A stretch of 64,000 bases of DNA from Comamonadaceae bacterium (GTDB lineage: Bacteria; Pseudomonadota; Gammaproteobacteria; Burkholderiales; Burkholderiaceae_C). Location of the stretch: contig JAIXUG010000005.1 in assembly GCA_027484105.1 (NCBI GenBank), positions 310,001-374,000 on the forward strand, given 5' to 3'. Under the pieces are notes generated by a model, which saw only the letters and a program-made list of their open reading frames with translations, did not search any database and had not been told where the DNA came from. This document shows positions 1 to 64,000 of the stretch, piece after piece. The first letter of the stretch is position 1. Every line of letters begins with the position of its first letter. A program made the translations under genes and the position numbers.

Positions 1-735
1 GATGTGGTGGCCAAATCTTCAGGCGATGGCCACACCCTGCTGTGGGGCATCGACACCACCCACACCATCAACCCGCACATTTACAAGACCATGCCTTTCA
101 AAGAGGCTGATCTCAAGCCCCTGGTGGTCATCTCCAGCTCGGGCCTCTTGCTCGGCGTTCACCCCAGCACAGGCCTCAAGACAGCCAAGGACTTTTTGCA
201 AGCGGCCCGCGATCGCAGCCTCAACTTCAGCTCAGGTGGCAATGGCTCACCCGGCCACCTGTGGGTCAACATGAGCAACATTTCTGCCGCCACGCGACTG
301 GTGCATGTGCCCTACCGGGGCAATTCACCTGCCGTCATGGCGGTGGTCTCGGGTGAAGTCGACGGCGGCACACTGGCCACCCCCGGCATGCTGCCCCAGG
401 TCAAGGCTGGCAGAATCACACCCCTGGCCGTGACCAGCCGCAAACGCTCCCGCCTGGCCCCTGACGTGCCCACGGTGGCCGAAGCAGGCTTCAAGGATCT
501 GGAAAGCGAAGTGCTGTACGTGGTCATGGCGCCGGGCAGCACCCCTGAGGCGTTGATGCAGGCCATGAGCAAAACCATCACCGAAGCCCTGGCCCGACCC
601 GAGCTGCAAACCCGCCTGAACGATCTGGACATGGCCTACGAAGGCTTGACCGGCAGCGCCGCCGTCCAACGCCTGAACAAACTCTCTGACCATTACGGCC
701 GCGTGATCCGCGCGACCGGCATGAAGGTCGATTGA
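1..735 (+). CDS. Bug/TctC-family tripartite tricarboxylate transporter substrate-binding protein (5' truncated by window start)
   Basis: Translation has Bug-family features (GGNGSPGHLWVNM, HVPYRGNSPAVMAVVSGEVD, PLAVTSRKRSRLAPDVPTVAEAGFKDLE). Open at window edge. Confidence 0.9.
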   Translation, partial: DVVAKSSGDGHTLLWGIDTTHTINPHIYKTMPFKEADLKPLVVISSSGLLLGVHPSTGLKTAKDFLQAARDRSLNFSSGGNGSPGHLWVNMSNISAATRLVHVPYRGNSPAVMAVVSGEVDGGTLATPGMLPQVKAGRITPLAVTSRKRSRLAPDVPTVAEAGFKDLESEVLYVVMAPGSTPEALMQAMSKTITEALARPELQTRLNDLDMAYEGLTGSAAVQRLNKLSDHYGRVIRATGMKVD

Positions 736-744
736 CCCCTGCCC

Positions 745-2076
745 ATGACAAGCCCACGCCCCAACATCATCTTCATCGTGGCCGACGACCTCGGCTTTGC
801 CGATCTCGGTTGCTACGGCGGCCGCGACGCGCAATTCGGCAAGGTCTCGCCCGTGCTCGACCAACTGGCCGCTGCGGGTCTCAAGTTCACCCAGGGTTAT
901 GCCAACTCGCCCGTGTGCTCGCCCACCCGCTTTGCACTCATGACGGCGCGCTACCAGTACCGCCTGCGCGGCGGTGCCGACGAGCCGATCAACAGCAAAA
1001 GCAAGGGCAGCAAAGTGCTGGGCCTGCCGCCCGAGCACCCCACGCTGCCGTCCTTGCTCAAGGCCAGCGGCTACCGCACGGCTTTGATCGGCAAATGGCA
1101 TTTGGGTTACCCGCCGCACTTCAGCCCCATCCAATCAGGCTACGAAGAATTCTTTGGCCCCATGTCGGGCGGGGTGGACTACTTCACCCACGCCAGCAAC
1201 AACGGCACCCACGACCTCTACGCCAACGAAGAAGAAAAACACGAAGACGGCTACTTGACCGACCTGATCTCGCACAAGGCGGTCGACTTTGTCGAACGCA
1301 TGGCGCCGGGCGCGGCGCAAGGCACGCCCTTCTTTTTGAGCCTGCACTACACCGCGCCGCACTGGCCCTGGGAAACCCGCGAAGACCATGCGCTGGCGCA
1401 AGAGGTCAAAGACAACCTGTTCCACCTGCACGGCGGCAACATCCACACCTACCACCGCATGATCCACCACATGGACGAAGGCATTGGGTGGTTGGTCGAT
1501 GCGCTCCAAAAAACCGGGCAACTTGACAACACCCTCATCGTTTTCACCAGCGACAACGGCGGCGAGCGGTTCAGCGACAACTGGCCCCTGGTGGGCGGCA
1601 AGATGGACCTGACCGAAGGCGGCATCCGCGTGCCTTGGATCGCGCACTGGCCCGCTGTGATCGCGCCGGGTGGCACATCCACCCAGCACTGCATGACCAT
1701 GGACTGGTCGGCCACCATGGTCGAGCTGGCCGGGGCCCAAGCCGATGCCGCGCACCCGTTTGACGGCGTGTCCATGGCCCCCGTGCTGCGCGATGCCCAA
1801 CACCAGTTTGAGCGCCCACTGTACTGGCGCATGAACCACCGGGGCCAGCGCGCCCTGCGCCATGGCGACTACAAATACCTGCGGGTGGACGGCCACGACT
1901 ACCTGTTCAACATTCCCGCCGACGAACGCGAACGCGCCAACCTGGCCCAGCGGGAGCCCGAGCGCCTGCAAGCCATGCGTGCTGCATGGGAAGCCTGGAA
2001 TGCCACCGTGCCCGCCATCCCCGAAGACGCCACGGTCAGCCTGGGCTACTCGGTCAAAGACATGCCGCAACGCTGA
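745..2076 (+). CDS. Sulfatase / arylsulfatase family hydrolase
   Basis: N-terminal RPNIIFIVADDLGFADLGCYGG and the C-X-P-X-R formylglycine motif (VCSPTRFALMTAR), plus FTSDNGG. Confidence 0.93.
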   Translation: MTSPRPNIIFIVADDLGFADLGCYGGRDAQFGKVSPVLDQLAAAGLKFTQGYANSPVCSPTRFALMTARYQYRLRGGADEPINSKSKGSKVLGLPPEHPTLPSLLKASGYRTALIGKWHLGYPPHFSPIQSGYEEFFGPMSGGVDYFTHASNNGTHDLYANEEEKHEDGYLTDLISHKAVDFVERMAPGAAQGTPFFLSLHYTAPHWPWETREDHALAQEVKDNLFHLHGGNIHTYHRMIHHMDEGIGWLVDALQKTGQLDNTLIVFTSDNGGERFSDNWPLVGGKMDLTEGGIRVPWIAHWPAVIAPGGTSTQHCMTMDWSATMVELAGAQADAAHPFDGVSMAPVLRDAQHQFERPLYWRMNHRGQRALRHGDYKYLRVDGHDYLFNIPADERERANLAQREPERLQAMRAAWEAWNATVPAIPEDATVSLGYSVKDMPQR

Positions 2077-2100
2077 AGGCCCTGGCGGATAAGATCGGGC

Positions 2101-3786
2101 ATGGCTTTCATGCAACGATTTCTGACCTTTCGGCAATGGCCACAACTGACGGCTCCACTGGCACGCACCGAGGTGCTGGCGGGCCTGACGGTGGCACTGG
2201 TCATGATCCCCCAGGCCGTGGCCTATGCGGGGCTGGCGGGCATGCCCTTGGTCACCGGGCTTTACACCTGCCTGATCCCTGCGCTGTTGGCCGTGATGTT
2301 TGGCAGCGCCAACCGCCTGTCGGTGGGGCCTGCGGCCCTGACTTGTGTGCTGATTGGCGCGTCGCTCACCGGCATGGCGGAGCCCGGTTCCGCCGAATGG
2401 GTGGCGCTGGCAGTGTGGCTGTCGCTGCTGTCGGGGGCCATACAACTGCTGCTGGGTCTGGGCAGCTACGGCTGGCTGATCAACCTGGTCAGCGCCCCGG
2501 TGATGATGGGCTTCACGCAGGCCGCGTCTTTGCTCATCATGGCCTCGCAAGTGCCGGGACTGCTGGGCGTCAAAGTCTGGAGCTGGGATGTGCAAAGCTG
2601 GCCCGTGTGGCTCAGCGGCTGGCCTGCGTGGTTTGGGCTTGGCAGTCTGGTCATCTTGCTGCTGTTGCGTCACTACAAGCCGCGTTGGCCCGGCATCATG
2701 ATCGTGATGGGCCTGGCGTCGGCATTGGCCTATGCCACCGATTACCAAGACCACGGCGCGGTGGTGGGTTTGTTGCCCTCGGGCTTGCCCGATTTTTATT
2801 GGCCCGCGTGGCCGGGGCTGGACACTCTCCAGCAACTGTGGGTGCCCGCCATGGTGATTGCGCTGGTGAGCTTTCTGGAAACGGCGTCCAGTGCCCGCAT
2901 CGAATGCCGCCGGGATGGCAAGCGCTGGGACGACAACACCGAACTTTTCAGCCAAGGGCTGGCCAAACTGGCCTCGGCGTTTTCGGGCAGCTTTGCCACC
3001 AGCACCTCGTTCTCGCGCTCGGCCCTCATGCTGTATGCCGGTGCGCGATCGGGCTGGGCCGTGGTGGCTTCGGTGGGTTTTGTGCTGCTGGCTTTGCTCA
3101 TCCTCATGCCCGCGCTGCAATATGTGCCGCGCTCGGTCATGTCAGCCGCTGTCATCGTGGCGGTGCTCAACCTGTTTCAGCCCCGGCAATTTTTAAGCCT
3201 CTGGCGCATTGACCGCATCGAGACCATGACGGCGGGCATCACCTTTGCCTTGACCCTGCTCACCGCGCCGCGCATTTATTGGGGCGTGATGACCGGCGTG
3301 CTGGTGGGCTTGAGCCACTTTTTGCACACCCGCTTGCACCCGCGCATCATCGAAGTGGGCCTGCACCCCGATGGCAGCCTGCGCGACCGTCACCTGTGGA
3401 AACTGCCACCCTTGGCTCCCCAGCTGTATGCGTTGCGCATGGACGCCGAACTGGACTTTGCCGCCGCCAGCGGCTTTGACCGCGCCATCACCGACCACCT
3501 GGCCAGTCACCCCGATGTGCGGCATGTCTGCCTGTTTGCCCAGCCCATCAACCGGATCGACGTGACGGGTGTGGAGACTTTTGCCCAACTGCAGCGCCAG
3601 TTGGCCAGCCGGGGCATCACCTTGCACATCAGCGGCATCAAGCTGCCGGTAGAAACCGCTTTGCGTCGCGCGGGCGAGCTGCAAGACAGCCCACACCTCA
3701 AGCTCTACCGCACCGACGCCGAAGCCCTGCAAGCACTGGCCGAGCTCACTCCACAGCCCGACCACATCGCGGCATCAGCCCTCTGA
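2101..3786 (+). CDS. SulP family inorganic anion (sulfate) transporter with C-terminal STAS domain
   Basis: GLTVALVMIPQAVAYAGLAGMPLVTGLYT plus C-terminal STAS-like region (INRIDVTGVETFAQLQRQLASRGITLHISGIK). Confidence 0.93.
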   Translation: MAFMQRFLTFRQWPQLTAPLARTEVLAGLTVALVMIPQAVAYAGLAGMPLVTGLYTCLIPALLAVMFGSANRLSVGPAALTCVLIGASLTGMAEPGSAEWVALAVWLSLLSGAIQLLLGLGSYGWLINLVSAPVMMGFTQAASLLIMASQVPGLLGVKVWSWDVQSWPVWLSGWPAWFGLGSLVILLLLRHYKPRWPGIMIVMGLASALAYATDYQDHGAVVGLLPSGLPDFYWPAWPGLDTLQQLWVPAMVIALVSFLETASSARIECRRDGKRWDDNTELFSQGLAKLASAFSGSFATSTSFSRSALMLYAGARSGWAVVASVGFVLLALLILMPALQYVPRSVMSAAVIVAVLNLFQPRQFLSLWRIDRIETMTAGITFALTLLTAPRIYWGVMTGVLVGLSHFLHTRLHPRIIEVGLHPDGSLRDRHLWKLPPLAPQLYALRMDAELDFAAASGFDRAITDHLASHPDVRHVCLFAQPINRIDVTGVETFAQLQRQLASRGITLHISGIKLPVETALRRAGELQDSPHLKLYRTDAEALQALAELTPQPDHIAASAL

Positions 3787-3811
3787 GCCACCCGATCAAC
3801 ACCCTCGCCGA

Positions 3812-4768
3812 TCAGGCCAGGGCTTTTTCAAACTCTGACAAGCGCTTGTAGATCGAGCGCAGCTCGGTGATGTCGGTCCAGCGCTCGATCAGGTAAGAAA
3901 ACGCCTCGTTGACTTTGCCAAACGCGTTGCTCACCTGCTGGATCACACCCAAGGTGATCAAGCCCGTGAACAGCGAGGGCCCCATCAAGAGGAAAGGAAA
4001 GATCACCATCATCTGGCTGTACAAATTGCTCCAGAGGTGAAAGTAAGCGTAGTGGTTGAACAGCCGGAAATTGTTCAACCGCACCCCCATGAACAACTCC
4101 AGCACCGTGGGCAAATGCATTCGGCTGCGCTCGTCCTCGGCATACACCAGGTCCTTGCGCAGCGCCGCCTCGGTCCTTTGGTTGTTGTACTCCAGCCCCG
4201 GCAAACGGATGCCCACAAACCACGAAATGATGGTGCCGCCCAGCGCCGTGACCAGCGCCACCCAAAACAGCGAACCCTCAAACTGCAGCCAGGCAATCGC
4301 CATGCCCGCAGACAAAGCCCACAAAATCGGAATGAAGGACACCAGGGTGAGCAGCGCACGCACCAAGCCCAGACCCAGGTTTTCGGTCTGTCGGGCAAAG
4401 CGCATGCAGTCCTCCTGAATGCGCTGCGATGCACCCTCCACCGTGGCATCGGTGCCCTGCCAGCGCGGCAGGTAATCCTCGGTCATGGCTTGACGCCATC
4501 GAAAGGCGAAATGCGAAGCCAGATACGTCTCCAGGCTGCGCAGCAACATGAAAGGGAACGCAATCCACGCAAACTGCAGCATGAAGCCCCAGAACTTCTC
4601 TAAACCTCTGGCCTGTTCGGGCTTTTGCAACAGGTCATAAAACTCGCCGTACCAGGCGTTGAGCTTGACGGTCTGCTGCACCGTGATGAACACCAGCGCC
4701 ACCAAGACCAACAAACCACCCCAGGCCCACAAGGCCCATCGGCGGGAGAGAAAGAAACTGCGGAACAT
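3812..4768 (-). CDS. SbmA/BacA-like family transporter
   Basis: MFRSFFLSRRWALWAWGGLLVLVALVFITVQQTVKLNAWYGEFYDLLQ and RWRQAMTEDYLPRW; internal ATG at 4768 chosen over the longer ORF. Confidence 0.85.
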   Translation of the reverse strand: MFRSFFLSRRWALWAWGGLLVLVALVFITVQQTVKLNAWYGEFYDLLQKPEQARGLEKFWGFMLQFAWIAFPFMLLRSLETYLASHFAFRWRQAMTEDYLPRWQGTDATVEGASQRIQEDCMRFARQTENLGLGLVRALLTLVSFIPILWALSAGMAIAWLQFEGSLFWVALVTALGGTIISWFVGIRLPGLEYNNQRTEAALRKDLVYAEDERSRMHLPTVLELFMGVRLNNFRLFNHYAYFHLWSNLYSQMMVIFPFLLMGPSLFTGLITLGVIQQVSNAFGKVNEAFSYLIERWTDITELRSIYKRLSEFEKALA

Positions 4769-4781
4769 GAGGGCTTCTGAT

Positions 4782-5189
4782 TCAGGAGTTGACGCTGTCG
4801 ACCGTTTCGGTCTTGAAGTCGGCGGGCAGCACCACTTCGAGCAACTCCAGGTCCTCACTGTGCCCTAACTCACGGTGGCGAATGCCCGGCGGTTGGTGCA
4901 CACAGGAGCCCGCTTCCAGCCGAACCGGACCCTGCCCTTCGTATTCAAACTCGATCCAGCCCTTGAGCACATAGACCAGCTGAAACTCGGTGTGGTGCAA
5001 ATGCGGCTGACTGGAAAACTCATGCCCGCCTGCTGCGCGGATCACGCTGGCCGTCACTCGCCCTTGGGTGGCCTGCTTCATCCCCAAATCACGGTACTCA
5101 AAAAACGAACGCAGACCGCGCTCGAACTGCGCATCTTTGGCGTGGGTCACCACAAAACCTTGTGTCGTCATGGGCATCTCCTGGGTCAA
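4782..5189 (-). CDS. Cupin domain-containing protein
   Basis: HLHHTEFQLVYVLKGWIEFEYEGQG...LEAGSCVHQPPGIRH cupin motifs. Confidence 0.85.
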   Translation of the reverse strand: MTQEMPMTTQGFVVTHAKDAQFERGLRSFFEYRDLGMKQATQGRVTASVIRAAGGHEFSSQPHLHHTEFQLVYVLKGWIEFEYEGQGPVRLEAGSCVHQPPGIRHRELGHSEDLELLEVVLPADFKTETVDSVNS

Positions 5190-5329
5190 TGAATGGGGTT
5201 GACTGAGTTGAACACAAGCTCACATCCTAAGGCCCATCACACAGTATGGCTGTCACCCAAACACATGGCTACTTGCATTCGGTTGACTGGCCGCTGGGGT
5301 GAAAGAAGATGGGCCCGTCCTGGTGACTT

Positions 5330-5785
5330 TCATGGGTTCAATGCCAAGTGGTAGGCATGGTACTTTTGATCACGCGTCCAGCCCATGGACTCGTACAAGG
5401 CTTGGGCTGGCAAGTTATCCACATCCGTGTTCAAGGACAAGCGCACTGCGCCCATTTGAAGTGCATGGCCAGAAGCTGCTGTCAACAATCGCTCGCCTAC
5501 ACCCATACGCCGTGCGGATGGCGCCACATACAAGTCGTTGAGCACATAAACCCGCGCCATCGACACGGAAGAAAAACTCGGATACAGCTGGGTAAAGCCC
5601 ACGGCTTGCCCTTGTGACTCGGCCAACAGCACCACCGATTGCCCATGCTCAAAGCGCGCCTTCAGAAAGTTCCGTGCGGCCACTACATCACTGGCTTGAC
5701 CATAGAACTGACGATAAGCATCGAACAGGCCAACCACGGCATCGAGGTCGGCCAACACCGCTTGACGAATGGTGATCGAATTCAT
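5330..5785 (-). CDS. GNAT family N-acetyltransferase
   Basis: VLNDLYVAPSARRMGVGERLLTAA acetyl-CoA-binding motif; ALYESMGW near the C-terminus. Confidence 0.9.
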   Translation of the reverse strand: MNSITIRQAVLADLDAVVGLFDAYRQFYGQASDVVAARNFLKARFEHGQSVVLLAESQGQAVGFTQLYPSFSSVSMARVYVLNDLYVAPSARRMGVGERLLTAASGHALQMGAVRLSLNTDVDNLPAQALYESMGWTRDQKYHAYHLALNP

Positions 5786-6276
5786 GGGTTCTCCTGTTTT
5801 GCGGGTTGGACCTTGTAGGCTCGCATGCCCGAGACCACTTGCGAAGCCTCGGTGGTGTCATCTGGGTAAAAGCGGTAACTCGGCGCCACAATGGCAGAGA
5901 CGGATTTCACATGAATCACCAACACGCTGTGGATGGTGAAGCGCTGCCCCACCATGGCCAGCAATGGCTTGGCCCAGGTCGCAAATTCGGGGTCGGTTGC
6001 ACGCAACTCGCGGGCCCTGCCCAAAAGCTTGAACCCCTTTTGCACAAACACATCCACAAAACTCAAACACACCTGCGGCTGCTGCGCGATGTTGCGCGCA
6101 CTGATGGGCGAAGCAATGTGCGCCACCACCACATGCTGGTCGTCGGCAATGGCCCAGACTTCTTTGGGCGAAACATTAGGCTGACCCTCGGCATCCACGG
6201 TGGCCAGCCAGCACAGCACGCTGCGGTGGGCGGCTTCGCGGACGGCGTCAGTCAACATGACGGAAATTGGCCTCAT
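5782..6276 (-). CDS. Pyridoxamine 5'-phosphate oxidase-like (FMN-binding split barrel) protein
   Basis: SVLCWLATVDAEGQPNVSPKEVWAI and HIASPISARNIAQQPQVCLSFVD; overlaps the GNAT start. Confidence 0.8.
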   Translation of the reverse strand: MRPISVMLTDAVREAAHRSVLCWLATVDAEGQPNVSPKEVWAIADDQHVVVAHIASPISARNIAQQPQVCLSFVDVFVQKGFKLLGRARELRATDPEFATWAKPLLAMVGQRFTIHSVLVIHVKSVSAIVAPSYRFYPDDTTEASQVVSGMRAYKVQPAKQENP

Positions 6277-6431
6277 CTCTGACCTTCAACAGTTGTTGTC
6301 AACCACCTTCTCTCTGGCTCAGTGACATGAAGAAATTTGGTGAGAAGGTCGCGCGGGGGTGCAACAGAAATGGCTGCAATTAGAAACATGCCTGCAACGG
6401 CAAAGGTACTCAAGACGAATGAAAGTTTCAT
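6273..6431 (-). CDS. Small (52 aa) hypothetical protein with hydrophobic N-terminus; not in the supplied ORF track
   Basis: MKLSFVLSTFAVAGMFLIAAISVAPPRDLLTKFLHVTEPERRWLTTTVEGQR*; its TGA overlaps the ATG of the downstream gene (ATGA). Confidence 0.45.
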   Translation of the reverse strand: MKLSFVLSTFAVAGMFLIAAISVAPPRDLLTKFLHVTEPERRWLTTTVEGQR

Positions 6432-6446
6432 GAGTCACAGTCCGTC

Positions 6447-6518
6447 GGGACTAACGTTGAAGCTGAGCCGCGAGCTGCGGCCTGCCGACGGGAGTCGGCT
6501 CGAGCGACAGGTTAGAAC
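6447..6518 (-). other. attC-like integron recombination site
   Basis: Minus strand reads GTTCTAACCTGTCGCTCGAGCCGACTCCCGTCGGCAGGCCGCAGCTCGCGGCTCAGCTTCAACGTTAGTCCC: R'' box TTCTAAC, R' box GTTAGTC, internal GAGCCG/CGGCTC arms. The upstream ORF stop (TAA) lies inside the R'' box. Confidence 0.75.
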
Positions 6519-7000
6519 TCTGGCAACACACTAGACGAAATCTTGATCTTTGAGTTGCAGCCATTGCACAAGTACTCGGTTGAGCCATAGAAGTCGCCTT
6601 GGTTTTGGAGCAAAAACTTCTCTCCTTTGATGAAGCATCTGGCACAGACCCAGTGCGCCGGTTCGCCTTCGGAGAGATCCGCCTTAAGCGTATATGCAAA
6701 GATGCCTGGCTCTAGAGCCGTAAGCTGGTACCTCTGCCTCTCCTGCGACCACGCCTGCAACTGTGCGAGTTGATCGCGCAGCTTCCGGATTTCGTCTGCC
6801 ATTGCAGCCTGATCTGCGTTTGCAGCGAGCGCGCTGCTCTGCGCCGACAAGATTGAACTTTGCAGTTCGATTACCTTTCCCTGAACCTCGGCCATGGACT
6901 TGGTCTCAAGGAAGCCCTTGGCGATGTCCGAGGCAACTTTCAGGCCCGTGATGGTTCCTTGGATTAGCGACAAATCCATATGCATCCTCAGGAGTTCTAA
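6455..7000 (-). mobile_element. Probable single integron gene cassette (about 546 bp) without a nearby integrase
   Basis: Bounded by G|TTAGAAC upstream (6994-7001, minus strand) and G|TTAGTC downstream (6449-6455). The upstream GTTAGAACTC is the exact 10-bp reverse complement of GAGTTCTAAC at the end of the ORF, as expected for a linearised cassette. Confidence 0.65.
6512..6979 (-). CDS. Hypothetical protein: coiled-coil N-terminus plus C-terminal CxxC...CxxC zinc ribbon (cassette ORF)
   Basis: MDLSLIQGTITGLKVASDIAKGFLET...IRKLRDQLAQLQAWSQERQRYQLTALEPGIFAYTLKADLSEGEPAHWVCARCFIKGEKFLLQNQGDFYGSTEYLCNGCNSKIKISSSVLPEF. Confidence 0.8.
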   Translation of the reverse strand: MDLSLIQGTITGLKVASDIAKGFLETKSMAEVQGKVIELQSSILSAQSSALAANADQAAMADEIRKLRDQLAQLQAWSQERQRYQLTALEPGIFAYTLKADLSEGEPAHWVCARCFIKGEKFLLQNQGDFYGSTEYLCNGCNSKIKISSSVLPEF

Positions 7001-7328
7001 CGTGATGTAGACCGCAAAACCCGGTGGATACATCCGGGCAAAGTCAATACATAGCTTGGATGAAATGGCCGCAAGCCGCTTGCGTCTTGGCCTACGGGCT
7101 CATCCTTTGCGATTCCATACAGGTATAAATTTGTCATGAAACTCGGTGCCCCTTACTTGCAGTCCACCCGCTGACTCAATCATGTAATAAAGCGGTCAAT
7201 TAATACGCACTATAAATTCAAAAAAGATAAATATTAGTTTTAATGAACTCTTTTTATACAGGCAATTAATCGATGCAGTTGGTCTGCTACATCACCTCAA
7301 TGACATTAGGTATGGCTGAAATCGAAGC

Positions 7329-8171
7329 CTAGGCCGTCACGATCCAGCCTTCCAGCGGATCACACGGCGGCAAGCCGTATTGCGGGTGACCCGCTTCGTG
7401 CCGTTGCTGCGCCCAGGCCGCTTGCATCAGGCACAAGGTGGCGTCGAGGCTGTCGCCGCTCGCGTCATCGGCCAGACGCCCCAGCAGGGCGTTGCTGGCC
7501 ACCAGGCGCAGGCCCAGCCGGGTATCGCCGCGTTCCAAAGCGCTCAGCAGTTCACGACGTGCCAGCAGTCGCTCAGGGGTTTGTTTGGCTTTGTCGTCGC
7601 TCTTATAGCTTTGGTTGCCCAGCACCTCACGCGCCAGCAGGCCGGGGTAGGCCTCCAGCGCCACACGACGGGCATCGCCCGCATGCAAGCCGGGCAGGTG
7701 CACACCCGCTTGGCGCAACAGGGGCACGCCCGCGTGCAGCATGTAGGCCACGGGCGGGTTGACCCATTTCATGGACGGGCTGGAGCCTGCGGGTTGGTCG
7801 GCGGCGCGGTGGGCAAACTTGCCGCCTGCGGGGCGGGCGTTGCAAAAGGCTGCAAACTGCTCGCGAATTTGGGCGCGCTCCAAGGCGCAGTAATGGTCCA
7901 TGCAGGCGGCCCAGTCGGTGGGCCAGCCCAAGGTTTCGACCAGCTCGCGGGGCAGGCCAAAGGGCAAGTCAAAACCGCCCACCCAGTCGGCAGGCTGCGC
8001 CAACCAGTCGCCGAACGCGGCCAGGGTGTCAAAAGTTTGCAGCGCCTGCAGCTGCACCCTGCCTTGGCAGGCCTGGCCCAGCGCCAGCACAATGGGCTTG
8101 CGTTTGCTGGGGCTGCTGGAGAAGTCGCAGCCGATCAAGTTGGCGGGGGTTCCGGTGTTTGTCATGGCCAC
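7329..8171 (-). CDS. DUF429 family protein
   Basis: GCDFSSSPSKRKPIVLA...WVGGFDLPFGLPRELV...ALEAYPGLLAR...DSLDATLCLMQAAWA pattern. Confidence 0.8.
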   Translation of the reverse strand: MAMTNTGTPANLIGCDFSSSPSKRKPIVLALGQACQGRVQLQALQTFDTLAAFGDWLAQPADWVGGFDLPFGLPRELVETLGWPTDWAACMDHYCALERAQIREQFAAFCNARPAGGKFAHRAADQPAGSSPSMKWVNPPVAYMLHAGVPLLRQAGVHLPGLHAGDARRVALEAYPGLLAREVLGNQSYKSDDKAKQTPERLLARRELLSALERGDTRLGLRLVASNALLGRLADDASGDSLDATLCLMQAAWAQQRHEAGHPQYGLPPCDPLEGWIVTA

Positions 8172-9053
8172 TCATCCCAAGCCCAATGCCATGACGCCCG
8201 CGGCGATCAGCACAGCCCCTGCGATGCGCGGGCCCCGGTCTTTCTCGCCCAGCAGGTGGCCGCCGAGCAAAGCGGCAAAGAGCATGGAGACCTCTCGAGC
8301 CGGAGCCACATGCGACAGGGGGGCCACTTGCAAGGCGTACAACACCATCACATAAGACACTGGGCTGAAGATGCCAACGATCAAGGCATAGCGCCTTTGC
8401 TGCAACCACAGCGCCCACACAGTCTGGCGATCACGCAACAAAGTGGGCGTCAGGAAAACGAGGCGCATGAGGTTGCCAAAATAATCGACCAATATGGGTG
8501 ACATCAAGGCCACCTTGACGGCATAGCCATCGACCACGGTGTAACTGGCAATGAACACACCCGTGATGCCTCCGTAAAAAATGCCGGTGCGCACACGCGC
8601 TTGTTGCTGCGGGTCATGCGCGGCCTTCCACAAGCCGGGGCCTCCCGCGATGAGGAACACACCGCCCACCACGCCCAGAATGCCAGCCAGACCCAACGCT
8701 GAGATCTGCTCACCCAGCAAGAAAATCGCCACCATGGACGACAGCAGCGGCCCCGAGCCTCGCGCCAGCGGGTACACCACCGTCAAGTCTGCCTTGCGGT
8801 AGCCACGCAGCAGCACAATGAAATACACGATGTGCAGCAAGGCACTGGCCAGCACCAAGGCCCACTCCAGCAGGCCCCAGGCGGGCACCTGCTTCCAGCC
8901 CACCCACAGGCCCACAGGCGCCCAAAACACCATCAACACCACCGAGGTGAAGGCCACAAAACGAACATCACCCCCCGCTTTTTTCGCGGCGATGTTCCAG
9001 CAGGCATGGATAAAACCTGCCAGAACGACCAGAGCAAGCGCACTCAGTGGCAT
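8172..9053 (-). CDS. EamA/DMT superfamily transporter
   Basis: Multiple TM segments, LAGFIHACWNIAAKKAGGD, YRKADLTVVYPLARGSGPLLSSMVAIFLLGE. Confidence 0.88.
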   Translation of the reverse strand: MPLSALALVVLAGFIHACWNIAAKKAGGDVRFVAFTSVVLMVFWAPVGLWVGWKQVPAWGLLEWALVLASALLHIVYFIVLLRGYRKADLTVVYPLARGSGPLLSSMVAIFLLGEQISALGLAGILGVVGGVFLIAGGPGLWKAAHDPQQQARVRTGIFYGGITGVFIASYTVVDGYAVKVALMSPILVDYFGNLMRLVFLTPTLLRDRQTVWALWLQQRRYALIVGIFSPVSYVMVLYALQVAPLSHVAPAREVSMLFAALLGGHLLGEKDRGPRIAGAVLIAAGVMALGLG

Positions 9054-9060
9054 GGACGTG

Positions 9061-9081
9061 AAAAAGCCCCTTGCGGGGCTT
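9061..9081 (-). terminator. Rho-independent terminator-like hairpin downstream of the BLUF gene
   Basis: Minus strand AGCCCCGCAAGGGGCTTTTT. Confidence 0.75.
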
Positions 9082-9095
9082 GGCGTGAAGCGGGA

Positions 9096-9518
9096 TTAAG
9101 CCCGACCGATGATGGACGCGGTGGCCATCAGCTCTTCCAGCAAGGCCAGCGAGACTTTGCCCGACACGTTGTAAGGGTCCAACTCGGCACGCTCGGAATA
9201 CTTGAGCAGGATATTGGTATTGACGCGCGAGGCGTCGACCTGGCCCATGGTCCAGCCACCAAAGCGGCGCTCCGAAATTTCTTCGTAGTGCAGCAAGACC
9301 ACGTCTTTGTGGCGCGCATCTTTCTGGATGTGGCCGTAAAGCTCACTCACGGCATTGCGTCCACCTTCAATGGCTTGCAAAAAGATGCCGCCGCCATAAC
9401 AAAGGATGCCGGTGATGCCGGTGCTGGGGTTGAATTGACGTGAGCGCGTCAAAATGGCCTCGATGGTCTCAGGGCTGTCATCCACCACACGGCTGGCGTA
9501 AAGCAGGCGTACCAACAT
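9096..9518 (-). CDS. BLUF domain blue-light photoreceptor protein
   Basis: LLYASR...ILTRSRQFNPSTGITGILCYGGGIFLQAIEGG...RRFGGWTMG; the Tyr (Y7), Asn (N30), Gln (Q48), Trp (W89) and Met (M91) expected around a BLUF flavin site are present. Confidence 0.93.
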   Translation of the reverse strand: MLVRLLYASRVVDDSPETIEAILTRSRQFNPSTGITGILCYGGGIFLQAIEGGRNAVSELYGHIQKDARHKDVVLLHYEEISERRFGGWTMGQVDASRVNTNILLKYSERAELDPYNVSGKVSLALLEELMATASIIGRA

Positions 9519-9520
9519 GG

Positions 9521-10255
9521 TCAGTTCTTTCCAGGAATCAATGAGAGGAATTCACGGCGCAAGTTCGGGTCCTTGAGGAAGGCCCCACGCATGACCGAAT
9601 TGATCATCTTGCTGTCCATGTCTTTGACGCCGCGCCAGCCCATGCAGTAGTGGCTCGCTTCCATCACGATGGCCAGGCCATCGGGCTGGGTTTTGCGCTG
9701 GATCAGGTCGGCCAGTTGCACCACGGCTTCTTCCTGGATTTGGGGGCGCCCCATGATCCATTCGGCCAGACGGGCATATTTGGACAGGCCAATCACGTTG
9801 GTGTGCTCATTGGGCAGCACGCCGATCCAGATCTTGCCAATCACCGGGCAAAAGTGGTGACTGCAGGCGCTGCGCACGGTGATGGGGCCGACGATCATCA
9901 ACTCGTTCAGGTGCTCGGCATTGGGGAATTCGGTGATCTCGGGGCCCTCGACATAACGGCCCTTGAACACTTCTTTCAGGTACATCTTGGCCACACGTCG
10001 CGCCGTGTCGCCGGTGTTGTGGTCGTTCACGGTGTCGATGACCAGACTGTCCAACACGCCAGACATCTTGTGGGTCACTTCATCCAGGAGTTTTTCGAGC
10101 TCTCCTGGTTCGATGAATTCAGCGATGTTGTCATTGGCGTGAAAACGCTTGCGGGCAGCCTGGATGCGCTCGCGAATCTTGACGGAAACGGGTACGCCTT
10201 CGTCTTCGGGTGTGGCGGCAGAAGCGGTCATGGCGTCTGATGATTTCATTAACAT
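9521..10255 (-). CDS. folE: GTP cyclohydrolase I
   Basis: SACSHHFCPVIGKIWIGVLPN, VIGLSKYARLAEWIMGRPQIQE, GVKDMDSKMINSVMRGAF; start codon uncertain (10255 or 10249). Confidence 0.95.
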   Translation of the reverse strand: MLMKSSDAMTASAATPEDEGVPVSVKIRERIQAARKRFHANDNIAEFIEPGELEKLLDEVTHKMSGVLDSLVIDTVNDHNTGDTARRVAKMYLKEVFKGRYVEGPEITEFPNAEHLNELMIVGPITVRSACSHHFCPVIGKIWIGVLPNEHTNVIGLSKYARLAEWIMGRPQIQEEAVVQLADLIQRKTQPDGLAIVMEASHYCMGWRGVKDMDSKMINSVMRGAFLKDPNLRREFLSLIPGKN

Positions 10256-10318
10256 GGGAAAGATCGTAACAGCGATTGATCGTCTCACAACGATCAGGGG
10301 TTTGGCCCCAGTGGCTGC

Positions 10319-11551
10319 TCAATAACGGTGGCCCGTGATGAACAGCGCCAAACGCATCAAGCCAAAGGCCACAAGGTCGCGCAAGCGCTGGCGCCAATGC
10401 CGCTGCATGAAAGACGCGTTGACAGGGTAACTCTGGGTCTCGATGACCTCGCTCAAGCGCTGATGCAAGCGTTGCGCAAACAAGCTTTCAGCCACCACCA
10501 CATTGGCCTCGCGTGCCAACAGCAGACTCAAGGGGTCGAGGTTGGATGAGCCCACGGTGGCCCAGGGTCGATCGTGATGGGCATCCACCACCGCCACTTT
10601 GGCATGCAAAAAGCTGGCGTCGTATTCGTAAATCTCCACGCCCGCCGCCAACAATGCGCCATAAACCGGGCGGGCAGCGTGGTATTGCATGAAGTACTCA
10701 TAGCGCCCCTGCAGCAGCAAGCGCACACGCACACCCCGCCGGGCGGCATGCACCAAGGCCTGGCGCAGCCTGCGACCCGGCAAAAAATAGGCATTGGCGA
10801 TCAAGACGTCATGCCGGGCCAGGCCAATGGCTTTGAGGTAGGAGCGCTCAATTTGGCTGCGATGCAACACGTTATCGCGCAACAACAATGCCGCTCGGCT
10901 GGGCGATGGCGAACCATCGGGCAAAGGCAGCGCCTGCTTTCTGGGCAAGGACAAGCCCGCCGTCTTGAAAGAGCGCCAGGCCATGGGAATTTGACGCTCG
11001 CGTGCATGCTGCGCGCCCTGCAAACGCCACCACAACTGGGACATGCTGTCCTGGATGTGCCCCACCAGTTCGCCTTGTGCACGGACGGCAAAGTCCAAGC
11101 GAGGCCGAGCCAGAGTGCCGTGGCGGGGGTCGTACCAGTCATCGAGTATGTTGATGCCCCCACAAAAAGCCATGCCACCGTCCACAACGCAGAGTTTTCG
11201 GTGCAAACGTCGCCAGCGGCTCGGAATCAGCAAACCCAAAGTGCCCAAAGGGGCATAAACATGACACTCGACCCCTGCTTTTGCAAAACGCAAACGCCAG
11301 ACTTCGGGGAAATTTGGCGTGCCCACACCATCCACCAGCAACCACACCCGCACACCGCGCAACGCCGCACGCTCCAGGGCCTCGGCCACCATGACGGCTG
11401 CCCCATGGACATCAAAGATATAGGTTTCCAGCAACACATGGGATTGCGCTTGGTCCATCGCCTGCACGAGGCTTTCAAAATAGGCCAGGCCGCCTTCAAT
11501 CAGCTCAATCTGATGCCCATCTCGCAATGCGGGGTGATGACGCATGCTCAA
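10319..11551 (-). CDS. clsB: Cardiolipin synthase (phospholipase D family)
   Basis: Two HKD motifs: HRKLCVVDGGMAFCGGINI and HAKVAVVDAHHDRPWATVGSSNLDP. Confidence 0.88.
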   Translation of the reverse strand: MSMRHHPALRDGHQIELIEGGLAYFESLVQAMDQAQSHVLLETYIFDVHGAAVMVAEALERAALRGVRVWLLVDGVGTPNFPEVWRLRFAKAGVECHVYAPLGTLGLLIPSRWRRLHRKLCVVDGGMAFCGGINILDDWYDPRHGTLARPRLDFAVRAQGELVGHIQDSMSQLWWRLQGAQHARERQIPMAWRSFKTAGLSLPRKQALPLPDGSPSPSRAALLLRDNVLHRSQIERSYLKAIGLARHDVLIANAYFLPGRRLRQALVHAARRGVRVRLLLQGRYEYFMQYHAARPVYGALLAAGVEIYEYDASFLHAKVAVVDAHHDRPWATVGSSNLDPLSLLLAREANVVVAESLFAQRLHQRLSEVIETQSYPVNASFMQRHWRQRLRDLVAFGLMRLALFITGHRY

Positions 11552-12303
11552 TCGTTCCAGGCGAATTCAGCCACCAAAGGCAGGTGGTCCGACATGCGCT
11601 GCCAAATGCGCCCCGAAGGCACCATGGCATGCAAGGGCGTCAAGCCGCGGGCATACACATGGTCCAACTGGTTCAGGGGCAAGCGCGAAGGGTAAGTGGG
11701 CGTGGGCTTTTCCCGCCACTCACGAAAACCCGCCTGCGCCATGCGCCGCCCCAGCCCCGTGCCCCAGTCATTGAAGTCACCCGCCACCAGCACCGGCTCA
11801 TGCGCTGGCACGTCTTGCGCAATGTGCTCCAGCAAGAGGGCCACCTGACGCACTCGGCTGGCAGGCACCAAACCCAAATGCACCACCAGCACATGCACCC
11901 GTCGGTCCACAACCTCGACCTGGGTATGCAAAAAACCGCGCTGCTCAAAGCGGTGGTCCGAAATATCGCGGTGTTGGTGTGTCAGCACGGGCCAACGTGA
12001 CAACAAGGCATTGCCATGCTCACCGTGCCGCGTGATGGCGTTGGTGCGGTAAATGGCCTCGTAGCCCTCGGGCGCCAAAAATTCAGCCTGCGGCTGTGCG
12101 GGCCAGTGTGCAAAAAACCTCGCCTCGCGGTGGTTGATCTGACGCACCTCCTGCAAACAAACGATGTCGGCATCGAGCTGTTCGACCGCGTGACCCAGGT
12201 TATGGATCTCCAGGCGTCGCGCAGGCCCCAGCCCCTGCACCCCCTTGTGGATGTTGTAAGTGGCCACCCGCAACACCGGGTGTTCGTGTCGTTCGGGCTT
12301 CAT
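11548..12303 (-). CDS. Endonuclease/exonuclease/phosphatase family protein
   Basis: LRVATYNIHKGVQGLGPARRLEIHNLG, IVCLQEVR, LVAGDFNDW, MSDHLPLVAEF. Confidence 0.9.
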   Translation of the reverse strand: MKPERHEHPVLRVATYNIHKGVQGLGPARRLEIHNLGHAVEQLDADIVCLQEVRQINHREARFFAHWPAQPQAEFLAPEGYEAIYRTNAITRHGEHGNALLSRWPVLTHQHRDISDHRFEQRGFLHTQVEVVDRRVHVLVVHLGLVPASRVRQVALLLEHIAQDVPAHEPVLVAGDFNDWGTGLGRRMAQAGFREWREKPTPTYPSRLPLNQLDHVYARGLTPLHAMVPSGRIWQRMSDHLPLVAEFAWND

Positions 12304-12770
12304 GGCACACACGAGCGCAAGAACCTGGGCAGCATCAGGATGGCCTCGGCATTCGATGGAGAGAAACACTGGTCTGCCGCTTCATGCCAATCGAGCCACT
12401 GCCATTCGGTGTGCTCTGTCGGACTCAAGGTGATGGGCATTTTTGCAGGCACCATCAAGCCAAAGAGCCGTTCGGTGTTGCGACTCACATCGGGGTGGTA
12501 ACGCCAGCGCCAAGCCGGGTAGATGTCGTACACATTCTCCAACTGCCAATCTTGCAAGTGACATTGCGGATGCGAGGCGTCGATGCCGGTTTCTTCCCGA
12601 ACTTCGCGCATCGCGGTTTCAGACCAACTCTCGGCACTGTGGTCTTTGCTGCCCGTGACCGACTGCCAAGTGCCCGCGTCGGCTCGGCGAATGAGCAGCA
12701 CCTCGCGCTTGGGGGTATGGATGACCACCAACACGGATTCCGGGATCTTGTAATTCATTTCAGTCACCAT
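12300..12770 (-). CDS. nudB: Dihydroneopterin triphosphate diphosphatase (NUDIX)
   Basis: NUDIX box GSKDHSAESWSETAMREVREETGI; PESVLVVIHTPKREVLLIRRAD. Confidence 0.85.
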   Translation of the reverse strand: MVTEMNYKIPESVLVVIHTPKREVLLIRRADAGTWQSVTGSKDHSAESWSETAMREVREETGIDASHPQCHLQDWQLENVYDIYPAWRWRYHPDVSRNTERLFGLMVPAKMPITLSPTEHTEWQWLDWHEAADQCFSPSNAEAILMLPRFLRSCVP

Positions 12771-12808
12771 GCCATTCTAGGCAGCCCAGGTCTTGATAGG
12801 ATGACGGC

Positions 12809-13432
12809 ATGTTGCCCTCCCCCACGTCCACCGGTTCAGCAGCCTGCGCCCCACTGCTGGTCGCCCACCAGTTGAGTGGTGGACCGCCTGACCATGTGGT
12901 CATTCGTCAGCTGAATGCCGCATGGTCTGCTGGGCTGCACTGGATCTGTGGCGACGAGGGCTGTGGCAAAACCAGTTTGTTGCGCTTGCTGGCGGGCGAT
13001 CTGCCAGCCCAGAGCGGTCGCGTGCAAGCGCCCCCAGGTGGTGTGTTTTGGGTCAACCTCAAAGGCAAAGAACACGACCCCACGACCGTGCAAGGGTGTT
13101 GGCAACAACTGCAAGCCTCTTACCCCCATTGGCAAGTTGAGCTGCAGCAAGAGCTGGAAGCAGCGCTCGACATGGGGCAGCACCGCCACAAACCGCTGTA
13201 CATGCTGTCCACTGGCAGCCGCCAAAAAGTCATGCTGGTCGCCGCCTTGGCGTCGGGTGCCACGGTGACCTTGCTGGACCAGCCCTTTGTCTCCCTTGAC
13301 CAACTGTCGATCCGGGTGGTCAAAGACTTTTTGTCTGAAGCGAGCCAGCACCCCAGCCGCGCCTGGATTGTGGCGGACTATGAAGTCCCGCACGAATTGA
13401 CTGTGACCAGTGTGCTCCATCTCACCAACTGA
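12809..13432 (+). CDS. Orphan ABC-type ATP-binding protein (CcmA-like)
   Basis: Walker A GDEGCGKTSLLRLLAGDLPAQSGRV, signature-like LSTGSRQKVMLVAALASGATVTLLDQPFVSLD; no permease gene adjacent. Confidence 0.75.
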   Translation: MLPSPTSTGSAACAPLLVAHQLSGGPPDHVVIRQLNAAWSAGLHWICGDEGCGKTSLLRLLAGDLPAQSGRVQAPPGGVFWVNLKGKEHDPTTVQGCWQQLQASYPHWQVELQQELEAALDMGQHRHKPLYMLSTGSRQKVMLVAALASGATVTLLDQPFVSLDQLSIRVVKDFLSEASQHPSRAWIVADYEVPHELTVTSVLHLTN

Positions 13433-13539
13433 CTGCTGAAGACCTTCACCTTTGAGAAGTCAGGGCAAAACAGTCGCGCCCCGCCAGAATTAGGGCCTTT
13501 CAGCGCTATGCCCCATAATGCGTGCGTGCACGTCATGAA

Positions 13540-13652
13540 AAACGGCACTAGTCAGGTGATCGGTCAGTTTCGCGCGCTACGGCGGCAGTTCTCAGTTTGT
13601 TGTGCTTTCGGGACCCCATCGCTTTGTTTTTTTGTATTTCTGAGGAGTCCCC
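13540..13652 (+). promoter_or_regulatory. Candidate structured/cold-responsive 5' leader of the RRM gene
   Basis: Intergenic stretch CACTAGTCAGGTGATCGGTCAGTTTCGCGCGCTACGGCGGCAG...TTTTTTTGTATTTCTGAGGAGTCCCC-ATG; long for a simple RBS region; structure not computed. Confidence 0.35.
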
Positions 13653-14069
13653 ATGGGCAATAAACTTTACGTCGGCAATTTGCCGTACAGCGTTCGCGAC
13701 GAAGACCTGCAACAGGCTTTTGGCGAATTTGGCGCCATCACCAGCGCCAAAGTCATGATGGAGCGTGACACTGGCCGCTCCAAAGGCTTTGGTTTTGTGG
13801 AAATGGGCAGCGATGCCGAGGCACAAGCCGCCATCAACGGCATGAATGGCCAATCTCTGGGTGGCCGCAGCATCACCGTGAACGAAGCCCGTCCGATGGA
13901 GGCACGTCCTCCACGCACAGGTGGCTTCGGTGGTGGTGGCGGTTACGGCGGTGGCGGCCGCTCCGGTGGCGGTGGCTACGGTGGCGGTGACCGCTCCGGC
14001 GGCTACGGCGGTGGCGGCGATCGCTCCGGCGGTGGCGGCTACGGCGGTGGTGGTCGCGGCGGCTACTGA
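13653..14069 (+). CDS. Glycine-rich RNA-binding protein (RRM domain)
   Basis: KLYVGNLPYSVRDEDLQQAFGEFG...RDTGRSKGFGFVEM (RNP2/RNP1) followed by a GGYGGGGRSGGGGYGGGDRSGG tail. Confidence 0.95.
   Translation: MGNKLYVGNLPYSVRDEDLQQAFGEFGAITSAKVMMERDTGRSKGFGFVEMGSDAEAQAAINGMNGQSLGGRSITVNEARPMEARPPRTGGFGGGGGYGGGGRSGGGGYGGGDRSGGYGGGGDRSGGGGYGGGGRGGY
13920..14066 (+). repeat. Degenerate in-frame tandem repeat encoding (GGGYGGGGRSGG)n
   Basis: Iterated GGTGGCGGTTACGGCGGTGGCGGCCGCTCC-like units. Confidence 0.8.
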
Positions 14070-14143
14070 GCCCTGCACCCCTTCAACGGCTTGAATGCCG
14101 TTGTCAAATTTTGGGTTCAGCCTCACGGCTGACCACCAACATC

Positions 14144-14178
14144 AAAGGCTTCAAGACTTCGGTTTTGAAGCCTTTTTT
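14144..14178 (+). terminator. Rho-independent terminator of the RRM gene
   Basis: AAAGGCTTCAA GACTTCGGTT TTGAAGCCTTTTTT. Confidence 0.9.
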
Positions 14179-14266
14179 GTGGGCCAGTCACAACTTGTCA
14201 AAACAGCCATGCGTTTGAGCCGTCTTCCGCCTTGGGCTGACGAAGGCCCACACATTTGACCCACCA

Positions 14267-14298
14267 ACGACAACGCCACCCGAAGGTGGCGTTGTCGT
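14267..14298. terminator. Strong hairpin downstream of aspS, probable terminator
   Basis: ACGACAACGCCACC CGAA GGTGGCGTTGTCGT; weak U-tract. Confidence 0.55.
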
Positions 14299-14318
14299 TT
14301 GGCAGGTTGGAGCGCAGC

Positions 14319-16133
14319 TTATGCGGCTTTGGCCGTGTCCACGTTGCGCAACTTGATGTGCAATTCGCGCAGCTGCTTTTCGTCCACCGGGCTGGGCGCT
14401 TGCGTGAGCAAACACTGCGCACGTTGGGTCTTGGGGAAGGCGATCACGTCGCGGATCGATTCGGCACCGGTCATCAAGGTCACGATGCGGTCCAGGCCGA
14501 AGGCCAAGCCACCGTGTGGCGGTGCACCGTATTGCAGGGCGTCGAGCAAGAAGCCGAACTTGAGCTGGGCTTCTTCGGGCGTGATCTTCAAAGCGTCAAA
14601 CACTTTTTGCTGCACGTCTGCGCGGTGGATACGCACCGAGCCGCCGCCCATTTCCCAGCCGTTCAAGACCATGTCGTAGCCCTTGGAGATGCACTTCTCG
14701 GGGGCGGTGACCATCCAGTCTTCGTGGCCGTCTTTGGGCGCGGTGAAGGGGTGGTGCACGGCGGTGTAGCGTTGGCTTTCGTCGTCGTATTCGAACATCG
14801 GGAAGTCCACCACCCACATGGGGGCCCAACGGTCTTCGAACAAGCCGTTCTTCTTGCCGAACTCGCTGTGGCCGATCTTGATGCGCAAGGCGCCGATGGC
14901 GTCATTAACAATCTTGGCCTTGTCGGCCCCGAAGAAAATCAGGTCGCCGTTTTGCGCACCGGAGCGCTCCAACACCGCATTCAATGCAGCGTCGTGGATG
15001 TTCTTGACGATGGGCGACTGCAAACCATCACGGCCTTTGGACAGGTCGTTGACACGGATGTAAGCGAGGCCCTTGGCCCCGTAGATCTTGACGAACTCGG
15101 TGTACGCGTCGATCTCGCCACGGCTGATGCCACCGCCCTCGACCGAGCCGCCCGGCACACGCAGGGCCACCACGCGGCCACCCTTCATGTTGGCCGCGCC
15201 CGAGAACACCTTGAAGTCCACATCGCCCATGACGTCGGTGACTTCGGCAAACTGCAGCTTCACGCGCAGGTCGGGCTTGTCAGAGCCGTACAGGTGCATC
15301 GCATCCTGGTAGGTCATGACGGGGAATTCGCCGAGGTCCACACCGATGGTGTTTTGGAACACGCGTTTGATCATGCCCTGGAACATGTCGCGGATCTCTT
15401 CTTCGGTCAGGAAGGAGGTTTCGATATCGATCTGGGTGAATTCGGGCTGGCGGTCTGCACGCAAGTCTTCGTCACGGAAGCACTTGGTGATCTGGTAATA
15501 ACGGTCATAGCCCGCGACCATCAAGAGCTGCTTGAACAGCTGGGGCGACTGCGGCAAGGCAAAGAACTGGCCATCGTGGACGCGGCTGGGCACCAAATAG
15601 TCGCGCGCGCCTTCGGGCGTGCTCTTGGTCAGCATGGGGGTTTCGATGTCCACAAAGCCGTTTTCGTCCAAGTACTTGCGCACCTCCATCGCCACCTTGT
15701 AGCGCAGCATGAGGTTGTTTTGCATGTAGGGGCGGCGCAGGTCCAGCACGCGGTGCGTCAGGCGTGTGGTTTCGGACAAGTTGTCTTCGTCAATCTGGAA
15801 CGGGGGTGTCACAGAAGCGTTCAAGACGATCAACTCGTGGCAAAGCACTTCGATCTTGCCGCTTTTGAGGTTGTCGTTGGTGGTGCCCTCAGGACGCGCA
15901 CGCACCACACCTTTGATTTGCACACAGTACTCGTTGCGCACGTCTTCGGCCACTTTGAACATGTCGGGGCGGTCGGGGTCGCACACCACCTGCACATAGC
16001 CTTCGCGGTCGCGCAGGTCGATGAAGATCACGCCACCGTGGTCACGGCGACGGTTGACCCAGCCGCACAGGCTCACGGTTTGGCCAGTCAGGGCTTCGGT
16101 CACCAGACCGCAATAGTGGGAGCGCATGGACAT
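14319..16133 (-). CDS. aspS: Aspartyl-tRNA synthetase
   Basis: [43 protein letters not shown]; class II motif 3 [15 protein letters not shown]. Confidence 0.97.
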
Positions 16134-16178
16134 GTTGTACTTTCTGAAAACGCAGTAACAGTTCGAAAAAAGAGAGCT

Positions 16179-16862
16179 TCAGGGGGCTTTCGGGGCCTTC
16201 AGGGCATCAGCCCCGGGTTTGGCTGTGCGAATCGGGGGCACCATCACGCCCATGGAGATGATGTACTTGAGGGCGTCGTCCACGGTCATGTCGAGCTCGA
16301 CCACATCGGCCCTGGGCATCATCAAAAAGAAACCCGAAGTGGGGTTGGGGGTCGTGGGCACATACACGCTGACCATGGGCTGGCTCATGTGGGTGGCCAC
16401 TTCACCCCCAGGTTGCCCCGTCAGGAAAGCCACGGTCCATGAACCTTGCCTGGGGTACTGCACCAACAAGGCCTTGGAAAACGCATGGCCGCTGCCTGAA
16501 AACAAGGTGTCGGCCACCTGCTTGACGCTGGTGTAAATGCTGCGCACCACAGGGATGCGGTTCATCATGCCGTGCCATTTGCGCAACCACCATTGGCCAA
16601 ACATATTGGCCACAAACACACCCGTGGCGAAAATGAACACGGCCACAATGGCCACACCCAAACCAGGCACACCCCGCAGGTATTCGGCATTGGCATGAAT
16701 TCCTGGAATCAGGGTGTCGGCCGCATGGAGCACCGCCCGAAAGATGGCGTCGAGCACGCCCACCAGCCACATGATGACCCACACCGTGATGCCCATGGGC
16801 AGCCACACCAGCAAGCCGGTGATGAAGTACTGTTTGAAGCTGCGTTGTGACATGAGGGTCAA
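16179..16862 (-). CDS. DUF502 family membrane protein
   Basis: KQYFITGLLVWLPMGITVWVIMWL...YTSVKQVADTLFS...VYVPTTPNPTSGFFLMMPRADV. Confidence 0.9.
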   Translation of the reverse strand: MTLMSQRSFKQYFITGLLVWLPMGITVWVIMWLVGVLDAIFRAVLHAADTLIPGIHANAEYLRGVPGLGVAIVAVFIFATGVFVANMFGQWWLRKWHGMMNRIPVVRSIYTSVKQVADTLFSGSGHAFSKALLVQYPRQGSWTVAFLTGQPGGEVATHMSQPMVSVYVPTTPNPTSGFFLMMPRADVVELDMTVDDALKYIISMGVMVPPIRTAKPGADALKAPKAP

Positions 16863-16887
16863 TCGTGGGCTAAGGTTTCAGTGCGCA

Positions 16888-17208
16888 TCAGTGGCAAGCA
16901 CAAGACGCCGCACAGGCGCTGGCGCTGGTTGATGCTGAAGGCGTCGTCTCACTGCCCGCTGAAGGCGCAGGGCTGGCCACGGCGTCGGTGGCCGCTGCTG
17001 CTGGGGCGGCAGTTGCCGCCCCCCCAGAGCCTTTGAAATCGGTGGCGTACCAGCCGGTGCCTTTGAGCTGGAAACCAGGCGCTGTGAGTTGCTTGTTGAA
17101 TTTGGGCGCACCACAAACCGGGCAGTCGGTCAGGGGCGCATCGCTGATTTTTTGCAGAACATCCTTGGCATGGCCGCAGGCGTCGCATTTGTAAGCGTAG
17201 ATGGGCAT
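16888..17208 (-). CDS. FmdB family zinc-ribbon protein
   Basis: MPIYAYKCDACGHAKDVLQKISDAPLTDCPVCG...GFQLKGTGWYATDFK. Confidence 0.92.
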   Translation of the reverse strand: MPIYAYKCDACGHAKDVLQKISDAPLTDCPVCGAPKFNKQLTAPGFQLKGTGWYATDFKGSGGAATAAPAAAATDAVASPAPSAGSETTPSASTSASACAASCACH

Positions 17209-17323
17209 GTGAAAAGCCTTTGAGGGTGATGCAAGAAAACCTTCAATTATAGGCTTGGCAACGCCCTTCAAGGTCTTGACACCTCTGGCTGCCCCCACTC
17301 TCAGGGGCAGCGGCAGTGTCACA

Positions 17324-18799
17324 TCAATGGCCAGAGGGGGCTTTGTCGGCGTGACCCAAGGCGCTGGCGATGGACTGGCCCCGGTTCGGAATCACGGTGG
17401 GGGTCAAGGAGCCCAGCAGCATGCCAAAGATGGAAGCGGCCAAGCCCAGCAAGTTGGCGGGCACCAGGGTTTCTGGGGCCAGGAAATTGAACACCAACCA
17501 AGTGCCGACCCCCAAGACCACGGAGAACAAGGCGCCTTGGGTGTTGGCACGGCGCCAGAAGGCCCCGGCCACCAAGGGCACAAAGGCCCCGGTGAGGGTC
17601 ACGTTGTAGGCGTTTTGCACCATTTCGTACATGGTGCTGGTGCTGTTCATGGCGAACAGCAAGGCACAAGCCGTGAAGGTGACCAAAATGACACGCAAGA
17701 GCAGCAAGAACTGGCGGTCACTCATGTGGGGCACAAAGGGCTTGAGCACGTTCTCGGTGAAAGTGGCAGTGGGGGCCAGCAAAGCACCACTGGCGGTTGA
17801 CAAAATGGCCGAGAGCAAAGCGCCAAAAAACAGAATCTGTGCCCACATGGGCATCTGGCCCAGCACCAAATCTGGCAGGATGCGCTGGATGGCGCGGGCA
17901 TCTTCAGAGTCAAACAAGGCCTTGAGCTCGGGGTGAGCGATCAGCGCTGCGTAGGCGATGTACAAGGGAATGAAGGCCATCACGAAATACATCAGACCAC
18001 CGATGAGGGTGCCGCGGACAGCGGTTTTCTCGTCTTTGGCGCTGGTCATGCGCTGGAACACGTCTTGCTGGGGAATGGAGCCGAAAGCGAACGCAAAGAA
18101 CGCGCCCGCCATGGCCCACCAGGCAGCGGCGTCCATGTCTGCGGGGAACATGTCGAACTTGCCATCGGCGGCCGCTTGGGCAATGACTTTGTCAAAGCCG
18201 CCGGCGTTGTCGCCCACCAACAAGGCGACTGCCATCAAGCCCACCACGATCACCACCGTCTGCAGCAAATCGGTGAAGGCCACCGACCACATGCCACCAA
18301 AGACGGTGTACAACAACACCACACCTGCGCCCATCATGATCGCGTAGTTCAGGTCAATGGCCCCGGACGACAGCACATGAATGACCAAACCCAGCGCCGT
18401 CAGTTGCGCCGAGGTCCAACCCAAATAAGACAGGACAATCGCCACGCTGGTGAGCACCTCAACCGACTTGCCATAGCGCACTTTGTAAAAGTCACCGATG
18501 GTCAGCAGGTTCAGACGGTAAAACAGCTTGGCAAACAACAGCGCCGCCAACACCAGGCACACCGTGGCGCCAAAAGGGTCACCAGGAATGCCATTCAAAC
18601 CATCCTTGGCAAAGGTGGCCGACACGGAGAGCACGGTTTCTGCGCCGAACCAGGTGGCGAACACGGTGGCCACGTTCATGTACAGGGGCAAACTGCGCCC
18701 TGCCACCAGATAATCCTTGGCCCCGTGCACGCGACGCGACGCCAACAAACCAATGCAAATGGTGACGGCCAGATAGGCCATGACGAAAGTCAGCAGCAC
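17324..18799 (-). CDS. Sodium:solute symporter family (SSS) protein
   Basis: SRRVHGAKDYLVAGRSLPLYMNVATVFATWFGAETVLSVSATFAKDG; about 13 TM segments. Confidence 0.9.
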   Translation of the reverse strand: MLLTFVMAYLAVTICIGLLASRRVHGAKDYLVAGRSLPLYMNVATVFATWFGAETVLSVSATFAKDGLNGIPGDPFGATVCLVLAALLFAKLFYRLNLLTIGDFYKVRYGKSVEVLTSVAIVLSYLGWTSAQLTALGLVIHVLSSGAIDLNYAIMMGAGVVLLYTVFGGMWSVAFTDLLQTVVIVVGLMAVALLVGDNAGGFDKVIAQAAADGKFDMFPADMDAAAWWAMAGAFFAFAFGSIPQQDVFQRMTSAKDEKTAVRGTLIGGLMYFVMAFIPLYIAYAALIAHPELKALFDSEDARAIQRILPDLVLGQMPMWAQILFFGALLSAILSTASGALLAPTATFTENVLKPFVPHMSDRQFLLLLRVILVTFTACALLFAMNSTSTMYEMVQNAYNVTLTGAFVPLVAGAFWRRANTQGALFSVVLGVGTWLVFNFLAPETLVPANLLGLAASIFGMLLGSLTPTVIPNRGQSIASALGHADKAPSGH

Positions 18800-18820
18800 C
18801 TGCTTCTCCTTGATTGAGGT

Positions 18821-20398
18821 TCAATAAAAGACGCGCAGATGGATGCCCACCTGCAAAACGAGCAAGGAAACCACAAAACCCAGCCCCGCGTAAATCAGGG
18901 TTTGCAGCAATTTGTTGGTCCGCCTTTGCTCGGCGAGCAATTGCTCGATCTGTCGCGCATCGCCTTGACGCGGTGTCTTGAGGTACTCGTGCAACAAGCG
19001 GGGCAATTGCGGAAACAGTTTGGCGTAATGCGGAGCCTGGTCTTTGAGCTGCTCCCAGAGCTTTTTGGGGCCGATTTGGTCGAGCATCCACTTTTCAAGA
19101 AAGGGCTTGGCGGTGCTCCACAGGTCCAAGTCCGGGTCCAGGTCGCGGCCCAGGCCTTCGATGTTGAGCAAGGTTTTTTGCAAAAGCACCAGCTGCGGCT
19201 GGATCTCGACATGGAAGCGCCGCGAAGTCTGGAACAAGCGCATCAGCACCATGCCCAATGAAATTTCCTTCAAGGGTCGGTCAAAGTAAGGCTCGCAAAC
19301 GGCACGGATGGCGGATTCCAGTTCATCGACCCGGGTGTCTTCCGGCACCCAGCCCGACTCGATGTGCAGTTCGGCCACGCGCTTGTAGTCACGCCGGAAA
19401 AACGCCGTGAAGTTTTGCGCCAAGTACTCTTTGTCGTACTCGGTCAAAGTCCCCACAATGCCGAAGTCGAGCGAAATGTAGCGGCCAAAAGTCTCGGGCG
19501 CCAGGCTGACTTGGATGTTGCCAGGGTGCATGTCGGCATGAAAAAAGCCGTCTCTGAACACCTGGGTAAAAAACAGCGTCACGCCATCGCGCGCAAGCTT
19601 GGCGATGTCCACCCCCGCCTCACGCAAGCGGTCCACCTGGCTGATGGGCACGCCATGCATGCGCTCCATGACAATAACCTCGGGGTGGCAAAAGTCCCAG
19701 ATCATCTCGGGGATCAGCACCAGATCGAGACCCTGCATATTGCGCCGCAGCTGCGCGGCATTGGCCGCTTCACGCACCAAGTCCAGCTCGTCATGCAGGT
19801 ATTTGTCAAATTCGGCCACCACCTCGCGGGGCTTGAGTCGTTTGCCATCGGCACTGAGGCTCTCCACCCAACCGGCCATCATGCGCATCAGGCTCAGGTC
19901 TTTGTCGATGACAGGCAACATGCCTGGCCGCAAGACCTTGACCGCCACCTCGCGCACATCTCCGGCCTTGTTGCGCAAAGTGGCAAAGTGCACCTGCGCA
20001 ATGGAGGCACTGGCGACCGGTTCGCGCTCGAAGGTCTCAAAGATATCGTCCACAGGGCGGCCAAACGCCCGCTCGATCGAGGCCACCGCCACGGTCGAGC
20101 TGAAAGGCGGCACCCGGTCTTGCAGTTTGGCCAGTTCTTCGGCGATGTCTGGGGCCAGCAAATCGCGGCGAGTAGACAGCACCTGACCAAATTTCACAAA
20201 AATCGGACCCAGCCGCTCCAGCGCCTCGCGCAAACGCACAGCGCGTGGCGAGCGCAAGTCACGTCCAACCGAAAGCACGCGGGCCAGCAGGCGAATCCAG
20301 GGTTTTTGAAAGCTCGACAACACCAACTCGTCCAGGCCATAGCGCAAGACGATGAAAACAATGAAAGCACCGCGTCCGAAGCGGCCCCAGCGCATCAT
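18821..20398 (-). CDS. ubiB: Ubiquinone biosynthesis protein UbiB (atypical kinase)
   Basis: [37 protein letters not shown] (KxGQ motif), [12 protein letters not shown]. Confidence 0.95.
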
Positions 20399-20955
20399 GC
20401 TGCGCTGCCTGTGCGCAGCCCGTTGCCGGGCCTTTGGGCAACAAAACTGCGCAAAGCGGCCATGGCCTGGCGTGCGGATTGGACCAAGGTGTGGGCTGGT
20501 GCATCACCCAACAGCCGGGCCAAGTCCTCTTCAGCATCCCAGCGGACATGGTCAATCAGCCAGTTGATTTCGGCGGCCAATTGCACATCTCCCTCGATGC
20601 GAACTTTGGGTTTGTCGCCCCGGGCCAAGGCGGAAGCGATCGCGATGGGCGACTCTTCGGTCACGGTCAGTCGCAGGTCAAAACCCTCGAAGCGACCGCG
20701 CTCAAGCAGACCCGCAGGTGTGGGGGTGAGCTGAAGTTGCAAGCGGTCCCAAACCAGCTCGATGCGCTGGCCTTTTTGCCTGGCCAGCCGCGCCATGGCC
20801 TCGGGTTCGCTCATCAAGACATGGTTGAGAAACAGCACCAAACGATTGAGCGATTCATCCACCACCCAAGTGGGGGGCTGAAACTCTTGTGTGAAACGTT
20901 GGAGCATGTCGGGGAGCGCCTGAGCGGCCCAAGAAAAAGGGGACTGTGTTGCCAT
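20395..20955 (-). CDS. ubiJ: UbiJ-like ubiquinone accessory factor (SCP2-type)
   Basis: Overlaps ubiB by 4 nt; length and [31 protein letters not shown] pattern typical of UbiJ. Confidence 0.75.
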
Positions 20956-21001
20956 AGTCCCCGATTATTCCCGAAAGCACAGGCCCCTTCGGAGCCGAGC
21001 T

Positions 21002-22024
21002 TTATTGAAGGGCTTGTACGCCAGCGACCAGCCAGCCACCGCCTTGCTTGGACTTGGTCATGTTCCAGACCTCGCGGAATGGGCTGGGGCCGGAAGACGC
21101 GTCTTCGCGGATCATGCCGTTGAACTCCACGCTGGCCATGTACACATCGGCTTGTTCTTCAATACCCAAGAGTTGGGCATCGAGCATGACCACTTCGGTC
21201 TTATTGGGTTGTCCAGGGAACTGGGCTTCGCGCTCGGCCAACTGGTTGCGGATTTCAACCACCATGGCGTCGGTCATCATGGCACGCAAGGCCGAGATGT
21301 CAGAGCGGTCCCAGGCGTCCTGCAAGGTCACGAAGTTGCGCTTGGCTGCGCTGACAAAATTGTCCACATCAAAACCAGCCGGAATGCCCCAGGTTTGCGA
21401 ACCGTCCAAGGCGTCGCTGCTTGGGGTGTTCAGGCCAGAGCCAATGCCCGAGCCGATCATGGAACCCGTGGACTGAGAGGCCGCTGAACCATCAAAGCGG
21501 GTGTTCTGACCTTCCCAAGGACGGGCCGATGAGTCGTTTCCGACGTTTTGAGGACTGTACTCTTTGTAAGTGGCAGGATTCTGAGCAGACCCACCTGCGC
21601 CCTGGTAGGCCAAGCCGCCCGATTGAGCGGCGCCGCCGCGACGGGCCCGCAATACCATGCCGATCACGGCCACCACAGCCACGCCAATCAACAAGGCCAT
21701 CAAGATGTTGCCAAATGCCTCACCCAGACCCAATGAACTGGCCAACCAAGCCAATCCCAGACCGGCAGCCAGTCCGCCCAACATGGCACCCCAAGGCTTT
21801 TTAGGTGCTGCTGCGGCAGGCGCTGCGGCAGGCTTGGCCGCGTTGGTGGGCGCGGCGTTCTGAGCGGGCGCAGCGGGCGTTTGTGGCGCAGCGTCGCGCT
21901 TGGTCACCTGGTTGGATTGCTGCCCAACAGACTTGCCACCGCCCATGCGGCGAGCTGCTTCTGCATTCAGGCTACCCAAGGCCATCACGCCAGCGAGCAT
22001 CAGGGTTACGAGTTTGTTGTTCAT
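21002..22024 (-). CDS. Tim44 domain-containing protein
   Basis: Signal peptide, Ala/Pro-rich linker, two TM segments, C-terminal Tim44-like region (FVSAAKRNFVTLQDAWDRSDISALRAMMTDAMVVEIRNQL). Confidence 0.88.
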   Translation of the reverse strand: MNNKLVTLMLAGVMALGSLNAEAARRMGGGKSVGQQSNQVTKRDAAPQTPAAPAQNAAPTNAAKPAAAPAAAAPKKPWGAMLGGLAAGLGLAWLASSLGLGEAFGNILMALLIGVAVVAVIGMVLRARRGGAAQSGGLAYQGAGGSAQNPATYKEYSPQNVGNDSSARPWEGQNTRFDGSAASQSTGSMIGSGIGSGLNTPSSDALDGSQTWGIPAGFDVDNFVSAAKRNFVTLQDAWDRSDISALRAMMTDAMVVEIRNQLAEREAQFPGQPNKTEVVMLDAQLLGIEEQADVYMASVEFNGMIREDASSGPSPFREVWNMTKSKQGGGWLVAGVQALQ

Positions 22025-22058
22025 GGTGTCTCCAACTCAGATCATTCAGTTTTGGGCG

Positions 22059-22790
22059 TCAACATTTAATGCCCATGTGCAAGGCTACCACCCCCGCGGA
22101 CAAGTTGTGAAAATCAACGTGTCCAAATCCGGCATTTTTCATAAGGGTTTTCAGCTCTTCTTGCCCAGGGTGCATCCGGATGGACTCGGCCAGGTAGCGG
22201 TAGCTGTCGGCATCGCCCGCCACCAGTTTGCCCAAGTTGGGCAAAATTTTGAAGCTGTACCAGTCGTAGGCTTTTTCCAACGGCTTGGCCACCTTGGAAA
22301 ACTCCAGCACCAACAATTTGCCACCCGGCTTGAGCACACGGCACATTTCCTTGAGGGCCACATCCTTGTGTGTCATGTTGCGCAGTCCGAATGCCACACT
22401 GACCACATGGAAGTGGCCATCGGGAAAAGGCAGCTTCTCGGCATCGCACACCAGGGTGGGCAGCGCCAGGCCGTGGTCCAAGAGGCGGTCACGCCCGGTA
22501 GAAAGCATGGCTTCGTTGATGTCGGTGTGCACCACACGGCCTGTAGCCCCCACTTTTTTGGCAAAGGCCATCGACAAATCGCCGGTGCCGCCTGCGATGT
22601 CCAACACCTGGTCACCTTCTTTGAGGTTGGCCACCTGAACGGTGTAGGCCTTCCATGCACGGTGCAGGCCCATGGACATCAGGTCGTTCATGACGTCGTA
22701 CTTGGACGCGACCGAGTCGAACACCCCGCGCACGTGTTGGGCTTTTTCTTTTTCGTCGACGGTTTTGAAGCCGAAATGGGTGGTGCTCAT
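22059..22790 (-). CDS. ubiE: Demethylmenaquinone/2-polyprenyl methoxybenzoquinol methyltransferase
   Basis: [55 protein letters not shown]. Confidence 0.97.
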
Positions 22791-22800
22791 GCGCCGCTCC

Positions 22801-23220
22801 TCAATGCTTGTGACCGCAACTGCCGCCCGCCGAGGCCTCGACCATGGGCGCATCGCGGCTCATGCCCGCCGCTTGCAGTCGGTCTTCGTATTGTTTCCAC
22901 AGCGCGGCTTGCTGGTCGCCCAAAAAGTACAGGTATTCCCAGGTGAACAGGCCCGACTCGTGGCCATCCGAAAAAGTGGGCTTGACCGCGTAGTTGCCCA
23001 CCGGCTCGATCTCGACGATGCCGACCTCGCGCTTGCCGGTTTGCAGCACTTCCTGGCCAGGGCCATGGCCTTGCACTTCGGCCGATGGCGAATACACCCG
23101 CATCAGCTCAAACGGAATGCGGAACTGCGCCCCGTCCGAAAAACCGATTTCCAGCACTTTGCTCTGCCCGTGCACCGTCAATGACTCGGGCGTGGGCATG
23201 TCTTTTTTCAATCCGGCCAT
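22801..23220 (-). CDS. DUF971 (gamma-butyrobetaine hydroxylase-like N-terminal) protein
   Basis: [33 protein letters not shown]...[28 protein letters not shown]. Confidence 0.88.
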
Positions 23221-23239
23221 GTGTTTCTTTCAGTGCAAG

Positions 23240-26200
23240 TCAGACCAACACGCGCTCGATGCCGCCGGCATTGGCGGCGTTGACGTACTCGGGCATCCAC
23301 CCTTCACCCAGAATGTGCTTGGCCATTTCGACCACGATGTAATCGGCTTCGAGCAGGCCGTTTTTCATGTCATCACCGTAGCGGGACAGGCCTTGCAGGC
23401 AGCTGGGGCAACTGGTCAGGACTTTCACATTAGCCTCTGGGGCCAGCGCGCCACTGCTGCGCAGAGCCGCTTCGCCCTTGAGCAGCTCTTCTTCCTTGCG
23501 AAAGCGCACCTGGGTCGAAATGTCGGGGCGTGTCACGCCCAGGGTGCCCGACTCGCCACAGCAACGCTTGCTCTCGAGCACCTTGTCACCCATCAAGGCC
23601 TTGACGGTCTTCATGGGCTCTTGCTGCTTCATGGGGCTGTGGCAAGGGTCGTGGTACAGGTAAGCGCCGCCGGCCTCCAGCCTCATGCCCTTTTCCAGCA
23701 AGAACTCGTGGATGTCGATGATGCGGCAGCCGGGAAAGATCTTGTCAAACTGGTAGCCCTGCAACTGGTCGTAGCATGTGCCGCAACTGACCACCACGGT
23801 CTTGATGTCCAGGTAGTTGAGCGTGTTGGCCACGCGGTGGAACAGCACGCGGTTGTCGGTGATGATTTTTTCGGCCTTGTCGAACTGGCCCGAGCCCTTT
23901 TGCGGGTAACCGCAACACAGGTAACCCGGCGGCAACACGGTCTGCACGCCCACATGCCAGAGCATGGCCTGGGTGGCGAGGCCCACCTGGCTGAACAGGC
24001 GCTCAGAGCCGCAACCAGGGAAATAAAACACCGCTTCGGATTCAGATGTGGTGGCTTTCGGGTTGCGGATGATGGGCACGTAATCGTTGTCTTCGATGTC
24101 CAGCAAGGCCCGCGCGGTTTTCTTGGGCAAGTTGCCCGGCATCTTCTTGTTGATGAAGTGGATCACCTGCTCTTTGATCGGTGCAGTGCCCACCGAGGCG
24201 GGCGGTGCGCTGGTTTGCTTGCGCGCCACACCTTTGAGCAAACCGGCCACAAAGCGCTGCGCCTTCATGCCCACGCCCACCATGGCCATGCGGGCCAGCT
24301 TGATGGTTTCGGGGTTGGTGGCATTGAGCATGAACATGGCCGCCGCATTGCCAGGCCGGAAACTCTTTTGCCCCATCTTGCGCAGCAGGTTGCGCATGTT
24401 CATGGACACATCGCCAAAGTCGATGTTGACTGGGCAAGGCGTCAGGCACTTGTGGCACACCGTGCAATGGTCTGCCACGTCTTCGAACTCTTGCCAGTGT
24501 TTGATCGAGATGCCCCGGCGGGTTTGCTCTTCGTACAAAAAGGCCTCGACCAGCAAAGAGGTGGCGAGGATTTTGTTGCGCGGGCTGTACAGCAAATTGG
24601 CACGCGGCACATGCGTGGCGCACACCGGCTTGCACTTGCCACAACGCAGGCAGTCTTTCACGCTGGCAGCGATCTCGCCAATGTCCGACTGCTGCATGAT
24701 CAGTGACTCATGGCCCATCAGGCCAAAGCTGGGGGTGTAGGCATGCGTCAGGTCGGCCGCATGCACGTCTTCGCCCAGACCACTCAGGGCCGAGCCGCGC
24801 AGCAACTTGCCCTTGTTGAAGCGGCCTTGCGGGTCCACCTTGGCTTTGTAAGCGGTGAAATTGGCCAGCTCAGCGTCGGTCAAGAACTCCAGCTTGGTGA
24901 TGCCGATGCCGTGCTCGCCTGAAATGACGCCATCCAGGCTGCGCGCCAGCACCATGATGCGGGCCACCGCTTCGTGTGCGGTTTGCAACATCTCGTAGTT
25001 GTCGCTGTTCACAGGGATGTTGGTGTGCACATTGCCGTCACCCGCGTGCATGTGCAGCGCCACCCACACCCGGCCTTTGAGCACGCGCTGGTGAATGGCT
25101 GTGACCTCGTTCAGGATCGGCAAAAAGGCCGAGCCCGAGAAGATGTTCTGGAAAGCCGGACGGATTTGCGTTTTCCAGCTGGCACGCAAGGAATGGTCTT
25201 GCAACTGGGGGAACAGTTCATCGACTTGGTTCAACCAGCCTTGCCACTGCGCTTGCACCTCACGCACCACGGTCAGGGCTTGCGCCACACGGTCTTCGAG
25301 CAGCTCGGCCGACGCGATCTCGTTGGCATCGTCTTGCTTGCCCAAGGGCAGATTGCCCCTTTCCAGAAAGGCTTCGATTTCGCGGCACAGCTTGAGCTTG
25401 TTGCGCAAGCTCAACTCGATGTTGATGCGCTCGATGCCATCGGTGTACTCGGCCATGCGCGGCAAGGGGATCACCACGTCTTCGTTCACCTTGAAGGCGT
25501 TGGTGTGGCGCGAAATGGCGGCGGTCTTTTTACGGTCCAGCCAGAATTTCTTGCGCGCCTCGGGACTGATGGCGATGAAGCCCTCCCCGCTGCGCGAATT
25601 GGCAATGCGCACGATCTCGGACGTGGCCTTGGCGACGTCGTCGGCATTGTCACCGGCGATGTCACCGATCAGCACCATCTTGGGGAATCCACCGCGCTTG
25701 GACTTGGTGGAGTAACCCACGGCGCGCAAATAGCGGTCGTCCAGATGCTCCAGCCCCGCCATCACGGTGCCGGTGCGCTTTTGCTCGGCGAACATGAAGT
25801 CCTTGATCTCGACGATGCTGGGCACCGCCTCGCGGGCGTGGCCAAAAAACTCCATGCACACCGTGCGGGTGTGGGTGGGCATGCGGTGCACCACCCAACG
25901 GGCGCTGGTGATCAAACCGTCGCAGCCTTCTTTTTGCACGCCGGGCAGACCGCTCAGGAATTTGTCGGTCACGTCCTTGCCCAGGCCTTCCTTGCGGAAA
26001 GTCTTGCCCGGTATGGTCAGGGTTTCGGTGCGGATCGGGGTTTTGCCGTCGGCCTTGAAGTAGCGCAGCTCGAAGGTGGCGACATCGGCATCGTGGATCT
26101 TGCCCATGTTGTGGTCCATGCGCACCACATCCAGCCATTCGGCGTCGGGGGTGACCATGCGCCAGCTGGCCAGGTTGTCCAGGGCCGTGCCCCACAAAAC

Positions 26201-27118
26201 CGCCTTTTTGCCGCCCGCGTTCATGGCGATGTTGCCGCCAATGCAACTGGCTTCGGCCGAAGTGGGGTCCACGGCAAAGACGAAACCGCCGCGCTCGGCC
26301 GCATCGGCCACTCGCTGGGTGACCACACCGGCTTCGGTCCAAATGGTTGGGATTTTGTGAGCGATGCCCGGCAGATCGACCATCTCGACTTCGGTCATGG
26401 CTTCGAGCTTTTCGGTGTTGATGACCGCGCTCTTCCAGGTCAGTGGGATCGCGCCGCCGGTGTAGCCCGTGCCGCCGCCACGGGGCACGATGGTCAGGCC
26501 GATATCGATACATCCCTTGACCAGGCCCGCCATTTCCTCTTCGGTGTCGGGCGTGAGCACCACAAAGGGGTATTCCACGCGCCAGTCGGTGGCATCGGTC
26601 ACATGGCTGACCCGCGAGAGGCCGTCGAACTTGATGTTGTCCTTGGCCGTCAGGCGCCCCAGGGTCTTTTGCACCTGGCTGCGCAGCTTGGCCATGCGGG
26701 TGAAACGTTCGCTGAATTGGCTGACAGCCTGAGTGGCCAAAGCCAGCAATTGGCCAACCAAGGCATCCCGAGCGGCGTCCACACCTGGGGTGCGGCGTTT
26801 TTGCACTTCACCCAGGCGGTGATGCAGGGCATCCACCAACATCTTGCGGCGGCCCGGGTTGTCCAACAAATCATCCTGGAGGTAAGGATTGCGCTCGACC
26901 ACCCAAATGTCGCCCAAGACTTCGTACAACATCCTGGCCGAACGGCCCGTTCCACGCTCCTGACGCAGTTGATTCAGAAGATCCCAAGCCGAATCCCCCA
27001 GCAAACGCAGCACGATTTCCCGGTCAGAAAAGCTGGTGTAGTTGTAAGGAATCTCACGCAAGCGCGGCGCATCGGCATCGGCTTGCATCAATTGTTGAAG
27101 GGTGGTGGGTGCATTCAT
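23240..27118 (-). CDS. Large FAD-linked oxidase / 4Fe-4S / CCG-domain oxidoreductase (YdiJ-like fusion, 1292 aa)
   Basis: FAD_binding_4 region ([17 protein letters not shown]), [11 protein letters not shown] and [13 protein letters not shown] FeS motifs, CCG domains ([21 protein letters not shown]). Confidence 0.9.
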
Positions 27119-27265
27119 GGTTTGGCGCAGTCATGGTCGTCTTGGAAGACGCTGTCAGCCAGACCCGAAACAAGTGTCATAACGGCTGAGGTTGAATGTT
27201 ACCGCAGTGCAACAATCACGCGCCGGGGGTGGGGGCACCTGTCAGAATCTCATGGAAACCCCGGG

Positions 27266-27305
27266 TTGTCACCCAATCTTCACACCGTTTTAATGCAAAT
27301 GTCAT
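27266..27305 (+). promoter_or_regulatory. Candidate four-unit Pho-box-like array upstream of ugpB
   Basis: TTGTCAC (27266), TCTTCAC (27277), TTTTAAT (27288), ATGTCAT (27299) at exact 11-bp periodicity; compare CTGTCAT units. Confidence 0.4.
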
Positions 27306-27401
27306 TGGTCCGACCCACCATGGACAGGGTCCAACTTCAGTCATCCCACAGGTCTGGCCGTTTGAGACGGTCTGACCTTCATCATTCACCCAGGAGTCCT
27401 T

Positions 27402-28706
27402 ATGTCACTGAAACTCACGCTCAGCGCCCTCACATTGGGCTTGGCCAGTCTGTCCGCCCAAGCCCAAACCGAAATCCAATGGTGGCATTCCATGGGCGGC
27501 GCCCTGGGCGAATGGGTCAATGACCATGCCAAAGACTTCAATGCGAGCCAGACTCAGTACAAAATTGTGCCTACATTCAAGGGCAGCTATGACGAATCCA
27601 TGACCGCAGCCATCGCCGCTTTCCGCGCGGGCAATGCGCCTCATATCCTGCAGGTGTTTGAAGTGGGCACCGCCACCATGATGGCCAGCAAAGGGGCCAT
27701 CGTGCCTGTGGGCAAAATCATGGCGGATGCCGGCATCAAGTTTGAACCCAAAAATTACGTGCCTGCCGTGGCTGGTTACTACACGGCCCCGAGCGGCCAA
27801 ATGCTGAGCTTTCCTTTCAACAGTTCGACCACCGTCTTCCACTACAACAAAGACGCCTTCAAGGCTGCTGGCCTGGACCCTGAAAAGCCCCCGACAACCT
27901 GGCCAGAAGTGGCGCTGGCCGCCGGCAAACTCAAAGCCAGTGGCCACAGGTGCCCTTTCACCACCAGCTGGGTGAGCTGGACCCAACTGGAGAGCTTCTC
28001 GGCTTGGCACAACACCGAGTTCGCCACCAAGGGCAACGGCATGCGTGGCATTGACGCCCGGCTGACCTACAACACCCCACTGCATGTGCGACACATCGAT
28101 AACTTGGCCAACATGGCCAAAACCGGTTTGTTCGTCTACAAAGGTCGCGGCAATGCGGCCGATGCGGTGTTTGTCTCGGGTGAATGCGCCATGATGACCG
28201 GGTCTTCAGCGCTTTACGGCAACATCAAGCGCAACGCCAAGTTCGCCAGTGGCATCAGCACGCTGCCTTACTACCCCGATGTGGCAGGAGCTCCGCAAAA
28301 CACCGTGATTGGCGGCGCCAGCTTGTGGGTGATGTCGGGTAAAAAGGCCGAGGAATACAAGGGCGTTGCCCAGTTCTTTGCCCACCTGTCCAAACCAGAA
28401 GTGGACGCACGCAGCCACCAGCGCACCGGTTACTTGCCTTTGACCCCCGCCTCTTTCGAAATGACCGACAAGAGTGGCTTTTACAAACAAAATCCAGGCA
28501 CCGATGTCTCGGTCAATCAAATGATCCGCAAAACGACAGACAAGTCGCGCGGCATCCGTTTGGGCAATTTCGTCCAGATTCGCACCATCAACGACGAGGA
28601 ACTCGAACAAGTGTGGGCGGGTAAAAAGTCCCCGAAAGAGGCCTTGGATGCCGCGGTCAAGCGGGGCAACGAGCAATTGGAACGGTTCGAAAAAGCCAAC
28701 AAGTAA
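27402..28706 (+). CDS. ugpB: sn-glycerol-3-phosphate ABC transporter substrate-binding protein
   Basis: EIQWWHSMGGALGEWVNDHAKDFNASQTQYKIVPTFKGSYDESMTAAIAAFRAGNAPHILQVFEVGTATMM; operon context. Confidence 0.95.
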   Translation: MSLKLTLSALTLGLASLSAQAQTEIQWWHSMGGALGEWVNDHAKDFNASQTQYKIVPTFKGSYDESMTAAIAAFRAGNAPHILQVFEVGTATMMASKGAIVPVGKIMADAGIKFEPKNYVPAVAGYYTAPSGQMLSFPFNSSTTVFHYNKDAFKAAGLDPEKPPTTWPEVALAAGKLKASGHRCPFTTSWVSWTQLESFSAWHNTEFATKGNGMRGIDARLTYNTPLHVRHIDNLANMAKTGLFVYKGRGNAADAVFVSGECAMMTGSSALYGNIKRNAKFASGISTLPYYPDVAGAPQNTVIGGASLWVMSGKKAEEYKGVAQFFAHLSKPEVDARSHQRTGYLPLTPASFEMTDKSGFYKQNPGTDVSVNQMIRKTTDKSRGIRLGNFVQIRTINDEELEQVWAGKKSPKEALDAAVKRGNEQLERFEKANK

Positions 28707-28744
28707 ACCTTTCTTGGGCCGTTTGCGGCCCAGGGTGTGTCTTG

Positions 28745-28773
28745 AAAGCAGGGCCCTTGGGCCCCTGCTTTTT
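28745..28773 (+). terminator. Terminator/attenuator-like hairpin between ugpB and ugpA
   Basis: AAAGCAGGGCCC TTG GGCCCCTGCTTTTT, one bulge. Confidence 0.65.
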
Positions 28774-28804
28774 GAGCTTTTTAGCTTGTCTGAACTGAAC
28801 TTCC

Positions 28805-29686
28805 ATGGAAAAACGCGTTCGCTTTCAGTCCCGGTGGCTGCCCTGGTTGTTGGTGGCCCCCCAAATGGCCATTGTGCTGGTCTTCTTTTTCTGGCCCGCC
28901 GGTCAGGCCTTGTACCAAAGCGTGTTGTCCCAGGATGCTTTTGGCATCAGCACCGAATTTGTCGGCATGGAGAACTTCGAGCGCCTGTTTGCCGACAGCA
29001 CTTACATCGAATCCTTCAAAACCACAGCGTTGTTTTCCGTGCTGGTGGCTTTTTTTGGCCTGAGCATTTCGCTGTTGTTGGCCGTCATGGCCGACCGCGT
29101 GCTCAAGGGCGCGGCCATTTACAAAACCTTGCTGATCTGGCCTTATGCGGTCGCTCCGGTGGTGGCGGGCGTTTTGTGGCTGTTCATGTTCGCCTCACCG
29201 ATGGGCGTGATCGCCTTTTATCTGCGTTCGGTGGGTATCGAATGGAACCACCTGCTGGACTCCGGCCACGCCATGACCTTGATCGTGATGGCCGCGGTCT
29301 GGAAGCAGATTTCCTACAACTTCCTGTTCTTTTTGGCCGGACTGCAGTCCATCCCCAAATCCCTGCTGGAGGCGGCGGCCATCGATGGGGCCAGCCCTTG
29401 GCACCGCTTTTGGACCATCGTGTTTCCATTGCTGTCACCCACCACGTTTTTCCTCCTGGTCATCAACGTGGTTTACGCCTTTTTTGACACCTTTGGCATC
29501 ATCGATGCCACCACCCAAGGGGGCCCGGGCAAGGACACCGCCATCCTCGTCTACAAGGTCTATTACGACGGCTTCAAGGCGCTGGACATGGGCGGCTCGG
29601 CTGCGCAGTCGGTGATCCTGATGCTCATCGTGGTGGCCCTGACCGTGGTGCAGTTCCGTTTTGTTGAGAAAAAAGTCCAGTACTGA
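28805..29686 (+). CDS. ugpA: sn-glycerol-3-phosphate ABC transporter permease
   Basis: [47 protein letters not shown]; permease EAAxxDGA loop ([15 protein letters not shown]). Confidence 0.95.
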
Positions 29687-29695
29687 GCGCGCCCC

Positions 29696-30550
29696 ATGAT
29701 TGAAAAACGCCCCGGCCTCACGCTCTTGTCCCACCTGGTGCTGATCCTGGGGGTGGTGATCGTGGCCTTTCCGCTGTACCTGACCTTTGTCGCCTCAACC
29801 CAAAGTGCGGCCGACATTGCTCAGTCGGTGCCCATGTCGATGTGGCCCGGCAACCACGCCCTGGAAACCTACCAAACCGCCCTGTTTGGGGGCGAGACCA
29901 GTGCCGGTAGCCGCATCCCGGCCGCTGCTCCCATGATGTGGGTCAGCCTGATCAGTGCACTGGTGATTGCCATTGGCAAGATTGTCATTTCTTTGTTGTC
30001 GGCCTTTGCCATCGTGTATTTCCGCTTCCCCTTGCGCAATCTGGTGTTCTGGATGATTTTTGTCACCCTGATGCTGCCGGTGGAGGTGCGCATTGGGCCC
30101 ACCTACGAAGTGGTGGCCAATCTGGGCATGCTCAACAGCTACGCGGGTCTGACGGTGCCGCTGATCGCGTCTGCCACCGCCACTTTCTTGTTCAGGCAAT
30201 TCTTTTTGACTGTGCCAGACGAGCTGGTCGAGGCTGCGCGCATGGACGGTGCGGGGCCCATGCGCTTTTTCATCGACATCCTGCTGCCGCTGACACGCAC
30301 CTCGATCGCGGCCCTGTTCGTGATCCAGTTCATTTATGGCTGGAACCAATACCTGTGGCCGCTTCTGGTGACGACCAATGAAGACATGTACCCGGTGGTG
30401 ATGGGCATCAAGCGCCTGATCGCGGGTGAGGCCTACACCGAGTGGAACGTGGTCATGGCCACCGCCATCCTGGCCATGCTGCCCCCGGCGTTGGTCGTGA
30501 TCCTGATGCAAAAATGGTTCGTCAAGGGCCTGGTCGATACGGAGAAATAA
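29696..30550 (+). CDS. ugpE: sn-glycerol-3-phosphate ABC transporter permease
   Basis: [50 protein letters not shown]. Confidence 0.95.
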
Positions 30551-30556
30551 ATACGC

Positions 30557-30643
30557 CGGGGACAGACCAATGCGAAGCGTTGCTCTGTCCCCGTCAAATT
30601 AGGAACCAGGGGACAGACCCGTGCGAAACGCCGATCTGTCCCC
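30557..30643. repeat. Doublet of imperfect REP-like palindromes (GGGGACAGA...TCTGTCCCC)
   Basis: CGGGGACAGACCAATGCGAAGCGTTGCTCTGTCCCCG (30557-30593) and GGGGACAGACCCGTGCGAAACGCCGATCTGTCCCC (30609-30643). Confidence 0.85.
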
Positions 30644-30660
30644 GTCTGATCAAAAAACAT

Positions 30661-31671
<1,011 letters not shown>

Positions 31672-31673
31672 CC

Positions 31674-32423
31674 ATGCAGACCCTGCGCACCGCATCTTGG
31701 CCTTACCCCCGATGGATCGCACACCGAGGTGCGGGCAAGCTCGCCCCCGAAAACACCCTGGCCGCCTTCCGACTGGGCGCAGAACACGGCTACCGCATGT
31801 TCGAGTGCGATGCCAAGCTCAGCGCCGACGGTGTGGTGTTTTTGATGCATGACGCCACACTGGAGCGCACCACGAGCGGCCAAGGCATCGGCGGCGATCT
31901 GCCCTGGCATGCCCTGTCGCAGCTGGACGCGGGCAGCTGGCATTCACGCACCTACGCTGGCGAGGCCCTGCCCACGCTCGAAGCGCTGGCGCGGTTTTGC
32001 ATGGCCAACGGGTACTTTCTGAACATCGAGATCAAGCCCACGCCAGGCACCGAGGCCGCCACGGGCGAGGCCGTGGCGCGTCAGGCCGCCCAACTCTGGC
32101 AAGGCGCGGCAGTGCCGCCACTGTTGACTTCATTCAAACCTGATGCTTTGGCAGCCGCACAAACAGCGGCACCCGAGCTGCCACGCGGTCTGCTGGTTGA
32201 CACGCTGTGGTCCGGCTGGTTTGAAAAAGCTCAAGAATTAGGATGCGTGGCCGTAGTCGCCAACTACGCCCTGTGGGACGCAGCCACCGTGTCCCAAGTG
32301 CACAGCGCAGGCATGAAGTGCCTGAGCTACACCGTCAACGACGATGGGGCAGCGCAGCATCTCTTGGCCTTGGGTACCGATGGCATCATCACCGACCGGG
32401 TCGACTTGTTCAGCCCGAGCTGA
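31674..32423 (+). CDS. ugpQ: Glycerophosphodiester phosphodiesterase
   Basis: WIAHRGAGKLAPENTLAAFRLGAEHGYRMFECDAKLSADGVVFLMHDATLERTT. Confidence 0.95.
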   Translation: MQTLRTASWPYPRWIAHRGAGKLAPENTLAAFRLGAEHGYRMFECDAKLSADGVVFLMHDATLERTTSGQGIGGDLPWHALSQLDAGSWHSRTYAGEALPTLEALARFCMANGYFLNIEIKPTPGTEAATGEAVARQAAQLWQGAAVPPLLTSFKPDALAAAQTAAPELPRGLLVDTLWSGWFEKAQELGCVAVVANYALWDAATVSQVHSAGMKCLSYTVNDDGAAQHLLALGTDGIITDRVDLFSPS

Positions 32424-32434
32424 ACCAGCCTGCG

Positions 32435-33409
32435 TCAGTCCAGCTTGGCCCCCGATTTCTGAACCACATCGGCCCAGCGCGGCATTTCGGCCGTCAGAAA
32501 TTTGGCAAAGTCATCGGCCCCCAGGTAAGCCGGATCAGCCCCCTGTGTCACCATGCGCGAGCGGATGTCAGACTGGTTCATCACCGCTTTGAAAGCGTCG
32601 CTCAGCTTGTTGACCACGTCTTTAGGCGTGCCCGCTGGGGCCAAAAAACCATAAAAGCCCACCACCTCGAAATTCGCAATGCCCGTCTCGATCACGGTGG
32701 GGATGTCGGGTAAGGCAGGGTTGCGTTCTCGGCTGGTCACGGCCAGTGCGCGCACTTTCCCTTGCTTGTGGTACTGGGCTGCCTGCGGAATGCTTTCGGC
32801 CATGAACTGCACCTGGCCCGCCATCAGGTCGGTGAAGGCGGGGGCACTGCCCCGATAAGGGATATGAACCATGAACAGGCCCGTGGCCGACTTGAACATC
32901 TCGGGCACCAAATGGCTGCTGCCGCCGTTGCCCGCAGAGCCGTAATTGACTTGACCTGGACGGGCCTTGGCATAAGCCACAAACTCCTTCAAATTGTTCA
33001 CGGGCACTTTGGGGTTGACCATCAAGGCCAGCGGTTGCATGGCCGTGCGGGCCACCGGAACAAAATCGCGCAGCGTGCTGTAAGGCAGCTTGGTGTAGAG
33101 CGCCGGGTTGATGACCATCACCCCGGTGTTGGCCAGCATCAGGGTGTGCCCATCAGGTGCCGCGCGCATCACCTCTTGCGCGCCCACGATGCCACCTGCA
33201 CCGGCTTTGTAATCGATCAGGACGGGCTGCCCCAATTGAACTTGAAGCCGGTCTGTCAGCAAACGGGCGTGCTGATCCAATGGCCCACCTGCAGGAAAAC
33301 CCATCACCACCCGAATCGGTTTGGTCGGGAAAGCCCAGGCACTGCCCAAGGTCAGACCCAAGCCTACGCCACACAAAACACCCAAAGTACGGCGTTTGAT
33401 TCCCATCAT
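32435..33409 (-). CDS. Bug/TctC-family tripartite tricarboxylate transporter substrate-binding protein
   Basis: FPTKPIRVVMGFPAGGPLDQHARLLTDRLQ...HIPYRGSAPAFTDLMAGQVQFMAES; GGAG upstream of ATG. Confidence 0.92.
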   Translation of the reverse strand: MMGIKRRTLGVLCGVGLGLTLGSAWAFPTKPIRVVMGFPAGGPLDQHARLLTDRLQVQLGQPVLIDYKAGAGGIVGAQEVMRAAPDGHTLMLANTGVMVINPALYTKLPYSTLRDFVPVARTAMQPLALMVNPKVPVNNLKEFVAYAKARPGQVNYGSAGNGGSSHLVPEMFKSATGLFMVHIPYRGSAPAFTDLMAGQVQFMAESIPQAAQYHKQGKVRALAVTSRERNPALPDIPTVIETGIANFEVVGFYGFLAPAGTPKDVVNKLSDAFKAVMNQSDIRSRMVTQGADPAYLGADDFAKFLTAEMPRWADVVQKSGAKLD

Positions 33410-33447
33410 GATGATCTCCATTGAAGTCGTTAGCATACCGGGACACC

Positions 33448-33732
33448 TCACCGGACGCCATTTCGGGTCCAGCCTCGGTGCATCACCCATTCGGCAGTGG
33501 CCGCCACCAGCACCAAAGCGAAGTAGGTGCTCATTTTCCCGTCATGGCCTTGCAGCCACACACCTGCTGCCAGCACCAACACCCCGCAGACCGCGTGCAC
33601 TGCCATGCGACGACCCATGCTGGGCCCCCCAAGGCCCATGACCCAGCGCCCCGCCAATGGCATGCAAACTGACATGACCAAAGCTGGCAACACAAAATTG
33701 AACAAGTGCACAAGGAGTTGCCAGTAGCTCAT
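33448..33732 (-). CDS. Hypothetical small membrane protein
   Basis: MSYWQLLVHLFNFVLPALVMSVCMPLAGRW...AVCGVLVLAAGVWLQGHDGKMSTYFALVLVAATAEWVM, about 3 TM segments. Confidence 0.65.
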   Translation of the reverse strand: MSYWQLLVHLFNFVLPALVMSVCMPLAGRWVMGLGGPSMGRRMAVHAVCGVLVLAAGVWLQGHDGKMSTYFALVLVAATAEWVMHRGWTRNGVR

Positions 33733-33866
33733 GGTTTTGTCTGTGGGTGGATCAATGGTCCTCGGTCTCAGGACAAAAATGGGGATTGTGCATGGAAAGC
33801 AACGTCAGCAGGCTTCAAACCGTCAGTGTCAAGCAAAGTTGACACACCGCACCTATAATGCCCCTC

Positions 33867-35138
33867 ATGGCTGTATGGACCCTCGGTTTGAACCACACCA
33901 CAGCGCCGCTGGATCTGCGCGGCCGGTTTGCGTTCGCCGTGGACAAACTGGTGCCCACCCTGCACGGTTTGCGCCGAGATTTGGCCCACCGGATCGCGCA
34001 AGAGCCCGAAGCCGCCATCTTGTCGACCTGCAACCGCACAGAAATTTACTGTGCTGCCGACCAGGCAGCCACGCACGACACCTTGACCTGGCTGGCCCAA
34101 ACCGGGGGCGTCAACGCCTCTGAACTGCACGCCCACACCTATGTGTTGGAAGGCAATGAAGCCGCTCGCCATGCCTTCAGGGTGGCCAGCGGACTGGATT
34201 CGATGGTCTTGGGCGAGGCTCAAATTTTGGGGCAACTCAAGGACGCTGTTCGGGCTGCCGAACAAGCCGGCGCTTTGGGCAGCACCCTGAACCAATTGTT
34301 CCAACGCAGTTTCGCAGTGGCCAAAGAGGTGCGCAGCTCCACCGAAATCGGGGCCCACTCCATCAGCATGGCCGCTGCCTCGGTGCGCTTGGCCAGCCAG
34401 TTGTTTGAAGACCTCAAGGACATCCGCATCCTGTTTGTCGGTGCTGGCGAAATGAACGAGTTGGTGGCCACCCACTTTGCGGCCAAACAGCCCAAAGGGA
34501 TGGTGATCGCCAACCGCAGCCTGGACCGGGCCGAACTGCTGGCCCACCGATTCGGGGCCGAGGTCATGCCTTTGGCCGACCTGCCCGAGCGGCTGCACGA
34601 GTTCGACGCCGTGATCAGCTGCACCGCCAGCACCTTGCCCTTGATTGGTTTGGGCGCGGTCGAGCGGGCCCTGAAAAAACGCAAATACCGGCCCATGTTC
34701 ATGGTCGACTTGGCCGTGCCACGTGACATCGAACCCGAAGTGAAGTCGCTGGACGATGTTTACCTGTACACCGTCGATGACCTGGCCAGCGTGGTGCAAT
34801 CAGGCCAAGCTCACCGACAGGCGGCTGTGGCCGAGGCCGAGGTGATCATCGACGCCGGGGTACAAAGTTTCATGCACTGGATGGGCCAACGCGGCACGGT
34901 GCCCTTGATCCAGCAGCTGCAAAACCAGGCCGACGCATGGCGTGATGCCGAGTTGACTCGTGCCCGCAAGTCCTTGGCGCGAGGTGACGACCCCATGGCG
35001 GTCATGGAAGCCCTGTCCAAAGGTTTGACCCAAAAAATGCTGCACGGTGCCCTGGCAGAACTGCGCACCAGCGCCCCCGAACACCGTGAGCAGACGCTGC
35101 AAACGGTGCAGCGCGTTTTCTTGCGCAAAGAGCGTTAG
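33867..35138 (+). CDS. hemA: Glutamyl-tRNA reductase
   Basis: [50 protein letters not shown]. Confidence 0.96.
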
Positions 35139-35247
35139 CGATTGGCCTCGCGGTTCGGCGGCTGCCACACCGCCCCACCCCTCGTCCTTTGTTCGCCGAC
35201 CCACGGCGAATGTCCAAACCGAAACGCCGCCCCCCATTTTTGGTCTC

Positions 35248-36336
35248 ATGAAACCCTTTTTGATCCAGCAACTCGAACGGTATGCATTGCGCCTGACCGA
35301 GCTGGACTTTTTGCTTTCGCGTGAAGACATCATGGGCGACATGGCCCAGTTTTTGAAGCTCTCACGGGAACACGCCGAAGTCAGCGCCGTGGCCACGCGC
35401 TTTGCCCGTTTTCAGCAGCGCACGTCGGACTTGGCCACAGCGCAAGCCATGCTGGACGACCCCGACTTGCGCGAGATGGCCGCAGAAGAAGTCAAGAGCG
35501 CCAGCACAGAGCTGCAAACCCTGGAATCAGAACTCCAGCGCATGCTGCTGCCCAAAGACCCCAACGACGCCCGCCCCGCTTTCGTGGAAATCCGGGCAGG
35601 CACTGGCGGTGACGAATCGGCCCTGTTTGCAGGCGACTTGCTGCGCATGTACACGCGCTTTGCCGAAAGTCAGGGCTGGCGCTGCGAGATCGTGTCCGAA
35701 TCGGTGAGCGAACTCGGTGGCTACAAGGAAGTGGTGGTGCGCATCGAAGGCGATCAGGTCTATGGCGCGCTGAAATTTGAATCAGGAGGGCACCGGGTAC
35801 AGCGCGTGCCCACCACCGAAACCCAAGGCCGCATCCACACCAGCGCCTGCACGGTGGCGGTGTTGGCCGAGCCCGACGAAGCCGAGGCCATCAAGATCAA
35901 CCCGTCGGATTTGCGCATCGACACTTTCCGCGCCAGCGGGGCGGGCGGGCAGCACATCAACAAAACCGACTCGGCCGTGCGCATCACCCACTTGCCCACC
36001 GGCATCGTGGCCGAATGCCAGGACGGGCGCAGCCAGCACAGCAACAAGGCGCAAGCGCTGAAGGTGCTGACGGCACGTATTCAAGAAAAAGACCGTGCCG
36101 AGCGCGCCGCCAAAGACGCCGCCGAACGAAAAAGCCTGATCGGCAGTGGCGACCGATCCGACCGCATCCGCACCTACAACTTCCCGCAAGGGCGCCTGAC
36201 CGACCACCGCATCAACCTCACGCTGTACAAGCTGCTCACCATCATGGAAGGCGATTTGAAAGATGTGGTCGATGCGCTGCAGGCTTATGAAGCCGCAGAG
36301 CAACTGGCAGCACTGGAAATCGGGGCGGCCGCGTGA
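35248..36336 (+). CDS. prfA: Peptide chain release factor 1
   Basis: GGQ-type motif [47 protein letters not shown]. Confidence 0.97.
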
Positions 36337-37175
36337 CAGCCTCGCACACCAGCCTCAGCGTGGCGCAGTGCCTGCAACAAGCACTGAGTCAAGGACTGGC
36401 CAGGGTGGATGCACAAATTCTCTTGTTGTTTGCCCTGGCACGCCCGCTGCACGACCGCGCTTGGCTGCTGGCCCACGACACCGAGCTCTTGAACGAGGCA
36501 CAACAACACCGCTGGGACCAAGCCCTGCAGCGCCGCCTACGGGGCGAGCCGGTGGCCTACATCACCGGGCACAAGGACTTTTTTGGCCTGACGCTCAACG
36601 TGGATGCCCGCGTGCTGGACCCGCGCCCCGACACGGAAATCCTGGTTGAATGGGCACTGGCGTTGCTGCCTGCGGGCCAGGCAGCCCGCGTGCTGGACCT
36701 GGGCACCGGCAGCGGCGCTGTGGCCCTGGCCCTTCAGCACCAACGCCCTGCTGCATGCGTCACAGCGGTCGACGCCAGCAGCGATGCACTGGCCGTGGCC
36801 TCTGCCAACGCCCTGCGCCTGAATTTGCCGGTGAAGTGCGTGCTCAGCCACTGGATGGACAAGGTACCGGGGCCCTTTGAGCTGATCGTCTCCAACCCAC
36901 CCTATGTGGCCGATGGCGACCCGCACCTGGCCGCCCTGACCTACGAACCCCTGCAAGCCCTCACAAGTGGTGCCGATGGCCTCGATGACATCCGCCAAAT
37001 CATCGCCCAGGCGCCCAGCCGCCTCGCCGCTGGCGGCTGGCTGCTGCTGGAACACGGCTGGGACCAGGCCGCCCCAGTGCAGTCGCTCCTGCGCGAAGCC
37101 GGGTTTGTGCAGGTGCAGTCGCGCCGCGATCTGGGCGGTCACGAGCGTTGTACTGGCGCAGTGATGCCGGTTTGA
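36333..37175 (+). CDS. prmC: Peptide chain release factor N5-glutamine methyltransferase
   Basis: [27 protein letters not shown] start overlapping prfA. Confidence 0.95.
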
Positions 37176-37260
37176 CAGCAACATCCCTGTGAAAATGGCA
37201 GACTTTCAATCAGAGACATAATTCACTTCATCCGACACCGACCCCATTTGGAGCAACAAC

Positions 37261-37584
37261 ATGAGCGACACCCAGCAACGCATCGACGAACTCGTCAAAG
37301 GCAACGACATCACCCTGTTCATGAAGGGCAGCGCCAGCTTCCCGATGTGCGGCTTTTCGGGCCGCGCCATCCAGATCCTCAAAGCCGTGGGCGTGGACCC
37401 CAAGACGGTGAAAACCGTGAACGTGCTGGACGACGCCGAAATCCGCCAAGGCATCAAGGAATACAGCAACTGGCCCACCATTCCCCAGCTCTACGTCAAG
37501 GGTGAGTTCATTGGCGGCTCGGACATCATGATGGAAATGTACGAATCGGGCGAGTTACAACAGGTCATCAACGGCAAAGCCTGA
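37261..37584 (+). CDS. grxD: Monothiol glutaredoxin (Grx4 type)
   Basis: ITLFMKGSASFPMCGFSGRAIQIL (CGFS), YSNWPTIPQLYVKGEFIGGSDIMMEMYESGEL. Confidence 0.95.
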   Translation: MSDTQQRIDELVKGNDITLFMKGSASFPMCGFSGRAIQILKAVGVDPKTVKTVNVLDDAEIRQGIKEYSNWPTIPQLYVKGEFIGGSDIMMEMYESGELQQVINGKA

Positions 37585-37617
37585 TCGACCAAGGGCAGCG
37601 GCCCTGCCCCACCGGAC

Positions 37618-37642
37618 AGCCACCCCCTCGGGTGGCTTTTTT
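37618..37642 (+). terminator. Rho-independent terminator of grxD
   Basis: AGCCACCCCCTCGGGTGGCTTTTTT. Confidence 0.85.
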
Positions 37643-37657
37643 GTTCTCGGTCCCCGC

Positions 37658-38284
37658 TCAATCCACCGGTTGCAACCAAGCGCGCTGCGCGGCCAGCACA
37701 GCCTGCGGATAAACGCTCTGTCCGCGTGAACCGTTGTAACGTCCCAGCGCCATGAACACGTCGCCCCGTTCGCGGTCCAGGTAATGGCGCAGGATGACGC
37801 AGCCAAAGCGCAGGTTGGTCTGCATGTGGAACAGGCGGCTCTCGTCCCCATCGCCGATCAGGCGCGCCCAAAACGGCATGACCTGCATGTAGCCGCGTGC
37901 CCCGGCGCTGGAGATGGCGTATTTGCGAAACGCGCTTTCGACCTGCACCACGCCCAGCACCAGCGACAGGGGCAGGCCTGATCGGCGGGCTTCGTACCAA
38001 AGGGTTTGCAAAAACTCCTGACGTTCGATGGGGTGTTTTTTGTAGCGCGTCAGGCGTTGGCTGCTCGCTGCTTGCCACTGCGCATAGCCCTGCTGGTCCG
38101 AATCGGTGGGCAACAGGGGCTCAGGCGGCGCCGCCGCCGCGACCGCCGCGCTCAGGGCAGAACGCACAGCATGCGACAGGGGCTCTTCGATTTGACGACC
38201 GGCATGCACCAGCCCGACGGGCAACAAGGTCCCCCACAGACTGAGCAAACAAGCCCGACGGCTGGGCAAGACCGGGCGCGTCAT
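37658..38284 (-). CDS. Lytic transglycosylase domain-containing protein
   Basis: SLVLGVVQVESAFRKYAISSAGARGYMQVMPFWARLIG. Confidence 0.9.
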   Translation of the reverse strand: MTRPVLPSRRACLLSLWGTLLPVGLVHAGRQIEEPLSHAVRSALSAAVAAAAPPEPLLPTDSDQQGYAQWQAASSQRLTRYKKHPIERQEFLQTLWYEARRSGLPLSLVLGVVQVESAFRKYAISSAGARGYMQVMPFWARLIGDGDESRLFHMQTNLRFGCVILRHYLDRERGDVFMALGRYNGSRGQSVYPQAVLAAQRAWLQPVD

Positions 38285-38301
38285 GGGACTGGGTGTGCAG
38301 C

Positions 38302-40047
38302 TCAGGGGGCCAAACGCCCCTTGAGGTGGCCCAGGATGTCGGCCACAGCCACTTTGCTGGACTCGGCATCGCGGCGGTGCTGGTACTCGACCAAACCATC
38401 TTTCAAGCCCTTGTCGCCAATCGTGATGCGGTGCGGTACACCGATCAGTTCCCAGTCGGCAAACATGGCACCGGGGCGCTCGCCACGGTCGTCCAGAATC
38501 ACATCGACCCCGTCAGCCAACAAGGCGGCATAAATGCGCTCAGCCTCGGCCTTGACGGCTTCGCTGCGGTCCATGCCGATGGGGCAGACCACCACGGTGA
38601 AGGGCGCAATCGCGTCGGGCCAGATGATGCCGCGCTCATCGTGGTTTTGCTCGATGGCGGCAGCAGGCAGTCGGGTGACGCCAATGCCATAGCAGCCCAT
38701 CTCCAAGAACTGAGGCTTGCCATTCTCGTCCAGGAAGGTGGCGTTCATGGCCTTGGAGTATTTGGTGCCGAGATAGAACACGTGGCCCACCTCGATGCCG
38801 CGCTCGATGGCCAGCTCACCTTGGCCGTCGGGCGACTTGTCACCGGCGACCACGTTGCGGATGTCGGCCACCAGGGCAGGCTCGGGCAAGTCACGGCCCC
38901 AGTTGACGCCGGTGATGTGGAAGTCTTCTTCGTTGGCACCGCAGATCCAGTCGGCCATCACGGCCACGTCGCGGTCGGCCACCAGGTGCACGGGCTTTTT
39001 CAGGTTCAAGGGGCCCAGGTAACCCGGCTTGCAGCCAAAGTGCTCTTCGATCTCGCTCAGCGTGGCAAAGCGGAAGCCCCCTTCCATGCCAGGCAGCTTG
39101 CCGACCTTGACTTCATTCATGTCGTGGTCACCTCGCAAGAGCAGCAGCCAGACTTGGGATTTGACGATCTCGCCCTGCTCGTTCAGGGTGTCGGTGGCCA
39201 GCACCAGCGACTTGACGGTGGTGGACAGGGGCACATCCAGCAAAGCAGCGACGTCTTCGCAGGTGCTCTTGCCTGGTGTGGAGGTCTTGGTCAGGGCTTT
39301 CGTGGCCGCACCGCGTGGCTGGCTGGGGGCCAGCGCTTCGGCTTTTTCGATGTTGGCGGCGTAGCTGCTGCCGGGACAGTACACGATGGCGTCTTCGCCG
39401 GTGGCCGCGATCACTTGGAACTCTTCGCTCAAATCACCCCCGATGGCCCCGCTGTCAGCCGCCACGGCGCGGTAAGTCAGGCCAAAGCGGTCAAAAATCT
39501 TGCGGTAGGCCCCGGCCATCACCTGGTAGCTGGCCTTGGCGCTCGCCACGTCTCGGTCAAAGCTGTAAGCGTCTTTCATGATGAATTCGCGGCCACGCAT
39601 CAGGCCAAAGCGGGGACGGCGCTCGTCGCGGAACTTGGTCTGGATTTGGTAGAAGTTTTTGGGCAGCTGTTTGTAGCTGCGCACTTCCTGGCGCACCACG
39701 TCGGTCACCACCTCTTCGCTGGTCGGCTGAATCACAAAATCACGGCCATGGCGGTCCTGGATGCGCAGCAATTCGGGGCCCATCTTCTCAAAGCGACCCG
39801 TCTCCTGCCACAGCTCGGCCGGCTGCACCACGGGCATGGTCATCTCAATGGCGCCTGCGCGGTTCATCTCTTCGCGCACGATGGCTTCGACCTTGCGGAT
39901 CACGCGCAAGCCCATGGGCATGTAGTTGTAGATGCCAGCGCCCAGCTTTTTGATCATGCCGGCGCGGGTCATCAGCTTGTGGCTGACCACTTCAGCGTCG
40001 GCTGGGGCTTCTTTAAGGGTGGAAATGAGGAACTGGGAGGCTTTCAT
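38302..40047 (-). CDS. proS: Prolyl-tRNA synthetase
   Basis: [49 protein letters not shown]; class II motifs. Confidence 0.97.
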
Positions 40048-40146
40048 CGCGGCGGGCTAACTCTGCAGGGGCATCAGGGAAACATCCAAGAGCAAGCACC
40101 GGTGCGGCGTGCATAATGGACACAATTTAAAAATTTGAGGTTGATT

Positions 40147-40764
40147 ATGCTTGACCGTGAAGGCTTTAGGCCGAACGTCGGCATCATTCTGCTCAACCAG
40201 AGAAACCAGGTTTTCTGGGGTAAGCGCATACGCACCCACAGCTGGCAGTTTCCGCAGGGTGGCATTGACCGGGGAGAAAGTCCCGAGCAGGCCATGTACC
40301 GAGAACTGCACGAAGAGGTGGGGCTCCAACCGGAGCATGTGCGCATCGTGGCCCGAACCCGCGACTGGTTGCGCTATGAGGTGCCAGACCGCTTCATCCG
40401 CAGGGATGCTCGCGGCTTTTACAAGGGCCAGAAACAAATCTGGTTCTTGCTTCAAATGGTGACGCACGATCACCACCTGAATTTGCGCGCCACAGACCAC
40501 CCCGAGTTCGACGCCTGGCGTTGGAACGATTATTGGGTCCCCCTGGATGTGGTGGTGGAGTTCAAGCGCGGCGTTTACGAAATGGCGCTGACCGAACTGG
40601 CCCGCTACCTGCCCCGGCAAGAGCGCCAAAACCGCTATCTTCGGGCGGGCAACCGTGGACCGCGTGATGTCTCCGAGCAGGATGCAGGCCCCATGGACAT
40701 GCAGGCCCCACCCCATATGGAGTTGCCTCCGGGGGCCAGTTTTGACCCCAACCCGCAAGGTTGA
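40147..40764 (+). CDS. rppH: RNA pyrophosphohydrolase (NUDIX)
   Basis: [60 protein letters not shown]. Confidence 0.96.
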
Positions 40765-40783
40765 TCGGCGCCCAAACAACAGC

Positions 40784-40812
40784 AAAAAGCCCACTTTGAG
40801 TGGGCTTTTTTT
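40784..40812. terminator. Rho-independent terminator between convergent rppH and proB
   Basis: AAAAAGCCCACTTTGAGTGGGCTTTTTTT. Confidence 0.92.
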
Positions 40813-40847
40813 CTCGGACCCTCTGCGGCCAGGGTGGCCGCAGCAGG

Positions 40848-41984
40848 TCAAACACTGCGTATGAGGTTGTCCCGATGCACCATTTCGGGCTCAGCGGTAT
40901 AGCCGAGCAGCGCTTGGTATTCGTGCGAGGGCTTGCGACACAACAAACGGGCTTCGGCACTGGCGTAATTGGCCAAGCCACGCGCAATTTCGATGCCCTG
41001 TTCATCCCGGATGGCGATCACGTCACCGCGTGAAAAATCACCCGATACGGCCGTCATGCCGATCGGCAACAAGCTCTTGCCTTCGGTCAGCACCTTGTGG
41101 GCCGCGCCTGCATCCACCGTGACCGACCCGCGCAGTTGCAGGTGGTCGGCCATCCATTGTTTGCGGGCTTGTTGCTTGGCGGTTTGGGCGACCAGCAAAG
41201 TGCCCATGTTGTCGCCCTGGCTCAGACGCAGCAAGGCATCGGGCTCGCGTCCCCAGGCGATCACGGTAGATGCACCAGAGCCAGCGGCGCGTTTGGCTGC
41301 CAGGATTTTCGTGATCATGCCGCCCTTGCCGATGCTCGAACCGGCCCCCCCCGCCATGGCTTCCAGTGCCGGATCGCCCGCACGTGCCTCGTGCACGAAG
41401 GTGGCAGCGGGGTCTTTGCGGGGGTCTGCGGTGTACAGGCCTTTTTGGTCGGTCAGGATGACCAACACATCGGCTTCAATCAGGTTGGCCACCAAGGCGC
41501 CCAAGGTGTCGTTGTCGCCAAACTTGATCTCGTCGTTGACGACCGTGTCGTTTTCATTGATCACGGGCAGTACGCGGTGCTGCAGCAAAGTGAGCAAAGT
41601 CGAGCGGGCGTTGAGGTAACGCTCTCGGTCGGCCAAATCGGCATGCGTGAGCAAGACCTGGGCACTGCCCATGCCGTTTTCGCGCAGCTTGGTTTCGTAC
41701 ATCTGCGCCAGACCCATCTGGCCCACGGCCGCAGCAGCTTGCAAGGCAGGCACTTCGCTCGGGCGGGTGGTCCAGCCCAGGCGCTTCATGCCTTCGGCAA
41801 TCGCACCACTGGAGACCATGACCACCTCTTTGCCTTGACCACTGAGCAAGGCCATCTGACGGCACCACTCGCCAATCGCGTCCTCGTCCAGGCCGCGTCC
41901 TTCATTCGTCACCAGGCTGGAGCCGACTTTGACAACAATGCGACGTGCATCGCGCAACAGGTTAGATACGGCTGCAGTGGTCAT
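40848..41984 (-). CDS. proB: Glutamate 5-kinase (with PUA domain)
   Basis: [24 protein letters not shown]; GTGGMxTK-like [21 protein letters not shown]-terminal PUA-like region. Confidence 0.96.
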
Positions 41985-42040
41985 ACTGTGGTTGACTGGA
42001 CGTGAAGGTCAAGGTGCGAAGTTCGTTTCTGGCCACGAAA

Positions 42041-43195
<1,155 letters not shown>

Positions 43196-43220
43196 TCAAA
43201 TAACAGCGGGCCAAAATGCG

Positions 43221-43242
43221 AAAAGCCCCGGCTTGCGGGGCT
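43221..43242 (-). terminator. Terminator-like hairpin between rpmA and obgE
   Basis: Minus strand AGCCCCGCAAGCCGGGGCTTTT. Confidence 0.6.
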
Positions 43243-43267
43243 CCTCATCGCCATGGGGACAACAGGC

Positions 43268-43528
43268 TTATACAGCCGGTGTCACATTGACCATGTGCTT
43301 GCTGAGCTCACCTTTGGTCGAGAACGACACATGGCCATCCACCAGGGCAAACAATGTGTGGTCTTTGCCAATGCCAACGTTATTGCCAGCATGGAACTTG
43401 GTGCCACGTTGGCGAACAATGATCGAGCCAGCGCTGATCAGTTCACCACCGAAAGCCTTGACGCCGAGCATTTTTGGCTTGGAATCACGACCGTTGCGCG
43501 TAGAGCCGCCGCCTTTTTTCTGTGCCAT
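43268..43528 (-). CDS. rpmA: 50S ribosomal protein L27
   Basis: [29 protein letters not shown]. Confidence 0.98.
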
Positions 43529-43540
43529 GACCTATTCTCC

Positions 43541-43852
43541 TCAGGCAGCGATTGCACCGATTTGCAGCTCGGTGAACTGCTGGCGGTGACCCTGACGTTT
43601 CTGATAGTGCTTGCGACGGCGCATCTTGAAGATGTGCACTTTGTCGTGCTTGCCATGAGCCACCACAGTGGCTTTGACTGTGGCGCCGGACACCAGGGGC
43701 GTGCCGATCTTCAGGTCTGCGCCGTTACCGACTGCGAGAACTTGATCAATCACGATTTCCTGGCCAACGTCCGCAGCAATCTGTTCTACTTTAATTTTTT
43801 CGCCAGCGACAACACGATACTGTTTGCCACCGGTTTTTATGACCGCGTACAT
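43541..43852 (-). CDS. rplU: 50S ribosomal protein L21
   Basis: [25 protein letters not shown]...[23 protein letters not shown]. Confidence 0.98.
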
Positions 43853-44064
43853 AAATGACCTCTTTGAATGGAAGTTTCCAAGGGCTGATCCCCAAGGAAC
43901 CGACGATTCTAGCATGGCCTCCCCTGCCTGGCAAATCTGGAACCCTCCTCCCACCCTTGCTTCGCAGAGGCAAGGAGGACGGTCTCTATAATCAGTGGGC
44001 GCACAGGGTGCGTTTGTGTTCCACCCGCCTCGGCTCTCCCGAGCTCTCCAGCCGGATCTTCCAT

Positions 44065-45048
44065 TTGTCTGCCTCAGAAAACAGCACAGCCACCGTTCTT
44101 GAACTCGTTGCCCCTGACATGGCCGAGGTCGACCATGTCATTGCCCAGCGACTCAACTCTGGCGTACCTTTGGTCAGCGAAGTGGCGCGCTACATCATTT
44201 CGGCTGGTGGGAAGCGAATTCGACCGGTTTTGTTGTTGTTGACTTGCGGGGCATTGGGCTACACAGGCCATCAGCGCCACAATTTGGCGGCCGTGGTCGA
44301 ATTCATCCACACCGCCACTTTGCTCCACGACGACGTGGTGGACGAGTCCACCCTGAGGCGCGGCAGACCCACGGCCAATGAAAATTTTGGCAATCCAGCC
44401 AGCGTGCTGGTGGGTGACTTTTTGTATTCAAGAGCCTTCCAAATGATGGTGGAGGCTGGCAGCATGCGCGTTATGCAAACCCTGGCTGACGCCACCAACG
44501 TGATCGCCGAAGGCGAAGTGCTGCAACTGATGAACATGCACGATGCCTCTCTCGATGAAGAAGGCTATCTGCGGGTCATCCGCTCCAAAACCGCCAAATT
44601 GTTTGAGGCCAGCGCCCGATTGGGTGCCATTTTGGCAGGCAGTCCGGCAACCATTGAAACCGCCTGCGCCGATTACGGCCAAGCCCTGGGCACGGCCTTT
44701 CAGGTGATCGACGATGTGCTCGATTACGACGGCAATGCCGCAGAGATGGGCAAAAACCTGGGTGACGACCTGCGGGAAGGTAAAGCCACACTGCCCCTGA
44801 TTTTGGCCATGCAACGCGGCACGGTCGAACAAAGCCGCACCGTTCGCGAAGCGATCGAGACCGGCAGCGTGGAGCGCCTCAATGACATCCTGGGCATCGT
44901 GCGCGAAACAGGCGCCTTGGAAGCGACGCGAAATGCCGCCGCCGCCGAGGCCCAGCGTGCCATCGATGCGGCCATGCTGCTGCCTGACAGCCCACACCGC
45001 ACAGCCATGGTCCATCTGGCCTCCCAATTGCTCAACCGTCGCACCTGA
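44065..45048 (+). CDS. ispB: Octaprenyl/polyprenyl diphosphate synthase
   Basis: [39 protein letters not shown] (DDxxD), [11 protein letters not shown]; start uncertain (TTG proposed). Confidence 0.93.
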
Positions 45049-45053
45049 ACGGC

Positions 45054-45476
45054 ATGCGGATCAAGATCACCATGCGGACCATTCCAGTTGCAATGCTGGT
45101 TTTTTTCACATGTTTCAGTCTTGGTACTCTGAGCGCTTTCGCCGCCACACCCAAATGGGACGCCATCACCTTGAACGACCAGGGCATGTTTTTCATCGAT
45201 GCCCACTCCATCAAGGACGAAGGTGGACGCAAGATTTTGTGGAGTGCCGTGGATTACAAAAAGCCACAAAGTACCGCCGACGGTGTCGCATATTCATCGA
45301 TCCAAACCCAACTTCAAATCAATTGCAAAGCCAAAATGGCTCGGGTGATGCACATGACCTACTTCAGCGGTCCGATGCTCACCGGCAAGCAAGTTGGCCG
45401 CCAAGGCATGCTCCACGATTGGCTTGAAATTGACCCCACCTCTGCCATCCACAAAATCGCCCGCCGGGTTTGCTGA
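45054..45476 (+). CDS. Secreted surface-adhesin E-like domain protein
   Basis: Signal peptide then WDAITLNDQGMFFIDAHSIKDEGGRKILWSAVDYKKPQ...SIQTQLQINCKAKMARVMHMTYFSG. Confidence 0.65.
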   Translation: MRIKITMRTIPVAMLVFFTCFSLGTLSAFAATPKWDAITLNDQGMFFIDAHSIKDEGGRKILWSAVDYKKPQSTADGVAYSSIQTQLQINCKAKMARVMHMTYFSGPMLTGKQVGRQGMLHDWLEIDPTSAIHKIARRVC

Positions 45477-45681
45477 ACTTGTCGCGTTGGTGATGCCCCG
45501 AGTTGCACCAGCTGTGCCAGCTGTGTGATATTGATTCCTGTCCCTTGGCCATGCCCGAGGGATCCAAAGGATGCGCCCGCTCTGCCGTGCGGTTCCAGAC
45601 CGTCAGGTCATGGCCCAAAGAGAGCAACCTCGAGCCCACGGCAGCACCCATTTTTCCAATCCCAGCAATGCCTACTTTCAT
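45379..45681 (-). pseudogene. 5' remnant of an NAD-binding 3-hydroxyisobutyrate dehydrogenase-like gene
   Basis: N-terminus MKVGIAGIGKMGAAVGSRLLSLGHDLTVWNRTAERA with GGAGACAAGG upstream, then non-family sequence and a premature end; the rest of the enzyme (about 290 aa expected) is absent. Confidence 0.7.
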
Positions 45682-45889
45682 CCTTGTCTCCAACGGTGGG
45701 TAAACAAAATTGATTTTGATGCCGTTTGGCGCCACGGTGTGAATGAAACGTTCTTGACCCTCGTCACGTCATCACGCTCAAAAATTTTGGCAACAGCCCT
45801 GGGCCAAGCTCTTGCCATTTACAAACCAAGCCCAGTTCGCCATCATTTGAATTGTTTGGTATTCAAATAAAGAAAATTCAATTTTTCCT

Positions 45890-47107
45890 ATGGACACAAC
45901 ACCAGCACGCCCAAAACCGGCTTTGGCGACAGATGATGCGCCGGTGGTCACTTATGTGCAGCAGCTGTTCGAAAAAGCCGTGGCACTGAAAGCTTCGGAC
46001 CTGCACTTTGAACCCTACGAACACCAATACCGGGTTCGCATGCGCATTGATGGCGAGTTGCGCGAAGTCGCTTTCCCCCACATGGCCTTGAAAGACCGAC
46101 TGGCCTCCCGCATCAAAGTGATGTCGCGCCTGGACATTGCCGAAAAGCGCCTGCCACAAGATGGGCGGATGAAGCTGCTTTTGGCCGAGGGCCGTGAACT
46201 GGACCTTCGCGTGAGCACATTGCCCACCTTGTTTGGCGAAAAGCTCGTGATCCGCATTCTGGACTCCGCGCAAGTCCAGCTGGACTTGGCCCGTCTGGGC
46301 TACGAACCCGAAGACCTCGACCGGTTGCTCAAAGCGATCCGGGCACCCCACGGGCTGGTGTTGGTGACCGGCCCCACCGGATCGGGCAAAACACAATCGC
46401 TTTATGCCTGCCTGAACCTGCTCAACACGGCCGAAGTCAACATCGCCACGGTGGAAGACCCCTGCGAAATCCAACTCACGGGCATCAACCAGGTCAATGT
46501 CCAGGACAAGCCAGGCTTGAGCTTTGCCGTGGCCTTGCGCGCTTTTTTAAGACAAGATCCTGACATCCTGATGGTGGGAGAAGTCCGGGACCTGGAAACG
46601 GCCAACATCGCGATCCAGGCCGCGCAAACGGGCCATCTGGTGCTGTCCACCTTACACACCAACGACGCCCCGTCCACCTTGGTGCGCTTGCGCAACATGG
46701 GCACAGCCCCCTACAACATTGCAGCCAGCGTGAGCCTGATCACGGCACAGCGTCTGGTGCGCTGCCTTTGCCCCTTTTGCAAGAAAAGCACCACGCTGAA
46801 GCCAGAAATTTTGCGTCAATCAGGCTGGCCACAAGCCTTGTGCCCCGCAGATCCTGTGCCTGTTTTCGAGCCCGTGGGGTGCCCCAAATGCCACAAAGGC
46901 TTCAGCGGTCGGACGGGCATCTTTCAGGTCATGCCAATGAGCCCCGAGATGCAGCAATTGGTGCTGCAAGAGGCTGGCATTCAGGAGATGGATCGCCAAG
47001 CCCGCCAGGAAGGCATCAGCAGCTTGCGCATTGCGGGTATGCGCAAAGTGCTGCAGGGAGTGACCTCTCTGAGCGAGGTCCTGGCCGCAACGCGGGATGG
47101 AACATGA
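45890..47107 (+). CDS. pilB: Type IV pilus assembly ATPase (GspE/PulE/PilB family), short N-terminus
   Basis: SDLHFEPYEHQYRVRMRIDGELREV, GPTGSGKTQSLYACLNLLN, LRAFLRQDPDILMVGEVRDLETA, CPFC/CPKC zinc motif; 405 aa. Confidence 0.92.
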   Translation: MDTTPARPKPALATDDAPVVTYVQQLFEKAVALKASDLHFEPYEHQYRVRMRIDGELREVAFPHMALKDRLASRIKVMSRLDIAEKRLPQDGRMKLLLAEGRELDLRVSTLPTLFGEKLVIRILDSAQVQLDLARLGYEPEDLDRLLKAIRAPHGLVLVTGPTGSGKTQSLYACLNLLNTAEVNIATVEDPCEIQLTGINQVNVQDKPGLSFAVALRAFLRQDPDILMVGEVRDLETANIAIQAAQTGHLVLSTLHTNDAPSTLVRLRNMGTAPYNIAASVSLITAQRLVRCLCPFCKKSTTLKPEILRQSGWPQALCPADPVPVFEPVGCPKCHKGFSGRTGIFQVMPMSPEMQQLVLQEAGIQEMDRQARQEGISSLRIAGMRKVLQGVTSLSEVLAATRDGT

Positions 47108-48318
47108 AAGCCCGATCGACGCAACGGCCCCTGCCGACCTTCCATTGGTTGGGCTATGACGCTGGTGGACGGCGCCACAGCGGCACCATCCAGGCCCCAC
47201 ATGCCGACCTGGCCCGAGCCCAAGTTCGACTGCAGGGCTTTCAAAAGGTGCAGGTTCAACGCCAATGGTGGTCGACGCCTGCCCGCATCCCGAGCAAAGA
47301 CCTGGCCACCATGACCCGGCAATGGGCAGCCATGCTGAAAGCCGGTGTGCCAGTGGTCCAGGCCCTGGGCATGTTGTGCCGAAGCATGCGCAACAAAACC
47401 TTGGTCACAGTCGTGGAAACGGTTCTCAACGACGTGGAATCCGGTGTCCCGCTGCACGAGGCCTTGGCCAGACACCCTCGGCATTTCAACGGTCTGTACG
47501 TGCACATGGTGCAAGCGGGTGAATCGGCGGGCATTCTGGACGCCATGATGGAACGCTTGTCGCAGACGCTCGAAAAGAACGAGGCTTTGCGGACCAAAAT
47601 CCGCTCCGCGCTGATGTATCCCACCGCTGTGGTGTTGGTGGCTTTGGGCATTTTGTCGCTGATTTTGGTGTGGGTGGTGCCAGTCTTTGAGGAGGTCTTT
47701 TTGTCCATGGGCGCCGAGCTGCCCCTGTCCACCCAAGTGGTGATGGGTGTCAGCGACGCGCTGATCCAGCTGTGGCCAGTGGCTTTGCCCTTGATCTTGC
47801 TGATCATTTGGGCCTTCAAACACGAGGGGCCCGGCGCCGAGAAAACGCGACTTTGGGCGGCACGGTGGTGCTTGCGATGGCCAGTGCTTGGCCCGCTTTT
47901 GACCACTGCGGTGATGACACGCTGGTCACAAACCCTCTCTGCCCTGTTGTCCGCGGGCGTTCCCGTCTCAGAGGCGCTGGGACCCACGGCGCAGGCATGC
48001 GATCATCCAGTGTTCGAGCAAACCACATGGCAACTGCAACGGCGCGTGGTCCAGGGCAGCAGTTTGAGCGAGGCCATGAACCACACCGGACAATTTCCGG
48101 CGATGATGGTTCAATTGTGCACAACAGGCGAGGAAACCGGAGCCTTGGACAGCTTGCTGGACAAAGCAGGGGGGCTGATGGCCACCGAACTCGATGACCA
48201 AGTCAGAGGCCTGACCAGTTTGCTGGAGCCGTTGATCATTGTGGTGCTGGGCGGCTTCATTGGGGCCATCCTGGTGGCCATGTACCTTCCTATTTTCAGT
48301 TTGGGACAAGTTTTCTGA
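47104..48318 (+). CDS. pilC: Type II secretion/type IV pilus inner-membrane protein PilC
   Basis: T2SSF repeats (MTRQWAAMLKAGVPVVQALGML; MTRWSQTLSALLSAGVPVSEALG); overlaps pilB by 4 nt. Confidence 0.94.
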   Translation: MKARSTQRPLPTFHWLGYDAGGRRHSGTIQAPHADLARAQVRLQGFQKVQVQRQWWSTPARIPSKDLATMTRQWAAMLKAGVPVVQALGMLCRSMRNKTLVTVVETVLNDVESGVPLHEALARHPRHFNGLYVHMVQAGESAGILDAMMERLSQTLEKNEALRTKIRSALMYPTAVVLVALGILSLILVWVVPVFEEVFLSMGAELPLSTQVVMGVSDALIQLWPVALPLILLIIWAFKHEGPGAEKTRLWAARWCLRWPVLGPLLTTAVMTRWSQTLSALLSAGVPVSEALGPTAQACDHPVFEQTTWQLQRRVVQGSSLSEAMNHTGQFPAMMVQLCTTGEETGALDSLLDKAGGLMATELDDQVRGLTSLLEPLIIVVLGGFIGAILVAMYLPIFSLGQVF

Positions 48319-48319
48319 C

Positions 48320-49138
48320 ATGAATGACAGCGTTTTGGCCCTCGGATGGGCAGGCTTGCTGGGTCTGATGATCGGCAGTTTTCTGAATGTGGTGATCTAC
48401 CGCCTGCCTTTGATGATGCAAGCGCAGTGGGACGCTGCAAACAGCGAAGCGACCCTCCAGAAGTTGTCCTTCAACCTGGCCGTGCCCCGATCTCATTGTC
48501 CCGAATGCCAACATCCTTTGGGGTGGCGAGAGAACATCCCGCTGCTCAGCTTCCTGCTCCAGCGCGGCCAATGTGCGCACTGCCAAACTCCGATCCCGTG
48601 GCGATACCCGGCTGTTGAATTGATCACGGCAATTCTTTTCATGGCCGTGGTGGCACGCTATGGCTGGGGCTTCGAGGCATTGGCTTGGGCAGGCTTTGCT
48701 GCAGCCTTGGTGACCCTGGCCGCCATCGATGCCGACACACACCTGTTGCCCGATGCCATCACCCAACCCCTGGTTTGGGCTGGCCTGCTGGCTGCGCAGT
48801 TGGGCTTGTCGGGACTGGGTTTGGGTGATGCATTGTGGGGAGCTGTCGCGGGCTATCTGTTTCTGTGGTCTGTCTATTGGTTGTTCAAAGGTCTGACGGG
48901 CAAAGACGGCATGGGACAGGGCGACTTCAAACTCTTGGCTGCTCTTGGCGCTTGGCTGGGCTGGCCCGCCTTGCTGTCGCTGGTGCTGATTGCTTCTTTG
49001 ACTGGCGTGCTGGGCGGCCTCGCCCTGAAGCTGCGCGGCCAATTGTCAGACAATGGCGAATTGGCCTTTGGGCCTTACCTTGTCATCGCGGGCTTGTGGG
49101 TCATGACTTTTGGCCCCCTGCCCTGGTTTGGGATCTGA
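48320..49138 (+). CDS. pilD: Prepilin leader peptidase/N-methyltransferase
   Basis: GSFLNVVIYRLP, CPECQHPLGWRENIPLLSFLLQRGQCAHCQTPI, DADTHLLPD, GMGQGDFKLLAALGAWLG. Confidence 0.96.
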   Translation: MNDSVLALGWAGLLGLMIGSFLNVVIYRLPLMMQAQWDAANSEATLQKLSFNLAVPRSHCPECQHPLGWRENIPLLSFLLQRGQCAHCQTPIPWRYPAVELITAILFMAVVARYGWGFEALAWAGFAAALVTLAAIDADTHLLPDAITQPLVWAGLLAAQLGLSGLGLGDALWGAVAGYLFLWSVYWLFKGLTGKDGMGQGDFKLLAALGAWLGWPALLSLVLIASLTGVLGGLALKLRGQLSDNGELAFGPYLVIAGLWVMTFGPLPWFGI

Positions 49139-49144
49139 ACAATC

Positions 49145-49759
49145 ATGCCCCTACGCACTTGGCGCCTCGGTCTGACGGGAGGAATTGGCAGCGGCAAAAG
49201 CACCGTGGCCGCCATGCTGGCCGCTCGCGGCGCTGCCGTGATCGATGCCGACGCGATATCGCGCAGCCTGACCGCACCCGGCGGGCGGGCGATTGACCCG
49301 ATTGCCCAGACATTCGGACCGCAAATGATCGACGCCTTGGGTGCCATGGACCGACAAGCCATGCGCGAGCGGGTGTTCCAGAACGCAGAGGCCAAAAAGC
49401 AGCTCGAAGCCATCATCCACCCTTTGGTGAGCCAGATCACGGCCGAACAGGCACAAGCCGCTGTGCAAAGCGGTCGGCAGGTGCTGGTGTTCGATGTCCC
49501 CCTGCTGGTGGAGTCGGGCGAGCGCTGGCGCAAGCAGGTGGACCGGGTGATCGTGGTGGACTGCGACGCCGATACACAAAGGCAAAGGGTGATGGCGCGC
49601 AGCGGACTGGCTGCTGAGGAAATCGACCGCATTGTGGGGCTGCAAGCCTCGCGCGCGCAGCGCCTGGCCTGCGCCGATCTGGTCATCTACAACCAAGGCC
49701 TGAGTCTGGCCGAATTGGAGGCCCAAGTGGCCAAAGTGGCAGCTGACTTCGGGCTATGA
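49145..49759 (+). CDS. coaE: Dephospho-CoA kinase
   Basis: RLGLTGGIGSGKSTVAAMLAARGAAVIDADAISRSLTAPGG. Confidence 0.96.
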   Translation: MPLRTWRLGLTGGIGSGKSTVAAMLAARGAAVIDADAISRSLTAPGGRAIDPIAQTFGPQMIDALGAMDRQAMRERVFQNAEAKKQLEAIIHPLVSQITAEQAQAAVQSGRQVLVFDVPLLVESGERWRKQVDRVIVVDCDADTQRQRVMARSGLAAEEIDRIVGLQASRAQRLACADLVIYNQGLSLAELEAQVAKVAADFGL

Positions 49760-49781
49760 TGGCGGGATTGGAAGACGCCGC

Positions 49782-50537
49782 GTGATACTGTACGAATACC
49801 CTTTTAACGAACGCATCCGCACTTACCTGCGGCTGCAACAACTGTTCAACCGTCTGGGCCAATTGATGGCCCGTACAGACCCGTTGGACCACCACTTTGC
49901 CTTGACCACGGTGTTCGAGATCATCGAAGTGGCCTCTCGCTCCGAACTCAAATCCGACGTCTTGAAAGACCTGGAACGCCAACGGCAGCTCTACAACAGT
50001 TACCGAGGCAACCCCGCCATCTCCGAGCAAGCCCTCAACGGCGTGATGGACCAACTCGATGACCACTTCGAGGCGCTCAACCAGCTCTCTGGCAAGATCG
50101 GCCAAAGTCTGAACGACAACGATTTTCTGATGGCCTTGCGCAGCCGCGCCGTGATTCCGGGCGGCACCTGCGAATTTGACCTGCCCGCCTACCACGCCTG
50201 GCTACACCACAGCGCTGCCAGCCGGGCGCAAGATCTGGCGCAATGGGTCGAGCCTTTTGGCCCCTTGGCCCAGGCCGTGAAGTTGCTGCTGCAAATGCTG
50301 CGCGAGTCGGGCAGCAGCCAAAAGGTCATGGCCACAGCAGGCCAACTGCAGCAAAACCTGCCCCAAGGGCGCACCTTTCAGTTGCTGCGGCTCAAAATCG
50401 ACCCTGCTTTGGGCTTCACACCCGAAATCAGCTGCAACCGTTTGCTGGTGGTGATCCGCATGATGCGCCAGCAACAGGATGGCAAATTGGTGGGCTCCAC
50501 CAATGATGTGCCCTTCGAGATGACTTTGTGCGCATGA
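49782..50537 (+). CDS. zapD: Cell division protein ZapD (DUF1342)
   Basis: ILYEYPFNERIRTYLRLQQLFNRLGQL; GTG start; syntenic with coaE/yacG. Confidence 0.94.
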   Translation: MILYEYPFNERIRTYLRLQQLFNRLGQLMARTDPLDHHFALTTVFEIIEVASRSELKSDVLKDLERQRQLYNSYRGNPAISEQALNGVMDQLDDHFEALNQLSGKIGQSLNDNDFLMALRSRAVIPGGTCEFDLPAYHAWLHHSAASRAQDLAQWVEPFGPLAQAVKLLLQMLRESGSSQKVMATAGQLQQNLPQGRTFQLLRLKIDPALGFTPEISCNRLLVVIRMMRQQQDGKLVGSTNDVPFEMTLCA

Positions 50538-50752
50538 GTGCATCGAACCCGTCGCCACAAAACTTCGGCCCCCGTAAAGTGCGTTGCCCTGCCTGTGCAG
50601 GTCAGAGCGTTTACAGCCCCGCCAACCCCTACCGCCCGTTTTGCAGTGCACGCTGCAAAGGTGTGGACCTGGGAGCCTGGGCCAGCGAAGAATTCAAGTT
50701 GCCCGACGACACCCCGCCCGACGAGACCTTTGGCGATCCACGCCTGCAGTGA
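50534..50752 (+). CDS. yacG: DNA gyrase inhibitor YacG
   Basis: VRCPACAGQSVYSPANPYRPFCSARCKGVDLGAWASEEFKLP. Confidence 0.94.
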   Translation: MSASNPSPQNFGPRKVRCPACAGQSVYSPANPYRPFCSARCKGVDLGAWASEEFKLPDDTPPDETFGDPRLQ

Positions 50753-50760
50753 GGAAAAGC

Positions 50761-51240
50761 TCAGGCGTGCGTCGGCCCACTGAAGCCGCGCTCCTGCGCC
50801 AACCAAGCCAACACGGGGAGGGTGCCCGGCAACACAGGCACCACAGCCACAGGCAGGGTCTGCCAAGCGTGTGATTGCGCTTCGCGCATCTGCAACTCCC
50901 CCTGCCAGTCCCACACTTTGCAAAAGTGCAGCCGCACCAGAGCGTGCGGGTAATCGACCATCTGGGTTTTCCACACCTGCGCTGGCCCGATGGTGATGCC
51001 CAGCTCTTCTTGCAGTTCTCGGCGCAGCGCTTGCTCGACCGACTCACCGGCCTCCAGCTTGCCACCGGGGAATTCCCAGTAACCCGCATAGACTTTGCCC
51101 TCGGGGCGCGAGGTCAACAAAAAAGCTTCGCCTTGCATCAAGACGCCCACCGCCACATCGACCACGGCGCGCTCAGCCTGACCTGCGCTGGAGTCCTCGC
51201 GTGTGCGCTCCCCATCAGCGACCAGCAGGCCTTGGGTCAT
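50761..51240 (-). CDS. NUDIX hydrolase (MutT-like)
   Basis: VDVAVGVLMQGEAFLLTSRPEGKVYAGYWEFPGGKLEAGESVEQALRRELQEELGI. Confidence 0.93.
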   Translation of the reverse strand: MTQGLLVADGERTREDSSAGQAERAVVDVAVGVLMQGEAFLLTSRPEGKVYAGYWEFPGGKLEAGESVEQALRRELQEELGITIGPAQVWKTQMVDYPHALVRLHFCKVWDWQGELQMREAQSHAWQTLPVAVVPVLPGTLPVLAWLAQERGFSGPTHA

Positions 51241-52139
51241 GCGCGGCCCAAGGGGCGATCGGATTGGCGGCCCATCATGTCCCGCGCAAACTGGTAAGCC
51301 ACACGGCCACTGCGCGAACCGCGCTCCAAAGCCCAGAGCAAGGCATCAGGACGGGCAGCCTCAATTTGCGCGGGCGTGGCACCCAAAGCGCTGAGCCACT
51401 GGCCCACGATGGTCAGGTACTCGTCTTGCGAGAAGGGGTAAAAACTGATCCACAAACCAAAGCGCTCGGACAGCGAAATTTTCTCTTCCACGCCCTCACC
51501 GGGGTGCACTTCACCGTCCTCGGTGTGTTTGTAGGTGAGGTTTTCGCTCATGTACTCGGGCAAGAGGTGTCGGCGGTTGCTGGTGGCGTACACCAACACA
51601 TTGGGGGTCGAAGCGGCCACGGTGCCGTCCAGGATCGACTTGAGCGCCTTGTAGCCCGGCTCGCCGTCTTCAAAGCTCAGGTCGTCGCAATAGACCACAA
51701 ACTTTTCGGGGCGGCCCGCCACCACTTCGATGATGTCGGGCAGATCGGTCAGGTCCTCCTTGTCCACTTCAATCAAGCGCAGGCCTTGCGGCGCGTAAGT
51801 GTTCAGGCAGGCCTTGATGAGCGAGGACTTGCCGGTGCCGCGGGCACCCGTGAGCAGCACATTGTTGGCCGGGTGACCATGCACAAACTGCTCGGTGTTG
51901 CGCTGCAACTTTTCCTTTTGGTCGTCGATTTCCTTCAGGTCGGCCAGCGTCATGGCCGCCACATGGCGCACCGGCTCCAGCACGCCGTGGCCCGACGAGC
52001 GCTTGCGGTAGCGCCAGGCAATGGCCTGCGTCCATTCAGGCGCCGACAAGGGTTGGGGCAAGACCGATTCGATGCGGTCCACCAACTGGCTGACTTTGGC
52101 CAGCAATTGGTCCAAGGCAGATGTAGCAGGAGAGTTCAT
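51237..52139 (-). CDS. DUF815-type AAA+ ATPase
   Basis: [57 protein letters not shown]. Confidence 0.92.
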
Positions 52140-53365
52140 GAACGGTAATCCGCGTTGATGGTGACGTAGTCGTGGCTCAGGTCGCAAGTCCACACCGTGT
52201 CGCTGGCGGTGCCACGGCCCAAGCCCACGCGCACCGTGATCTCGCTGCCTTTCATGACGCGCTGGCCGTCTTCTTCGCGGTACTCGGCGCGGCGGCCGCC
52301 TTGCGAGACCACATGCACATCGTCCAGATGCAGCTCAATCAGGCCCTGGTCCAAATCATCGATGCCCGCATAACCCACGGCAGCCAGAATGCGGCCCAGG
52401 TTCGGGTCGCTGGCAAAGAAAGCCGTTTTGACCAAAGGCGAATGCGCGATCGCATAAGCCACTTGGCGACACTCTTCGCCTGTGTGACCGCCTTCAACCT
52501 GCACCGTGATGAACTTGGTCGCGCCTTCGCCATCGCGCACGATGGCATGCGCCAACTGGCGGGCCACTTGCATCAGGCCCTGCACCAAGGCCTGGCCGTC
52601 GGCGCTGTCCAGCGAGGTGATGGGGGCATGCGCCGCCTTGTGTGAGGCGATCAGCATGAACGAGTCGTTGGTCGAGGTGTCGCCGTCGATGGTGATGCGG
52701 TTGAATGAGCCATCGGCCAGGCGCTTGGCCAGCTCAGGCAACAAGGCCGGGGCAATGCAGGCATCGGTGGCCACAAAGCCCAGCATGGTGGCCATATTGG
52801 GGCGGATCATGCCCGCGCCTTTGCTGATGCCGGTGATACTGACCGTTTGCCCACCCACCTGGACCTGCGCACTGGCCGCTTTGGGCACGGTGTCGGTGGT
52901 CATGATGCCCTCTGCGGCCTTGGCCCAGTGCGCCGCTTGCGCATCGGCCAGGGCAGCAGGCAGGCCCGCCACAATGCGGTCCACCGGCAACGGCTCCATG
53001 ATCACGCCCGTGGAGAAAGGCAGCACTTGCGCTGGCGTGCATTGGAGCAAGCTGGCCAGGGCTTCACAGGTTTGCCGGGCATGGGCCAGGCCTGGGGCAC
53101 CCGTGCCTGCGTTCGCATTGCCGGTGTTGATGACCAAGGCGCGCACTGCGTTGCCCGCAGACAAGTGCTCGCGGCAAACCTGCACAGGCGCCGCGCAAAA
53201 ACGGTTGCGGGTGAACACACCTGCCACACTGGCGCCTTCGTCCAGCAAAAACACGGTGAGGTCTTTGCGGTGGGCTTTGCGCACGCCCGCTTCGGCAATG
53301 CCAATGCGCACGCCTGCAATGGGGTGGAGTTGTGCAGGGTCTAGGGGGGGCAAGTTCACAGGCAT
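52136..53365 (-). CDS. argJ: Bifunctional glutamate N-acetyltransferase/amino-acid acetyltransferase
   Basis: [17 protein letters not shown]-type autocleavage motif ([22 protein letters not shown]). Confidence 0.97.
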
Positions 53366-53422
53366 GTCAGTCCTTCACAAAAGCTGGGGGGCACTACACG
53401 AGCGGATGAGGGTCTCTCAAAG

Positions 53423-53448
53423 AAAACGGGCCGAAGCCCGTTTCTTTT
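53423..53448 (-). terminator. Rho-independent terminator of secA
   Basis: Minus strand GAAACGGGCTTCGGCCCGTTTTC. Confidence 0.85.
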
Positions 53449-53459
53449 GCTCAGCCTTC

Positions 53460-56222
<2,763 letters not shown>

Positions 56223-56499
56223 GTCAGTTGGATCCACCTTCAGCCATTGGCCGAAAAACAGACCGTCTATCCTGTCAATTAAAAATGTTCATGAAACCGG
56301 GCTTTGTTGGCCTGCGCCGTGATCACCCTGGCCAGGCGCCTGCAAGGTGCCCAACTCAAGCCGATGATTTTAGCCGTTCATCACCCAGACTTTGTTGCCC
56401 GCCATTCCCAAGCTTGCGCATGATCCGACACCCCAGTCATCATTTATGGCCATGCCATTTCGGCCGTGCAGGATAATCGTTCAGCCCGACCACCGCACC

Positions 56500-56802
56500 A
56501 TGCACAGACGCCACCAATCCATCCCACTCCAACAAGCCGCACAGGAGTCACCGACTCTGTCCTTGTTGATGGGCCGTGTGCGGGAATCCGCTGACCGCAT
56601 GCAAGCCATTCGAAGCCTGTTGCCCCCAGCGCTGCGCAGCAGTGTGCAAGCGGGTCCATTGGAAGAGGGATGCTGGTGTTTGCTGGTGAGCTCCAACGCG
56701 GTCGCAGCCAAAGTCAGGCAAATGCTGCCCGCCTTGCAAGCCCAGCTGAAGAGCCAGGGCCTGGGTGTGAACGCCATACGCCTGAAAGTGCAAAACCGCT
56801 GA
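56500..56802 (+). CDS. DUF721/DciA-like protein
   Basis: Size and position divergent from secA; SLLPPALRSSVQAGPLEEGCWCLLVSSNAVAAKVRQMLPALQAQLKSQG. Confidence 0.7.
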   Translation: MHRRHQSIPLQQAAQESPTLSLLMGRVRESADRMQAIRSLLPPALRSSVQAGPLEEGCWCLLVSSNAVAAKVRQMLPALQAQLKSQGLGVNAIRLKVQNR

Positions 56803-56826
56803 ACATCGCCTTGCCACAGGCCCAAG

Positions 56827-56859
56827 AAAAAAGCCCTGACCAGTGAAGGCGCAGGGCTT
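56827..56859 (-). terminator. Terminator downstream of tRNA-Thr
   Basis: Minus strand AAGCCCTGCGCCTTCACTGGTCAGGGCTTTTTT. Confidence 0.85.
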
Positions 56860-56865
56860 GAATGA

Positions 56866-56941
56866 TGGTGCCGCTTGTCGGATTCGAACTGACGACCTAC
56901 CGCTTACAAGGCGGGTGCTCTACCAACTGAGCTAAAGCGGC
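56866..56941 (-). tRNA. tRNA-Thr (anticodon TGT), CCA encoded
   Basis: Minus strand GCCGCTTTAGCTCAGTTGGTAGAGCACCCGCCTTGTAAGCGGTAGGTCGTCAGTTCGAATCCGACAAGCGGCACCA: full cloverleaf with GCCGCTT/AAGCGGC acceptor stem. Confidence 0.97.
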
Positions 56942-56999
56942 ACGGGCTAGATTCTAACGTGATCCAAGCCCCGATAAGGCCTGGGCCTGGTTAATTTTT

Positions 57000-57449
57000 T
57001 CACTTGATCCGTTTCAATGCCGGACGCGAAGTGCTGGGTGTCGGCGGGGTGGGATCATCACCATCTTCGACCGGCGCATCCTGCACAGGCACTGCAGCCA
57101 AAGTCGGCGCCGCTGCGGCATCGTCATCGCTCACCGGAAAAGCCATGCCTTGACCATTTTCACGGGCATAAATGGCCATGACCCGGTGAATCGGCACCAT
57201 GATGTCGCGAGGCTTGCCCCCAAAACGCGCCTTGAACTCGATGAATTCATTGCCCAATTTGAGCGAACTGGTCGCGTCCATGCTGACATTGAGCACGATC
57301 TCACCACCTTGCACGTACTCGCGCGGCACTTGCACCGACGCGTCCACCTTGACGGCCACATAAGGCGTGAAACCGTTGTCGGAGCACCAGTCGTACAAGG
57401 CCCGAATCAGGTAAGGACGTGTGGAAGGCAGTTCGGTGCTGCTGATCAT
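57000..57449 (-). CDS. sspB: ClpXP protease specificity-enhancing factor
   Basis: STRPYLIRALYDWCSDNGFTPYVAVKVD...GEIVLNVSMDATSSLKLGNEFIEFKARFGG. Confidence 0.96.
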   Translation of the reverse strand: MISSTELPSTRPYLIRALYDWCSDNGFTPYVAVKVDASVQVPREYVQGGEIVLNVSMDATSSLKLGNEFIEFKARFGGKPRDIMVPIHRVMAIYARENGQGMAFPVSDDDAAAAPTLAAVPVQDAPVEDGDDPTPPTPSTSRPALKRIK

Positions 57450-57469
57450 GGTGGACTTTCCCCCCGAAT

Positions 57470-58081
57470 TTACTTGCGCATGACCTTTTCAGAGGGCGTC
57501 AATGCTTCGATGTAGGCGGGGCGCGAAAAGATGCGCTCAGCATACTTGAGCAAAGGCGCGGCGTTTTTGCTGAGCTCGATGCCGTAGTAGTCCAGACGCC
57601 ACAACAAAGGGGCAATCGCGACATCGAGCATCGAGAAGTTGTCGCCCAACATGAACTTGTTCTTCAGGAAGACCGGTGCCAACTGGGTCAAGCGGTCGCG
57701 GATGTGCGAACGGGCTTTTTCCAGGGCCTTGTCGTTGCCTTTGAGGGCGCGGTTTTCCAGCGTCAGCACATGCGTGAACAGCTCTTTCTCGAAGTTGAGC
57801 AAGAACAAGCGAACACGGGCACGGTCCACGGGGTCACCGGGCATCAGCTGGGGGTGCGGAAAACGCTCGTCGATGTACTCGTTGATGATGTTCGACTCGT
57901 ACAGGATCAGGTCACGTTCCACCAGGATCGGCACTTGTCCGTATGGATTCATCACGTTGATGTCTTCGGGCTTGTTGTACAAGTCCACATCACGGATTTC
58001 AAAATCCATGCCTTTTTCGAACAGCACAAAGCGGCAACGGTGGGAAAAAGGACACGTGGTTCCAGAATAAAGCACCATCAT
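57470..58081 (-). CDS. sspA: Stringent starvation protein A / GST-like
   Basis: MMVLYSGTTCPFSHRCRFVLFEKGMDFEIRDVDLYNKPEDINVMNPYGQVPILVERDLILYESNIINEYIDERFPHP. Confidence 0.96.
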   Translation of the reverse strand: MMVLYSGTTCPFSHRCRFVLFEKGMDFEIRDVDLYNKPEDINVMNPYGQVPILVERDLILYESNIINEYIDERFPHPQLMPGDPVDRARVRLFLLNFEKELFTHVLTLENRALKGNDKALEKARSHIRDRLTQLAPVFLKNKFMLGDNFSMLDVAIAPLLWRLDYYGIELSKNAAPLLKYAERIFSRPAYIEALTPSEKVMRK

Positions 58082-58173
58082 GGTGGAGGCTCCTCAAAAA
58101 ATCAAAAAGAGTGGGAAGCCTCCAAGGCCTGCCACTCCAAAGAACCTGGCATGAAAGCCAGGTGAAAGCTCAT

Positions 58174-58938
58174 TTACTTGACGTCTTTCCAATACGCCGC
58201 ATTCAAACGCCAAGCGATGAAAGTGAAGAGGGACAAGAAAATCAAGACCCACACACCGATGCGAACCCGTGTGTTTTGGGCGGGTTCTGCCATCCACTGC
58301 ATGTAGCCCACCAGATCACCGATCGCCTGGTCATACTCGAGCGGGGTCATGGTGCCAGGCTTGGTCTGTTTCCAGCCCTTGAAGATCTGGACTTTTTGGC
58401 CTTTGTCTTCTTTTTCTTCAAAGACGGGCTCGCGCTCACCTTGCAACTCCCACAGCGGGTTGGGCATGCCCACATTGGGGTAAGCCAGGTTGTTCCAACC
58501 TGTGGGCTTGGTGTCGTCGCGGTAGTAGGTGCGCATGTAGGTGTAGAGGTAATCCGCACCTGTGCCGCCTGGGCCGGAACGTGAACGCGCCATCAATGTC
58601 AGGTCAGGCGGATTTTTGCCGAACCACTCTTTGGCCTGAGTCGGATCAATGGCGGCCTTCATGTTGTCACCCACTTTTTCGGTGGTGAACATCAGGTTGT
58701 CCTTGATCTGCTGATCGGTCAAACCAATGTCTTTCAGGCGGTTGTAACGCATGAAAGCTGCCGAGTGGCAGTTCAGGCAGTAGTTGACAAACAGTTTGGC
58801 GCCGTTTTGCAAGGCAGCCAGATCATTGGTTTTCTTGGGCGCTTTGTCCCAGGCAATGCCGCCGCCGGCTGCGTGAGCACCAGCCACCATGCCCAGGGCC
58901 ATCACAAAACCGAGTGCGAGTTTCTTGAGGTTTTTCAT
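58174..58938 (-). CDS. petC: Cytochrome c1
   Basis: Signal peptide, CLNCHSAAFMRYNRL heme c motif, C-terminal TM. Confidence 0.95.
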   Translation of the reverse strand: MKNLKKLALGFVMALGMVAGAHAAGGGIAWDKAPKKTNDLAALQNGAKLFVNYCLNCHSAAFMRYNRLKDIGLTDQQIKDNLMFTTEKVGDNMKAAIDPTQAKEWFGKNPPDLTLMARSRSGPGGTGADYLYTYMRTYYRDDTKPTGWNNLAYPNVGMPNPLWELQGEREPVFEEKEDKGQKVQIFKGWKQTKPGTMTPLEYDQAIGDLVGYMQWMAEPAQNTRVRIGVWVLIFLSLFTFIAWRLNAAYWKDVK

Positions 58939-58958
58939 GTTCTTGAATCTCCGGGATC

Positions 58959-60368
58959 TCAGTGAGGCGTGAAGGTGACGCGGTCAGGCACTTGCTTGAA
59001 CGTGCCCAGCTTGCTCCACCAAGGCATCAACAGGAAGAAGCCGAAATAGAACAAGGTGCCGATTTGCGACACGCGCTCACCAATGGGTGAAGGCGGCTTG
59101 ACACCCAGATAGCCCAGGATCAGGAAGTTGATGACAAACACGGCATACACATATTTGTGCCAGTCAGGACGGTAGCGGATCGACTTGACGGGGCTGTAAT
59201 CCAGCCATGGCAAGAAGAACAAGATGATGACCGCGGCACCCATGACCACCACACCCCAGAACTTGGCGTCGATGGACAACAGCAGCGCGCAAATCACGAT
59301 GGTGGCACCGATCAGGCCGCCTTTGAACAAAGCAGGCAGCTTGCCCTTGGCCACTGCCAAGAAGGCACCCACCACCACGCACAACACCAACACGTACATC
59401 ATTTCTGTGGTGATGGCACGCAGCATGGAGTAGAAGGGCGTGAAGTACCAAACGGGCGCAATGTGCAGCGGCGTCGTCAGCGGATCAGCGGGAATGAAGT
59501 TGTTGTATTCGAGGAAGTAACCACCGAATTCAGGTGCGAAGAAAACCACCGCACTGAACGCCATCAGGAACACGCTCACCGAGAAGATGTCGTGAACGGT
59601 GTAGTAAGGGTGGAAAGGGATGCCGTCCAAAGGATTGCCTTTGGCATCCTTGGGGGCATCTGCAGCCTTGATTTCAACGCCATCGGGGTTGTTGGAGCCC
59701 ACTTCGTGCAGCGCAATGATGTGCGCCACCACCAAGCCCAGCAGCACCAAAGGCACAGCAATGACGTGGAAGCTGAAGAATCGGTTCAAGGTGGCGTCGC
59801 CCACCACAAAGTCACCACGTATCAGCAAAGCCAAATCAGGGCCGATCACGGGCACAGCGGAGAACAGGTTCACGATCACCTGAGCGCCCCAGTAGGACAT
59901 CTGGCCCCAAGGCAGCAAGTAACCCATGAAGGCTTCGGCCATCAGCACCAGGAAAATGGCGCAACCGAAAATCCAGACCAGCTCACGTGGCTTGCGGTAA
60001 GAGCCATACATCAGGCCACGGAACATGTGCAGGTAAACCACCACAAAGAAGGCCGAAGCGCCGGTAGAGTGCATGTAACGGATCAACCAGCCCCAGGGCA
60101 CATCGCGCATGATGTACTCGACCGATGCAAACGCCAATGCGGCATCGGGCTTGTAGTGCATGACCAGGAAGATGCCGGTGACGATCTGGATCACCAGAAC
60201 CAGCAGCGACAACGCGCCAAACACGTACCAAAAATTCAGGTTTTTGGACGCGTAGTACTCCGACAGGTGCTCTTTGTAAAGCTTGGAGGCCGGAAAACGG
60301 TTGTCCACCCAGTTGAGCAACTTTTCGCCAGCGGGGGCATTCGGAGAGATTTCTTTGAATTGAGCCAT
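58959..60368 (-). CDS. petB: Cytochrome b (bc1 complex)
   Basis: NLNFWYVFGALSLLVLVIQIVTGIFLVMHYKPDAALAFASVEYIMRDVPWGWLIRYMHSTGASAFF. Confidence 0.96.
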   Translation of the reverse strand: MAQFKEISPNAPAGEKLLNWVDNRFPASKLYKEHLSEYYASKNLNFWYVFGALSLLVLVIQIVTGIFLVMHYKPDAALAFASVEYIMRDVPWGWLIRYMHSTGASAFFVVVYLHMFRGLMYGSYRKPRELVWIFGCAIFLVLMAEAFMGYLLPWGQMSYWGAQVIVNLFSAVPVIGPDLALLIRGDFVVGDATLNRFFSFHVIAVPLVLLGLVVAHIIALHEVGSNNPDGVEIKAADAPKDAKGNPLDGIPFHPYYTVHDIFSVSVFLMAFSAVVFFAPEFGGYFLEYNNFIPADPLTTPLHIAPVWYFTPFYSMLRAITTEMMYVLVLCVVVGAFLAVAKGKLPALFKGGLIGATIVICALLLSIDAKFWGVVVMGAAVIILFFLPWLDYSPVKSIRYRPDWHKYVYAVFVINFLILGYLGVKPPSPIGERVSQIGTLFYFGFFLLMPWWSKLGTFKQVPDRVTFTPH

Positions 60369-60379
60369 GTTGTTCTCCA

Positions 60380-60976
60380 TCAAGCCTTCTTGTCTTCACC
60401 AATGAGCAACTTGGTGTCAGACAGGTACATGTGAGGCGGCACTTCAAGGTTGTCAGGTGCAGGCTTGTTCTTGAACACGCGGCCGGCAAGGTCGAAAGTG
60501 GAGCCATGGCAGGCACACAGGAAACCGCCATTCCAGTCATCGGGCAACGATGGCTGAGGACCTGGGGCAAATTTGTCAGCAGGCGAGCAACCCAAATGGG
60601 TGCAAATGCCCACAGCCACCATCACTTCAGGCTTGATCGAGCGGTGCTGGTTCTTGGCGTATTCAGGGGTTGGATAAGCCGTGCGCTCAGACGTTGGATC
60701 GGCCAACTGAGACTCGGTTTTCTTCAGGGATTCGAGCTGCTCGGGCGAGCGCTTCATGATCCACACGGGTTTGCCACGCCATTCGACCGTGAGCTTTTCA
60801 CCGGGGTTCAAAGCGGAAATATCCACTTCAACGGCGGCACCGGCGGCCTTGGCGCGTTCGGACGGTTGGAAGCTGCTGACGAAGGGGGTGGCCACAAAGC
60901 CAGCGCCTACGGCACCTGCGCAAGTGGAGGCAATCAGCCAGGTCCGCTTGCTGTTGTCGACTGGGGTGTCACTCAT
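60380..60976 (-). CDS. petA: Ubiquinol-cytochrome c reductase Rieske iron-sulfur subunit
   Basis: CTHLGCSP...[29 protein letters not shown]. Confidence 0.96.
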
Positions 60977-61113
60977 GGGAATCCTCTAGCGAGTCGTTAT
61001 CAGGGTCAACCCGAGATTGTAGCGGAGTGAAACAGACAACCGACTTACAACCCAATAGGCCCCAGCATGAATGGGTCACAATGGCAGCCGCAACAACATC
61101 AGGAGGTTTTTTT

Positions 61114-61545
61114 ATGTCATTTATGCAGGAATTCAAAACATTTGCGCTCAAAGGCAATGTGGTGGACCTGGCGGTGGGTGTCATTGTCGGGGCGGCGTTT
61201 GCCAAGATTGTGGATTCATTGGTGGCCGACGTCATCATGCCCTTGGTCAGTTTGGTTTTTGGCGGCTTGGACTTTGCCAACTATTACTGGCCCCTGTCGG
61301 GACAAGCCGCCAACTTGTCACTGGCTGAAGCCAAGAAACTCGGGGCGGTTTTTGCCTATGGCAACTTCATCACCGTGGCCTTGAACTTCTGCATTTTGGC
61401 TTTCGTCATCTTTGTGATGGTTCGGCAAATCAACCGACTCAAATCGCGTCAACCCGCCGAAACCGCGCCACCCAAGGCACCCGAGCCCGCCGAAGAAGTG
61501 CTGCTGCTGCGTGAGATTCGCGACAACCTGAAACGCCAAGCCTGA
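61114..61545 (+). CDS. mscL: Large-conductance mechanosensitive channel
   Basis: [51 protein letters not shown] upstream. Confidence 0.97.
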
Positions 61546-61556
61546 ATTTGGGAGCC

Positions 61557-62600
61557 TCACCGAGGCCCGTTGACCAACTGGCGCGCCATTCGAATGGCCT
61601 GAACCATGCTGCTGGCATCGGCCAGGCCTTGGCCCGCCAGATCCATCGCGGTGCCGTGATCCGGGCTGGTGCGGATCAAAGGCAGCCCCAAAGTCACGTT
61701 CACGCCCTGCTCCACCCCCAGGTACTTGACCGGGATCAAACCCTGGTCGTGGTACATGGCGATCACCACGTCAAATTCGCGTTGCCCATCGGCGCGTTGG
61801 CGTGCCCGCATGAACACGGTGTCGGGCGCGAAAGGGCCATGCACATCCAGGCCCTCCAGGCGGGCCTGGGCCAGGCAAGGCTGCAGCACTTCGATTTCTT
61901 CACGGCCAAACAAGCCGCCCTCTCCGGCATGCGGGTTGACGCCCGCCACCGCGATGCGGGGCCTGCGCCCCAGCACCCGTGCCAAGGCCGTGTCGGTGAT
62001 GCGCAAGGTTTGCAGCACGCCCTCGGGCGTGATGGCCGCCAAGGCCTCGCGCAACGACAGGTGGATGCTGACCAACACGGTGCGCAACTCGTCGTTGGCC
62101 AGCATCATGCGCACCGGCATTTGGTCAACCGGCATCCCAGCATGGCGGGCTGCCTCGGCCTGCAGCAGTTCGGTGTGGCCGGGGTATTGAGCGTAGGGCG
62201 CCCCTGCGGCGTGCAAAGCTTCCTTGTGCAAGGGGGCCGTCACCAGCGCCGACACCTCGCCACGCAAAGCCGCTCGCGTGGCCCACAACACCGCCTCACC
62301 GGCCAGCCGCCCGGCGCGTGCATCCACTTGCCCCCAAGGCAACACAGGGGCCACCGGCACCACTTGCAACACAGGCAAGCACCGGGGCGGCAGCTCCAGC
62401 GCCTCGGCGGGTGACTCGATGCTGCACACCGGAAACGCAGGCATCGGCTGCACCAGGGCCATGGCGCGGCGCATCACGCCCACATCGCCCACCACAAAAC
62501 AGCCACGGGTCAGCTCGGGCGCATCGCGCCAGGCCTTGGCGATGATTTCGGGGCCAATGCCACAAGGGTCCCCGGGGGTGATGGCAATGGGCAGTTGCAT
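61557..62600 (-). CDS. pdxA: 4-hydroxythreonine-4-phosphate dehydrogenase
   Basis: IAITPGDPCGIGPEIIAKAW; GHTELLQAEA; AGVNPHAGEGGLFGREE; RTSPDHGTAMDLAGQGLAD. Confidence 0.97.
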   Translation of the reverse strand: MQLPIAITPGDPCGIGPEIIAKAWRDAPELTRGCFVVGDVGVMRRAMALVQPMPAFPVCSIESPAEALELPPRCLPVLQVVPVAPVLPWGQVDARAGRLAGEAVLWATRAALRGEVSALVTAPLHKEALHAAGAPYAQYPGHTELLQAEAARHAGMPVDQMPVRMMLANDELRTVLVSIHLSLREALAAITPEGVLQTLRITDTALARVLGRRPRIAVAGVNPHAGEGGLFGREEIEVLQPCLAQARLEGLDVHGPFAPDTVFMRARQRADGQREFDVVIAMYHDQGLIPVKYLGVEQGVNVTLGLPLIRTSPDHGTAMDLAGQGLADASSMVQAIRMARQLVNGPR

Positions 62601-62654
62601 GGTCGATGGGTGCTTTTTCTGATGCCAGGGATCGTCGCTTGGGCGGCCATGCCA

Positions 62655-63407
62655 TCAGGCGGGGTTGTCGATGTCGATGAAACGGTGTGCAAAGCCCATG
62701 CTTTGTGCCATGTGCTCAGCCACTGCCGGGGCACCATAGCGTTCGCTGGCATGGTGCCCGCAGGCCACAAAGGCCACGCCAGTCTCGCGCGCCAGATGGG
62801 CTTGTGGCTCGGAAATCTCACCCGTGATGAAGGCATCCACCCCCGCTGCCATGGCCGCCTCAAAGTAACCCTGCGCACCGCCAGAACACCAAGCCACCCG
62901 CCGCACCGGGCGCAGTGGATCACCCACGCAAGTCACCTGGCGGCCCAAAGCCCGCGCCACATGGTCAGCCAAGTCCTGAGGCTGCCCCCAAACTTGGTCA
63001 CCAACACCCCAAAAGCCCAGGTCTTGCTCACCAAAACGGCCCTGCACTTGCAAGCCCAGCACGCGGGCCAGTTGGGCGTTGTTGCCCAGCTCTGGGTGCG
63101 CATCAAGCGGCAGGTGGTACGCAAAAAGGTGGATGCCATGCGCCAACAACAAGCGCAGCCGCTCACGCATCCAGCCCGTGACCCTGCCGTCTTGCCCGCG
63201 CCAAAACAGGCCGTGGTGCACCAGGATGGCATCGGCATCGGCGGCAATGGCCGCCTCGATCAAGGCGCGGCTGGCGGTCACACCGCTGACCAGCAACTTC
63301 ACGTCGCGGTCACCTTCGACTTGCAAGCCATTGGGGCCGTAGTCACGGAACTTCTCGGGTTGGAGCAAGGCATCAAGGGCCTGACCCAGGGTTTTGGCGT
63401 CGGTCAT
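62655..63407 (-). CDS. Nif3-like dinuclear metal center protein (YbgI family)
   Basis: FRDYGPNGLQVEGDRDVKLLVSGVTASRALIEAAIAADADAILVHHGLFWRGQD. Confidence 0.95.
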   Translation of the reverse strand: MTDAKTLGQALDALLQPEKFRDYGPNGLQVEGDRDVKLLVSGVTASRALIEAAIAADADAILVHHGLFWRGQDGRVTGWMRERLRLLLAHGIHLFAYHLPLDAHPELGNNAQLARVLGLQVQGRFGEQDLGFWGVGDQVWGQPQDLADHVARALGRQVTCVGDPLRPVRRVAWCSGGAQGYFEAAMAAGVDAFITGEISEPQAHLARETGVAFVACGHHASERYGAPAVAEHMAQSMGFAHRFIDIDNPA

Positions 63408-63526
63408 GGTCTGAAGTAGGGTGTCGTGACCTGCGATTGTGGCTCAGGTGGCAAACACCAAGCGAGGATTCGGTGATTGCAGGCATCACCCCTGCAACAG
63501 ACCCGAATCAAGGACAATCGGTGACC

Positions 63527-64000
63527 ATGAAACGCTATTGGCTTTTGTTTTCTCAGTGGGTGACGGTTTTGTTGGCCATCTGGTTCGTGGTGGCGACACT
63601 GCAACCCGAATGGTTGCGCGGCTACCCTGCTGCCATGCAGGGCATGACCTTGCTCCAGGCACCGCACGCCCCCAGCGGCAGTCGGCCTGCCGGCAGTTTG
63701 AGCGCTCCCGCCCAAAAAGCTTCGCCCGCCGTGGTCAGCATCAACACCAGCAAAGGCAAAAACAACAACCCGCACGGCCAGGACCCCTGGTTCCGGTTTT
63801 TTTACGGGGAACCCGATGAACAAAACCCTGCGGGTTTGGGCAGCGGCGTGATCGTCAGCCCCGAGGGGCACATCCTCACCAACAACCACGTCATTGAAGA
63901 TGCAGACGACATCGAAGTCGTCCTGAGCGACGGCCGCAAAGCCATGGCCAAAGTCATCGGCACCGACCCCGACACCGACCTGGCCTTGCTGCAAATTCCC
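63527..64000 (+). CDS. DegP/DegQ/DegS-like (HtrA) serine protease, 3' truncated by window end; not in the supplied ORF track
   Basis: MKRYWLLFSQWVTVLLAIWFVVATLQPEWLRG...PAVVSINTSKGK...GLGSGVIVSPEGHILTNNHVIEDADDIEVVLSDGRKAMAKVIGTDPDTDLALLQIP. Confidence 0.93.
   Translation, partial: MKRYWLLFSQWVTVLLAIWFVVATLQPEWLRGYPAAMQGMTLLQAPHAPSGSRPAGSLSAPAQKASPAVVSINTSKGKNNNPHGQDPWFRFFYGEPDEQNPAGLGSGVIVSPEGHILTNNHVIEDADDIEVVLSDGRKAMAKVIGTDPDTDLALLQIP

Follow-up and report, generated by a model that had tools for sequence, protein, structure and literature searches.

The cassette array of an integron is commonly regarded as frozen once its integrase is lost. Pseudogenes make up about one third of intI genes (PMC2426708), mobilisation in trans is stated to be possible for arrays that lack an integrase (PMC12444791), and CALINs are established as a class (PMC9024848). 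The sedentary chromosomal integrons of the family studied here have an attI leader with direct repeats and L and R boxes, the 5′ end of a divergent intI, and attC cassettes in one orientation, all of which recur at the locus described below. With CALINs and single attC sites lacking an integrase (classes of IntegronFinder, PMC9024848) the locus shares an attC-bearing cassette and the lack of an integrase, and with the Xanthomonas integrons with inactivated intI (PMC12444791) it shares an ancestral chromosomal integron and repeated loss of intI.

The locus lies in a 64-kb stretch of DNA, referred to below as the window, from a Comamonadaceae bacterium (GCA_027484105.1, contig JAIXUG010000005.1, positions 310,001–374,000 of the forward strand). 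It was compared with the whole 3.1-Mb genome and with a set of 90 congeneric genomes, most of which are drafts. The locus is a decayed chromosomal integron with attI and one intact cassette, because the cassette sits behind a true attI leader and beside an intI relic. The integrase gene has been lost at the locus, and the capture site and one gene cassette have been kept. The array is also truncated at its other end, where a putative piece of a second cassette runs straight into the remnant of a dinB-like gene.

The attC site of the cassette, at 6449–6517 on the minus strand, is genuine. The R″ box TTCTAAC occupies 6517–6511 and the R′ box GTTAGTC 6455–6449, with the arms GAGCCG and CGGCTC between them; the site is an imperfect palindrome with R″/R′ and L″/L′ boxes, within the 55–150 nt of attC sites. 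The minus-strand ORF that starts at 6979 ends in a TAA (6514–6512) inside GAGTTCTAAC; CACGTTAGAACTC lies just 5′ of the ORF, and within the minus strand the 10-nt GTTAGAACTC matches the reverse complement of GAGTTCTAAC at every position. The letter-level claims of the initial annotation were all correct. The covariance search that it proposed was positive. Models were built from ten attC sites of related genomes, at other loci of the genus, with the window site and its close homologue excluded. The sequence-only model gave a single match in the 64-kb window, at this site (E = 4.7e-7), and the structured model scored it at 36.1 bits (E = 5.6e-7) and ranked it as the top match across the whole genome (E = 1.8e-5). 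The structure was entered by hand, because RNAalifold applied to the attC alignment gave no pairs. Folding of the attC DNA gave z = −3.06 relative to shuffles; the reconstituted circular site folds at −28.7 kcal/mol compared to −26.5 kcal/mol for the integrated site (RNA parameters), as expected from the earlier suggestion that the reconstituted R″/R′ boxes pair better. Across the loci, R″ agrees with the cassette's own start at 18 of 64, against 5.4 expected. A home-made attC scan was dropped in favour of the covariance models, since its 53 matches in 241 kb of cassette side against 19 in 189 kb of flank implied too many false matches.

The complete cassette is 546 bp long (7000–6455, minus strand), running from T 7000 (TTAGAACTC) to G 6455 (AACG), and both of its ends, read directly in the window, lie at the G|TTRRRY crossover point. 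It carries an intact ORF of 155 amino acids (6512–6979, minus strand), whose product is rich in Ala and Gln in its N-terminal half and has two CxxC pairs, zinc-ribbon-like, in its C-terminal half. We would guess from this sequence that it may be a zinc-ribbon protein. Searches of Pfam and PADLOC gave no match, and NCBIfam gave a weak match to TruD alone, far under the cut-off. A cassette gene 86% identical occurs in a two-cassette array on JADGNO010000110.1 (L004), with the same start and attC as the window cassette; more distant relatives of the protein were found at 49% between attC-like sites on a deltaproteobacterial contig (L005) and at 50% in L006. The L004 contig is titled Terracidiphilus; by eye it is Burkholderiales-like (thiolase genes) and may be misbinned, and its array stands behind a different attI-like leader.

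Upstream of the cassette lies the attI leader (6997–7260, minus strand). The 85 bp 5′ of the cassette recur at two other places in the same genome, each with another gene on the cassette side, and the aligned leader copies are alike for approximately 265 bp up to CTACATCACGTTAG, in which they end, and diverge beyond it. The core (6997–7057, minus strand) consists of the direct repeats ATGTATTGAC and ATGTATCCAC (consensus GATGTATCGAC and GATGTATCCAC), followed by an L-like box CTACAT and the R box ACGTTAG. A model of the leader matches 58 of 201 genomes of the family. In other genera (G062:C20, G063:C1, G066:C2, G070:C7, G211:C1, G193:C9 and G095) the leader lies directly against a divergent and often complete intI and overlaps its start, and for this reason we read the leader as the attI of chromosomal integrons in the family, plus sequence antisense to the 5′ end of intI. 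The window thus has attI immediately upstream of its first cassette. The leader was not found in the plasmid collection, and viral contigs with exact junction matches showed no leader by eye; a viral contig (L082:5194–5209, IMGVR_UViG_3300035670_003806) carries GTCTACATCACGTTAGGC, in a form identical to that of the attI end. A LexA-like box (CTGT/C N8 A/GCAG) near the intI start is kept in 28 of 65 leaders, for example L063, L154 and L155, and is lost in the window. Two further candidates within the leader were rejected: a small ORF, with the TAG of GTTAG as its stop codon, that does not stay in frame in all copies, and an apparent −10 box TATAGTG, which is the reverse complement of intI codons. 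A consensus scan covering sigma-70-like sites alone found no such promoter (Pc candidate) in 6250–7400.

Beyond the leader, and overlapping it, the plus strand at 7136–7329 reads MKLGAPYLQSTR*LNHVIK..., which aligns to codons 1–65 of intI. This is a decayed 5′ relic with several stops, and the later codons are lost. The claim that the window holds no integrase is therefore right for a functional gene; the decayed 5′ fragment had been missed. The alignment to the intI pseudogene of G298 stops at nucleotide 195/196 in the window, as it does in G011 and G259, and G025 and G002 have an identical fused junction between relic and host gene. No intI above the curated cut-off was found in the window's own genome, where the matches are all partial, reach about 80 bits at most and lie near codons 240–303, a type of match seen in nearly every genome searched. 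None of the 90 congeneric genomes has an intact intI; the cut-off is reached in two, and both genes are broken, in G298 by stop codons and a frameshift and in G278 by an internal deletion.

The host gene on the left flank (280 amino acids; 7329–8171, minus strand) is present in 83 of the 90 congeneric genomes, and in the window the relic of intI is joined to its stop codon. On the other side of the cassette, 6374–6454 (minus strand; TTAGTC...ATGAAACTT) can be read as the 5′ fragment of a second cassette, apparently cut by a deletion and without its attC. It runs into a 72-bp 3′ remnant of the dinB-like host gene (6302–6373, minus strand), 94% identical to G011, where the gene is longer. The common right flank of the locus is a pyridoxamine-phosphate-oxidase-like gene (5782–6276, minus strand); its name and that of the dinB-like gene were assigned by eye, with no family search behind them. 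The comparison with an empty locus, proposed in the initial annotation, gave a simple result: relatives free of the integron (G023 and G278) have plain host sequence here, consisting of the left host gene, a short intergenic stretch and the dinB-like gene. In L061 (G011:C18) the integron has two copies of the left host gene and of a cupin gene around it, which looks like a duplication of the region.

The window locus is one of several. Two more attI platforms without intI occur in the same genome, beside a hisF-like gene (L002/L059, C2:379981–380243) and beside a recQ-like gene (L003/L060, C14:136848–137049), both named by eye and each with cassettes. The leader is present in 44 of the 90 congeneric genomes (34 of the 56 good ones), in up to six copies per genome, and clustering of the upstream flanks indicates at least eight integron loci common to different species. 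The pattern of several leaders without intI extends beyond this genus, to G102 (five leaders) and G180 (three leaders) in other genera of the family, for which no intI match is listed.

At orthologous loci the flanks are mostly 83–97% identical, whereas a relationship between the cassette sides is almost never seen. At the window locus, five species (G000, G011, G259, G002 and G025) have one and the same junction, which joins the stop codon of the host gene to codon 65 of intI; in two others (G026 and G274) the arrangement differs and the intI relics are longer. Three of the five (G000, G011 and G259), a small set, keep attI, and their first cassettes are unrelated. The host-gene tree has no well-supported branches and does not resolve the five species as one clade, so the single origin of the common junction rests on its identical nucleotide position. 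The pattern of the window locus recurs at the recQ locus, where four species have a common scar and different cassettes; at two further loci (1 and 2), where tblastn detected no intI in 15 and 8 species, almost no cassettes are held in common. The change from shared to unrelated sequence falls at the crossover point G|TTAG (7000–7001, minus strand), with leaders that are alike within the locus to its left and cassettes that differ to its right. The grouping of leaders by locus holds as close as 15 bp to the junction (the nearest neighbour is from the same locus in 79–91% of cases, compared to 16% when shuffled), and the first 80 bp of the cassette show no real gain in likeness within a locus (0.22) over that between loci (0.20). 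Other cassettes at the window locus also start exactly at G|TT, in agreement with the clean insertion originally suggested. Whole cassettes recur at other loci, with their ends at crossover points: the agreement between L163 (locus 0) and L188 (locus 5) stops precisely where attC does, and they diverge beyond it, and cassette 1 of L062 is 93% identical to cassette 2 of L066 in the same genome. The combination of a common scar, unrelated cassettes, and leaders that are locus-specific up to the crossover makes it likely that cassette exchange continued after the local loss of intI.

We therefore consider it probable that the window holds a decayed integron whose present cassette entered attI after the local intI had been lost, by means of an IntI from elsewhere. 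A deletion would have removed intI beyond codon 65, and another would have cut off the end of the array. The cassette would have been placed at the G|TT of attI by integron-type recombination (attI × attC), most likely after the loss of intI, because species with the identical intI junction carry unrelated cassettes at the same attI. The IntI may have come from another integron locus in an ancestor, from a plasmid, or from a transient donor. Site-specific exchange by an integrase encoded away from the locus is the simplest reading of the data, and from it we infer that IntI acted in trans and that the attI in the window is still usable. Against this, there is no present-day source of IntI among the 90 congeneric genomes. 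Alternatively, the exchange may have taken place by homologous recombination, if the crossover with the donor fell within the final few bases of attI.

Larger exchanges between species appear unlikely. The whole locus might have been swapped by homologous recombination, for example after natural transformation, from donors bearing intI, in which case the integrase never acted in this lineage. The identity of the orthologous flanks would permit it; however, leaders that remain locus-specific to approximately 15 bp from the junction mean that an upstream crossover would repeatedly have needed a very short stretch, and an intI-bearing version of the window locus is not known. We also think it improbable that the loci decayed vertically, with cassettes gained under each locus's own intI, independent decay of these genes, and no later movement. 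The lengths of the intI relics vary between loci and species, implying many separate and mostly independent losses, as this would require, and in Xanthomonas, strains that share an intI lesion usually carry identical arrays (PMC12444791). In the present genus, by contrast, the species that share one junction and keep attI differ already in their first cassette, and the recQ locus repeats this pattern; loci 1 and 2, where tblastn detected no intI, have hardly any cassettes in common between species. There is very little chance that the 265-bp leader is a small MITE-like mobile element that spread through the genome carrying cassettes: there are several copies per genome at different places with similar left ends, and about 33 bp of the recQ 3′ end form a near-direct repeat on either side of the recQ copy, but the upstream ends of the copies are intI relics of varying length with no fixed end, and the copies sit at loci conserved across species. 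Finally, a lone cassette at a secondary, non-attI site (a SALIN or attG-type insertion), which the initial annotation offered as one option and which would fit the single complete attC in the window, is refuted by the conserved attI leader, which abuts intI in complete integrons, and by the intI relic. A putative second-cassette fragment also lies next to the cassette, and the other option of the annotation, the visible part of a decayed array, is the correct one.

The preferred reading, of a cassette acquired after the local loss of intI, can be extended to the genus, although here we are tentative and would give it somewhat less than an even chance. The genus may carry attI platforms without intI at several conserved loci that kept exchanging cassettes by means of an integrase supplied transiently or in trans, or of a recombinase of another kind; capture sites would then outlive a resident integrase and work without one. 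attI persists at several loci in about half of the genomes of the genus, with an intact intI in none, and the system is a natural test of how long attI stays usable after integrase loss. Should exchange in trans be confirmed, a genome in which a search for intI finds no integron could nevertheless acquire cassettes, and attI would then be a better marker than intI.

The literature that we searched contained no paper on attI platforms without intI at several loci. Compared to the sedentary chromosomal integrons of the family, the window locus has an intI reduced from a gene for a full integrase to a 65-codon relic with stops, a shortened array, and several platforms in the same genome. It differs from CALINs in keeping attI and the intI relic, and its one attC is below their default threshold of two. 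In SALIN or attG insertions the single attC is outside any attI, whereas the window cassette lies in attI. The Xanthomonas integrons have one main locus (ilvD), at which the same lesion usually goes with the same array, whereas this genus has several loci, at which the same lesion goes with different cassettes. Integrons with a broken intI are thus well known; what is new is the combination of several conserved attI loci, loss of the integrase throughout a genus, and differing cassettes behind one intI scar.
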